Source: Clostridiales bacterium
GTDB lineage: Bacteria > Bacillota > Clostridia > Peptostreptococcales > Anaerovoracaceae
Assembly: GCA_012838265.1 (NCBI GenBank)
Contig: DUPP01000085.1
Span: forward strand, 1-48,615
Length of the DNA stretch: 48,615 bases
Direction of reading: 5' to 3'
Shown here: piece after piece, positions 1-48,615 of the stretch
How positions within the stretch are numbered: position 1 is the stretch's first letter
Layout of the letters: every line of letters begins with the position of its first letter
The notes under the pieces: model-generated
Databases searched by the model: none
The model's input: only the letters and a program-made list of their open reading frames with translations
What the model was told of the DNA's origin: nothing
Made by a program: the position numbers and the translations under genes

Positions 1-130
1 TATCCTTTGCCTTGCTTCCTCGTGGATTTCTGGTAAAAAACTGGAAGGTATTTGCATTGATGCTCAATGCCTGTTCCCCCATGTGTGTAAAGCCTTTTGA
101 TGAAGATAAATGGCATCCAATATTAAGCAT
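1..130 (-). CDS. nfo: Deoxyribonuclease IV (endonuclease IV), N-terminal part only, runs off left edge
   Basis: Reverse strand reads [43 protein letters not shown], typical Nfo N-terminus; RBS CAGGAGG upstream. Not in the ORF track. Confidence 0.9.
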
Positions 131-372
131 ATGTATTCCTCCTGCCTAGTAACCGTTCATTTATTTTATCACCGGACTGCATCACATGTCCAGGTTATTG
201 CATTGCATTGCTTACAGACATCACAGCATCGATATTTTATGAACATTTTTTAATTTCGATAATAATTGGTGTCATTTATGTCTACTGGAAAATATATTGA
301 TTAAGGTACACTCTTTATATTGATTATTAAGTATTCAATTATTGCTGAATACTATCTTGAAGGAGCAGTGAT

Positions 373-1533
373 ATGACAATGAAAAAAAACTTTGATCCAC
401 AGTGTATTACTTTCAGTCAAATGAATATGATTTTTAATGCGAGAACCTATTACCGCAGGCTGACAACCTGGAGCAGAGAATATATAAACAGCAGATATTA
501 CGGTGTTAATGCTGCCGCGGATTTATTCAGCCGATTATATTTTGAATCCTTAGAAATTGGAAATATGCTGGAGATAATATTTGGTAGGGAAATTTCGGAG
601 AAGTACAGTCAGTACTTAAGTCAGTATGCAATAACATTATATAACTTGATTTCGGCTCAATTGGATGGAGATACAGAAGCTGTAAATAGATATGTCGAGC
701 AACTATATGAGAACGTTGCACAAAGAGCAGCTTTTTTGGAAACTGTTAACCCTTTCTGGGACGAATTTGAATACTACAATCTGCTAGGAACATATACGCA
801 TTACATAATCGAGTTGGCAAATGCACTTGCAGCAAATGATATAAATAGAATTATGGAACTTTATGACCTTGTTAAAGCTCATACAAATTTAATGGGTGAT
901 GTTTTTGCGCAGGGACTATATGACTATATCACTTCCGGTGTACAGATTGACTATGGACTCGAAAACGTTGAATGTGTTACCTACGATCAAATTAATACAA
1001 TCTATGAAATAAGGATGTTTTGGTTTGAACTTGTCACTTGGGTCCGAATTTATATGCTTAGCATATATCTTGAGATTGGGGATTCCGAGATAATATTGAC
1101 TCGTTTAAGGCAGGTACCTGTTGATTATATAAACGTATTAAGGAGAATTTTGGGAGATCAGATATCGGATGACTATATAGATTTGTTTAACATATATATA
1201 GATTTAATCGTTGCCTTTATAGATGCCCAAATTGAAGGTAATATTGAAGAAATAAATCGACTTACCCAGCTTTTTTATGAAAATGAACAAGAAAGAGCTG
1301 CATTTCTAGCAGCAATAAATCCATTCTGGGAAGAAAGAGAATTGAGAAACAGATTGCGCAATCTGCTCCATGCCACGATCGATGAGTCAACCACATTCTT
1401 ATCAGGAGATTATGCCAGAAATGTCGATATATTCAGCAGAATTCTGGCTCAAGCTGAAAGTATGAGTAATTATTTAGCACAAGGTTTGTTCAACTATATA
1501 AATTACATCCAGGAGGATTCCCTTGATATTTAG
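373..1533 (+). CDS. Hypothetical protein with two internal homologous ~180-aa repeats
   Basis: ORF 386 aa; RBS aaggag; repeat halves share (V/I)T(F/Y)xQxNxI, QRAAFLxxxNPFW and FAQGLYDYI/LAQGLFNYI. Confidence 0.75.
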   Translation: MTMKKNFDPQCITFSQMNMIFNARTYYRRLTTWSREYINSRYYGVNAAADLFSRLYFESLEIGNMLEIIFGREISEKYSQYLSQYAITLYNLISAQLDGDTEAVNRYVEQLYENVAQRAAFLETVNPFWDEFEYYNLLGTYTHYIIELANALAANDINRIMELYDLVKAHTNLMGDVFAQGLYDYITSGVQIDYGLENVECVTYDQINTIYEIRMFWFELVTWVRIYMLSIYLEIGDSEIILTRLRQVPVDYINVLRRILGDQISDDYIDLFNIYIDLIVAFIDAQIEGNIEEINRLTQLFYENEQERAAFLAAINPFWEERELRNRLRNLLHATIDESTTFLSGDYARNVDIFSRILAQAESMSNYLAQGLFNYINYIQEDSLDI

Positions 1534-1608
1534 CTCAGATTCCTCCTCTTAATGTTTGTGATGATATTCGCTCAGATTCCTCCCGTTTCATGATCTTTAC
1601 AATGATAC

Positions 1609-3084
1609 TTAGCTTACGTTGTCTCCCGATTGATGATTCTTGTGATAATATTTGCTAAATATTAAACCAATTACCATCACAGCTGCTGAAAATACAAAAC
1701 CAACCCAAAGAGAATCGATGCCTTCCGGAATAAATGGCTTTGAGAACAATACGAGTAATGGCGTTGCAATAATACTAATGATTGCATACTCTTTTCTGAG
1801 TTTTCCTGTAAGAAACAATGCTCCAAACAGCGCCATGAATGCTGCAGCTCCGCGCAGCGCCATCGATAGAGTACTTATATCCTGCACCTGTGCTTTCAAA
1901 ATAATCATTGGGATTGCTACTATACACGTTAAAGACAAAACTATTACTATTATCAATCTTGAAACCAAAAGTGCTTTGCGCGGATTCAAATATTCTTTCT
2001 TAAATAATTGTATATAAATATCATTATAAATCATTGTACTCAACCCAAGGACAACTCCAGCTCCGGTTCCTACAGCTGCAATCAATAATGTTCCTATGAT
2101 TATTCCTGCCGGCAGTGCGGGTACATATTTTAATATGAAAAGAGGCAAAGCTAAAATTGCGTTTTCTCCAACTAGGTCCGAACAATTAACACGCATGTAC
2201 ATGCCGACTAATATACCCGGTATCCCCATGGCAGCAACGAATACTGCACTGATACTAACACTTATCCTTGACATACGCAAACTTCTGCCTGAAATAAGTG
2301 CTTGAATATATGTTTGTGTTGTCAGAACTCCGAGAATCAAAGATAGAATTTTCCCTCCATCAGTCCAAAATCCTCGTCCAATAAGACTAAAATACTCTGT
2401 ATCCAATCCTCCAAGTGTACTTACAAATCCTGCGTATCCTCCTTCTTGCATGGTTATTGCCATAATTCCGCAAATAGCCATCCCTACATACAAAAGAACT
2501 GTTTTTACTATCCCTACTAATCCTGCGCCAACCATACCACCAAACGTCACGTATACCATCATAAAAATGACAGAAATTATTGCAGATGCAACCACAATAA
2601 TCGTATTGACATTTAGATTGCCGGTAATGATTACGATAAAAGTAATAAGCAAGGCTGTACCAGACATGATCTGTGAAACTATACTTAAAAAGCTTCCTAA
2701 TGAATTCAGCATCGTCACAAACCTTCCAGCAGTCTTCCCATATTCTTTTTCAATATATTGCGGCAATGTTTTACATTCGCTGTTATAGAGTTTTTTAGAA
2801 TAGAAGACCGCCATTATTATCAAGCCTATTCCACTTCCGAGAGTAAACACCCATGCAGAAAATCCATTAGTATATGCTAGCTGTGCAGTGCCAATAGTTG
2901 ATGCTCCTCCAACAATTGTTCCTATGATTGTTCCCGAAATAATTCCCAATCCAGCAGTTCTTGCCTTCCCAGAAAACTCATTGATTGATTTAATTGATTT
3001 TCCGGACCGTATTCCAACTAATAAAATAATTAAAAAAACTAGAATAATACCTATATAATGTATTACTGAAACTGAAGCTGTCAT
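1609..3084 (-). CDS. Sodium:solute symporter (SSS) family transporter
   Basis: 491 aa, multi-TM, SSS-like motifs (GxxIGTIVGGASTIGTAQLAYTNGF). Confidence 0.8.
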   Translation of the reverse strand: MTASVSVIHYIGIILVFLIILLVGIRSGKSIKSINEFSGKARTAGLGIISGTIIGTIVGGASTIGTAQLAYTNGFSAWVFTLGSGIGLIIMAVFYSKKLYNSECKTLPQYIEKEYGKTAGRFVTMLNSLGSFLSIVSQIMSGTALLITFIVIITGNLNVNTIIVVASAIISVIFMMVYVTFGGMVGAGLVGIVKTVLLYVGMAICGIMAITMQEGGYAGFVSTLGGLDTEYFSLIGRGFWTDGGKILSLILGVLTTQTYIQALISGRSLRMSRISVSISAVFVAAMGIPGILVGMYMRVNCSDLVGENAILALPLFILKYVPALPAGIIIGTLLIAAVGTGAGVVLGLSTMIYNDIYIQLFKKEYLNPRKALLVSRLIIVIVLSLTCIVAIPMIILKAQVQDISTLSMALRGAAAFMALFGALFLTGKLRKEYAIISIIATPLLVLFSKPFIPEGIDSLWVGFVFSAAVMVIGLIFSKYYHKNHQSGDNVS

Positions 3085-3900
3085 AATGGTATCCTACTTT
3101 CACATGGTACCCCAACCTGACATTTTCCACAGCCGTACCTGGGGTAATTTTTTCTAAGAGTTTCTTCTATAAATTCATAACATGGTAAACAATCCTTACC
3201 GTTTTCGACAGAAATTGCACTCGACGGACATTTTTTTGCACAGATTCCGCACATATTACAGTATTCATACACATCTTTATACTCCCTTGTGTCAGGTGTT
3301 AAAAATAAATCCGTGAGAATACTGCCAAATCTTCCAGCAGTACCTTTTCTTGTAATTAGCCCTTTAGAAAGCCCAAAGGTTCCCAACCCGCAAACAAAAG
3401 CAATATGTCGTTCCGACCAATTGCTCGTAAACAGTATATCATATCATATTTTTTATCGTAATCGTTCGTCCAGAACCTATCGTCCAAAGACGGTGCCAAG
3501 CTTTCGAATCCTGCATCTGATAACTTGGACATCAAATATTCACACATTTCTTCCAACAGCATCTGCCCTTCATATCTACCATGAAGCCACTCGTCAGCAG
3601 GCAATTCTTTGACCTTTTTATTTGCTTTCTTTATTTCTTCAGTATATGGCAAAAAAATGAAATAACTGTTTTTGCTCTCGGCATCCATTCTTTTGGAGCT
3701 AAGAAGTGATTCCCTATAATCGAAGGCTGCTTAAATAGTGTAAAATATTCATCATCTGCTGAACCAAAAGCAAAAATCGGATAGTCAAATATTTTCAAAC
3801 CAACAGTCTTATCTGATATGGCTCGTTCTTTTGATACATAATTATTCTCTGCATTTTCAATATAACACTCTGCTAATCTTATCAAATCCTGCTTGTTCAT
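3081..3900 (-). pseudogene. 4Fe-4S (epoxyqueuosine-reductase-like/QueG-type ferredoxin) protein interrupted by two frameshifts
   Basis: Three consecutive reverse ORFs in three frames (3631-3900, 3356-3688, 3081-3386) form one protein; FTSNWSERHIAFVCGLGTFGLSKGLITRKG and CNMCGICAKKCP recovered across the frame changes. Confidence 0.75.
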
Positions 3901-4128
3901 CGCTAAACCCTCCGGGCCTGGTTATTTCTGATTAAACATAAATGTGTAATCTATAAATCATAAAATTATACCTCTATTAAGCTTTAACTTCAATCTAAAT
4001 ATAGTTTTATTACAATTGCTTTACGTATTAACAGCATCTATTGACATTCCTTCGTCCATAATCTAATATAATTATGATATCAATTTGATATCATATTCGT
4101 AGGTAAAGATATAAAAGGGGTTTTATAT

Positions 4129-5157
4129 ATGTCTAATACTGATAAGTTGCAAGGAAAACAAATGCACTTCGAGGAAATCACTCCTAAATCTATGAATGGA
4201 ATGATTGTACTAATCCTCAACATCCTATTGATGCTTGCTTCTATAGCTGGGGTAATTTTTGGCATAATTCGGGTTAGCGTTCAAGGCAACGGTGCCGGTA
4301 CAGCACTCATAGTGATAAGTGCTCTGTATTTTTTACTAATTGGCCCAATTTTATTTTCAGGATTGAAAATACTTAAGCCTAATGAAGCGCTCGTGCTCAC
4401 TTTATTTGGAAAATATCATGGTACACTAAAAGGGGAAGGTTTCTTTTTTGTAAATCCTTTCGTAACTGCATTTAATCCAACAGCTGAATCAGCAGCTGGT
4501 TCATCAATTAATCTCGATTCAATGAACACTGCAGGGAAGAATGTCCCAACACCTGCTAAGAAACCAAGTAAAATCATATCACTGAAGACGATGACGTTGG
4601 ACAACGAAAAACAAAAGATAAATGATGAGCTTGGAAATCCCATCATCATCGGAATTGTAGTGATTTGGCGTGTTGTCAATACAGCAAAAGCTGCTTTTAA
4701 TGTCGATAACTATAAAGAGTATCTTTCCATTCAATGTGATTCTGCATTAAGAAATATCGTTAGACTTTATCCTTATGATTCAACCAATGAAGATCAGGAA
4801 AAGTCACTTCGTGGAAGTAGTCAGGAAATTGCTGAAAAACTAAAGGAAGAAATCCAGAAATCTACAGATATTGCAGGCCTTGAAATTATTGAAGCCAGGA
4901 TTACCCATCTGGCTTATGCTCCAGAAATAGCAGCAGCAATGCTTCAAAAACAGCAGGCCTCAGCAATTATCGCTGCAAGACAGATGATAGTCGATAGTGC
5001 TGTGGGTATGGTGGAGATGGCATTGGATAAGCTGAGCGAAAAAGAGATCGTCGAATTAGATGAGGAGCGAAAAGCCTCTATGGTGAGCAATCTCTTAGTA
5101 GTTCTTTGCGGGAGCAGAGATGCACAGCCTGTCATCAACAGTGGTTCCATTTACTAG
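4129..5157 (+). CDS. SPFH/Band 7 domain membrane protein
   Basis: Two N-terminal TM segments then SPFH-type sequence (PNEALVLTLFGKYHGTLKGEGFFFVNPF). Confidence 0.85.
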   Translation: MSNTDKLQGKQMHFEEITPKSMNGMIVLILNILLMLASIAGVIFGIIRVSVQGNGAGTALIVISALYFLLIGPILFSGLKILKPNEALVLTLFGKYHGTLKGEGFFFVNPFVTAFNPTAESAAGSSINLDSMNTAGKNVPTPAKKPSKIISLKTMTLDNEKQKINDELGNPIIIGIVVIWRVVNTAKAAFNVDNYKEYLSIQCDSALRNIVRLYPYDSTNEDQEKSLRGSSQEIAEKLKEEIQKSTDIAGLEIIEARITHLAYAPEIAAAMLQKQQASAIIAARQMIVDSAVGMVEMALDKLSEKEIVELDEERKASMVSNLLVVLCGSRDAQPVINSGSIY

Positions 5158-5186
5158 TATGTTTTGGATATGGGGAGGTGGGATGA

Positions 5187-5360
5187 TTGCAAACTAATAA
5201 TAAAGAAAAAGGTAAGAAACAATTGTTGCTGCGGTTATCACCATCCCTTTGGAGGGAGCTTGCTGCCTGGGCTGAAGAAGACTTTCGATCTATAAATGGT
5301 CAGATTGAGTATCTTCTGACAGAATACGTACGCAAAAGAAAAAAGTCAAAAAAAACCTAG
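5187..5360 (+). CDS. Small Arc/ribbon-helix-helix-like DNA-binding protein (57 aa, TTG start)
   Basis: Reads (M)QTNNKEKGKKQLLLRLSPSLWRELAAWAEEDFRSINGQIEYLLTEYVRKRKKSKKT; RBS ggggaggtggg; follows SPFH gene by 29 nt; below the ORF-track size cutoff. Confidence 0.7.
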   Translation: MQTNNKEKGKKQLLLRLSPSLWRELAAWAEEDFRSINGQIEYLLTEYVRKRKKSKKT

Positions 5361-6037
5361 CTGTCTGACCCAAGCACCTGCTCAATCCCTATGGAAATAC
5401 AAATAATTCTTCCAAAGTACTGAACACATCTCTCATCTGCATGAGCCGGTTTTAATCGATGGAACACAATGGTTTCATCAGCGATTACAGTATCACTATC
5501 CGCATAGCAGGTATCTCCATTCAATCCGCTGGGGATATCCAAAGCATAAACGTGAGCTTTAGAGGCATTGATAAACTTAGTGATATTTCGTACCGGCTCT
5601 CTTAATTCCCCATGAAATCCAGTGCCGTAAATAGCATCAATGATAATATCTGCTTTTGATACCTTAAACTGAACTTCACTTACATTTTCCTTTCCGTTAT
5701 AAAATGGGATATTCAAGGATTCACAAAGCAGTTTGTTTTTTATTGCGTCTTCTGTTTTTGGTTCCCCTTCTACAAGTACGATATTAACTTTTGCCCCCAA
5801 CTCATGCAATCTTCGAGCAGCGACAAAGCCGTCTCCCCCATTGTTTCCCTTGCCGCAGAAAATCAAAACAGACTTATTGCTTACGGAATGATTCTTTACG
5901 ATATGTTCAACCGCTCCACTCCCTGCGTTTTCCATCATCTGATAATAGGAAAGCCCCGCCTCGTCAGCTCTTCTCTCAATTTCTTTCATCTCGGACGAGG
6001 TTACGACACGCATATTTGCCGAAAGTATATTAGACAT
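5357..6037 (-). CDS. nnrE: NAD(P)H-hydrate epimerase (YjeF N-terminal domain)
   Basis: GKGNNGGDGFVAARRL, DAIYGTGFHGELREP, ALDIPSGLNGDTG-like motifs; epimerase domain only. Confidence 0.85.
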   Translation of the reverse strand: MSNILSANMRVVTSSEMKEIERRADEAGLSYYQMMENAGSGAVEHIVKNHSVSNKSVLIFCGKGNNGGDGFVAARRLHELGAKVNIVLVEGEPKTEDAIKNKLLCESLNIPFYNGKENVSEVQFKVSKADIIIDAIYGTGFHGELREPVRNITKFINASKAHVYALDIPSGLNGDTCYADSDTVIADETIVFHRLKPAHADERCVQYFGRIICISIGIEQVLGSDS

Positions 6038-6434
6038 TTTCCTTTCACCCTACCTTAATAATTTAAATATTATATCAGGAAAGAAGTATTAATTTTCATT
6101 CCTGGTAATGTAAAATTATACCATGTTTTTTATACTCAAGCATTAGTTTAATGATATAAAATGGTATAATAAATAATTTAAGTGACAACTGAGGGGAATT
6201 GAGTGAGCGAAATTTAGATGAAGTGTTGGAGTTAAAGTTTATAAGGAGTTAATAATAATTAACAGCAGTACAAGATCTAACAATAATAAAATAAATTGGA
6301 TTTTTAAAAAATTATTGCATTTATTAGCACAATTTGCTAAGCTTATATCAGGAATCGACAATAAGAGATTTTATTAGCGCTCTTTATCGATTCTAATTGA
6401 CAAACCACCCAATTTATAACATTAACCCATCTAA

Positions 6435-6466
6435 GATAAAAGAGAGGCGCCCACCTCTCTTTTATC
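6435..6466. terminator. Hairpin terminator, GATAAAAGAGAGG/CCTCTCTTTTATC
   Basis: 13-bp perfect inverted repeat with A/T flanks. Confidence 0.7.
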
Positions 6467-6556
6467 GTATCTATTATTAAAATCCATAACTACTACTGTG
6501 ACTTATCATTTGTTTTATCCATTACAAAATTTTTTATATAAATTGTTAAATTATTG

Positions 6557-6585
6557 TTGTTATACCCCAGTCACTGGGGTATAAT
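6557..6585 (+). promoter_or_regulatory. Promoter TTGTTA-17-TATAAT whose spacer is filled by palindrome TATACCCCAGTCACTGGGGTATA
   Basis: Direct sequence; palindrome 6561-6583. Confidence 0.75.
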
Positions 6586-6591
6586 GACATT

Positions 6592-6783
6592 AGAATGTTA
6601 AACAAATAACAATATGTATGTTGTTCTGACGCCCGAAGGTTTTTCTGAGGGGAAAGGCACAAAAAATAAAAAGCTTAAATCTTATTCTTATAGCTGTTTT
6701 TTGCGCCTTTAAAGGCGCATTTTTTATTATTAGGAAATATCGCCTGGAAGACAAAAAGTTTTTTGTAATGGAGGATTTATATT
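6592..6783 (+). ncRNA. Structured 5' leader of TM1266-hydEGF with candidate antiterminator/terminator
   Basis: Upstream promoter; AAAGGC duplicated at 6653 and 6711 competing for GCCTTT; terminal hairpin before the gene. Confidence 0.5.
6703..6728 (+). terminator. Intrinsic terminator in leader, GCGCCTTTAAAGGCGC + T-tract
   Basis: Perfect 16-nt self-complementary stem followed by attttttatt, upstream of the first CDS. Confidence 0.75.
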
Positions 6784-7056
6784 ATGGAATCTCGAGTCGC
6801 TTTAATCGGAATTATTGTTGAAAATGAAGATTCTGTGGAAAAAATGAATCTTATTCTTCATCAATTTTCAAAGTATATCATCGGCAGAATGGGAGTCCCC
6901 TATGCTAAGAGAAATATTGCCATCATCAGTATTGCATTGGATGCTCCCGGAGATGTAATCAGCTCGCTTTCAGGTAAGCTTGGAATGCTACCGGGCGTAA
7001 GCACTAAAACTATCTATTCAAAGGTTGCATATACAGAATCCGTGGGTTCCTCATGA
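6784..7056 (+). CDS. TM1266 family iron-only hydrogenase system putative regulator (ACT-like)
   Basis: 90 aa; MESRVALIGIIVENEDSVEKMNLILHQFSKYIIGRMGVPY; next to hydE. Confidence 0.85.
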   Translation: MESRVALIGIIVENEDSVEKMNLILHQFSKYIIGRMGVPYAKRNIAIISIALDAPGDVISSLSGKLGMLPGVSTKTIYSKVAYTESVGSS

Positions 7057-8126
7057 TGAAACGATTAATCGATAAACTTGAAAAGTATCACCAACTAACT
7101 AAAGATGAGTATATATCCTTGATAGAAAACCGGAACCCTGAGATCAGCAGGTATTTATTTGAAAAGTCACGTAATATCAGAGAGCTGCATTACGGTAAAA
7201 AAGTATTTATTAGAGGACTTATAGAATTCACCAATTACTGCAAGAACGATTGTTATTACTGCGGAATACGCAGAAGCAATAAGAATACTTCCCGCTACCG
7301 TTTAACTAAAGAACAGATCCTTGATTGCTGCAAAGAGGGATATCGGCTCGGATTCCGAACCTTTGTGCTTCAGGGGGGTGAAGATAGCCATTACAATGAT
7401 CAGGTTATTATAGATATCATAAAAGGCATCAAAAGTCTTTACCCAGATTGCGCTGTAACTTTATCCATTGGGGAACGCTCATATGAAAGTTATAAAGCTT
7501 ATTATGATGCAGGTGCCGACCGTTATCTCCTCAGACATGAAACTGCCGATCCGATTCATTACAAAAGGCTTCATCCGCCGTCACTTTCACTGGAATCAAG
7601 GAAACAGTGCCTGAATTATCTTAAAGAGATTGGATACCAAGTGGGAAGCGGCTTTATGGTAGGCTCCCCCGGGCAGACTTCTGAAATCTTAGCAGAAGAC
7701 CTGCTGTATCTTCAGGAATTTCGGCCTCATATGGTGGGCATCGGCCCGTTTATTCCCCATCACGATACACCTTTTTTTGCGGAACCTGGCGGCACGGCAG
7801 AACTCACACTGTATATTGTTGGATTGGTCCGGCTTATGCTTCCCTCCGTTCTGCTTCCGGCTACAACAGCTATTGGGACAATCGATCCAGTGGGACGGGA
7901 AAAAGCTATCCTCGCCGGTGCAAATGTTTTAATGCCCAACCTTTCACCGCGGGAAGTCAGAGATAAATATATGCTATACGACAATAAAATCAGCACTGGA
8001 GATGAAGCAGCCGAATGTACTCATTCTATTATAGAGAGCATGAAACTTATAGGATATCAGGTCGTAATTGACCGAGGAGATTTTAAAGGGGATGAAAATA
8101 TCATCCAGGAGGTAAGTAATGTATAA
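7053..8126 (+). CDS. hydE: [FeFe] hydrogenase H-cluster radical SAM maturase HydE
   Basis: FIRGLIEFTNYCKNDCYYCGIRRSN radical SAM motif; operon context. Confidence 0.95.
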   Translation: MMKRLIDKLEKYHQLTKDEYISLIENRNPEISRYLFEKSRNIRELHYGKKVFIRGLIEFTNYCKNDCYYCGIRRSNKNTSRYRLTKEQILDCCKEGYRLGFRTFVLQGGEDSHYNDQVIIDIIKGIKSLYPDCAVTLSIGERSYESYKAYYDAGADRYLLRHETADPIHYKRLHPPSLSLESRKQCLNYLKEIGYQVGSGFMVGSPGQTSEILAEDLLYLQEFRPHMVGIGPFIPHHDTPFFAEPGGTAELTLYIVGLVRLMLPSVLLPATTAIGTIDPVGREKAILAGANVLMPNLSPREVRDKYMLYDNKISTGDEAAECTHSIIESMKLIGYQVVIDRGDFKGDENIIQEVSNV

Positions 8127-9537
8127 TGTAAAATCACCAAAAGCAGAAGAATTTATACATGATGGAGAAATAAGGGACACCTTAGCATATGCTGAGTTAA
8201 ATAAACACAACGCAGCTTTAATTGATAGTATCCTAGAAAAAGCACGGTTGAGAAAAGGTTTATCCCATAGAGAGGCGGCAGTATTGTTGGATTGCGATCT
8301 AGAGGATAAAAATCAGGAAATTTATGCCCTAGCAGAGCAGATGAAGAAAGACATTTATGGAAACCGTATTGTAATGTTTGCACCACTTTATTTATCAAAT
8401 TATTGTGTCAACGGCTGTGTCTACTGTCCATATCATTATACTAACAAGCATATCCCACGAAAAAAACTTACTCAAGAAGATATAGTAAAGGAAGTAACTG
8501 CACTACAGGACATGGGTCACAAACGCCTTGCTATCGAAGCAGGAGAAGATCCCGTAAATAATCCTATTGAGTATATTTTAGAGAGCATAAAAACCATTTA
8601 CAGTATAAAACACAAGAACGGTGCCATTCGAAGAGTTAACGTTAATATTGCCGCTACGACTGTTGAAAATTATAGGAAGCTTAGAGATGCTGGAATCGGC
8701 ACATACATCCTTTTCCAGGAAACATATCATAAGAATAGCTATGAGAAACTTCACCCTACCGGTCCAAAGCATAATTATGCCTGGCATACTGAGGCAATGG
8801 ACCGTGCCATGGAAGGCGGTATCGATGATGTTGGTCTGGGTGTTTTATTTGGTCTGGAATTATATCGCTATGACTTTGTCGGCTTGCTGATGCATGCAGA
8901 GCACCTGGAGGCTGTATACGGTGTAGGTCCTCATACGATTAGTGTACCTCGCATACGTCATGCTGACGGCATAGATGCTAATTCCTTTGAAAATGGAATC
9001 AATGATGATACCTTTGCAAAGGTTGTCGCCTGTATCAGGCTTGCTGTCCCCTACACGGGCATGATTGTCTCAACGAGAGAAAGTAAAAGCTGCCGTGAAC
9101 GTGTCTTACGACTTGGGATCTCACAAATCAGCGGTGGATCAAGAACAAGCGTAGGCGGTTACCTGCAGCCGGAATCAGAGGATGAAAATACAGAACAGTT
9201 CGATGTTATGGATACCAGAAGTCTGGATGAGATAGTACAATGGCTTATGACTCTAGGATATATCCCTAGCTTCTGTACAGCTTGCTACCGTGAGGGGCGA
9301 ACCGGTGACCGTTTTATGACGCTGAGTAAAAACGGAGAAATCCAGAACTGCTGTCATCCTAATGCATTGATGACCCTCAAGGAATACCTGGAAGATTACG
9401 CATCTCCGGAAACTAAAGCACTCGGAGAACGATTAATTCAAAGTGAATTGGTAAATATACCGCGAGAAAAAGTCAGGAATATTGTAATTAATAATCTTGA
9501 GAAAATTCAAAATGGCAGCCGGGATTTTAGACTCTAG
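8119..9537 (+). CDS. hydG: [FeFe] hydrogenase H-cluster radical SAM maturase HydG
   Basis: APLYLSNYCVNGCVYCPYH, C-terminal CTACYREGRTGDRFM motif. Confidence 0.95.
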   Translation: MYNVKSPKAEEFIHDGEIRDTLAYAELNKHNAALIDSILEKARLRKGLSHREAAVLLDCDLEDKNQEIYALAEQMKKDIYGNRIVMFAPLYLSNYCVNGCVYCPYHYTNKHIPRKKLTQEDIVKEVTALQDMGHKRLAIEAGEDPVNNPIEYILESIKTIYSIKHKNGAIRRVNVNIAATTVENYRKLRDAGIGTYILFQETYHKNSYEKLHPTGPKHNYAWHTEAMDRAMEGGIDDVGLGVLFGLELYRYDFVGLLMHAEHLEAVYGVGPHTISVPRIRHADGIDANSFENGINDDTFAKVVACIRLAVPYTGMIVSTRESKSCRERVLRLGISQISGGSRTSVGGYLQPESEDENTEQFDVMDTRSLDEIVQWLMTLGYIPSFCTACYREGRTGDRFMTLSKNGEIQNCCHPNALMTLKEYLEDYASPETKALGERLIQSELVNIPREKVRNIVINNLEKIQNGSRDFRL

Positions 9538-9606
9538 GTAAAGGATAAGAATAATTTGTACAAATCGCAGGTTTATCTGCTAGATTGATCTGCTATTATA
9601 GGGAAG

Positions 9607-10893
9607 GTGAAGGTAACTATGGTACTAAATACTACGCCCTCTTCTGATAGAATCCATATCGGTTTTTTCGGTAAACGTAATGCCGGAAAATCAAGCGTTA
9701 TTAATGCCGTTACAGGACAGCACCTGTCAATTGTCTCAGAGGTCAAGGGAACCACCACTGACCCTGTTTACAAAGCTATGGAGCTATTGCCACTCGGTCC
9801 GGTTATGATGATCGATACACCGGGTCTAGACGACGAAGGAACACTTGGTCATATGCGAATGCAAAAAACCTATCAGGTGCTTAATAAGACGGATATCGCT
9901 GTTCTCGTTGTAGACGGAGCTATCGGTATTTCCGATGAGGATCATTCCATCATCAATCGATTCCGACAGAAAAATATCCCTTTTATTATAGTGTTTAATA
10001 AGTTGGATATTGCTAATACTTCTGCTGCCACTACCTCAAGACCTGCTGCAGGGGCTGTGCCTGAACTTATGCCAGACTTTCCCTCAGATAATACTATTTG
10101 GGTTAGCAGCGTGACCGGAGAGAATATTAACGAATTGAAAGAGCTAATCGCAAGTCAGGTTCACACAAGACAGTCAAAATATCCAATAGTATCTGACCTA
10201 ATAAAACCGTGTGATCTTGCAATTTTAGTTGTGCCTATAGATTCTTCTGCACCCAAGGGACGTTTTATACTTCCCCAGCAGCAAACCATCCGCGACATAA
10301 TAGAAGCTGATGGAGCTGCGGTCGTGGTCAAGGATACCCAGTTAAGCGCAACTCTTGAAAGTTTGGGAACTCCTCCAAGCATTATCATTACCGACAGTCA
10401 GGTTTTTGATAAAGTGGCTTCTATAGTACCTGATAATATACGCCTAACCTCATTTTCCATTTTATTTGCTCGTTACAAGGGAAATCTGGAACTTGCAGTA
10501 AAAGGAGCTGCCTACATCGAAAGATTAAATGACGGAGACACTGTTCTTATTTCTGAAGGCTGCACTCACCATCGGCAGTGTGAAGATATAGGAACGGTAA
10601 AGATCCCCCGCTGGCTGAATGAGTATACAAAAAAGAAATTGAATTTTGAATTCACCAGCGGCACGGAGTTTCCTGAGGATTTATCAAAATATAAGCTGGT
10701 TGTCCATTGCGGCGGATGCATGCTGAACGAGCGGGAAATGAAATACCGACTTCAATGCTCAGATGATCAAAATGTACCCATAACAAACTACGGAATTCTG
10801 ATTGCATATATGCAGGGGATTTTAGATAGATGTATTTCAGTTTTTCCAGATTTTGCACACATGTTAAAAAAGAATAGCAACTTTAAAGAATAG
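9607..10893 (+). CDS. hydF: [FeFe] hydrogenase H-cluster maturation GTPase HydF
   Basis: GKRNAGKSSVINAVTGQ P-loop; C-terminal HHRQCEDIG and HCGGCM cluster ligands. Confidence 0.95.
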   Translation: MKVTMVLNTTPSSDRIHIGFFGKRNAGKSSVINAVTGQHLSIVSEVKGTTTDPVYKAMELLPLGPVMMIDTPGLDDEGTLGHMRMQKTYQVLNKTDIAVLVVDGAIGISDEDHSIINRFRQKNIPFIIVFNKLDIANTSAATTSRPAAGAVPELMPDFPSDNTIWVSSVTGENINELKELIASQVHTRQSKYPIVSDLIKPCDLAILVVPIDSSAPKGRFILPQQQTIRDIIEADGAAVVVKDTQLSATLESLGTPPSIIITDSQVFDKVASIVPDNIRLTSFSILFARYKGNLELAVKGAAYIERLNDGDTVLISEGCTHHRQCEDIGTVKIPRWLNEYTKKKLNFEFTSGTEFPEDLSKYKLVVHCGGCMLNEREMKYRLQCSDDQNVPITNYGILIAYMQGILDRCISVFPDFAHMLKKNSNFKE

Positions 10894-10918
10894 CATCTCA
10901 GATGTTATTCTTTTTTAT
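10888..10918 (+). terminator. Terminator of hydF, AGAATAGCATCT/AGATGTTATTCT + TTTTTT
   Basis: Inverted repeat with T-tract overlapping the hydF stop region. Confidence 0.7.
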
Positions 10919-11158
10919 ATTTATCACCATTAATTTGATGTTATTCTTTTAAACCTTTTAGACACCACAATTTGATGTTATTTTATTATCCCTTTTTAGA
11001 TTACCTACAACACCATTAATTTTTTATATCATCTTTTATATTTTTATAAATCACATGAATTTTTTCTAATCATGTTGTCATGCCTTAATTTAACATGTAT
11101 AATCAACATTTTATCATTTTATACTATCCGTAAAACTATATTTAATAGCGGAGGAAGC

Positions 11159-11461
11159 ATGAAGGATTTATTTATAGAAACCAAAAGGGGTAGTGAAGAA
11201 ATCAGCGAGGATATTGCAGAAAAGTATAATCTTAAACAAGGTGACCTCTCTCCTTTTACTCAAAGCAGAATTGTTGGAACGGACGGAGATTTTCAATCCG
11301 AGAATACAGCAGATCATGACAGTGAGGCTTGGATTCGTCAGGATTTCAAACAAATGCCAGAAAAGGGCATACCAGATGACGAGATTGATCATATGGATAA
11401 TGGATTTGAGTTCTCGCAATCAGAAATTATTGACTTTTCACAGGGAGTTGACTCAGATTAA
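11159..11461 (+). CDS. Hypothetical acidic protein (100 aa)
   Basis: MKDLFIETKRGSEEISEDIAEKYNLKQG...; RBS gcggagga; start moved from 11072. Confidence 0.6.
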   Translation: MKDLFIETKRGSEEISEDIAEKYNLKQGDLSPFTQSRIVGTDGDFQSENTADHDSEAWIRQDFKQMPEKGIPDDEIDHMDNGFEFSQSEIIDFSQGVDSD

Positions 11462-11706
11462 ATATATGTTAACACTACATTCTTAAATACTCAGTCCCTA
11501 ACACCTGCGATTTAACACTCTTTTCTATTATATTATATTGTTTAATTTCTAATTTTTTATTTCTTTTTACAGCTTTTCAACTTAATATTGACATTGAATT
11601 ATTATCCATATATCATAATACATGTGGTGTTTGTTTTCTTTCTCGCCTCAACATATTGTACATTAGACATGATTAAGATATTATACTATTGGGGGTAATT
11701 ATTGTG

Positions 11707-13821
11707 ATGAAGCAAATCATTAAGCGGGATCGTTCTATTGCACTCTTCAAGAAAGAAAAAATTGTTCTAGCAATATTCAAAGCAGCACAAGCTGTTGGGG
11801 GAAATGATTTCTCAACATCAGAGAAATTAGCGGATGAAGTCGTCAAAATAGCAGAACTTCAGTATCCGGATGGAATTGCTGAAGTTGAAGGTATTCAAGA
11901 TATCGTAGAAAAAGTATTAATTGAAAACGGACATGCAAAAACAGCGAAAGCATATATTCTATACCGTGAAAAAAGGCGATCTGCTCGTGAGTCCAATGCC
12001 CTAATCGGCGCAACTATTAATATGTTTACAGAGTATCTGAATGATTCCGATTGGCAGATAAACGAGAATGCAAACACGCAAAAGTCTATCAATGGACTAA
12101 ATAACTATGTACGTGAAGCCTTTACCCAAAATTACTGGCTCCATGAGATTTATACTGAAGATATTAGAGAAGCCCATATATCAGGTGATTTACATATCCA
12201 TGACCTAGGATTTTTCGGTCCTTACTGTGCTGGATGGGATCTGAGACAAATATTAATGAATGGTTTTGGCGGAGTTCCAGGCAAAGTAGAATCCAGCCCG
12301 CCAAAGCACCTTAGAACGTTTTTAGGACAAATCGTAAATTCCACGTTTACAACTCAAGGAGAAACTGCGGGAGCCCAAGCTTGGTCCTCCATTGATACGT
12401 ACTGTGCCCCATTTATCTATTATGATAAATTAGACTATAAAGCAGTTAAACAAGCTATACAGGAATTTATCTTTAATCTTAATGTACCGACCCGTGTTGG
12501 CTTTCAATGCCCTTTTTCCAATCTCACCTTTGATCTGGTACCACCCAGAACTTTGAGAAATGAATATGCCATTGTGGGCGGTAAATTGATGGATAAAACC
12601 TATGGGGAATTTCAGAAGGAAATGGATATGTTTAACATGGCATATTGCGACGTTATGATGGAGGGCGATAAAAAGGGCAGAGTCTTTACCTTCCCAATAC
12701 CAACTATAAACATAACTAAGGATTTTGACTGGGAAAGTCCAGTTGCTGAAAAAATAATGGAGATTACATGTAAGTACGGAATCCCTTATTTTTCTAACTA
12801 CATCAATTCAGATCTTTCACCTGAGGATGCTCTATCAATGTGCTGTCGTCTTAGATTAGATACCGCCGAATTAAGAAAGCGAGGCGGTGGTCTGTTCGGT
12901 TCTAACCCGCTTACTGGTTCCATTGGCGTTGTAACGATAAATTTGCCAAGACTTGCATATATTTCAGCAAGCGAATCAGAATTCCGTACAAGATTATGGC
13001 AGCAGATGAACCTTGCCAGAAACAGTCTGGAAATGAAACGAAAAGTCATTGAGGAACAAACCGATAAAGGTCTTTACCCATATTCCGCCAATTATTTGCA
13101 AGGAGTCAAAGAGAGGACAGGATATTATTGGTATAACCATTTCAATACTATCGGTCTGGTTGGAATGAATGAGGCCTGTCTAAATCTTTTAGGACCTGAA
13201 TATGATTTGACAACACAGGAAGGGCAGGATTTTGCAATTAGAACCATTACATATATGAGAGATATAATAAAGGATATCCAGGAAGAAACCGGTCATTATT
13301 ACAATCTCGAAGCTACTCCTGCAGAAGGAACTAGTTATCGTCTGGCAGAAAAGGACAAAAGAAAGTATCCTGATATAATAACCGCAGGAGAAGATGTGCC
13401 TTACTACACCAATTCATCCCAGCTTCCTGTAGGCTATACAGATGATATCTTCGAAACGCTTGATCTACAGGATGAACTACAGTCTCTTTATACGGGAGGA
13501 ACTGTCCTTCACCTGTATCTGGGAGAAGAAATCAAAGATGTAAGTGCTGCCAAGAAACTGATACAAAAAGCCTTCACAAATTACAGGCTGCCATATCTTT
13601 CACTGACTCCGACATTCTCCATATGCAACGACCATGGATATATTTCAGGTGAGCATTTTTCGTGTCCAAGCTGCGGAAATGCAACGGAAGTATGGAGCCG
13701 TGTAGTCGGGTATCTTCGACCGGTTCAAAACTATAACAAAGGGAAAAAGGAAGAATATAGACAACGTATTAAATATGTCATTAAGGATGATGATAAACAG
13801 GCAGATAAGACAGTTAGTTAG
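11707..13821 (+). CDS. nrdD: Anaerobic ribonucleoside-triphosphate reductase
   Basis: ATP-cone N-terminus, GDLHIHDLGFFGPYCAGWDL, C-terminal CPSCG...RVVGYLRPV glycyl radical site. Confidence 0.95.
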   Translation: MKQIIKRDRSIALFKKEKIVLAIFKAAQAVGGNDFSTSEKLADEVVKIAELQYPDGIAEVEGIQDIVEKVLIENGHAKTAKAYILYREKRRSARESNALIGATINMFTEYLNDSDWQINENANTQKSINGLNNYVREAFTQNYWLHEIYTEDIREAHISGDLHIHDLGFFGPYCAGWDLRQILMNGFGGVPGKVESSPPKHLRTFLGQIVNSTFTTQGETAGAQAWSSIDTYCAPFIYYDKLDYKAVKQAIQEFIFNLNVPTRVGFQCPFSNLTFDLVPPRTLRNEYAIVGGKLMDKTYGEFQKEMDMFNMAYCDVMMEGDKKGRVFTFPIPTINITKDFDWESPVAEKIMEITCKYGIPYFSNYINSDLSPEDALSMCCRLRLDTAELRKRGGGLFGSNPLTGSIGVVTINLPRLAYISASESEFRTRLWQQMNLARNSLEMKRKVIEEQTDKGLYPYSANYLQGVKERTGYYWYNHFNTIGLVGMNEACLNLLGPEYDLTTQEGQDFAIRTITYMRDIIKDIQEETGHYYNLEATPAEGTSYRLAEKDKRKYPDIITAGEDVPYYTNSSQLPVGYTDDIFETLDLQDELQSLYTGGTVLHLYLGEEIKDVSAAKKLIQKAFTNYRLPYLSLTPTFSICNDHGYISGEHFSCPSCGNATEVWSRVVGYLRPVQNYNKGKKEEYRQRIKYVIKDDDKQADKTVS

Positions 13822-13838
13822 TAAAGGAGCTGATTCAT

Positions 13839-14525
13839 ATGAACTTATCCGGAATCATAAAAAGTTCATTGATCGACTTTCCGGGTTTGGTATCTTGTGT
13901 ACTGTTTGTGCCTGGCTGCAATTATTCGTGTTTTTATTGCCATAACCGTTCTCTGATTGATGGAAGTCATATTTTGTTAACACCTCAGTCAGTAAAAGAT
14001 TTCCTCGAAAAACGTGCTGGTTTGCTCGATGGTGTAGTTATCTCAGGCGGGGAACCAACACTTCAGGAAGACTTAATTCCTTTTATACATATGGTTAGGG
14101 ATCTTGGATATAAGGTCAAACTTGATACCAACGGCTCTCACCCAGAAATAATAAAAGCACTTCTCAAATGGAAGCTTTGCGATTATTATTCTGTTGATTA
14201 CAAGGCTCCTGCAGACCAGTACCCAGAAATCTGCGGCAATGGAGCCAATGCCATGAAAGTTATCGAAACCATCAAACTGCTTACCGAAAGCGATGTTCCC
14301 TTTGAGGTCAGAACTACAGTGTTTCCTCAACTAGGAAAAGAGGATTTGCTGACTATGTCTAAGGAAATTCCTGTTGTTCCTCGCTATGTCCTGAACCGAT
14401 ATAAGGTACCTGACAAATACCTGCCTCAGGATGAAGAAAGAATACGATCAAAACCGTATTCTCAAGAAGAAATTAAATGCATGGCAGATTGCATAACTGC
14501 TTATCAACCTAATATTGCTCAATGA
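13839..14525 (+). CDS. nrdG: Anaerobic ribonucleoside-triphosphate reductase activating protein (radical SAM)
   Basis: GCNYSCFYCHN motif; directly downstream of nrdD. Confidence 0.9.
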   Translation: MNLSGIIKSSLIDFPGLVSCVLFVPGCNYSCFYCHNRSLIDGSHILLTPQSVKDFLEKRAGLLDGVVISGGEPTLQEDLIPFIHMVRDLGYKVKLDTNGSHPEIIKALLKWKLCDYYSVDYKAPADQYPEICGNGANAMKVIETIKLLTESDVPFEVRTTVFPQLGKEDLLTMSKEIPVVPRYVLNRYKVPDKYLPQDEERIRSKPYSQEEIKCMADCITAYQPNIAQ

Positions 14526-14539
14526 TTCAAATCTACCAC

Positions 14540-14566
14540 GGAGGCCATATTACATGGTCTCCTTTT
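14540..14566 (+). terminator. Terminator of nrdDG
   Basis: GGAGGCCAT-ATTAC-ATGGTCTCC TTTT. Confidence 0.7.
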
Positions 14567-14701
14567 ATATTCTATAATACTTAGATATTATTCTATAATT
14601 TGTGCATCATGCATTATCATAGTTAAAGCTGCCTAAGAAACCTATTGAAATTATAAGTTTGTTCAGCAGCTTTTTATATGTTTACTGTAATACATCTTTT
14701 G

Positions 14702-14893
14702 TTATATATCTTTTAATGGTGCGCCACATTTCGGACAGAAGTTCACGTCCAGCTTAATGCTCCTTAGTGTAATCTTCTGCTTCGGCCTATAAGCACACAA
14801 AATGGAGCTGCACGACTTTTCATCAAATCCGATGAAAACTTGGTCGGGACGAGCAAATTGATCTTCTATACAACTGCAGTTAAATTTCTTCAT
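14702..14893 (-). CDS. Small zinc-ribbon-like protein (63 aa)
   Basis: C-x-C and CPKCGAPL motifs. Confidence 0.55.
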   Translation of the reverse strand: MKKFNCSCIEDQFARPDQVFIGFDEKSCSSILCAYRPKQKITLRSIKLDVNFCPKCGAPLKDI

Positions 14894-15010
14894 ATCTATG
14901 TCACCTTCTAATTGGATTTATAGATATTATGCCAACTATTCCCGTTTAATATTCTATTTCATTTAATAACTAACACTATACATTCTATTTTTATAACTAG
15001 CACTTCCATT

Positions 15011-15457
15011 TTATTTTTTAGAAAAAATAAAATATCCACCAATTCCAATCAATAATACTGCAAGAAATGTTTCCTCTGGAATCCAAGGAATATGACTCCG
15101 GAGAAAAATAATTATGCCAAATACGATTAGGACAATGCCCAGTGTATATAGAGCGCTCCTAGTATTTTTTCGCGCTTCTATTCTCTGCCTTTCCTTTATT
15201 TCTTCCTCAGTCAGATCTTCATCATCAAATCCTTCGTCTGTCCTGACATGGGTTCTCTCAATCGGGACGTACGCTGGATTTTGCGGTATTATGAAAGCTG
15301 CAATGATGTAGGCAATTAATCCTGTTCCAGCCATTAGGATAAATGCAACCCACAAGAGTCGAATTATAACCGGGTCTATCGAGAAATATTCACCTATACC
15401 CCCACATACTCCTGCAAATACCTTGTTGTTTGATGATTTATAAAGCTTTTTCTCCAT
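15011..15457 (-). CDS. PspC domain-containing membrane protein
   Basis: MEKKLYKSSNNKVFAGVCGGIGEYFSIDPVIIRLLWVAFIL. Confidence 0.9.
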   Translation of the reverse strand: MEKKLYKSSNNKVFAGVCGGIGEYFSIDPVIIRLLWVAFILMAGTGLIAYIIAAFIIPQNPAYVPIERTHVRTDEGFDDEDLTEEEIKERQRIEARKNTRSALYTLGIVLIVFGIIIFLRSHIPWIPEETFLAVLLIGIGGYFIFSKK

Positions 15458-15621
15458 TATTCTTATACCGCCTTTTATTTCTAGTCTTCTTAGTACCCCC
15501 TATGAGTTGTAGTTTACACGTTGTTACCGTACTCTAGAGGTAAAATTTTAATGATTAGTATTATTATACGCAAATCTTCAGTTTATGACAACCGATATAT
15601 ATCATTGACAATAAGGCTTAA

Positions 15622-16191
15622 TCATTTGATTAAGTCGATTCCTATAATCAATGATTCTTTATCCATTGGACCTTGATAGGCTAATACGACTTCTCCGTCT
15701 TTATTAATGAATATAGTTGTGGGAATAGACGAAATACCATAAATAGCCGCTGCAATTTGTTCAATATCAAAGTAAATGGGCAAATCAAAGCCATTATCAT
15801 TTATAAAATTCTGTCCTTTTTCCTGTGTCTCACGACGCCCGTCCACCAGGTCTACCATCATGAATACTACATCCTTTTTTACATCAGCATATACTTCATC
15901 AAAATATGGCATTTCTTCTCTGCAAGGCGGACACCACGACGCCCAAAAATTTAATACTATGGGCTTTCCAAAATTATCAGACAACCTAATTTCATTTCCT
16001 TTATTATCGATAACAGTGAAGTCAGCAGCTTTATTTTCCGAACCTTCTTGTGAAGATATTTCACCCAATGGAGGCTGCACATCATTACTTTGATTGAAAC
16101 TATCTGATAAAGAATTATATGCTAAATATACAATTGCAAGAAATATTATAAAGACAATTATACTCGCTATTGTTCTTTTTTTATTGTTCAT
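15622..16191 (-). CDS. TlpA/ResA-like membrane-anchored thioredoxin-fold protein
   Basis: NFWASWCPPCREEMPYF; N-terminal TM. Confidence 0.9.
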   Translation of the reverse strand: MNNKKRTIASIIVFIIFLAIVYLAYNSLSDSFNQSNDVQPPLGEISSQEGSENKAADFTVIDNKGNEIRLSDNFGKPIVLNFWASWCPPCREEMPYFDEVYADVKKDVVFMMVDLVDGRRETQEKGQNFINDNGFDLPIYFDIEQIAAAIYGISSIPTTIFINKDGEVVLAYQGPMDKESLIIGIDLIK

Positions 16192-16243
16192 TTCTCATCC
16201 TCCAATGTTGAGTGCAGCAAATAAAAGTCTTTTCTATCTATCA

Positions 16244-16915
16244 CTAAAATGTCAGGATTGACAGGTAATATCCCATTACCCCGGTTGCCATAAGCAACCC
16301 AACTGCAACTAGCAGTCCGCCTGAAATTATATTGATTATACGGTAATTTTTCTTAATAAATTCAAAAGTGGTTTTCAACTGATCTATTAAAATAGCACTA
16401 ATTATAAAAGGAATCCCAAGTCCTAAGGAAAAACATGTAAGCATCAATATCCCTTTCACGCTGTCCCCGCTTGAAGCCGCAAGCATCAAAGCTGAGCCTA
16501 AAAAAGTACTGACACAGGGAGTCCAGCTAACTGAAAACACTAGCCCGAAAGTTGCAGATGATAAAAAGCCTGCTTTAATCGTTTTTGTACCAACATGTCT
16601 TTGTTTATTAATGAACGACAGCTTTATAATACCCAAAAAGTTAAGTCCAAAAACAATAACTATAACTCCTGCGATCAAATTCACTACAGCACTATATTCT
16701 TTTAAAAGACTTCCTAACGTACCCGCAAATGCTCCAAGTGTAACAAATACGATCGAAAAGCCAATTACAAACCCCAAAGCATTTTTTATCACCGATCTAT
16801 TTGGTACGCTGCTTTCTTGACCTGCAAAATATGAAATAAAAATAGGCAGCATGGGAAGCATGCAGGGCGAGATAAACGTGATGATGCCTTCTAATAAAGA
16901 TATGAGGTATTCCAT
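16244..16915 (-). CDS. ccdA: CcdA/DsbD-type cytochrome c biogenesis (thiol transport) protein
   Basis: FISPCMLPMLPIFISYFAG, SWTPCVSTFLG motifs. Confidence 0.9.
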   Translation of the reverse strand: MEYLISLLEGIITFISPCMLPMLPIFISYFAGQESSVPNRSVIKNALGFVIGFSIVFVTLGAFAGTLGSLLKEYSAVVNLIAGVIVIVFGLNFLGIIKLSFINKQRHVGTKTIKAGFLSSATFGLVFSVSWTPCVSTFLGSALMLAASSGDSVKGILMLTCFSLGLGIPFIISAILIDQLKTTFEFIKKNYRIINIISGGLLVAVGLLMATGVMGYYLSILTF

Positions 16916-17156
16916 AATTACACAAACCCATTATACTAAAAATTGTTTCTATTATAGCGGAAAACTCCCCCTTACGCAATCCTTGGGAAGTCATGTGTGA
17001 TAAACATATGATAATGACATTATGATATCAATTTATGAAAATGTCACCATGTAATTAACTTGAGATAATGTCCTTATGTATACTATCGAGTAAACATTCG
17101 CTGTGTAAATTAATTTATTAAATAGGATATGAAACAGGTTATTATATAACAACAAA

Positions 17157-17185
17157 AAAAGGAAGATGATGCTTCCTCTTTGTGA
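17157..17185 (-). terminator. Terminator on reverse strand, GGAAGCATCATCTTCC + T7
   Basis: Inverted repeat followed by T-run on minus strand. Confidence 0.6.
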
Positions 17186-17228
17186 GTCTCTATTTTTACT
17201 CTTTTTCTTTTTTATTTATGCCCTAACT

Positions 17229-17375
17229 CTAAATTGTCTGCTCAATTTCCTGTTGAAGCTCTGCAATACCTTCTGTCCATCGTTTGATTGCATTTTTATC
17301 ATTTTTCTTTTGTGCCTTCTTGAGTGCCTGCTTGTACGACAATAACTTGAATTGCATTATTCGTCGCTTTTCCAT
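17229..17375 (-). CDS. Small basic helical protein (48 aa)
   Basis: MEKRRIMQFKLLSYKQALKKAQKKNDKNAIKRWTEGIAELQQEIEQTI; near-perfect SD AAGGAGGTGACATC; terminator downstream; not in ORF track. Confidence 0.65.
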   Translation of the reverse strand: MEKRRIMQFKLLSYKQALKKAQKKNDKNAIKRWTEGIAELQQEIEQTI

Positions 17376-17498
17376 GATGTCACCTCCTTGTACTAGTATT
17401 TAGTATACCACATTTTCGTGATTTATACAAATACCGGAAGGAATGTTGATAAAAAGGGCGAATAAGCAAGTTAAGGATAAAAAATTTGGTCGCTTCCT

Positions 17499-18041
17499 TT
17501 ATTTTTTCTGCCATTTATTATAAAGCACAAGGTCTTCGATTTTTTTCCGTTCTCTCGGATAACCTTCGTCTGCCCGATATCCAATCGGTACCATGGCGAA
17601 AACCTTATAGTCCTCAGGAATCTCAAGTATTCGTTTAACTTCATCTGCTCTGAAAGCTCCAAGCCAGCACATTCCCAAACCGAGCTCCTCTGCCTGAAGC
17701 AGCATGAAGGACAGAACTATTGAACAATCGATTGGCCTAACAGGTTCACCGCATAGCATTGTGCGTTCGTTATTATAGCACATTACCAACACAACCGGAG
17801 CTTGGCTTAAAAAGTCTCTCCCATCATATGCAGTGGCTAACTCTTTTTTTAGCCTATCATCTGTCACAAGGACCATTTTAAAATCCTGTTCCACCCTGGC
17901 GCCTGGTGCTAAGCGCCCTGCTTCCAAAAGCTGAAAAAGTTTCTCTTCTTCAATAGGCTTTGGTAGAAAACTTCGTGCGCTTCTTCTAGACCTAATTGCT
18001 TCACTAACATTCATTTTTATATCCTCCTTTATTACAAGCAT
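17499..18041 (-). CDS. Nitroreductase family protein (likely start at MNVSEAIRSRRS)
   Basis: IRSRRSARSFLPKPIEEEKLFQLLEAGRLAPGA. Confidence 0.9.
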   Translation of the reverse strand: MLVIKEDIKMNVSEAIRSRRSARSFLPKPIEEEKLFQLLEAGRLAPGARVEQDFKMVLVTDDRLKKELATAYDGRDFLSQAPVVLVMCYNNERTMLCGEPVRPIDCSIVLSFMLLQAEELGLGMCWLGAFRADEVKRILEIPEDYKVFAMVPIGYRADEGYPRERKKIEDLVLYNKWQKK

Positions 18042-18189
18042 TAATCGTGGGGTAAGCTAGCTAGATAATACTATTGTAACCCATATTTTGTGTTATTTCA
18101 TTATTCTTTATTTTTATACAAAATTCAAAGTCCGCCTAATTTGACGGACTTATATGCAAGCAATGCTAAAGCATCGGACAGAATGTACT

Positions 18190-19557
18190 TTATCCCCATA
18201 CCTCTTCATCACTCGGAATATGGGCATCCTTTATAAAGTAGGCAATTCTGGAAACATTCATAAGATGTTTATAGTCCAGATTTTCAGATATTGAGTTATT
18301 TCCCCACGAGCCGCAGCCAAGGGTGTTGGTGGGTGCTAAGTTATTATTATAGCTTCCGGCGCCGGCTATTGCACAAACCTGATTTACTACGAATCTGGAA
18401 ACACAGAGTTCTTCTGCAACATACTCAATATGCTGCTTATCATTTGAATGGACGGATACGGTGTGTCCCTTACCTTCCCTTTCAAGATTTGCTCTGGCAA
18501 TTTCCACAGCATTTTCAAACTTATCATACTTATATGCACTAAGACAAGGACACATTTTCTCTTTTGCAAGTACCTCCTTCATACCAAAGTCAGTAACCTC
18601 AAGCACAATTATTTTAGTATCATCAGGAATATCTACCCCGGCAAGCCCCGCAATTTTTTGAGCTGACTGACCTATAACATGCTTATTGATAATAGCATTT
18701 TCATCGAACAATGTTTTTCTAAATTTATCAACCAGGTCTGCATCTCTCACAATGAAAGCTTTGTTTGCTGAAAAAATATCCATAATCTCATCATAATCTT
18801 CTTCTGGACATATAACTGATTGATCAGCTGTACAGAGTATGCCGTTATCAAATACTCTTCCTGCAATAATCTTAGGAATCGTTTCAGCATAATCGATGCC
18901 CCTATCAAGAATAGTCTGTACATTACCTGTTCCAACCCCTAATGCCGGTTTTCCGGAACTATAAACAGCTTTGACCATTCCCATACCTCCTGTTGCAATT
19001 ACGACATCAACAGACTTCATTAAAGCTGTTGTAACCTCGAGGCTAGGCTTAGGTATGACCTGAATCAAGTCTTCTGGGCATCCAATTTTCTTTAGTTCAG
19101 CCCTCATAAGTTCTGCAGCCATGCTGGAACAACCCTTTGCCCTTGGGTGCGGTGCTAGAATTATTGCATTACCGCACTTCAATGAAAACATAGAATTGCT
19201 CATCGTTGTGACTACTGGATTAGTGGTAGGTGTTATTGCTCCTACAACTCCCATAGGTTTTGCAACCAAGGTTATACCGGTATCTTCATTTCTCTCCAAA
19301 ATGCCTCTGGATTTCTTTCCAATCAGATGGTTCAAAATCAGTTTTGGTTTATTTGTATGTTTGGAAATTTTATCAGGAACATTTCCCATTCCCGTTTCAT
19401 TAACTGCAAATTCGGCAAGCGGTACTGCATTGTCAACAATAACTCGTGCAATAACCTTTACTGCTTCGTCAACTTCTTCCTGGCTCTTCTTCTCAAATAT
19501 AGCCTGAGCTGCTCTTGCCCTTTGTATATATTCATTAATTAAGTTTTGCACTTCCAT
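18190..19557 (-). CDS. CoA-acylating-type aldehyde dehydrogenase
   Basis: ALDH superfamily; PTTNPVVTTMSNSMF, GNGILCTADQSVICPE-type catalytic Cys region; adjacent to GRE genes. Confidence 0.85.
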   Translation of the reverse strand: MEVQNLINEYIQRARAAQAIFEKKSQEEVDEAVKVIARVIVDNAVPLAEFAVNETGMGNVPDKISKHTNKPKLILNHLIGKKSRGILERNEDTGITLVAKPMGVVGAITPTTNPVVTTMSNSMFSLKCGNAIILAPHPRAKGCSSMAAELMRAELKKIGCPEDLIQVIPKPSLEVTTALMKSVDVVIATGGMGMVKAVYSSGKPALGVGTGNVQTILDRGIDYAETIPKIIAGRVFDNGILCTADQSVICPEEDYDEIMDIFSANKAFIVRDADLVDKFRKTLFDENAIINKHVIGQSAQKIAGLAGVDIPDDTKIIVLEVTDFGMKEVLAKEKMCPCLSAYKYDKFENAVEIARANLEREGKGHTVSVHSNDKQHIEYVAEELCVSRFVVNQVCAIAGAGSYNNNLAPTNTLGCGSWGNNSISENLDYKHLMNVSRIAYFIKDAHIPSDEEVWG

Positions 19558-19574
19558 TTACAGTTTCCCCCATT

Positions 19575-20531
19575 TTATGTTTCAATTTCTCCTCCTCCAA
19601 TGCTGACCCTGTTATTCGGGGCATTTTCAGAAGTCAAATCTTTTATTCGCTTAAGGATTGGTGATCTAACATCCATCATATCCATTTTTTCCAGCTCGTA
19701 GTCTTCACCTATCATCGCATATTTGGATTCACCCAAGTTATGATATGGCAGTAGGTTCACCTCCGGATTGCCTGGTAGGTCATTAATAAATTTTGCAATT
19801 TCTATAGTCGTTTCATCGTCATCATTTATTCCTGCAATAATTGGTCTTCTTATTATGATTTTGGGAGTTTCGTTCTCTACTGACATTTGGCACAACCTCT
19901 TAATATTATCGAGAATCAATTCATTAGAAACACCTGTATATTTCATATGTTTTTTATTGTCTAAGAGTTTTATATCAACAAAAATAAGGTCACAGTATTC
20001 TGCCAGGACTTTTAGTTGTTCCCACGACCCATATGCAGATGTTTCGATTGCTGTATTCATAAACAAACATCCACGGCATTTTTTTAATAGTTCAACTGCC
20101 TTTTCATGTTGCAGCAACACTTCCCCGCCAGAAAGAGTGATTCCTCCTTTCGATCTTCTGTAAAAAGCTGAATCTTTTTTGATTCTCTCATATAGTTCGT
20201 CTACCGAGACCTTTTCCCCTATGATTTTTCTAGCTTTAGTCGGACATACGTCGACGCATTTTCCACAGGCATTGCATTTACTGAAATCTACATCAATCTT
20301 ATCATCTTTTAATTGATTGCATTCCATCGGACATATTTTTACACAGGCTTCACATCGTGTACATTTATTATTATTAAATGCCAATTGCGGTTTTGCCACG
20401 AATCCGAAAGGATTACTGCACCACTTACAGCGTAATGGACACCCTTTAAAAAAAATTATAGTTCTAATTCCAGGTCCATCTTCATTACGGTAATGACCTA
20501 TATCAAAAATGTTGATTTCATTACTCTCCAT
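19575..20531 (-). CDS. Glycyl-radical enzyme activating protein (radical SAM, with ferredoxin-like domain)
   Basis: FFKGCPLRCKWCSNP; two CxxCxxCxxxCP clusters. Confidence 0.95.
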   Translation of the reverse strand: MESNEINIFDIGHYRNEDGPGIRTIIFFKGCPLRCKWCSNPFGFVAKPQLAFNNNKCTRCEACVKICPMECNQLKDDKIDVDFSKCNACGKCVDVCPTKARKIIGEKVSVDELYERIKKDSAFYRRSKGGITLSGGEVLLQHEKAVELLKKCRGCLFMNTAIETSAYGSWEQLKVLAEYCDLIFVDIKLLDNKKHMKYTGVSNELILDNIKRLCQMSVENETPKIIIRRPIIAGINDDDETTIEIAKFINDLPGNPEVNLLPYHNLGESKYAMIGEDYELEKMDMMDVRSPILKRIKDLTSENAPNNRVSIGGGEIET

Positions 20532-20571
20532 GACTTCCCTTCTTTACCTTAAAACACTTTACCTAATCGAT

Positions 20572-20615
20572 CATTCAATAAATAGGCTCTGTTAGCACAG
20601 AGCTTATTTAAATTA
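20572..20615 (-). other. Intercistronic hairpin AATAAGCTCTGT-GCTA-ACAGAGCCTATTT between GRE C-part and activase
   Basis: Inverted repeat read directly. Confidence 0.6.
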
Positions 20616-20625
20616 TTAGGTGTTT

Positions 20626-20910
20626 CTAAAACTTATGTTCAGTTCTATTGATAACATCTTCCTGGCAGCGACGGCTCAAATCAGTCCAATATACACTGTA
20701 TCCTGCAATCCTAACCATAAGCGTGGGATATTTCTCTGGATTATCTAATGCATCAATTAAAACTGCTTTATCCACCGTATTAAACTGTACATGATATATG
20801 CCGTAATCATTCAGCATAGTTCTTACCAGATTGGCAAAATTATTTATCCCTGCAGCTTTATATTCAGGTTCATAATAAGTTGCATCTGGTGTGTTTAGTA
20901 TAGGCATCAT
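20626..20910 (-). CDS. Stand-alone glycyl-radical domain (C-terminal part of split GRE)
   Basis: YGIYHVQFNTVDKAVLIDALDNPEKYPTLMVRIAGYSVYWTDLSRRCQEDVINRTEHKF; own RBS aaggga and ATG. Confidence 0.9.
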   Translation of the reverse strand: MMPILNTPDATYYEPEYKAAGINNFANLVRTMLNDYGIYHVQFNTVDKAVLIDALDNPEKYPTLMVRIAGYSVYWTDLSRRCQEDVINRTEHKF

Positions 20911-21030
20911 AATTCATTCTCCCTTCAACAAGACTATAAATTAGATTTCTACTGCAATTCTGTTAACGGCGCTGAAGCACCGAGCAGAATATTAAGAAGG
21001 TTATCTAAAGGTTATCTATATTAAATATAG

Positions 21031-23286
21031 TTACTTCCTGGCAATCAATTCTGAATTACTGATCCACATATTTAAAAGCGTTCCGTTAGTATAGATAGGA
21101 TAGTTGAGTTTTCCATAACTTCTTGCAGCAAAGGTTGGTCCATGGGTATCTGCCTGCTGAGTTGCAGACATAGTATCTGAAAGAGGCTGACCGGCCAGTC
21201 TTCCATTTGGTGTTGCACCTGTCATCGCACCAAAGCCAATATGTGCCTGTACCATCTGTACGGCAGGATCACAATAACTACCGCGGTAATTCTTAAGGCT
21301 TTTGGTAGTGGTTGCAAAGAATGTCCATAGCTCTGCTGCAATATCATCGACATAATCGTCATCATTTCCATATTTGGGGGCAGCTAAAAGCTTGGTCCTG
21401 AGGTCTTCATATCCTTCAAAGTTAGCATCAATCGCTCCTTTTAAATCTTCAATCGTATATGCTTTATCTTCATAAATAACTTTCTTAACAGCTGCTACAG
21501 AATCTACCAATGTTCCAAATCCTACGAGTTGGATAGTTGGACCTACATTACATAGTGCTCCGCCTGATGCGGCATCGATACCTCTCTCTATAGCACCTCT
21601 GGTTAGAAGTGTATAGGTTGGGAGTTGGAATTGCTCTGCAAGGATTTTTTCAGCAATAATAGCATTTTTATGTGCAGCTTTAATCCCCCATTCTATTTGA
21701 TCTTTTACTGCCTTATAAAAGTCCCCAAAGGTTTTATACTGTGATGGGTCCCCTCCGTCGAATGACAAAAGTTCTCCTGCACCATATCCATCTACTCCCT
21801 CAGGCTTAATTCCACGGGTTAGAACGAGAGTAGGTGCATATCCCACATTGATGATACATGAATCCGTATGTCCATACTGATATCCCATAACACCGGGTTC
21901 AACGCATCCTATTGGGGAACCCCATTCAAGTATCTGCTCCATTGTATACGGGCTCTTTCCATATAATCCGCCTGATTTGTTTTCTAGCATACCTATCAAA
22001 GTTTCAACATTAAAGAAAGATGGGTGCCCCATTCCTTCTGCTGCGAGCTTAACGGCCTCGAGCAACAAATCGTCCGGAGTTTTCTGATGCAACAGCAAGC
22101 TGACCGAAGGAGCCGTTGTCTTTACATATCTCATAGCACGCAAGCAGAGATACGATAACTCATTCGATGCATCTCGCCTATTTTTATCCAAGCCGCCGAC
22201 ATCCACATGTGGATACCTGTAATAACCCCCGAAATAATACGCTAAGTCTGTGGATTGAAACCATGGATTGGAAGTGGTTTTAATGTACAGCTCCTCGATA
22301 AATTCCATTGCAAGTTCAGGGGTTAATGTCCCATCCTCAATTCCTTTTTTATAAAATGGATACATATATTGATCAAACCTGCCGTATGTTACTGATGGAC
22401 CAGCACCCTCAATAAACAGCAAACAGAAAACGAGCCAAACCACCTCTATTGCCTCGTAAAAGTTCCGGGGTGGATTCCAAGGTACATGCCTCATGCATTC
22501 TTCCATAGCTAACAATTCACTTTTGCGAATTGGATCACTTTCCTTTTGTGCCATTTCTGCAGCAGTATCTGCATAATTTTCAGCCAATTGCTTTATCCCC
22601 AGCAGAACTTCTATCAAACCCATATAGAATTCTTTTTTGTCAATGCTCGCAGGATCGTTCGGATCCAACTCTTCCAAACACTTTTTTGCTTTTTCATACA
22701 GTCCAACGAAGCCGTGTTCCATAAGATAAGGATAATCCGGTAGAAAATGAGAGCCATGGGATGTTATGTAGTTTACAATATCAGCAAATCCTCCTGCCTG
22801 CATTTTATTTACTTCGTCCTCGGTAAGGTATTGTGCCCATAAACTTGTCAGTGTCTTATCCTTCCAATATGGAATTAGTTCCTCCCGCAGCTCTTTTTTG
22901 TCTGCTTCAGAAATTTGAAAAGGATCATAGGGACGATTCTCCATATTGTCAAGATCGTCCGCCAACCAATGTGCATGCATTTCTATTGCAATTTGAACGC
23001 CTCTGATTCTTGATGCAGGCCAACCTGCCAGTCGTTCATAATCGTAAATTATAGGTTTCATCGTTCTGTAAAGTTCTGCAGAAGCCTTGTACCTTCTTCT
23101 GATTTGAGGCTGTCCCTCCGTCTCCTTATAAACTTTTGTCAATACCCGGGCTCTAAAGATATCGCCATTAGGTCTTTCAGCATGCAGCATGCCGTTTAAC
23201 TCCTGTATCCTTTTAGTGCTTCCTACTTTTGCAATCTTCCCATCACGAATCTCAAGACCCATTTTTGCACCGGCTGATTCTGACAT
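21031..23286 (-). CDS. Glycyl-radical enzyme, PFL-like barrel domain (N-terminal part of split GRE)
   Basis: PFL-family sequence; GSPIGCVEPG active-site Cys/Glu motif; ends TNGTLLNMWISNSELIARK* just before where the glycyl domain normally begins; start set to MSES behind GGGAGG. Confidence 0.92.
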   Translation of the reverse strand: MSESAGAKMGLEIRDGKIAKVGSTKRIQELNGMLHAERPNGDIFRARVLTKVYKETEGQPQIRRRYKASAELYRTMKPIIYDYERLAGWPASRIRGVQIAIEMHAHWLADDLDNMENRPYDPFQISEADKKELREELIPYWKDKTLTSLWAQYLTEDEVNKMQAGGFADIVNYITSHGSHFLPDYPYLMEHGFVGLYEKAKKCLEELDPNDPASIDKKEFYMGLIEVLLGIKQLAENYADTAAEMAQKESDPIRKSELLAMEECMRHVPWNPPRNFYEAIEVVWLVFCLLFIEGAGPSVTYGRFDQYMYPFYKKGIEDGTLTPELAMEFIEELYIKTTSNPWFQSTDLAYYFGGYYRYPHVDVGGLDKNRRDASNELSYLCLRAMRYVKTTAPSVSLLLHQKTPDDLLLEAVKLAAEGMGHPSFFNVETLIGMLENKSGGLYGKSPYTMEQILEWGSPIGCVEPGVMGYQYGHTDSCIINVGYAPTLVLTRGIKPEGVDGYGAGELLSFDGGDPSQYKTFGDFYKAVKDQIEWGIKAAHKNAIIAEKILAEQFQLPTYTLLTRGAIERGIDAASGGALCNVGPTIQLVGFGTLVDSVAAVKKVIYEDKAYTIEDLKGAIDANFEGYEDLRTKLLAAPKYGNDDDYVDDIAAELWTFFATTTKSLKNYRGSYCDPAVQMVQAHIGFGAMTGATPNGRLAGQPLSDTMSATQQADTHGPTFAARSYGKLNYPIYTNGTLLNMWISNSELIARK

Positions 23287-23391
23287 GATATGCACCTCCC
23301 ATTTGATTAAAATATGGCTATTAAGTCAAGTAAGCTTAGAATAAACCATCATAATTAATAATACATATACTTATACTCATTATTATTTAGG

Positions 23392-23407
23392 AGCAAATTT
23401 TATGCCA
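23392..23407 (-). promoter_or_regulatory. Sigma54 -24/-12 promoter of GRE operon, TGGCAT-AAAAT-TTGCT
   Basis: Matches TGGCAY-N5-TTGCW. Confidence 0.8.
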
Positions 23408-23613
23408 TGAAATCATATCCTATAATCCATGCTTTAAGGTGACAATAATTTTAGTGCCTTCATAAAAATATTTTTTTTCGACATGATGATTCTGGATTGA
23501 TTAGGGGAATAAAACATGTTACCTTTTTGCAACACTTGTAGAGCTATTGCTACTAACCATTCATTTTAAAATGATGGAGAATTTTACGGTTAAAATTATA
23601 GGGGGGGCTCAAG

Positions 23614-25044
23614 ATGAAGAAGAATAATAAACAAACAGTTTCGACATCCTCTAAAAAGGTTCGGGAAAAGAAAGCCACCGATAGATCCGTAATGCTATCA
23701 TCTATATTGGATAATATTGATATCGCAATAGTTGCCGTGGATAAGGAGGGCGTCGTCTTCTATGCAAACGAAAATTATGGAATTCATATAGGCAAACACC
23801 TGCGCGACATCCTTGGTAAAAAATTGCAGAACGTATATGAAGGCTCGACAACAATAACCGCTCTGAAAACAGAAAAAAAGGTTGTTGTTGAAAAAAAGGT
23901 ATGCCCTGTTGATAATACTAAATATGTAACCGGAATAGCCAGCCCAATTTTTGACGGAAATGAGTTAAAAGGCGCTTTTTCCTTATACATGGATCTTCCT
24001 TCTGAAGGAGTTAAGCTGGAGAATTCCACTCAAACTTTTTTCTCAAAATATGTAAGGCAAAAATTATATGACTCTATGAAAGAGTTGGAAGAATATAATA
24101 TTATTGGACAAAGTGCCACCTTTCTTCAAATTATCGAAAAAGCCTCGATTATTGCAGAAACTGATGTTCCAATAATGATACGCGGGGAACATGGAGTTGG
24201 TAAAGAGGTGATTGCAAAATATATTCATCGTAAAAGCAAAAGATGTGATAAGCCTTTTGTTGTTATAAATTGTGCGGCTATACCAGAAAATCTTGTTGAG
24301 AGTGAGCTCTTTGGATATGAGGGCGGCTCTTTTACCGGAGCGAGAGCAGGCGGTAAAATTGGTAAATTTGAGTTAGCTAACGGCGGAACATTATTTCTTG
24401 ATGAAATCGGGGATATGCCCCTTATGATGCAGCCTAAATTGCTGCGTGCAATCCAGGAATATGAGATTGAAAAAATCGGAAGCGAGAAAGCCGTTAGTAT
24501 TGATGTCAGAATTATATGCGCGACAAATCAGCCATTAGAGAAAATGATTCTCGAAAAAAAATTTCGTGAAGATCTTTATTATAGGGTAAATTCTTTTTCT
24601 ATTCATATACCTCCATTAAGAGAAAGAAAAGAGGATATCACACTGCTGATTCAGTATTATCTCAATTTATTTAATAAAAAGTATGGTAGAAATATAAGCT
24701 TATCACCCGAAGCGATTTCTCATTTATATCATTACAGTTGGCCAGGTAATATCCGTGAGATTAGAAATTGCCTGGAAAACGCAGTCATAATGTGTGAAAA
24801 TGACGTTTGCGATGCTTCTGTGATACTGAATTATCTGAATCAACCTTATGATATAGGGGAGCAATCAACAGTTCCGGAAGTGCATAATCTAAAGCTACTA
24901 AGCGAAATCGTAGCGGATGCTGAAAAAAATGCAATCGTAGAAGCTTTAGAAATAACAAATAATAATAAAACGGAAGCCATGCGTATCCTCGGTTTAAGCC
25001 GGAAAACATTTTATCGAAAGATGAATGATTATAAGCTGCTATAA
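23614..25044 (+). CDS. Sigma54-dependent PAS-AAA-Fis transcriptional activator
   Basis: GSFTGA loop, Walker motifs (GEHGVGKE), C-terminal Fis-type HTH. Confidence 0.93.
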   Translation: MKKNNKQTVSTSSKKVREKKATDRSVMLSSILDNIDIAIVAVDKEGVVFYANENYGIHIGKHLRDILGKKLQNVYEGSTTITALKTEKKVVVEKKVCPVDNTKYVTGIASPIFDGNELKGAFSLYMDLPSEGVKLENSTQTFFSKYVRQKLYDSMKELEEYNIIGQSATFLQIIEKASIIAETDVPIMIRGEHGVGKEVIAKYIHRKSKRCDKPFVVINCAAIPENLVESELFGYEGGSFTGARAGGKIGKFELANGGTLFLDEIGDMPLMMQPKLLRAIQEYEIEKIGSEKAVSIDVRIICATNQPLEKMILEKKFREDLYYRVNSFSIHIPPLRERKEDITLLIQYYLNLFNKKYGRNISLSPEAISHLYHYSWPGNIREIRNCLENAVIMCENDVCDASVILNYLNQPYDIGEQSTVPEVHNLKLLSEIVADAEKNAIVEALEITNNNKTEAMRILGLSRKTFYRKMNDYKLL

Positions 25045-25078
25045 TATATACATATAAAAAATATCTTATATCAAAAAA

Positions 25079-25115
25079 AGAAAACGCAGAACAGTTGATT
25101 AATCTGCGTTTTCTT
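25079..25115. terminator. Bidirectional terminator AAGAAAACGCAGA/TCTGCGTTTTCTT
   Basis: 13-bp inverted repeat between convergent genes. Confidence 0.8.
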
Positions 25116-25146
25116 TATTATTATAATTTTACAGTATTACTAATTA

Positions 25147-26529
25147 TTAATGAACATTATTAGGGTCCTCAACATCTTCCAGGTTGCAAGCTTTCAAGCT
25201 AACAAGTGAGAAATCTTTCTTAAATCTTGGTCCATTTGTTTCTCTTGTGAAGAGAAGCGTTATAATGAAAGCTGCTAACATCATACCTGCCATTACATAT
25301 AAACCTGCGTAGTATCCGGAAGCTGTCTGCCAGCCGCCCGCAGCATCTATAAGAGCTCCTATAACGAATGTTGCAATACCACCGCCGAAATACATACCAA
25401 AAACAACTAAGGAGTTACCCATTACAACGCCGCCCTTTTCGGAAGAAACGGCAATAAATTTGTAAATCATAGCATATACGGCATTTAGTGCAAATCCCAT
25501 GAATAATTGAAGAATTATAAGAAGAGCAAGGGATATCCCTGCAAACTGCATCAATACAAATGCGACAACTAACCACATAGTACAAATCAAAAGTGCTGTT
25601 TTTGAACCAATTCTATCGGAGATACCGCCCCAGAATACTTGCCCCAATCCTCCCGTGATAGTGAATACTACACTTAAGCTAGCTGCAAGTGCCGGATCGA
25701 AATTGCCAACAAATGTTATATATGGTGTCAGCCAGAAGTTAATTCCGGAATAGCAGAACAGGCAGCAGAACGCAACAATTACAATGATTGAAATATTTGG
25801 GTTCTTGATACATCTGCCAAGCAATCCTGGTGGAGGAGTAAAGTCGCTATCATTAGAATCTTGACCAAGCTGGGTAGTATATCCGCTTTTTACTGCATTG
25901 TCTTGGAACCTCTGGTAGTTCATAGGACCCGACCATTTATAGTAGAACGACCATACAATATACCCAGTAATGGGGAATATCAGGAAAACATATCTCCATA
26001 CTTCATCGCCAAAAGTACTGAGATAGAATGTAACAATGATTCCTCCTATAAGTGTGCCCCATGGATAACCGGTATGATGTAATCCCACAAAGAACCCGCT
26101 CTTTTCTTTTGGTGACCATTCCATCATCATTCCAACCTCGCATGCTTCGCCTGCGCCGCTAGTAAGACCTCTAATAACGTTTAATGCAAAGAAAACTGCA
26201 AAAACAGCACTGATCGCTTGGAATCCGCAAAGAAGAGTAGCAGTTAAGTAAACAGATGCCAATGCAAAGGAGCGTTTCTTTCTTGCCCATCCGGTTCCGC
26301 CTTTATCTGCCCAGGCACTTAAAGGAATCGCCCCCGCAGCAAGACCGAACAAAGCAAAAGTCTGAAGTAACCCAAACGTCGTTGCACTGATCCCATATTC
26401 TTCAATGATATATGGAGAAATTCTGTTAAGCAATTCTCTTATATTTGCGTTGACTGCATAGATTATCCAAAGAAACCCCCATGCAGTCCATGTTTGAGGT
26501 GGAACTTTTTTGATAATTTTTTCATTCAT
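25147..26529 (-). CDS. MFS transporter
   Basis: 12-TM-type; start at MNEKIIKK behind gaggagg; preceded by sigma54 promoter. Confidence 0.88.
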   Translation of the reverse strand: MNEKIIKKVPPQTWTAWGFLWIIYAVNANIRELLNRISPYIIEEYGISATTFGLLQTFALFGLAAGAIPLSAWADKGGTGWARKKRSFALASVYLTATLLCGFQAISAVFAVFFALNVIRGLTSGAGEACEVGMMMEWSPKEKSGFFVGLHHTGYPWGTLIGGIIVTFYLSTFGDEVWRYVFLIFPITGYIVWSFYYKWSGPMNYQRFQDNAVKSGYTTQLGQDSNDSDFTPPPGLLGRCIKNPNISIIVIVAFCCLFCYSGINFWLTPYITFVGNFDPALAASLSVVFTITGGLGQVFWGGISDRIGSKTALLICTMWLVVAFVLMQFAGISLALLIILQLFMGFALNAVYAMIYKFIAVSSEKGGVVMGNSLVVFGMYFGGGIATFVIGALIDAAGGWQTASGYYAGLYVMAGMMLAAFIITLLFTRETNGPRFKKDFSLVSLKACNLEDVEDPNNVH

Positions 26530-26673
26530 ATCAATAACCTCCTCGTTAAACCTCAAATAATACAAAATCCAGGCATGCCCGTAATCACATTCTTCACCTC
26601 CCAAGCATTTCGAGACAGCCCTTTAAAAATAATAAAATGATATTAAAATTAGTTCATTTGCTCACACACTGAA

Positions 26674-26689
26674 AGCAATTCCTATGCCA
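26674..26689 (-). promoter_or_regulatory. Sigma54 -24/-12 promoter of MFS gene, TGGCAT-AGGAA-TTGCT
   Basis: Matches TGGCAY-N5-TTGCW; same orientation as the gene. Confidence 0.78.
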
Positions 26690-26894
26690 TTAATAAAAAC
26701 GTTATATTTTCACGCTTGCAGAAGCTTTCATCAGCATGAATAGAACATTATCCTGTATTCCATGACACAAAACTTATATTTTTGTTTCCCAAATGACACT
26801 GTAGGCATTTTCTTGGTCCATTCAGTCTGAAATATGTTACAATGTTGATAATGTGAACAACCAAATCAACAAACAAAGATGAAAGAGGGCAAAA

Positions 26895-27737
26895 ATGATT
26901 AACGATATAGCACCAAGAAGATTTGACAACTGTTATAAAAACAAAAAGGCTGAGCCGCATGATTTATTCCTTTCATATGAGGGAAACACGGTCCTGGTAA
27001 AAAAGGATAAGGATAAACTCTGGTATCCGTCATTCAAAGATTACGAGGAAGATTTTCCGGGGCTTGCCGAAAATGCTACGTTTTTGTTCACCGTTGATGA
27101 TATCAATTACTACCTTGTAGAAGAGAAGGGTCTTGACTCAGTGGATGGTTGGACATATATATCCACCGAAAACTTCAGGACTGAGCCAAAGAAATGGCGC
27201 TCATTTGTAGGTGTGGCAGGATGGCAATTGAGCCGCTGGTATGGTAATAATCTCTTTTGCGGTAGATGCGGTAAACCTATGAAACGTTCTGAAAAGGAAC
27301 GCATGATCTATTGTGAAGCCTGTGGATATCAAAGTTATCCCACTATATCCCCATGTGTTATCGTTGCCGTCCATGACGGTGATCGTTTGCTTTTGACCAA
27401 ATATAAAGGTCGCACTTATACTAGACATGCTCTGATAGCGGGTTTTGCTGAAATAGGCGAGAGTTTGGAGCAAGCAGTACACAGGGAAGTGGAAGAAGAG
27501 GTCGGTCTTAAGGTAAAAAACTTAAAATTCTATAAGAGTCAGCCATGGCCTTTCACAGATACGCTTCTTGTAGGTTTTTATGCTGAGCTTGACGGTGATG
27601 ATACAATTACTCTTCAGGAAGATGAGCTTTCCTCCGGTGAATGGTTTAACAGAGATGACATTCCACCTGATAAATATAAAATAAGCCTTACTGGCGAGAT
27701 GATGACTGCATTTAAAAACCGTACTGTAGAATTATAA
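26895..27737 (+). CDS. nudC: NAD(+) diphosphatase (NADH pyrophosphatase, Nudix + zinc ribbon)
   Basis: CGRCGKPMKRSEKERMIYCEACGYQSYP and Nudix GFAEIGESLEQAVHREVEEEVGL. Confidence 0.93.
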   Translation: MINDIAPRRFDNCYKNKKAEPHDLFLSYEGNTVLVKKDKDKLWYPSFKDYEEDFPGLAENATFLFTVDDINYYLVEEKGLDSVDGWTYISTENFRTEPKKWRSFVGVAGWQLSRWYGNNLFCGRCGKPMKRSEKERMIYCEACGYQSYPTISPCVIVAVHDGDRLLLTKYKGRTYTRHALIAGFAEIGESLEQAVHREVEEEVGLKVKNLKFYKSQPWPFTDTLLVGFYAELDGDDTITLQEDELSSGEWFNRDDIPPDKYKISLTGEMMTAFKNRTVEL

Positions 27738-27998
27738 TAATCACAGGACATCGCTCTATATTCCGTTTTGCATGCTCTATGCTCGCTGTGGAAATTTGCA
27801 ATATTTTTCTTTCTATGGTACAATTGTCTGGTTCAGTATTTCATTTTTACACACATTGAATAATGAAGTTTTAAAATGCAATACTACATATAATTAGGCC
27901 TTAAATTAATAACTGGTATCTCAGTTATTCTGTAAGCCCTGATTATCTGTTCCAAATCTTTGCCGCCTACCGGCGAAGTAAAGTAGAAAGGAGTAATT

Positions 27999-28607
27999 AT
28001 GGCTATATTAAATGCAGAAAAACGAAATGAACGCTTAAAAGGAAAGCAACTTAGAAAACAAGGTTTTGTTCCCGCAATTATATACGGAAAAGATCTAGAA
28101 GAATCCGTGATGATTCAATTTCCACAAAATAAGATTAAAAAATTTCTAAGAACAAATGCCACTGGAAGCAAGGTTGAATTAAATGTTGGAGATAAAAAAT
28201 ATAATACACTTTTAAAAGATATTTCCTATGTTCCAGTCATCAATGAGCCTGAGCATCTAAGCTTCCAAACACTGATAAGTGGTGAAAAAGTCACTAGTAC
28301 TGCTCAGATTATCCTTATAAACAAAGAAATGATTGCTGACACTATATTGCAATCACTTCATGAGCTGTCCTACAGAGCCTATCCTGCGGACCTGTTCGAC
28401 AAAATTGAAATTGACATGGAAGGAAGAGAAGCTGGGGACGTATTTAGGGTAAGTGATCTTGAAGTTGCAAAAAATGAGGCCATCGAAATCAGGACTTCTC
28501 CTGATAGTATTATTTTTTCAATCATAGCCCGCAGCAAGGCAACAAGCCTTGATGAAGAGCCAGGCGAAGAAGGGGAAACCGAAGAAGCTGCTAGTGAAGG
28601 CGAATAA
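27999..28607 (+). CDS. rplY: 50S ribosomal protein L25/general stress protein Ctc
   Basis: GFVPAIIYGKDLEES, C-terminal acidic tail. Confidence 0.85.
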   Translation: MAILNAEKRNERLKGKQLRKQGFVPAIIYGKDLEESVMIQFPQNKIKKFLRTNATGSKVELNVGDKKYNTLLKDISYVPVINEPEHLSFQTLISGEKVTSTAQIILINKEMIADTILQSLHELSYRAYPADLFDKIEIDMEGREAGDVFRVSDLEVAKNEAIEIRTSPDSIIFSIIARSKATSLDEEPGEEGETEEAASEGE

Positions 28608-28631
28608 TTTGAATTATAATCTCCATATAAG

Positions 28632-28659
28632 AACGACTGTCTTTGAGAGACAGTCGTTT
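28632..28659 (+). terminator. Terminator AACGACTGTCT/AGACAGTCGTT
   Basis: Inverted repeat after rplY. Confidence 0.7.
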
Positions 28660-28700
28660 ATGTTTAACAAGCAATAAAAATAAATCAATAAACGAACGAA

Positions 28701-29618
28701 TCATAACCCTTTGAGACTTAACTGAGTTGCACAAATCACAAGCGAATAATATTTTTCTTCAAAGGTAGACCCCCTTGATGGCAATACTATAGGAATTTTA
28801 GCACCTAATATGCAGCCTGCCATTTTTGCACCGGCAAGGTATATTAAAGCCTTAGTCAAAATGTTTCCAGTTGCTACATTGGGTACAAGCATAATATCTG
28901 CATCACCCGTTACAGGGCTTTCGAAGCCTTTTATTGCCGCGGATTCTTTGGAAAATGTTAAATCACAGGAAATGGGTCCTTCTATATAGCAATCACCGAA
29001 CCGACCCTCTAAGCTCATTTTTTTGAGCTCCGCCGCATCGACTGTATCAATCATCTTCGGGTTCACTGTCTCTATCGCCGTTACTGCTGCAATCTTTGGG
29101 CTTTCAACACCCAAATTGCGAAATAGCTCCAAAGAATTTTCAACAATACCTACCTTCTCCTTCAAAGTAGGATTGATAATCATTCCACCGTCAGTAAACC
29201 CTATTAGCTTATGGTACGCAGGAATCTCCATAATACACATATGTGACATAATCCTGCCTTTTCCAATCCCTGTTTCCTTATTGACAACTTCTTTTAGAAG
29301 AGTTCTTGTCTCCAACTTCCCTTTCATAAGGAAATCCCCTTTACCATTTCGAATAAACTCAACGGCTTTATAAGCTGCCTCCTGATCGTTTGATGCCTCA
29401 ACAACTTTTGCTTCTTCGATGGGATGAAAAAGTGCTTTACCTTTTTCTAATATATTTGCTTTATTTCCTATCAATATATAATCTAATAAATTATCTTCCT
29501 GCGCTTTAAATACGGCTTCCAGTACATGTTCATCATCGGCAGCAGCGACCACTACTACTTTTTTAATTTTGCTATTATTAATATTACTAATTAAGTCATA
29601 AAAATTTTTATATGCCAT
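28701..29618 (-). CDS. Phosphate acetyl/butyryltransferase family protein
   Basis: FLMKGKLETRTLLKEVVNKETG; PNVATGNILTKALIYLAGAKMAG; start re-set to MAYKNFYDL. Confidence 0.85.
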   Translation of the reverse strand: MAYKNFYDLISNINNSKIKKVVVVAAADDEHVLEAVFKAQEDNLLDYILIGNKANILEKGKALFHPIEEAKVVEASNDQEAAYKAVEFIRNGKGDFLMKGKLETRTLLKEVVNKETGIGKGRIMSHMCIMEIPAYHKLIGFTDGGMIINPTLKEKVGIVENSLELFRNLGVESPKIAAVTAIETVNPKMIDTVDAAELKKMSLEGRFGDCYIEGPISCDLTFSKESAAIKGFESPVTGDADIMLVPNVATGNILTKALIYLAGAKMAGCILGAKIPIVLPSRGSTFEEKYYSLVICATQLSLKGL

Positions 29619-29780
29619 TTGGTGTTTCCCCTTCCATAACTGGTACGCATGTCTATTTATTGAATTATAACGCATCAGTAGATAATTTTCGACCCAATCT
29701 ATTAAAATAATAAAATCCACCTCACTTGAGATGGATTTTAAAATTGAAGAATGCGCCAGCACCGACGCTTTTTCAACACA

Positions 29781-29825
29781 TTAACTTTCTGTGCCCGGCA
29801 CTTTAGTGCCGGTAACAGAAGTTAA
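29781..29825. repeat. Two-tier hairpin element (TTAACTTTCTGT..CCGGCAC TTTA GTGCCGG..ACAGAAGTTAA)
   Basis: Inverted repeats; resembles elements at 20957 and 18156. Confidence 0.6.
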
Positions 29826-29857
29826 GGTATAGCAACATTATTGTATGTATGCTCAGT

Positions 29858-30925
29858 TTACCATTTAATTTCTACAACTGGTTTAATCAGGTCGGCTGGC
29901 TTATCTTTCATTAATAGGAGGGCATCCTCGATTTTGTCAAAACTGTCAAATTTATGAGTTATCAGTTTGCCAGGATCGTATTTCCCGGTTTGAACCAAAG
30001 AAGCAAGTTTCTCCATTCTTAAGCGACCGCCGGGTGTAAGTCCGGCATTGATTCTCTTATGTCCCATACCAACAGCCCATTCAATCCTTGGTATCTTAAT
30101 GAATTCCCCGGAACCAAGGTAATTAACACTGCCGATATTTCCTCCCGGTTTTAGCATTTTAACAGCTTCTGCAAATGTGTCTACAGTTCCACCGGCAATA
30201 AGAACTTTATCAACACCTTGACCATTTGTCTTTGCGAGAACCTGTTCAACTATATCACCATTTTTATAGTTGATGATTTCTGTAGCGCCGTACTCTTTTG
30301 CAACTCTTGCACAATCAGGACGTGAGCCAACTGCATATATATGAGAAGCACCCATAAGATTAGCACCTGCAACAGAATTTAAACCAACAGGACCTATTCC
30401 AATAACACAAACTGTATCACCTAATTCAACTTCTGCAAGCTCTGCAGCATGAAAACCGGTTGTTGTCATGTCGGTAAGCATAACAGCGGAAACAGGGTCG
30501 ATGTCATCAGGCAGCTTTGCAAGGTTTGCATCTGCTTCATTTACATGGAACAGCTCAGCAAATACTCCATCCTTAAAGTTTGAAAATTTCCAGCCCCCAA
30601 GAGCTTCCCCTGAATGCATCGGGAATCCGCGCTGTGATCCTATACTGCCCCAATCCGGAGTAATTGCCGGTACAATAACTTTGTCGCCTTTTTTGAAATC
30701 CTTTACCAGTTCACCAACTTCCATTACTTCACCGACTGCTTCATGACCTAAAATCATATCAGAGCGTTCACCAATAGCGCCTTCCCAAACAGTATGAATG
30801 TCCGAGGTACATGGTGCAACGACGAGAGGTCTTACCAAGGCATCCAATGGTCCGCATTTTGGGGCTTCCTTTTCTATCCAGCCTATTTTCCCGATTCCTA
30901 ACATTGCTAAACCTTTAATTTTCAT
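29858..30925 (-). CDS. Zinc-dependent secondary alcohol dehydrogenase (CbADH/TbADH-like)
   Basis: PCTSDIHTVWEGAIGERSDMILGHEAVGEV; KGFAMLGI-like start. Confidence 0.92.
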   Translation of the reverse strand: MKIKGLAMLGIGKIGWIEKEAPKCGPLDALVRPLVVAPCTSDIHTVWEGAIGERSDMILGHEAVGEVMEVGELVKDFKKGDKVIVPAITPDWGSIGSQRGFPMHSGEALGGWKFSNFKDGVFAELFHVNEADANLAKLPDDIDPVSAVMLTDMTTTGFHAAELAEVELGDTVCVIGIGPVGLNSVAGANLMGASHIYAVGSRPDCARVAKEYGATEIINYKNGDIVEQVLAKTNGQGVDKVLIAGGTVDTFAEAVKMLKPGGNIGSVNYLGSGEFIKIPRIEWAVGMGHKRINAGLTPGGRLRMEKLASLVQTGKYDPGKLITHKFDSFDKIEDALLLMKDKPADLIKPVVEIKW

Positions 30926-30988
30926 AGCTTCCTCCTTGTTTTGATAACTTTTTCTTTATATGGATTATTATTGACATAAATTTATCAA

Positions 30989-31004
30989 AGCAAATGTTAT
31001 GCCA
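30989..31004 (-). promoter_or_regulatory. Sigma54 -24/-12 promoter of alcohol dehydrogenase, TGGCAT-AACAT-TTGCT
   Basis: Matches TGGCAY-N5-TTGCW. Confidence 0.82.
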
Positions 31005-31075
31005 TCATTTTCCGTGATGTTGAAACGTTTAATTTCACGGACTTATATCCATTTTACTTATTATAAAAATAAAAA

Positions 31076-31130
31076 AGTGTTGTATACTGCAACACTTTTT
31101 AAAATAATAGGTATTGAATATTGCAACACT
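31076..31130. promoter_or_regulatory. Two 21-bp activator-binding sites (AGTGTTGTATACTGCAACACT; GGTATTGAATATTGCAACACT)
   Basis: Imperfect palindromes, 34 bp apart, 72-126 bp upstream of the -24 element. Confidence 0.7.
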
Positions 31131-31219
31131 GTGGTATTTTCGTACTATATCTCTGTTAATATTATTTCATAATTACTGATTTATTATATTTATCTTCTAA
31201 AAATATAAAGAAAAACAAG

Positions 31220-33130
31220 TCAATTGTTGTTCTTTATTTGATATTTTTTTATTTTTAGATGTATTGTGCTTCTGTTCACTCCCAATATTTGAGCAGCCTT
31301 CGTAATATTTCCGTTGCATTGTTTAAGACAAGTCGATATTGCTTTTTTTTCAAACTCCTCCAAAGTACACATGTTATATTCCAGATCCCTTTTAATAATA
31401 TTTGAATTATTTTCTAATTCTGCTGCACCTTCAAACTTAAAGGAAGTTTTACCACCCATGTTAACGATATTTTCTATACAATTTTCCATCTCTCTTATGT
31501 TGCCGGGCCAGGAATAATTAATAAGTTTTTCATATAAATCCCTATTTATCTCTGGTATTGGCTTCCCCAGTTTTTCTGATTTCATTTTTAAGAAATGCTT
31601 TATTAATATTTCTATATCTCCTTCTCGTTCTCTCAGAGATGGTACATAGAGGGGAATTACGCTTAATCTGTAATATAGGTCCTCGCGAAAAGTCCCCTGC
31701 TCGATTTCTTTCTTCAAATCTTTATTAGTAGATGCAATAACACGGACATCCACGAATGTACATTTATCACCTCCTAACCTACTGATACTTCCCTCCTGCA
31801 ATACCCTCAATAGGCTAACCTGCAAATCCAAGGGCATTTCTCCTATTTCATCTAAAAACAGAGTGCCACCGTTGGCAAGCTCAAATTTTCCGGGATGCCC
31901 ACCTCTTTTGGCTCCTGTAAAAGCCCCTTCTTCATACCCGAAAAATTCGCTTTCTATAAGCCCCTTTGGTATTGCACCACAATTAATTGCCACAAAGCTT
32001 TTATTTCTTCTACTGCTATTATTATGAATCGACTGTGCTATCAGCTCTTTTCCTGTCCCGCTTTCACCCTGAATTAGTATAGTCGAAGGGCTGTCCGATA
32101 CACTCTTTGCAAGTTCTATTAGTTCTAATATTTCCTTGCTTTCCCCTATGATGTCATCAAATGTATATACTGCTGACATTCCTGTATATTTATGAACTAA
32201 ATCATATACATTTTTAATGTCCTTGATAACCCATACTGTTCCTATGATATTATCAGAATAATTTTTTATTGGATAAACACTCAAGTCAAAGCGAGTTTTT
32301 TTATCATTACCATAATATATTGTTTCCTTGTTTTCATACACTTTTCCGTTGCTAAGCTCATATCCTATATGGCTCCAATCTTCACTAAAATTATCCACGT
32401 GTTGATTTATAATCTCTTCTTCCTTAACATCCAGCATCTCACATAATTTGCTGTTTAGGGATCTAATTATTCCATTCATATCCGTTGTAATAATTCCAAC
32501 GTTCATAGAGTTCATGACTGTATTTAAGTACTGGTTCGTATTAAACAATTCCTTTTGAGTTTCTTCCACTGCAAGCCGGTTTTCAATGGATTTTACTGCC
32601 GCTATTACAAGACCTAATGTATGGGGATGAGCGAGCTGGCATCTCCCCGTCAGATTCAGGCACCCCAGGATATCACCGTTTTCATTATGTATTACTGCAG
32701 CGGAACATGTCCAAATATAAAAAGCCCTTATAAAATGTTCATCGCCTGAAATTTGAATCGAACAATCCTCATAAAGTGCCGTACCAATTGCATTTGTTCC
32801 TGCACTCTCTTCACTCATGTCCGCACCCACAACTATGCCTACTTTTTCTTGGCCTTCTATTATATCCTGGTCTCCTATTATACTAAGTACTATGCCGTCC
32901 TTATCAGCAAGGTAAATAGAAAACCCTGAACCCTTTACCACATCATATATTATCTCCATAAATGGCCGCGTAATTTTTATCAGATTAGCATTTTTAAACT
33001 GAAGTGCCTCAAGCTGAGTACCTCTTATTATTCGGGCAGGAAATGGTCTGCTTTTTTCTATTTTATTATTCATACATCTTTCGCGGGATCTTTCTATTAT
33101 TTTATTAAAGTTATATATAGGCATAACCAT
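31220..33130 (-). CDS. Sigma54-dependent activator, AcoR-like (GAF-PAS-AAA-Fis)
   Basis: GAFTGA loop, GESGTGKE, C-terminal HTH. Confidence 0.92.
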   Translation of the reverse strand: MVMPIYNFNKIIERSRERCMNNKIEKSRPFPARIIRGTQLEALQFKNANLIKITRPFMEIIYDVVKGSGFSIYLADKDGIVLSIIGDQDIIEGQEKVGIVVGADMSEESAGTNAIGTALYEDCSIQISGDEHFIRAFYIWTCSAAVIHNENGDILGCLNLTGRCQLAHPHTLGLVIAAVKSIENRLAVEETQKELFNTNQYLNTVMNSMNVGIITTDMNGIIRSLNSKLCEMLDVKEEEIINQHVDNFSEDWSHIGYELSNGKVYENKETIYYGNDKKTRFDLSVYPIKNYSDNIIGTVWVIKDIKNVYDLVHKYTGMSAVYTFDDIIGESKEILELIELAKSVSDSPSTILIQGESGTGKELIAQSIHNNSSRRNKSFVAINCGAIPKGLIESEFFGYEEGAFTGAKRGGHPGKFELANGGTLFLDEIGEMPLDLQVSLLRVLQEGSISRLGGDKCTFVDVRVIASTNKDLKKEIEQGTFREDLYYRLSVIPLYVPSLREREGDIEILIKHFLKMKSEKLGKPIPEINRDLYEKLINYSWPGNIREMENCIENIVNMGGKTSFKFEGAAELENNSNIIKRDLEYNMCTLEEFEKKAISTCLKQCNGNITKAAQILGVNRSTIHLKIKKYQIKNNN

Positions 33131-33254
33131 CTAACCTCCCATTTCACAGAATCAATCTTATATCTATATTAAACCATAGTTTCGCCAATCATTAAACATC
33201 AAAAAGATTCCTGTCTATGATTAAGCAACTGCCGAAAAGCCCTATAGTAGAGTC

Positions 33255-33357
33255 ATATTGTATTATGTTGTATTATGTTGTATTATGTCGTATTGTATTA
33301 TGTCGTATTGTATTATGTCGTATTGTATTATGTTGTCTTGTATTTTGTTGTATTTTA
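33255..33357. repeat. Short tandem repeat (units of TGTATTATG / TGTCGTATTGTATTA)
   Basis: Direct reading. Confidence 0.85.
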
Positions 33358-33537
33358 TTTATTGAATTAATAATAAGTTCATTAGACTCCTTTGGTATAT
33401 ACTGGGAACAAAGGGTTGTTAAATTACGTCTTACTTGTATGATATATTCGTATGCTCGTATGATATATTCGGAAGATATTTTGATCGTATTTCGGTACCA
33501 GACGATTTTTTATAAGTAATTAGAAAGAGGTGTTATT

Positions 33538-35709
33538 ATGAATAAGAAGAGAACAGCTTTCGTTTGCCTAACTTTGGCAATAGTGCTTATGCTAAGTGTA
33601 ACCTTTACCGGCTGCCAACCTTCCTCTCAGTCTGAAGGTGACCAGCAGCTTATATCACTAGGCGCAGAACCAATAATTTTTGCTCCGTATCGAGAAGTTC
33701 CGGTAACACTGAAACCAGCAGTTGAGGCATACAAGGTTGCAGAAGACTTAAGCAATATAATAAACAAGGATCTGTTTGATTTCTCAGCGGAAGCTCAAAA
33801 TCTTCTGGTAAAAAATGGGTTCGTAGTAGTCCCTAGCTCGTGGCGTGAATTTTTTAGCATATATGAGGTTAATCGGTATAACTCTATTCCCAACTTCATT
33901 ACCACTGATGCAATGATGCACAATTATCATCTTTACTTCAGCCATCTGCTGCGAACTCTGGAAAAAAACACCTTGAGATCCGAATTAGATATCCTGACAG
34001 AATCCATGCTCACCAAAAGCCAAATGCAGTACAAGGAATTGAAAGGAACAGATTGGGAAAATGCAGCCAAACGCAATGTCGCGTTTTTCGCTGTGGCTAA
34101 GAGGCTCTTGGATCCCAATTCAAATATCCCAACCAATGTTCGAAAAGAGGTAGAGCAGGAGCTGCAGTATATCGCTGCACATAAGGATTCCTTCATTCCT
34201 TCCCCAATAATGAATATGGGGAATTCTTACAGCGACCCGGTTCAATTGCTGAATGAGGACTATACTCAATATATACCCCGAGGACATTACACAAAATCTA
34301 ATGAGCTTAAGACTTATTTTCAAGCCATGATGTGGTATGGTCGTATGACTTTTCGGGCTTCTAATGAAGATGAAACAAAATCTGCTGCTTTAATAACTCT
34401 GCTTCTTAGCGGCAAGGAGGACTTTGAACGCTGGAACCGCATCTATGAGCCAACCAACTTTTTTGTAGGAAAAAGTGATGACCTTGGTATTATTCAGTAT
34501 CACCGACTGTTAACCGATATTTATGGGCAGATCCCATCGGTGAAACAACTGACGAAGGATGACGATCTCTGGGAAGCCTTCCGGACTGCACTTGAAGAAA
34601 TTGACCCTCCGGCTCTTAACTCAATACCTATATATGATGCAAATATACAACCGAATAGGGAACAAGACATTAAAGGCTTCCGCTTTATGGGACAGCGCTT
34701 TACCCCTGATGCCTCAATCTTTCAACGTCTGATATATCGCGAGGTACTCGAAAACCAATCCGGAGAACGTCGTATGCTTCCAAATGGATTGGATATTCCT
34801 GCCGCCATGGGTTCGGAAACAGCTTATTCTATATTAAGGGATATTGGCGAGACGAACTATAGTAAATACCCCGAGAATATGGAAAACCTTCGAAATGATA
34901 TTGCATCATTAGATAAAGGAATCTGGACCCAAAGTCTATACTGGACCTGGCTATACACGCTAAAACCACTCACAGAACCAAAAGGTGAAGGTTATCCCTC
35001 GTTTATGCAGAATCAAGCATGGAACGGGAAACAGCTTGAGACTTATCTAGGAAGCTGGGCTGAGCTTAAGCATGACACCATACTTTATGCAAAACAGGTT
35101 TATGCTGAAATGGGTGGACCTCTTGAAGGCGAAGACCTTCGAGGTTATGTCGAACCTAACCCTGTAGTTTACGGACGGCTTGCTGCACTGACAAGAATGA
35201 CATATGAAGGGTTGGAAAGTAGAAACCTGCTTTCTGAAAGCGCACGCGAATCCCTGTCGCGTATGGAGGAGCTAGCCTTAAAGCTTAAAGTGATTGCAGA
35301 AAAGGAACTGGCTCAGGAACCACTTACCGAAGAGGAATACGAACTTATCGAAAGCTTCGGAGGGCAGCTTGAACATTTCTGGCTTGAGGCCATGAAGGAT
35401 GAAGGAGTTAACCACCGGTCTTCTGTTTATGAGAATCCAGCAGCCTTGATTGCCGATGTAGCCACGGATCCTGCTGGCAAGGTTCTGGAAGTAAGTACCG
35501 GATTCGTCAATAGTATCTATGCCGTTGTACCTATAGAGGGTACATTGCGCATTGCCAAAGGAGCAGTTTATTCATACTATGAATTCCTCTGGCCTGCTAA
35601 TGACCGGCTGACGGATTCAAAGTGGAAGGATATGCTTGAAATCGGTATTGCCCCTAAACCTCCGATATGGACTCAGGTTTACACTGTGACTGACGGGGAA
35701 ACCACATGA
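33538..35709 (+). CDS. DUF3160 domain-containing lipoprotein
   Basis: Lipobox LSVTFTGC; FITTDAMMHNYHLYF motif. Confidence 0.85.
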   Translation: MNKKRTAFVCLTLAIVLMLSVTFTGCQPSSQSEGDQQLISLGAEPIIFAPYREVPVTLKPAVEAYKVAEDLSNIINKDLFDFSAEAQNLLVKNGFVVVPSSWREFFSIYEVNRYNSIPNFITTDAMMHNYHLYFSHLLRTLEKNTLRSELDILTESMLTKSQMQYKELKGTDWENAAKRNVAFFAVAKRLLDPNSNIPTNVRKEVEQELQYIAAHKDSFIPSPIMNMGNSYSDPVQLLNEDYTQYIPRGHYTKSNELKTYFQAMMWYGRMTFRASNEDETKSAALITLLLSGKEDFERWNRIYEPTNFFVGKSDDLGIIQYHRLLTDIYGQIPSVKQLTKDDDLWEAFRTALEEIDPPALNSIPIYDANIQPNREQDIKGFRFMGQRFTPDASIFQRLIYREVLENQSGERRMLPNGLDIPAAMGSETAYSILRDIGETNYSKYPENMENLRNDIASLDKGIWTQSLYWTWLYTLKPLTEPKGEGYPSFMQNQAWNGKQLETYLGSWAELKHDTILYAKQVYAEMGGPLEGEDLRGYVEPNPVVYGRLAALTRMTYEGLESRNLLSESARESLSRMEELALKLKVIAEKELAQEPLTEEEYELIESFGGQLEHFWLEAMKDEGVNHRSSVYENPAALIADVATDPAGKVLEVSTGFVNSIYAVVPIEGTLRIAKGAVYSYYEFLWPANDRLTDSKWKDMLEIGIAPKPPIWTQVYTVTDGETT

Positions 35710-36320
35710 TAATAAAAATGCGTAGATTAACAGCAGTATTTATATCACTGCTTATTATCCTGATCATCCTGGCACTAATAGCCACTCCATTTCCTGCAGA
35801 CGCAGATAATCCAGATAATTACGATCATTTAGCCCTCAAAGTGGATGATCTTGACGGCGATGGGGTAATGGAGGAATATTGTCTTTCGGAAGGGATTCTC
35901 ACGGTCAAAAAAGACGGTCGGAATCTTTTGGAAACACCTCCTGATTGGCAAGTGGAATACTTTTCTCTTGGAGACGTCAACAATGACGGCAACACTGAGC
36001 TAGTTTTCAGTCTATGGAAAAAGGGCAGTTTTGGTAAAATCCGCCCATTCTGGCATACCGGTGATAATGATAGCTACAAAAACCATCTTTTTGTATATAA
36101 GCTTGAAGAGGATATATTTAAACCTGTTTGGTGCTCTTCAGACCTGGATAGGCCGATTCTTTCTATAGATATCCTTGATATAAACGACGACGGGCTATAT
36201 GAGCTCGTCGTCAATGAAGGTCAATACCAACAGCCAGCTTCTTTCCGGCCATTCACAAATATCACTCAGACCTTAACTGCCTGGCAGTGGAATCAATGGG
36301 GTTTCTATAAATTGGATTAA
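35706..36320 (+). CDS. Exported FG-GAP/VCBS-repeat-like protein
   Basis: Repeated DLDGDG, DVNNDGNTEL, DINDDGLYEL; overlaps DUF3160 gene by 4 nt. Confidence 0.7.
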   Translation: MIIKMRRLTAVFISLLIILIILALIATPFPADADNPDNYDHLALKVDDLDGDGVMEEYCLSEGILTVKKDGRNLLETPPDWQVEYFSLGDVNNDGNTELVFSLWKKGSFGKIRPFWHTGDNDSYKNHLFVYKLEEDIFKPVWCSSDLDRPILSIDILDINDDGLYELVVNEGQYQQPASFRPFTNITQTLTAWQWNQWGFYKLD

Positions 36321-37088
36321 TCATCTTATGGCTTCTGGCATGGGTATTACTGTGGGCATTCCTCTAACGGTTTCCACCGCAACCGGCATGCCATAAACAG
36401 AGCTGATATTTTCAGGTGTCATGACTTCTCTTCCGCCATAAGCAAAAACCTTGCTATCCTTTATCAACAGAAAACGATCACTATACCTTAAGGCAAGGTT
36501 TAAATCGTGGATCACTATTATTACGCTGATTCTTTCCTTTCTTGAAATTTCACGAACAGCAGCCAAAACTTCATATTGATTACGCATATCCAGATTACTT
36601 GTAGGTTCATCAAGAAGCAATATCCTCGGCTGTTGTGCCAACGCCCTGGCTAGCATGACCTTTTGCAACTCTCCTCCAGAAAGTTCATCGACATAACGAA
36701 GCGCAAAGCTTTCCATTCCCATGCGTTTGATGACCGATTTTGTTATATCAAGATCCTCTTGACTAGGCTCAAACTTTATATAGGGTTTACGGCCCAGCAA
36801 TACAGAATCAAATACGGTAAATCTATCGGCAGCGTTGCGTTGAGCCACATATGCCATATGCTTAGCAATATCGTTTCGTTTATACTTGCGAAGGTCCTTG
36901 CCATTTACATAGACAGCCCCGTTTTGGGGAGTCAAAATATGGTTTAGGCATTTTATTAATGTACTTTTGCCTGCCCCGTTATTTCCTAAAATAGCAATGC
37001 ATTGACCCTCCTTCGCATCAAAAGCCACCTTACTTAGGATCCTGCGGCTGCCATTATATGCAAAATCAAGATTTTTAACTGCAATCAT
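36321..37088 (-). CDS. ABC transporter ATP-binding protein (iron-complex/B12 type, FecE/BtuD-like)
   Basis: Walker A GNNGAGKST, LSGGELQKVMLARAL. Confidence 0.93.
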   Translation of the reverse strand: MIAVKNLDFAYNGSRRILSKVAFDAKEGQCIAILGNNGAGKSTLIKCLNHILTPQNGAVYVNGKDLRKYKRNDIAKHMAYVAQRNAADRFTVFDSVLLGRKPYIKFEPSQEDLDITKSVIKRMGMESFALRYVDELSGGELQKVMLARALAQQPRILLLDEPTSNLDMRNQYEVLAAVREISRKERISVIIVIHDLNLALRYSDRFLLIKDSKVFAYGGREVMTPENISSVYGMPVAVETVRGMPTVIPMPEAIR

Positions 37089-38137
37089 CGTCTTCCAACT
37101 CCTTTAAAGATTAAATATAAGAACAAAGGCGCTCCTAAAAATGATGTAATTGCCCCAACAGGCAAAATGATCGGCGAAACTGCCAGGCGAGCGACCGTAT
37201 CGCTGAGCAGCAGCAGCACCGCGCCCATAAGCGCCGAGGCAGGGAGCAGATAACGGTAATCACCACCAATAAATCGACGAACTAGATGGGGTGATATAAG
37301 TCCGATAAAATTAATAATTCCCACAAATGAAACGATCACCGCGGCAGTAAGAGAGCAAATGAACATACCTATCATGCGCAATCTTTCGACACTTACACCC
37401 AGACCCTTTGCTGCCTCTTCTCCATTTTGCAATGCATTATAATTCCAGCGATTATACACAAAATATGTCATTGCAGCTACTGCCACAATGGTCATGACCA
37501 AAATTTCCCTCCAACTCGTGCGCCCAAGGTCGCCAAATGTCCAAAATACAACAGCAGCTACCTTTACATCAGCCGCAAAATATTGCAGTAGGGTTGTTGC
37601 ACCAGAGAACAGGGTACTAAGTGCTACACCTGACAGTATCATAGATTCAGGTGTGACCCTATTAAAATGGGCTAATCCCATTATTACAAGCGTTGACATC
37701 ATTGCACTGATAAAAGCGCAGAACGATATCATGTAAGGGTTTAAAATCGTAACGGCATCAGCTGTTTGGTTTTGCACCCCGGCACCAAGAACTATGATTG
37801 CAAAAGAAGCTCCGAAAGCCGCTCCCTGAGAAATACCTAGTGTAGAGGCAGAAGCCAAAGGATTTCGTAAAATGCTTTGCAATACACAGCCAACAGCCGC
37901 AAGCCCTATCCCCCCAACAATTGCTGTCACAATTCGCGGCATTCTGTGATTGAACACAATAATATGTGACTGAGTACTACCTTGACCGAATAAAGTAAGT
38001 ACAACCTCCTTAACGGAAAGGTTTGCAGAACCTGCACTTATTGCAAATAAGGCAGCCAGTCCGGTTATAACTATTAATAACAAAATAAATGTCCGCTTAT
38101 GTCGTATATATCCTTTATAAGATTCCGTATTTTCCAT
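37085..38137 (-). CDS. FecCD-family ABC permease
   Basis: RMPRIVTAIVGGIGLAAVGCVLQSILRNPLA. Confidence 0.95.
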   Translation of the reverse strand: MENTESYKGYIRHKRTFILLLIVITGLAALFAISAGSANLSVKEVVLTLFGQGSTQSHIIVFNHRMPRIVTAIVGGIGLAAVGCVLQSILRNPLASASTLGISQGAAFGASFAIIVLGAGVQNQTADAVTILNPYMISFCAFISAMMSTLVIMGLAHFNRVTPESMILSGVALSTLFSGATTLLQYFAADVKVAAVVFWTFGDLGRTSWREILVMTIVAVAAMTYFVYNRWNYNALQNGEEAAKGLGVSVERLRMIGMFICSLTAAVIVSFVGIINFIGLISPHLVRRFIGGDYRYLLPASALMGAVLLLLSDTVARLAVSPIILPVGAITSFLGAPLFLYLIFKGVGRR

Positions 38138-38143
38138 GCCCGG

Positions 38144-39250
38144 CTATTCTCCTATGGTAATCTTTTCAAACCGGTACCCGTCTGCTGCCAGCTTTTCATA
38201 AAATGACTGGCCGAGCATCACATTAAAAATTTCATCTGCCTTTTTTATTGGATCAATATCGGAGAACTGTTCGGGGAAAATAATCTTGCCTGCATAATAA
38301 GCATCTGCTACGGCTATTTCCATATTGGTCCAATTGTAGTTATATGGTATCTGTGAATATACCTCACCATTCTGCACAGCAGACAAATTCTCATAAAATA
38401 ATTTATTCTTAGTGTAATCTTCGTTTATCAGGTTCATATTAGCGGGATTCAAAAATATAATTTCGGGATCCCAGACAGTCACCTGTTCCAAATCTATGAT
38501 TAAAGCCCCCGACTTGCCTGTTTCATCAACAACGTTCTTTGCATTTATAGCTGTAAATGGCGGATAGTCAGCATAAGTTCCTTCAAATCCATGAGCGCCC
38601 CTAAAGCTGACAGCTCCAGTATAAACAGTGGGTTTATCCGCATCTGGTATATTTTTTGTACGGTCATGCAGGTCTTTTTGCCATCCTTTTATTTTATTTA
38701 CCACCTCAGCGCAGTGATCTTCGGTGCCCATTATTTCCCCTATCAGTTCAAGCGCTGCAAAAAAACTTTCATCAAACATGCCTTCGGGATAAATTCCCAC
38801 GGTTGGTATTCCTGTTTTATCTGCTACATTTTTTATTGTATCTTCATCGGTCAGACCAATAATAATGTCTGGGGAGAGTGTTACCAGCTCTTCGATATAT
38901 GTAGTATCACTACTTCCTCCGCTCCCAACTGATGCTATCGAGGCGAAATGCTCAGCATTCACAACAGTATATGGCATTGCAGATATGTTCTGCTTATCCA
39001 TATCTGTTACTCCTATCAACTTTTCACTGCAGCCTGCATACGTCAAGATACGTGCTGCACCTCCGATGGCTGCTATGGTTTCTATTTTCTCTGGCATCTC
39101 AACTTGTCGGCCATAAACATCGACGACGGTTCGAGTTTTGGAGTTTTCTGCTTCTGAATCAATAGATGGTTCCGACGTGCAGCCACTTATTACTAACACT
39201 ACCACGAGCACTATTACGAGAAATAACCCGAAAAGTTTAGTGTTTTTCAA
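38144..39250 (-). CDS. Periplasmic-binding-type lipoprotein of iron-complex family ABC transporter
   Basis: Lipobox VISGC; VDVYGRQVEMPEKIETIAAIGGAARIL. Confidence 0.9.
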   Translation of the reverse strand: MKNTKLFGLFLVIVLVVVLVISGCTSEPSIDSEAENSKTRTVVDVYGRQVEMPEKIETIAAIGGAARILTYAGCSEKLIGVTDMDKQNISAMPYTVVNAEHFASIASVGSGGSSDTTYIEELVTLSPDIIIGLTDEDTIKNVADKTGIPTVGIYPEGMFDESFFAALELIGEIMGTEDHCAEVVNKIKGWQKDLHDRTKNIPDADKPTVYTGAVSFRGAHGFEGTYADYPPFTAINAKNVVDETGKSGALIIDLEQVTVWDPEIIFLNPANMNLINEDYTKNKLFYENLSAVQNGEVYSQIPYNYNWTNMEIAVADAYYAGKIIFPEQFSDIDPIKKADEIFNVMLGQSFYEKLAADGYRFEKITIGE

Positions 39251-39366
39251 TATTATACCCTCCTTGTAGCTGTTGTTGCTGTTGTTACTATTGTTGTTGT
39301 TGATCCGTTATGACGTCTTACATTCATTGCCTTGAACGTCTGGTGGAAATGTGAGTTTTCCCATGT

Positions 39367-39894
39367 TTACCAGCCCCTGCTATAACTGTTAACACAATCG
39401 CTGCATACAATTTTTCCTTCCTGCAGATGCATTTTAGGCTCCGATGCGCCTTCCCCGCATAGCTCACATATTACAGTTTGAAATCTTCGAGCTCGTTCAG
39501 GCAGGTCAAATGCAGGCACTGAAAATGAAAAGATTTCGTCTATAGGAGCATTCAAGAGATATTCCTGCCATTGCTTGCGTTCCATCTCATCTATATTTTG
39601 TGCCTTTAGATAAACGCGTAATTTGTTTCCATCTTTTCTATTAAAGAATGCAAATGCTTGCTTACCAGTACCGCGGTAAATTAAATTTCCTTTACCGATG
39701 GTGCAGCTTAATAATGCCTGAACTGCATCCACTCCACAAGCGTCGTTTTCTGTTACACATACAATTTCTTCATCGTCAGAGGCTCCAATACCCATTTTTT
39801 CAATCACAGCTTCGCATGCCCTAACTCCAATTGCAAGTCCCGGACACTCATGTCCGTGAAATGTCACTGCTTTGTCCCATAATTTTTTATCCAT
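39367..39894 (-). CDS. FmdE family protein with C-terminal zinc finger
   Basis: FHGHECPGLAIGVRA; CELCGEGASEPKMHLQEGKIVCSDC. Confidence 0.93.
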   Translation of the reverse strand: MDKKLWDKAVTFHGHECPGLAIGVRACEAVIEKMGIGASDDEEIVCVTENDACGVDAVQALLSCTIGKGNLIYRGTGKQAFAFFNRKDGNKLRVYLKAQNIDEMERKQWQEYLLNAPIDEIFSFSVPAFDLPERARRFQTVICELCGEGASEPKMHLQEGKIVCSDCVNSYSRGW

Positions 39895-40080
39895 CTTTAC
39901 TCCTTTTATGCTCTTTTTTTATTATTCCAATTTGATTTCATCTGTACTGATTTTATCTGTATTGATTTTGCCTGTTATGGTTTTACCTGTATCTGTTTTT
40001 TCTCTCTTTTATCCTTGTTTTATCCCTTGATAAATTTACCCATTGAAAAATTGCTTCTCATAGCTTTTCATAGGATAAAA

Positions 40081-40105
40081 AAGAAGGCTGAAAAAGAGCC
40101 TTCTT
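40081..40105 (-). terminator. Hairpin AAGAAGGCT/AGCCTTCTT with T-run on reverse strand
   Basis: Inverted repeat; TTTTTT on the minus side. Confidence 0.65.
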
Positions 40106-40675
40106 AGCGTCTGATTATAACTTCAATGTTATGTTCTCAATATTAAACTTTAATTAAATCCGGTTATGAATTATTGTTCATTTAAAACTAATGCAAGCTT
40201 CTACCTGCTGAGGTGTATTTCTTATACACTAATTATTTCTTGAATTATTATATTCTAAATTTATGCCGTTGTCAAATAATTTAGCTGTTATTTATGAGCG
40301 ACTTATGATAATGACACGTTGAAATTTTTTTATTAGAAGTTTCTTGTGCCTCCTCCCCTTTATGTCTTTATCATACAAATAAAATTACTTTAATACATAT
40401 CAATATAGCTGGTTATAATCTTTTTATAATAAATGTGGTGCTGACTTTATAAATTCGCATCCCGTATATACGCCTCATTTCGCCTTCAATCGTCTAATTG
40501 CGATATACTCTTATCGAAAGATTGCATCTCCCAATACCCAGTTAGCAGGAGGTTTTCCCCAGGAGCTCAAAGTGGTGATCCGCATATCTCCTATATTTCA
40601 ACATTAATCGTCAATTTACGATATACTCTATCAGGAGAATCCAGCCTTGATACCCTCTTGTTCAGGAGTTCGGAT

Positions 40676-40714
40676 CCTCTTGACTGCCAGTCAAGCGCGC
40701 TCCCAACTGCGCTA
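40676..40714 (-). repeat. Partial tRNA-Ala copy (39 bp; D-arm, anticodon arm)
   Basis: Identical to 42588-42626 except 2 positions. Confidence 0.8.
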
Positions 40715-41116
40715 GAAACACATCCCATAAAAAAACTGCATAACATATTAAACCAGCTACATGTTATGCAGTAATTTTTTATTTCAAACTATACATACAA
40801 TTGAAAGATATTAACACTATCACAGTATTTTACTTACTATTTAATTTGAAGTTTTACTGCATGTGCAGACGTTGCGAAATTTGTATTATATGTGGAAACT
40901 TTCCATTGTGGCCATTTTGACTCAACTTCATTTTTGATAGACTTATAGTCTGGCGAGTATCCTTTTGCCTGAGTCTCCTCTTTTAAATAAAAATTAATTG
41001 ATTACGAAATTTGAGATAAAGCTTCAGTTTATTTATATGTCGTCAAATTATTTTTTATAGGATATAATTATTATAGATTACATTTATTGGAGTTCGCACC
41101 AATGAAAGGAGATTAC

Positions 41117-41861
41117 ATGAAAGATAATCAAATTAGTTTTTCAATACAAGGGGATGTCGAAGGATATATTACATTCGAATGACCCTTTTGCGGGTCTGAG
41201 TTTAAGCTTCGTTCTGGTGAGATTCAGGACGAGAACCATCCATTTGACGATTTGTTCTGCCCGTATTGCGGCTTAACAAAACAAAAAGATTATTTTTATT
41301 CAAAAGATGTTGTTAAAAAAATTGAAGCACTTGCAACAAACTATTTAATTGAAAATATAAACAAAGCATTCGGTAATATGAAAAAATCTTTTAATAGGTC
41401 AAATAGCGTTATAAAAATAGAATACAAACCGCTAAGAAAAGTAAACATTCCAGAAATAAGTGAAAAAGATACGGCAGAAATGATTTTTAAATGCCCATGT
41501 GCTAGACATTTTAAAGTTCTTTATTGCGCCCGGTGCGACAGTCACTTCAACAAATATTACAAATGTAAATAATAACAAAGATTTACTTGACTTACTAAGG
41601 CAAGCAATTAATAATGTGCAACTAATCGGCATACCGGATGAAGATAAAGCAAATTTGAACGATGATTTAGAAATAATCATCGAGCAGGTTTCTTCAGGGT
41701 CGCCAAAGAAAACAAGAATATTAAAAGCCCTAGAAGGAATAAAGAAGTTTATGTCAGAATTGAGTATGAAGCTTGCTGTTACTCAGGCAGCAAGTGCTGT
41801 AACGGGATTTGATTGGCATGCGTTAATAAAATCCATAGAATTGTTTGTATGTAATCTCTAG
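41117..41861 (+). pseudogene. Zinc-ribbon protein with in-frame TGA (41180) and a probable frameshift near 41530-41560
   Basis: MKDNQISFSIQGDVEGYITFE[TGA]PFCGSEFKL...FCPYCGL...; second half in another frame (ATVTSTNITNVNNNKDLLDLL...). Confidence 0.6.
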
Positions 41862-41885
41862 AGTTATAATTTAAAGGAGAAATCA

Positions 41886-42191
41886 ATGCGAATAACCTAT
41901 TGCAACATAACTGAAGAAACAAAAGAACGGTATTATCTTTTACACAAATTGGGAGTCATCAATTATGACTTGAAATCATGTATCGAGTTAATAAACAATT
42001 GCACTTCTAACTCACCTCCTCTGATTTTGTATTGTTCAAAACAATTATATATTCATATTAACGAAGCGTTTAAATACTTAAATAAAAACTGGGACCATTA
42101 TAAGAAATACATTAATACTGCAATTACTGACCAGATAAGCTTTTATACTGTTTGCTTCCAATCTCAAGTCTCATCGCAGGTGTCACTTTGA
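41886..42191 (+). CDS. Hypothetical protein (101 aa)
   Basis: RBS aaaggagaaatca; follows the zinc-ribbon gene. Confidence 0.55.
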   Translation: MRITYCNITEETKERYYLLHKLGVINYDLKSCIELINNCTSNSPPLILYCSKQLYIHINEAFKYLNKNWDHYKKYINTAITDQISFYTVCFQSQVSSQVSL

Positions 42192-42479
42192 CGCCATTTT
42201 TACGTAAAACTCGCATTAGTTTTCACATAGATAACAGATTTTATATCCTTGTGAATATCCTTGCGATTTTTTATGATTTTGCGGTTATTTTATTGGATAT
42301 TATTCGTATAAACTGTTGAAAATCAAAATTAAAATTAACATGCTATGTGATCTCACAAAGCATTTTAATTATGATTCTTAATGATAATTGTCCTTTTTCG
42401 ATTCTATGATTTAATTATATCATAAAAATGCCGTACATGTTTAAATTTCAACATTTTTAAGGTTATTTGAATAAGAAAA

Positions 42480-42512
42480 GCCGCAGAAAAAATCCGTTTT
42501 CTTCTGCGACTT
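42480..42512 (-). terminator. Terminator GTCGCAGAA/TTCTGCGGC after tRNA-Ala
   Basis: Inverted repeat with TTTTC on minus strand. Confidence 0.65.
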
Positions 42513-42557
42513 TATCTACAGTCTGAGACACCTATCAATTGATAGGTGTCTTCATTT

Positions 42558-42633
42558 TGGTGGAGAATAGGGGGTTCGAACCCCTGACCTCTTGACTGCC
42601 AGTCAAACGCGCTCCCAACTGCGCCAATTCCCC
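42558..42633 (-). tRNA. tRNA-Ala (anticodon GGC), CCA encoded
   Basis: Cloverleaf: GGGGAAT/ATTCTCC acceptor, TTTGA-CTGGCAG-TCAAG anticodon arm, AGGGG-TTCGAAC-CCCCT T-arm. Confidence 0.9.
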
Positions 42634-42672
42634 GCATTATATAAAATTCATTGAGCTGTGTTGTATCAGTTG

Positions 42673-42689
42673 CGCTCCCAACTGCGCCA
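42673..42689 (-). repeat. tRNA D-arm fragment (TGGCGCAGTTGGGAGCG)
   Basis: 17-nt match to tRNA-Ala, preceded by GGGCTTA. Confidence 0.6.
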
Positions 42690-43236
42690 TAAGCCCATAT
42701 TGTTTTATATCCTATGCATTTATTTTAAATGCATTATTGCAAGTAATATTATCAAAGATTTTATTTGTTTTGTCAATGCCTTTTAGGAAATTAGCTATTA
42801 TGAGCATTGTTCTTGCTCAGGAACTTACAAGTTTAGCAACTTACAAAAGGCATTGTAGCCATGGTCATAGGTTCGGAATCATGTAGTGTGGTCTAATGTC
42901 AGCACCTTCGGGAGGCATTGTTACCATTGGGCTTAGGTTCGGTTCTGATATTATAAAGCGGAACACAATGATAATGACAAGTATGGTGTGAAGTAATCAT
43001 AGTTTAGTTATAAATTGAAAAGCGGACATATATATGAATACATATCCGCTTATACTTGTGCTTTATACTTTACTTATACTAATTGGATCAGATTAAATTA
43101 CCTATTAGAACATTTAAATCATACATATCAGATTTTGGTCATATTAAATCTATTATACATATCAGTTATAGTAATTGGTTAATTAATCTGATGATTTAAC
43201 TACTATCTAATGATATTTCATCTATTCATATTTCAA

Positions 43237-43605
43237 CTATCTCACAGGGATTATTTCTAGCCAGTATCCGTCAGGATCGCAAATAAAGTAAATGCCCATT
43301 GTGGGATTCTCATAGCAGATACAGCCCATTTCCTTATGTTTGGCATATGCAGCATCATAATCATCGACTGTAAATGCGATATGGTTCTCATTGTCTCCAA
43401 GATCATATGGTTCTTTTCGATCACGCAGCCAGGTCAACTCAATCTGATGCTCGGAATTTTCATTGGCGATGTATACCAGTATAAAGGAGCCATCTTGTGC
43501 AGTTTTTCTCCTTACTTCCTTTAAATTAAGCGCTTCTTCATAAAACTTTAGTGATTTCTCCAGATCTAGTACATTGATGTTATTGTGTACAAGCTTAAAT
43601 TCCAT
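43237..43605 (-). CDS. VOC/glyoxalase I family protein
   Basis: HNNINVLDLEKSLKFYEEALNLKEVRR; YFICDPDGYWLEIIPV. Confidence 0.9.
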   Translation of the reverse strand: MEFKLVHNNINVLDLEKSLKFYEEALNLKEVRRKTAQDGSFILVYIANENSEHQIELTWLRDRKEPYDLGDNENHIAFTVDDYDAAYAKHKEMGCICYENPTMGIYFICDPDGYWLEIIPVR

Positions 43606-43850
43606 TTACCCATCCGCCTTTCCCTTGTTTTAATTCAAAGTAACAACCACGCCATATATCAAAAGGCATGATTATATATACCCTATAAAGCAATAGTTAT
43701 ACATATACTACCATAAAACTCAAAACCATTAAACAGAAAGTATCTCTTAATATTGTCAATTCGCATTTGCCCAGTGCCACCTTATACTTTTGTTATTGAG
43801 TTCAGGAATATATATGTCGCTGTCAAGTAAAGTTGGATCATAGTCTATCT

Positions 43851-46800
43851 TTATTCTTTTGCTATGGAAATTAAGAAGGTATGTAGTTTTTCCTCTAATA
43901 GTATTTCATTTGCTTTTATAATAGGCTCTGAATGAAAGCGTCTTCGCATTACTCCGTTATTCAGGAAGTTATCGATTGCCACCAGGTTCATGCCTTGATG
44001 ATGAGCCATGAATGATCTTACGATACTGTAATTTCTCAAAGTAACTGAATTAGGTACATTAAAGTCGATTGCCTCATAGTAACCATATTGACCGTATGCT
44101 CCCATATGTTTAAGCCTTTTTAGATTCTGAATGGTTTCATCCGCTGCAAAATCTAAAGCAAGAATTGATGCGTACGGTGCTGCCACCGCAGGATCACCTT
44201 TTAACGGCTGTAAACGGAGCTCAGGTATGCCGAAAGCTTTGTATTGATAGTTGGAATCCAGATCGAAACAATAATATTGTGATTCAGAAACTCCCCACGG
44301 GATATTCTTTTTATTCCCATAATTAATATGCTGCCGTACAGCCGCTTTAGCAATTTCCGAAAATACAGAACCTTCATATTCTTTCATAACCAAATTAGGC
44401 ATCAGGTATTCGAACATCGTTCCACTCCAGGATACAAATGTCGGTATCCCTTCTACCTTAGTAAGAGGCCTACCTAACTTATACCAATGTTTTACCGGAA
44501 TCTCCCCTCTTGCAATGGCGAGAAAACTGGTAAGCATTGATTCTGAAGCCAAAAGGTCATAACAGCCTGAATCAAGTGTCTGAGTGGGAACATGGTAGCC
44601 GATGTGGAAGAGCATTCTCTTCTTTGAAAATAAGGGTCGAAAATCAACTGCATTTAGCATGTTATCGATTATGCTGCAAAGAGTGTCTATCTTTTGCATT
44701 TGCTCCACCGCATATCGTTGATTTGATTGTGCCATATCGTTCAAGGTAATAGACGTAGGTATATTTTCTTCCTCAAGTCCAAATTCCGTTATTTCACTGA
44801 TGATTGCTTTCGCCGCATCCTGCAGCTGTTCCACAGCACAAAGATCATCTGCGGTATGCTGTTTTTTTCCTTCTATCTCTTTATTTAATTCAATAATATC
44901 TTTCAAAAATTCCCCATAGGTTACATAAGTCTTATTAATGTCAATATTAACGTGTTTATCTGCTGATACCTTTTGCTTAAACTCTGACAGGATATTTTCA
45001 GGTAAGACAGGATAGTTCTTCTGTTCTATTAATCCATTCTTCAAGGTAATTAAATGCCCAAAGAAGTTACCGCTATCCACTGTTGATACATATTTGGGTT
45101 CCAATACTTTAAGGGTATTTATATCATACCAGTTATAAGGATGACCATTCCATTTAGGAAGAATGTTTACCGTATGCAGCAGCTTTTCCGTCGCATCCAG
45201 AGTGGAGCTTAATGTTTCAAACCCAAAGTCTCTTGCCGATAAAATAGAAAGAAATTGTAACCCAATATTTGTTGGTGAGGTTTTATGAGTAACCTTCTTT
45301 TTATCAGTTATTTGGTAGTTGTCAGGGCATAGCCAATTATTTTCTTCAGTGGAGAATTCTTTGAAAAAGCTCCAGGTATCCCTTGCCGTCTCAAGAAGCA
45401 TTTCCTTATCATCATTTTTTATAGGTCTTTCAACTGTTGGCCGACTTATGCAGTATGCTGGAAGGAATGACAGAGCCCAAAACAATGCGACTGCTGCATA
45501 AATCAGGGCGGCAGGCAGCGCTACTTGCTTGACATGGATTAGTGCAAACAGAACCGCGGCTGGTATCGATGAGCTCCACATATAGAGGAAATATCCTTTT
45601 ATCGTATTTGCCACAGACTTTTCTACCGTATCAGCGGAATTCCACATTAACAAATTCTTTTTACTTATGGTGAGTCGATATATGGTTCTTATAATAGCAT
45701 CAGCCGCTGTATATGCCCTGTATGGCAGTATTATTATATCAAGCAGAGACCTCAACAATATACTCACCATATCTCGATGTAATTTTTTATGAAGAATAGC
45801 AAAACTGGGCTGCCTAAGCTTATGGACAATAACCCGTGACAAAGAAATAATAATACTAAAAGCATCAGAAAAAAATACTAATGGCAGCCAGATATACCAT
45901 GCATCAGGCATAAATGTTATATTCAAGATGATGAACAGCACTTTGCATAAAGGGACAAGACTTCTCCTCATATTATCTAATATTTTCCACCTTGAGATTA
46001 GACTGAGACCATCTCCCTTTACAAGCCATGGTATCAACTGCCAATCTCCTCTGATCCAACGGTGTTCTCGTTTTATAAAGGAAATTACGCTGCCCGGAAA
46101 GTCATCCAGTATATTTGCAGCACCAGTAAAAGCAGTTCTAACATAACAACTTTCTATTAGATCGTGACTAAGCACGCGGTTTTCCGAAAACTTATTGTTA
46201 AGAATTTTATGAAACACTTCAATATTATAAATACCTTTTCCTATATACGAACCTTCTCCAAAAACATCATGGTAAATATCCGAAATCATATCGGAGTAGT
46301 GAACCAAACCATCTTGCCCTCCTGCAAGTTTTGTAAACCTGCTGCTACTGCGGTCGCAGATATGGTTCCTGACGGAAGGCTGAATTATTGCATATCCTTC
46401 CTTTATCTTTTTCCCTGATTCATCTAAAATTGCATTATTTAAAGGATGGTGTATCATTCCCACAAGCTTAGCAGCGCTGTTCTGTACCAATGTAGAATCT
46501 GCATCTAAAGTGATTACATATTTAAATGTACCAATAAGGCTTTCATCGAAATTTATTAGAGAAAAGCTAGTATTCTCTTTAGGTGTTCCAGTAATATAGG
46601 CATTGAATTCTTCTAGTTTTCCCCGTTTCCGCTCCCAGCACATGTAGCAACCCTCTGACTCATTCCATTTTCGTTTTCGGAAAAATAATGAGAATCGTTG
46701 ATGAGCGCCAGGATACTGGGAATTCAGTTCACGTACATGCTTCTCAAGGGTTTTAGAAATTATCTCATCATTGGGTGTATGCAGCTCAGAGGAATCACAG

Positions 46801-48155
46801 TAATCAGCAAGGAGTGCAAAAAATAGATTACGCTGGCGATTAGCAAGATAATGACTGCGCAGCCGTTCCAAATATTCTAGCCCCTGCTGCCTCGAAAAAA
46901 GAATAATCGGCATTACGACAAATGTCCTTGCTTCATCCGGGATCCCTTTTGAATAATCCATAGAAGCCATTCTTTTTACGGGCACAAAACGTGTAAAAAT
47001 ATTATTGGTGATTTCTAAGGTAATACCAACTATGATAGGTAATGCTACAAAGAAAAGGACAATAGATTGATATGATAATGCCGGGAGATCATTTATCCAT
47101 AAGAAAAACAATCCACAAATAGTAATCAAAATCAAAGCTGCAGTGATCGCATAGCATTTGTCCTTTTTATTAGTATATTTTAATGTTTTGGATGACTCCT
47201 GTTTTTTAATTTTTGCTTTAAGGATTGAAAATCCTTTCCCTACTAGATAAGTTCCTACATGATTTGAATTATTCAAATCCTCCCGACCTTTTTCAGCTAG
47301 CCCCAAACATACTTCCCCAATTTCACTATCCTCCATGCCGTACTTGAGAGCAAGCTTTTCGGCAGTCTGACGATAATAGCTTCTGCTATCAGCATCCATT
47401 TTTGAATATATACCAGCAGGATCCTTTGACAGGAGTTCTTCTAGCTTAGACAAAGCTTCAAAATACTTTTCCTCATCCATTAGGCTAATCTCTTTCAGGC
47501 TAGTGGTAAGGGCTTGGACTTTTGATTCCAACATGGATTCAGTTTTTTCTTCCTTCTTAAAAACATCTATTACTTTTTTTCGATTATTAGCATCCATTCG
47601 ATACACAATGTCGTCTGAAATTTCCAAAAGCCGCTCTATTATGCACAAACTGATCATCTCTGGAAGTGTCCAAAGCTCCTTATCCGATAAATACAGATTA
47701 TCCTGATATGCCTTTATCATTAGAATAATGTTTTCCTCATCCAGGTGACCTCCTGACAAGGCTACCATTTCTCTTGCAATTACATAAATTCTCGGAAGTC
47801 CACGTTCCTCTGCGTTTTGCAAAACAGGTAGCATCCTATAACTTCCTGTTGTAATCTTTTTAATTTCGCGATACATCAATTGGAAATGGTCTAACAGCCA
47901 TTGCACTGAGGGCATAAGTTCAATAATATCCTCAGGCACTTCAGTTATATTATGACTGATTTCGTTCAGCTTCCTGTACGCGCTCCGAATGTGTTTTTTT
48001 ATAACCGGATTGTATTTTTTCCACTTAACATTCTTATGACCGTAGGACAAGTTCTTCATTTGTTCTTCCCAGGCCTTCGCTGCTAAAGATTCCGCCACCT
48101 CATTAGATATCACATTATAACGATCTTTATTTTGATTTATTTTATTAGGCAGCAT
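43851..48155 (-). CDS. Cyclic beta-1,2-glucan synthase-like protein (GT84-type + glucoamylase-like domain), lacking C-terminal GH94 region
   Basis: FKYVITLDADSTLV, HRWIRGDWQL, WGVSESQYYCFDLDSNYQYKAFG; 1434 aa. Confidence 0.85.
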   Translation of the reverse strand: MLPNKINQNKDRYNVISNEVAESLAAKAWEEQMKNLSYGHKNVKWKKYNPVIKKHIRSAYRKLNEISHNITEVPEDIIELMPSVQWLLDHFQLMYREIKKITTGSYRMLPVLQNAEERGLPRIYVIAREMVALSGGHLDEENIILMIKAYQDNLYLSDKELWTLPEMISLCIIERLLEISDDIVYRMDANNRKKVIDVFKKEEKTESMLESKVQALTTSLKEISLMDEEKYFEALSKLEELLSKDPAGIYSKMDADSRSYYRQTAEKLALKYGMEDSEIGEVCLGLAEKGREDLNNSNHVGTYLVGKGFSILKAKIKKQESSKTLKYTNKKDKCYAITAALILITICGLFFLWINDLPALSYQSIVLFFVALPIIVGITLEITNNIFTRFVPVKRMASMDYSKGIPDEARTFVVMPIILFSRQQGLEYLERLRSHYLANRQRNLFFALLADYCDSSELHTPNDEIISKTLEKHVRELNSQYPGAHQRFSLFFRKRKWNESEGCYMCWERKRGKLEEFNAYITGTPKENTSFSLINFDESLIGTFKYVITLDADSTLVQNSAAKLVGMIHHPLNNAILDESGKKIKEGYAIIQPSVRNHICDRSSSRFTKLAGGQDGLVHYSDMISDIYHDVFGEGSYIGKGIYNIEVFHKILNNKFSENRVLSHDLIESCYVRTAFTGAANILDDFPGSVISFIKREHRWIRGDWQLIPWLVKGDGLSLISRWKILDNMRRSLVPLCKVLFIILNITFMPDAWYIWLPLVFFSDAFSIIISLSRVIVHKLRQPSFAILHKKLHRDMVSILLRSLLDIIILPYRAYTAADAIIRTIYRLTISKKNLLMWNSADTVEKSVANTIKGYFLYMWSSSIPAAVLFALIHVKQVALPAALIYAAVALFWALSFLPAYCISRPTVERPIKNDDKEMLLETARDTWSFFKEFSTEENNWLCPDNYQITDKKKVTHKTSPTNIGLQFLSILSARDFGFETLSSTLDATEKLLHTVNILPKWNGHPYNWYDINTLKVLEPKYVSTVDSGNFFGHLITLKNGLIEQKNYPVLPENILSEFKQKVSADKHVNIDINKTYVTYGEFLKDIIELNKEIEGKKQHTADDLCAVEQLQDAAKAIISEITEFGLEEENIPTSITLNDMAQSNQRYAVEQMQKIDTLCSIIDNMLNAVDFRPLFSKKRMLFHIGYHVPTQTLDSGCYDLLASESMLTSFLAIARGEIPVKHWYKLGRPLTKVEGIPTFVSWSGTMFEYLMPNLVMKEYEGSVFSEIAKAAVRQHINYGNKKNIPWGVSESQYYCFDLDSNYQYKAFGIPELRLQPLKGDPAVAAPYASILALDFAADETIQNLKRLKHMGAYGQYGYYEAIDFNVPNSVTLRNYSIVRSFMAHHQGMNLVAIDNFLNNGVMRRRFHSEPIIKANEILLEEKLHTFLISIAKE

Positions 48156-48365
48156 GTTTTCCCCCTCTCTTTAAGTAAACCTTAAAAATTTTTTATCATC
48201 GCATTTTCTATCGACCTTACTATTGTTATGAACAGAGGGCTTGGTTAATGTCGATTTCTACTTAGGTTTACTTGAAGATTGCATGGTTTAATCAGGTAAA
48301 CATGGACCATTATGTTTTTGCACATAAAAAAACCGCCAAAGGTATATAAACCAATGACGGTTTTG

Positions 48366-48606
48366 CAAACTCGAAAACAACTTTGTAAGTTTGAACAAAC
48401 TCGAGTGTAAAGAAACAATAAATGTCCAGTTACAAATAAGTTTGCTCACGTAGTTACAAAGTTTGCTCGTGTTGAAATGTAGTTGTTTCAAGGCTTCTCG
48501 CTGTTTCTTCCCTTGTAGTGACAAAGTTTGCTCGCGGGTTTTATTACCTTAAAAAATATAAAAAAAGATATAAAAAATGAGAAAATGACAAGCGAGTTTG
48601 CTCGTG
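48366..48606. repeat. Cluster of GTTTGCTCGYG / CAAACTCG repeats at right edge
   Basis: At least four forward and two inverse copies. Confidence 0.75.
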
Positions 48607-48615
48607 AGCAGTGAA

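Follow-up and report, generated by a model that had tools for sequence, protein, structure and literature searches.

The hydrogenase maturation operon and its leader

The window analysed here, a stretch of 48,615 nt from a Clostridiales bacterium, carries a four-gene TM1266-hydE-hydG-hydF operon whose members were assigned by NCBIfam models with scores well above the cut-offs. The operon is preceded by a leader with its own candidate promoter, a conserved RNA core and an intrinsic terminator (Table 1). The family of the first gene is labelled a 'putative regulator' of the iron-only hydrogenase system, and its ATG at 6784 is the first start codon, 64 nt 3' of the terminator hairpin. This hairpin is a perfect inverted repeat (TGCGCCT-TTAA-AGGCGCA, with the core GCGCCTTTAAAGGCGC at 6703-6718) followed by TTTTTT. 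The leader is more stably folded than its own dinucleotide shuffles (z -2.2, 4/200), and its 5' part contains an AACAA/TTGTT repeat that forms a hairpin restricted to the genus. A preliminary description of this DNA had placed AAAGGC at 6653-6658 and 6711-6716, GCCTTT at 6705-6710 and a perfect terminator in the leader, all of which we re-located at the same positions; the 'GC-rich segment' that it also listed proved to be the conserved core of 6626-6658 and not a loose feature.

Table 1. Coordinates of the operon genes and of the elements found in and around the leader.
Feature	Position	Strand	Description and basis
Candidate sigma-70-type promoter	6557..6585	+	TTGTTA 6557-6562, 17-nt spacer, TATAAT 6580-6585; consensus match
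5' leader of the TM1266-hydE-hydG-hydF operon	6592..6783	+	192 nt; transcription start assumed near 6592
Conserved RNA core, putative aptamer	6626..6658	+	CUGA-CG-[CCC]-GA-[AGG]-UUUU-[UCU]-GA-[GGG]-G-AAAGG-C; R1 model match and covariation
P1 stem	6632-6634 with 6649-6651	+	CCC/GGG in the window; covariation
RA/GA internal loop	6635-6636 / 6647-6648	+	Between P1 and P2
P2 stem	6637-6639 with 6644-6646	+	Apical loop 6640-6643; covariation
AAAGG switching strand and 5' half of antiterminator	6653..6675	+	Duplex energies, predicted fold
3' half of antiterminator	6692..6710	+	Overlaps terminator 5' arm; duplex energies, predicted fold
Intrinsic terminator hairpin and U-run	6702..6725	+	Hairpin 6702-6719, U-run 6720-6725
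TM1266-family gene	6784..7056	+	TIGR03959, PF21699
hydE	7053..8126	+	TIGR03956
hydG	8119..9537	+	TIGR03955
hydF	9607..10893	+	TIGR03918

Two further features lie close by. Between the candidate -35 and -10 boxes is a perfect 23-nt palindrome (TATACCCCAGT-C-ACTGGGGTATA, 6561-6583), which occurs once in the genome, was seen in none of the congeners and, judged by its sequence, is a possible transcription-factor operator. Upstream of the promoter there is a terminator-like inverted repeat, AAAAGAGAGGCGCCCACCTCTCTTTTAT (6440-6470), that could be usable as a terminator in both directions.

A small RNA core with covarying stems

The conserved element was first recognised by comparing the TM1266-homologue leaders of 40 relatives, and 60 loci were added later. 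Congeneric leaders have GTTCTGACGCCCGAAGGT...CTGAGGGGAAAGGCAC in common, and more distant families possess a recognisably similar form, CTAATTGCAAGGA...TCTGAGCAAAAGGT. The general scheme, of about 33 nt, is CURA-[P1]-RA-[P2]-loop-[P2']-GA-[P1']-AAAGG, that is, two short stacked stems around a purine internal loop (RA/GA), with near-invariant CURA and AAAGG flanks that in the window correspond to CUGA at 6626-6629 and AAAGG at 6653-6657. Across loci P1 is variable and 3-4 bp long, P2 has 3 bp and the loop about 3-8 nt. The P1 types seen include UGC/GCA, UAC/GUA, CCC/GGG, CAC/GUG, UCC/GGA, GGC/GCC, AAC/GUU, CGU/GCG and more, and this diversity points to repeated compensation. Our first covariance model (R1; the second is referred to as R2) matched the window at 6623-6664 with 46.1 bits (E 7e-9), and nothing else in that genome qualified as a core (next best E 0.34).

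In 39 leaders, the cells of P1 and P2 together were 99.1% paired and 33 of them were double changes; shuffling gave a mean of 9.1, and 0 of 500 shuffles reached 33. Two larger alignments fitted to the model gave 86 such cells versus 22.1 when shuffled (92 distinct sequences) and 62 versus 9.2 (91 distinct sequences, mostly new matches). Counts of this kind are inflated by the relatedness of the sequences. Among the 92 sequences P1 was paired in 98.9% of cells, with double changes in all three of its pairs, and P2 in 97.4%, with double changes in one pair. Moving the partner by 1-3 columns brought pairing down to 17-67%, and chance folding as the source of the core is ruled out by the covariation together with these slid controls.

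Some leaders contain more than one such unit. About 34 leaders of the window's order (e.g. L020, L039, L040, L047, L062, L085 and L159) carry an extra hairpin 7-27 nt 5' of the core, whose CURAC and RRAGGA flanks resemble those of the core itself; the corresponding pattern gave 36 matches where shuffles predict 1.6, and the hairpin is possibly a degenerate second unit. One leader (L316) has tandem cores at 1457-1497 and 1501-1541, the second of them weak, and another locus (L174) has separate cores at 558 and 4561 that precede hydE and hydG on opposite strands.

The window's core is also crossed by a 32-codon ORF (MYVVLTPEGFSEGKGTKNKKLKSYSYSCFLRL, 6614-6712). Its final codons, in the terminator loop, read SYSYSC, and these amino acids serve in H-cluster assembly, as would suit attenuation by a leader peptide that senses charged tRNA-Tyr, -Ser or -Cys. 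However, this ORF lacks a Shine-Dalgarno (SD) sequence, no ATG-started ORF runs through the core in any of seven congeneric leaders, and the spacing from CURA to CUGAG varies between 14 and 26 nt and falls in every frame. Just 28 of 202 leaders have an ATG ORF through the core, 6 of them with SD-like bases. Given that no conserved short ORF with an SD runs through the leaders, a leader peptide is refuted as the general mechanism, and we hold it to be extremely improbable.

Comparison with known RNA families

None of the 4227 families of Rfam 15 matched at or above its gathering threshold in the leaders of the window and 35 related loci, and permissive thresholds yielded nothing in these leaders beyond sub-threshold chance matches. 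Elsewhere in the window and the 35 loci Rfam identified a tRNA, a SAM riboswitch, and 5S and LSU rRNA. The PyrR site (RF00515) reached 26.4 bits in one leader (L062) against a threshold of 54 bits, with no match listed for the window leader.

Several known systems nonetheless share traits with the element. Like the FMN, TPP and preQ1-I riboswitches it has a conserved core and a switching strand common to the core and a terminator arm, co-controls biosynthesis and import genes of one pathway, and comes in transcriptional and translational versions; it differs in matching no Rfam family and in a regulon made up of H-cluster maturation. The preQ1, SAM-II, fluoride and guanidine-III riboswitches have cores of similar size (about 35-45 nt) that are SD-adjacent in translational forms, whereas the window core nests one hairpin stem within another around an RA/GA internal loop, is flanked by CURA and AAAGG, and shows no evident pseudoknot. 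With the NiCo/czcD ion riboswitches, possible Fe2+ sensors, the element shares a proposed iron link in anaerobic Firmicutes, yet here the window core is again without an Rfam match and the regulated genes are no metal exporters. Finally, the LicT/SacY RAT, PyrR and ANTAR double hairpins also set a leader hairpin against a terminator, and the second upstream hairpin with similar flanks in part of the order recalls them, but in the window core it is the bases of the internal loop, not of the apical loop, that are invariant.

In the openly readable main texts that we searched we found no account of an RNA or riboswitch at hyd maturation genes, though the element may already have been named as an unpublished motif or in a table. 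Hydrogenases are absent from the main text of the pipeline papers PMC11109978 and PMC6429828, and likewise from the main text of the riboswitch reviews PMC9971707 and PMC10043782.

Distribution and genomic context

With R1 the element was detected in 81 of 396 genomes of the window's order and in 17 of 398 across the phylum. R2 was applied to three groups: the order to which Clostridium polyendosporum belongs (66 of 229 genomes with the element), the class of Desulfosporosinus (28 of 84) and a class taken to include Thermoanaerobacter (20 of 37). Added together these counts give a rough upper figure, as some genomes recur between the searches and some low-scoring matches are false; for the related Firmicutes lineages covered, genomes with a match number about 195 out of roughly 1,140. 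Twelve loci (L170, L176, L178, L191, L193, L301, L317, L333, L345, L348, L354 and L356) were judged false on account of low scores, several of them lying clearly within coding sequence.

Among 219 distinct occurrences, 202 lie no more than 520 nt upstream of H-cluster maturation or importer genes. The first gene after the core in these 202 is TM1266 (150), HydG (24), HydE (9), a HydG paralogue (8), an SsuABC-like permease (6), HydF (4) or an ECF S-component (1). The remaining 17 comprise the L299/L336 copy, one copy with HydE 555 nt away, one ahead of an NMT1-type binding protein (L172), one at a contig end (L284), one with a transposase-like ORF inserted (L265), and others that score low and were judged false. 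Many of the early loci had been chosen for TM1266, so model and pattern searches blind to gene content are the test that counts. A pattern scan of GTDB genomes without a gene condition returned 24 matches, in Tepidibacter, Peptoclostridium, Desulfosporosinus, Clostridium, Caloramator, Maledivibacter, Anaerosolibacter, Thermotalea and others, and 23 of them had the H-cluster maturation/importer gene set downstream. The 24th (L221) stops at a contig cut, and a longer copy of that genome (L039) has TM1266. The core therefore occupies 5' leaders of functionally related genes across distant species, both in the full set (202/219) and in the GTDB scan (24/24).

Structural hydrogenase genes are almost absent from this regulon, a sign that cofactor assembly, not hydrogen metabolism, is what it serves. 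In the L299/L336 copy a core precedes an [FeFe]-hydrogenase gene (PF02906) at a distance of about 0.8 kb, and TM1266 in that gene cluster has a core of its own in front; no ORF as long as 50 aa starts in the 0.8-kb gap of L336.

Transporters and a HydG paralogue also stand behind the core. An SsuABC-like importer operon (permease, ATPase and SsuA-like binding protein) follows it in L159, L160, L161, L173 and L327; in L322 ABC genes and then hydG form one operon behind the core, and in L018 a gene for an SsuA-like binding protein ends just 5' of TM1266. This importer is a candidate for a link to H-cluster assembly. An ECF S-component (PF12822-like) comes directly after the core in L190 (position 1501) and after TM1266 in L179, L184, L319-L321 and L350. 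The HydG paralogue has its own core in L163, L166, L315, L318, L326, L343, L357 and L358. In L163 it is 43% identical to the window's HydG, and where HydG has a C-terminal CxxC motif for the auxiliary cluster the paralogue has Cx5C (CTAGYRC), which suggests a different chemistry.

The main rival reading has the leader bound by a protein, of which TM1266 is the likeliest candidate, in a scheme of autogenous attenuation. TM1266 comes first after the core in 150 of the 202 contexts, and 22 of 23 RNA-bearing genomes examined for it have the gene, including those where the core precedes hydG or hydE, so that it could be the partner of the RNA. On the other hand, one genome (G151), a 98% complete draft in which a gene as short as TM1266 is at issue, has three cores (ahead of hydE, hydG and an ABC importer) and no TM1266, and within the window's order TM1266 occurs in 241 of 396 genomes versus 81 of 396 for the core. 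The core moreover combines invariant internal-loop bases with variable stems, the usual look of a ligand pocket. We consider protein binding unlikely, and favour a riboswitch.

Within the riboswitch reading, the signal might be inorganic or redox-related (Fe2+, cyanide, CO or sulfide). In its very small size the core resembles known ion riboswitches, and HydG makes CO and CN- and uses Fe. Against such a signal, the classified contexts include no FeoB iron transporter, Fe-S assembly gene or general redox gene, and both importers come from families best known for organic solutes; we give this sub-case a low probability.

Expression platforms

A terminator follows the core in 75 of 97 leaders. 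The AAAGG strand pairs with the terminator 5' arm at a mean of -10.6 kcal/mol versus -7.0 kcal/mol for shuffled arms (Wilcoxon 4e-13), and CCTT or CTTT is present in 64 of 74 terminator arms versus 41% of shuffled ones. For the window this duplex amounts to -16.6 kcal/mol, which 0 of 200 arm shuffles match. In the variable bases beyond AAAGG the complementarity is weakly leader-specific (own versus other leaders, p = 0.02). Judged by pairing potential, the expression platform and part of the core are thus mutually exclusive.

The predicted minimum free energy fold of 6592-6729 is the antiterminator, in which 6653-6675 pairs with 6692-6710 (-29.1 kcal/mol, versus -26.8 kcal/mol with the terminator forced), whereas among 72 leaders the terminator fold beats the best alternative in 83%, by a median of 3.6 kcal/mol. 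Since the antiterminator is favoured in the window and the terminator in most leaders, equilibrium energies do not fix the direction of the switch.

In terminator-less leaders AAGG merges into the SD site, with the start codon within about 15 nt. Such SD-adjacent cores are found ahead of HydG (L180-L186 and L304-L314), HydE (L169) and the ECF S-component (L190). Two expression platforms on one core are typical of riboswitches. The promoter and terminator of the window delimit a transcript of about 135 nt, which might be taken to act in trans as a small RNA, yet the association with genes is in cis and the translational versions have no separate transcript, making this very improbable.

A probable new riboswitch class

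Taken together, we propose that the leader is probably a riboswitch of a class absent from Rfam that stands before H-cluster maturation and importer genes; that it responds to a small molecule or ion is, we think, quite likely, its ligand binding being putative. The preliminary description had read the leader as an unassigned riboswitch or attenuator with a competition of terminator and antiterminator, recognised no known riboswitch consensus in it, and looked to conservation and covariation at other hyd loci as a test. Its reading is largely borne out: the Rfam scan of the window leader and 35 loci gave no gathering-level match, conservation and covariation of the core extend over some two hundred loci, and the pairing proposed to work the switch is, as a pairing potential, conserved in principle across leaders.

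We favour an OFF switch, by which plentiful ligand would repress H-cluster assembly and the import related to it, since the conserved AAAGG must be freed for expression in both platform designs; we infer this direction with reasonable though not full confidence. Ligand binding would draw AAAGG into the core, where the CU of CURA may pair with the AG of AAAGG (P0). The bases of P0 hardly vary across sequences, and covariation accordingly speaks neither for nor against it. With AAAGG held in the core, the terminator 5' arm would be left unpaired by it, the terminator would form and transcription would stop. Without ligand, AAAGGC and the bases downstream would pair with 6692-6710 and the operon would be transcribed. 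In leaders of the Thermoanaerobacter type, where AAGG abuts the SD site, the same logic would yield translational repression.

With both biosynthesis and import genes under control, the ligand is most likely an intermediate or end product of H-cluster assembly, or else a precursor that can be imported. The regulon, with three maturases, a HydG paralogue, an SsuA/NMT1-family importer and an ECF S-component, is like those of riboswitches for cofactors that cells obtain by synthesis as well as by import. More tentatively, and with a probability that we put well below that of the riboswitch reading itself, the RNA may directly sense an intermediate or product of H-cluster assembly, with the Fe-CO-CN synthon, the diiron subcluster and the dithiolate precursor of the latter as examples; the SsuABC-like and ECF transporters would then be singled out as importing an H-cluster building block.

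Control of [FeFe]-hydrogenase maturation is poorly understood, and a widespread RNA dedicated to hydE, hydG and hydF offers a direct handle on it. Through the core, TM1266, a HydG paralogue, an ECF transporter and a so far uncharacterised ABC importer become linked to one pathway, and with importers tied to maturation in this way, whether H-cluster precursors are imported becomes a testable question. At about 33 nt the core is also convenient for structure work and for biosensors in hydrogen-producing anaerobes. The identity of the ligand would show what the cell measures while it builds the H-cluster, and, if an H-cluster intermediate is indeed what is sensed, this would possibly be the first case of an organometallic hydrogenase cofactor pathway sensed by an RNA.
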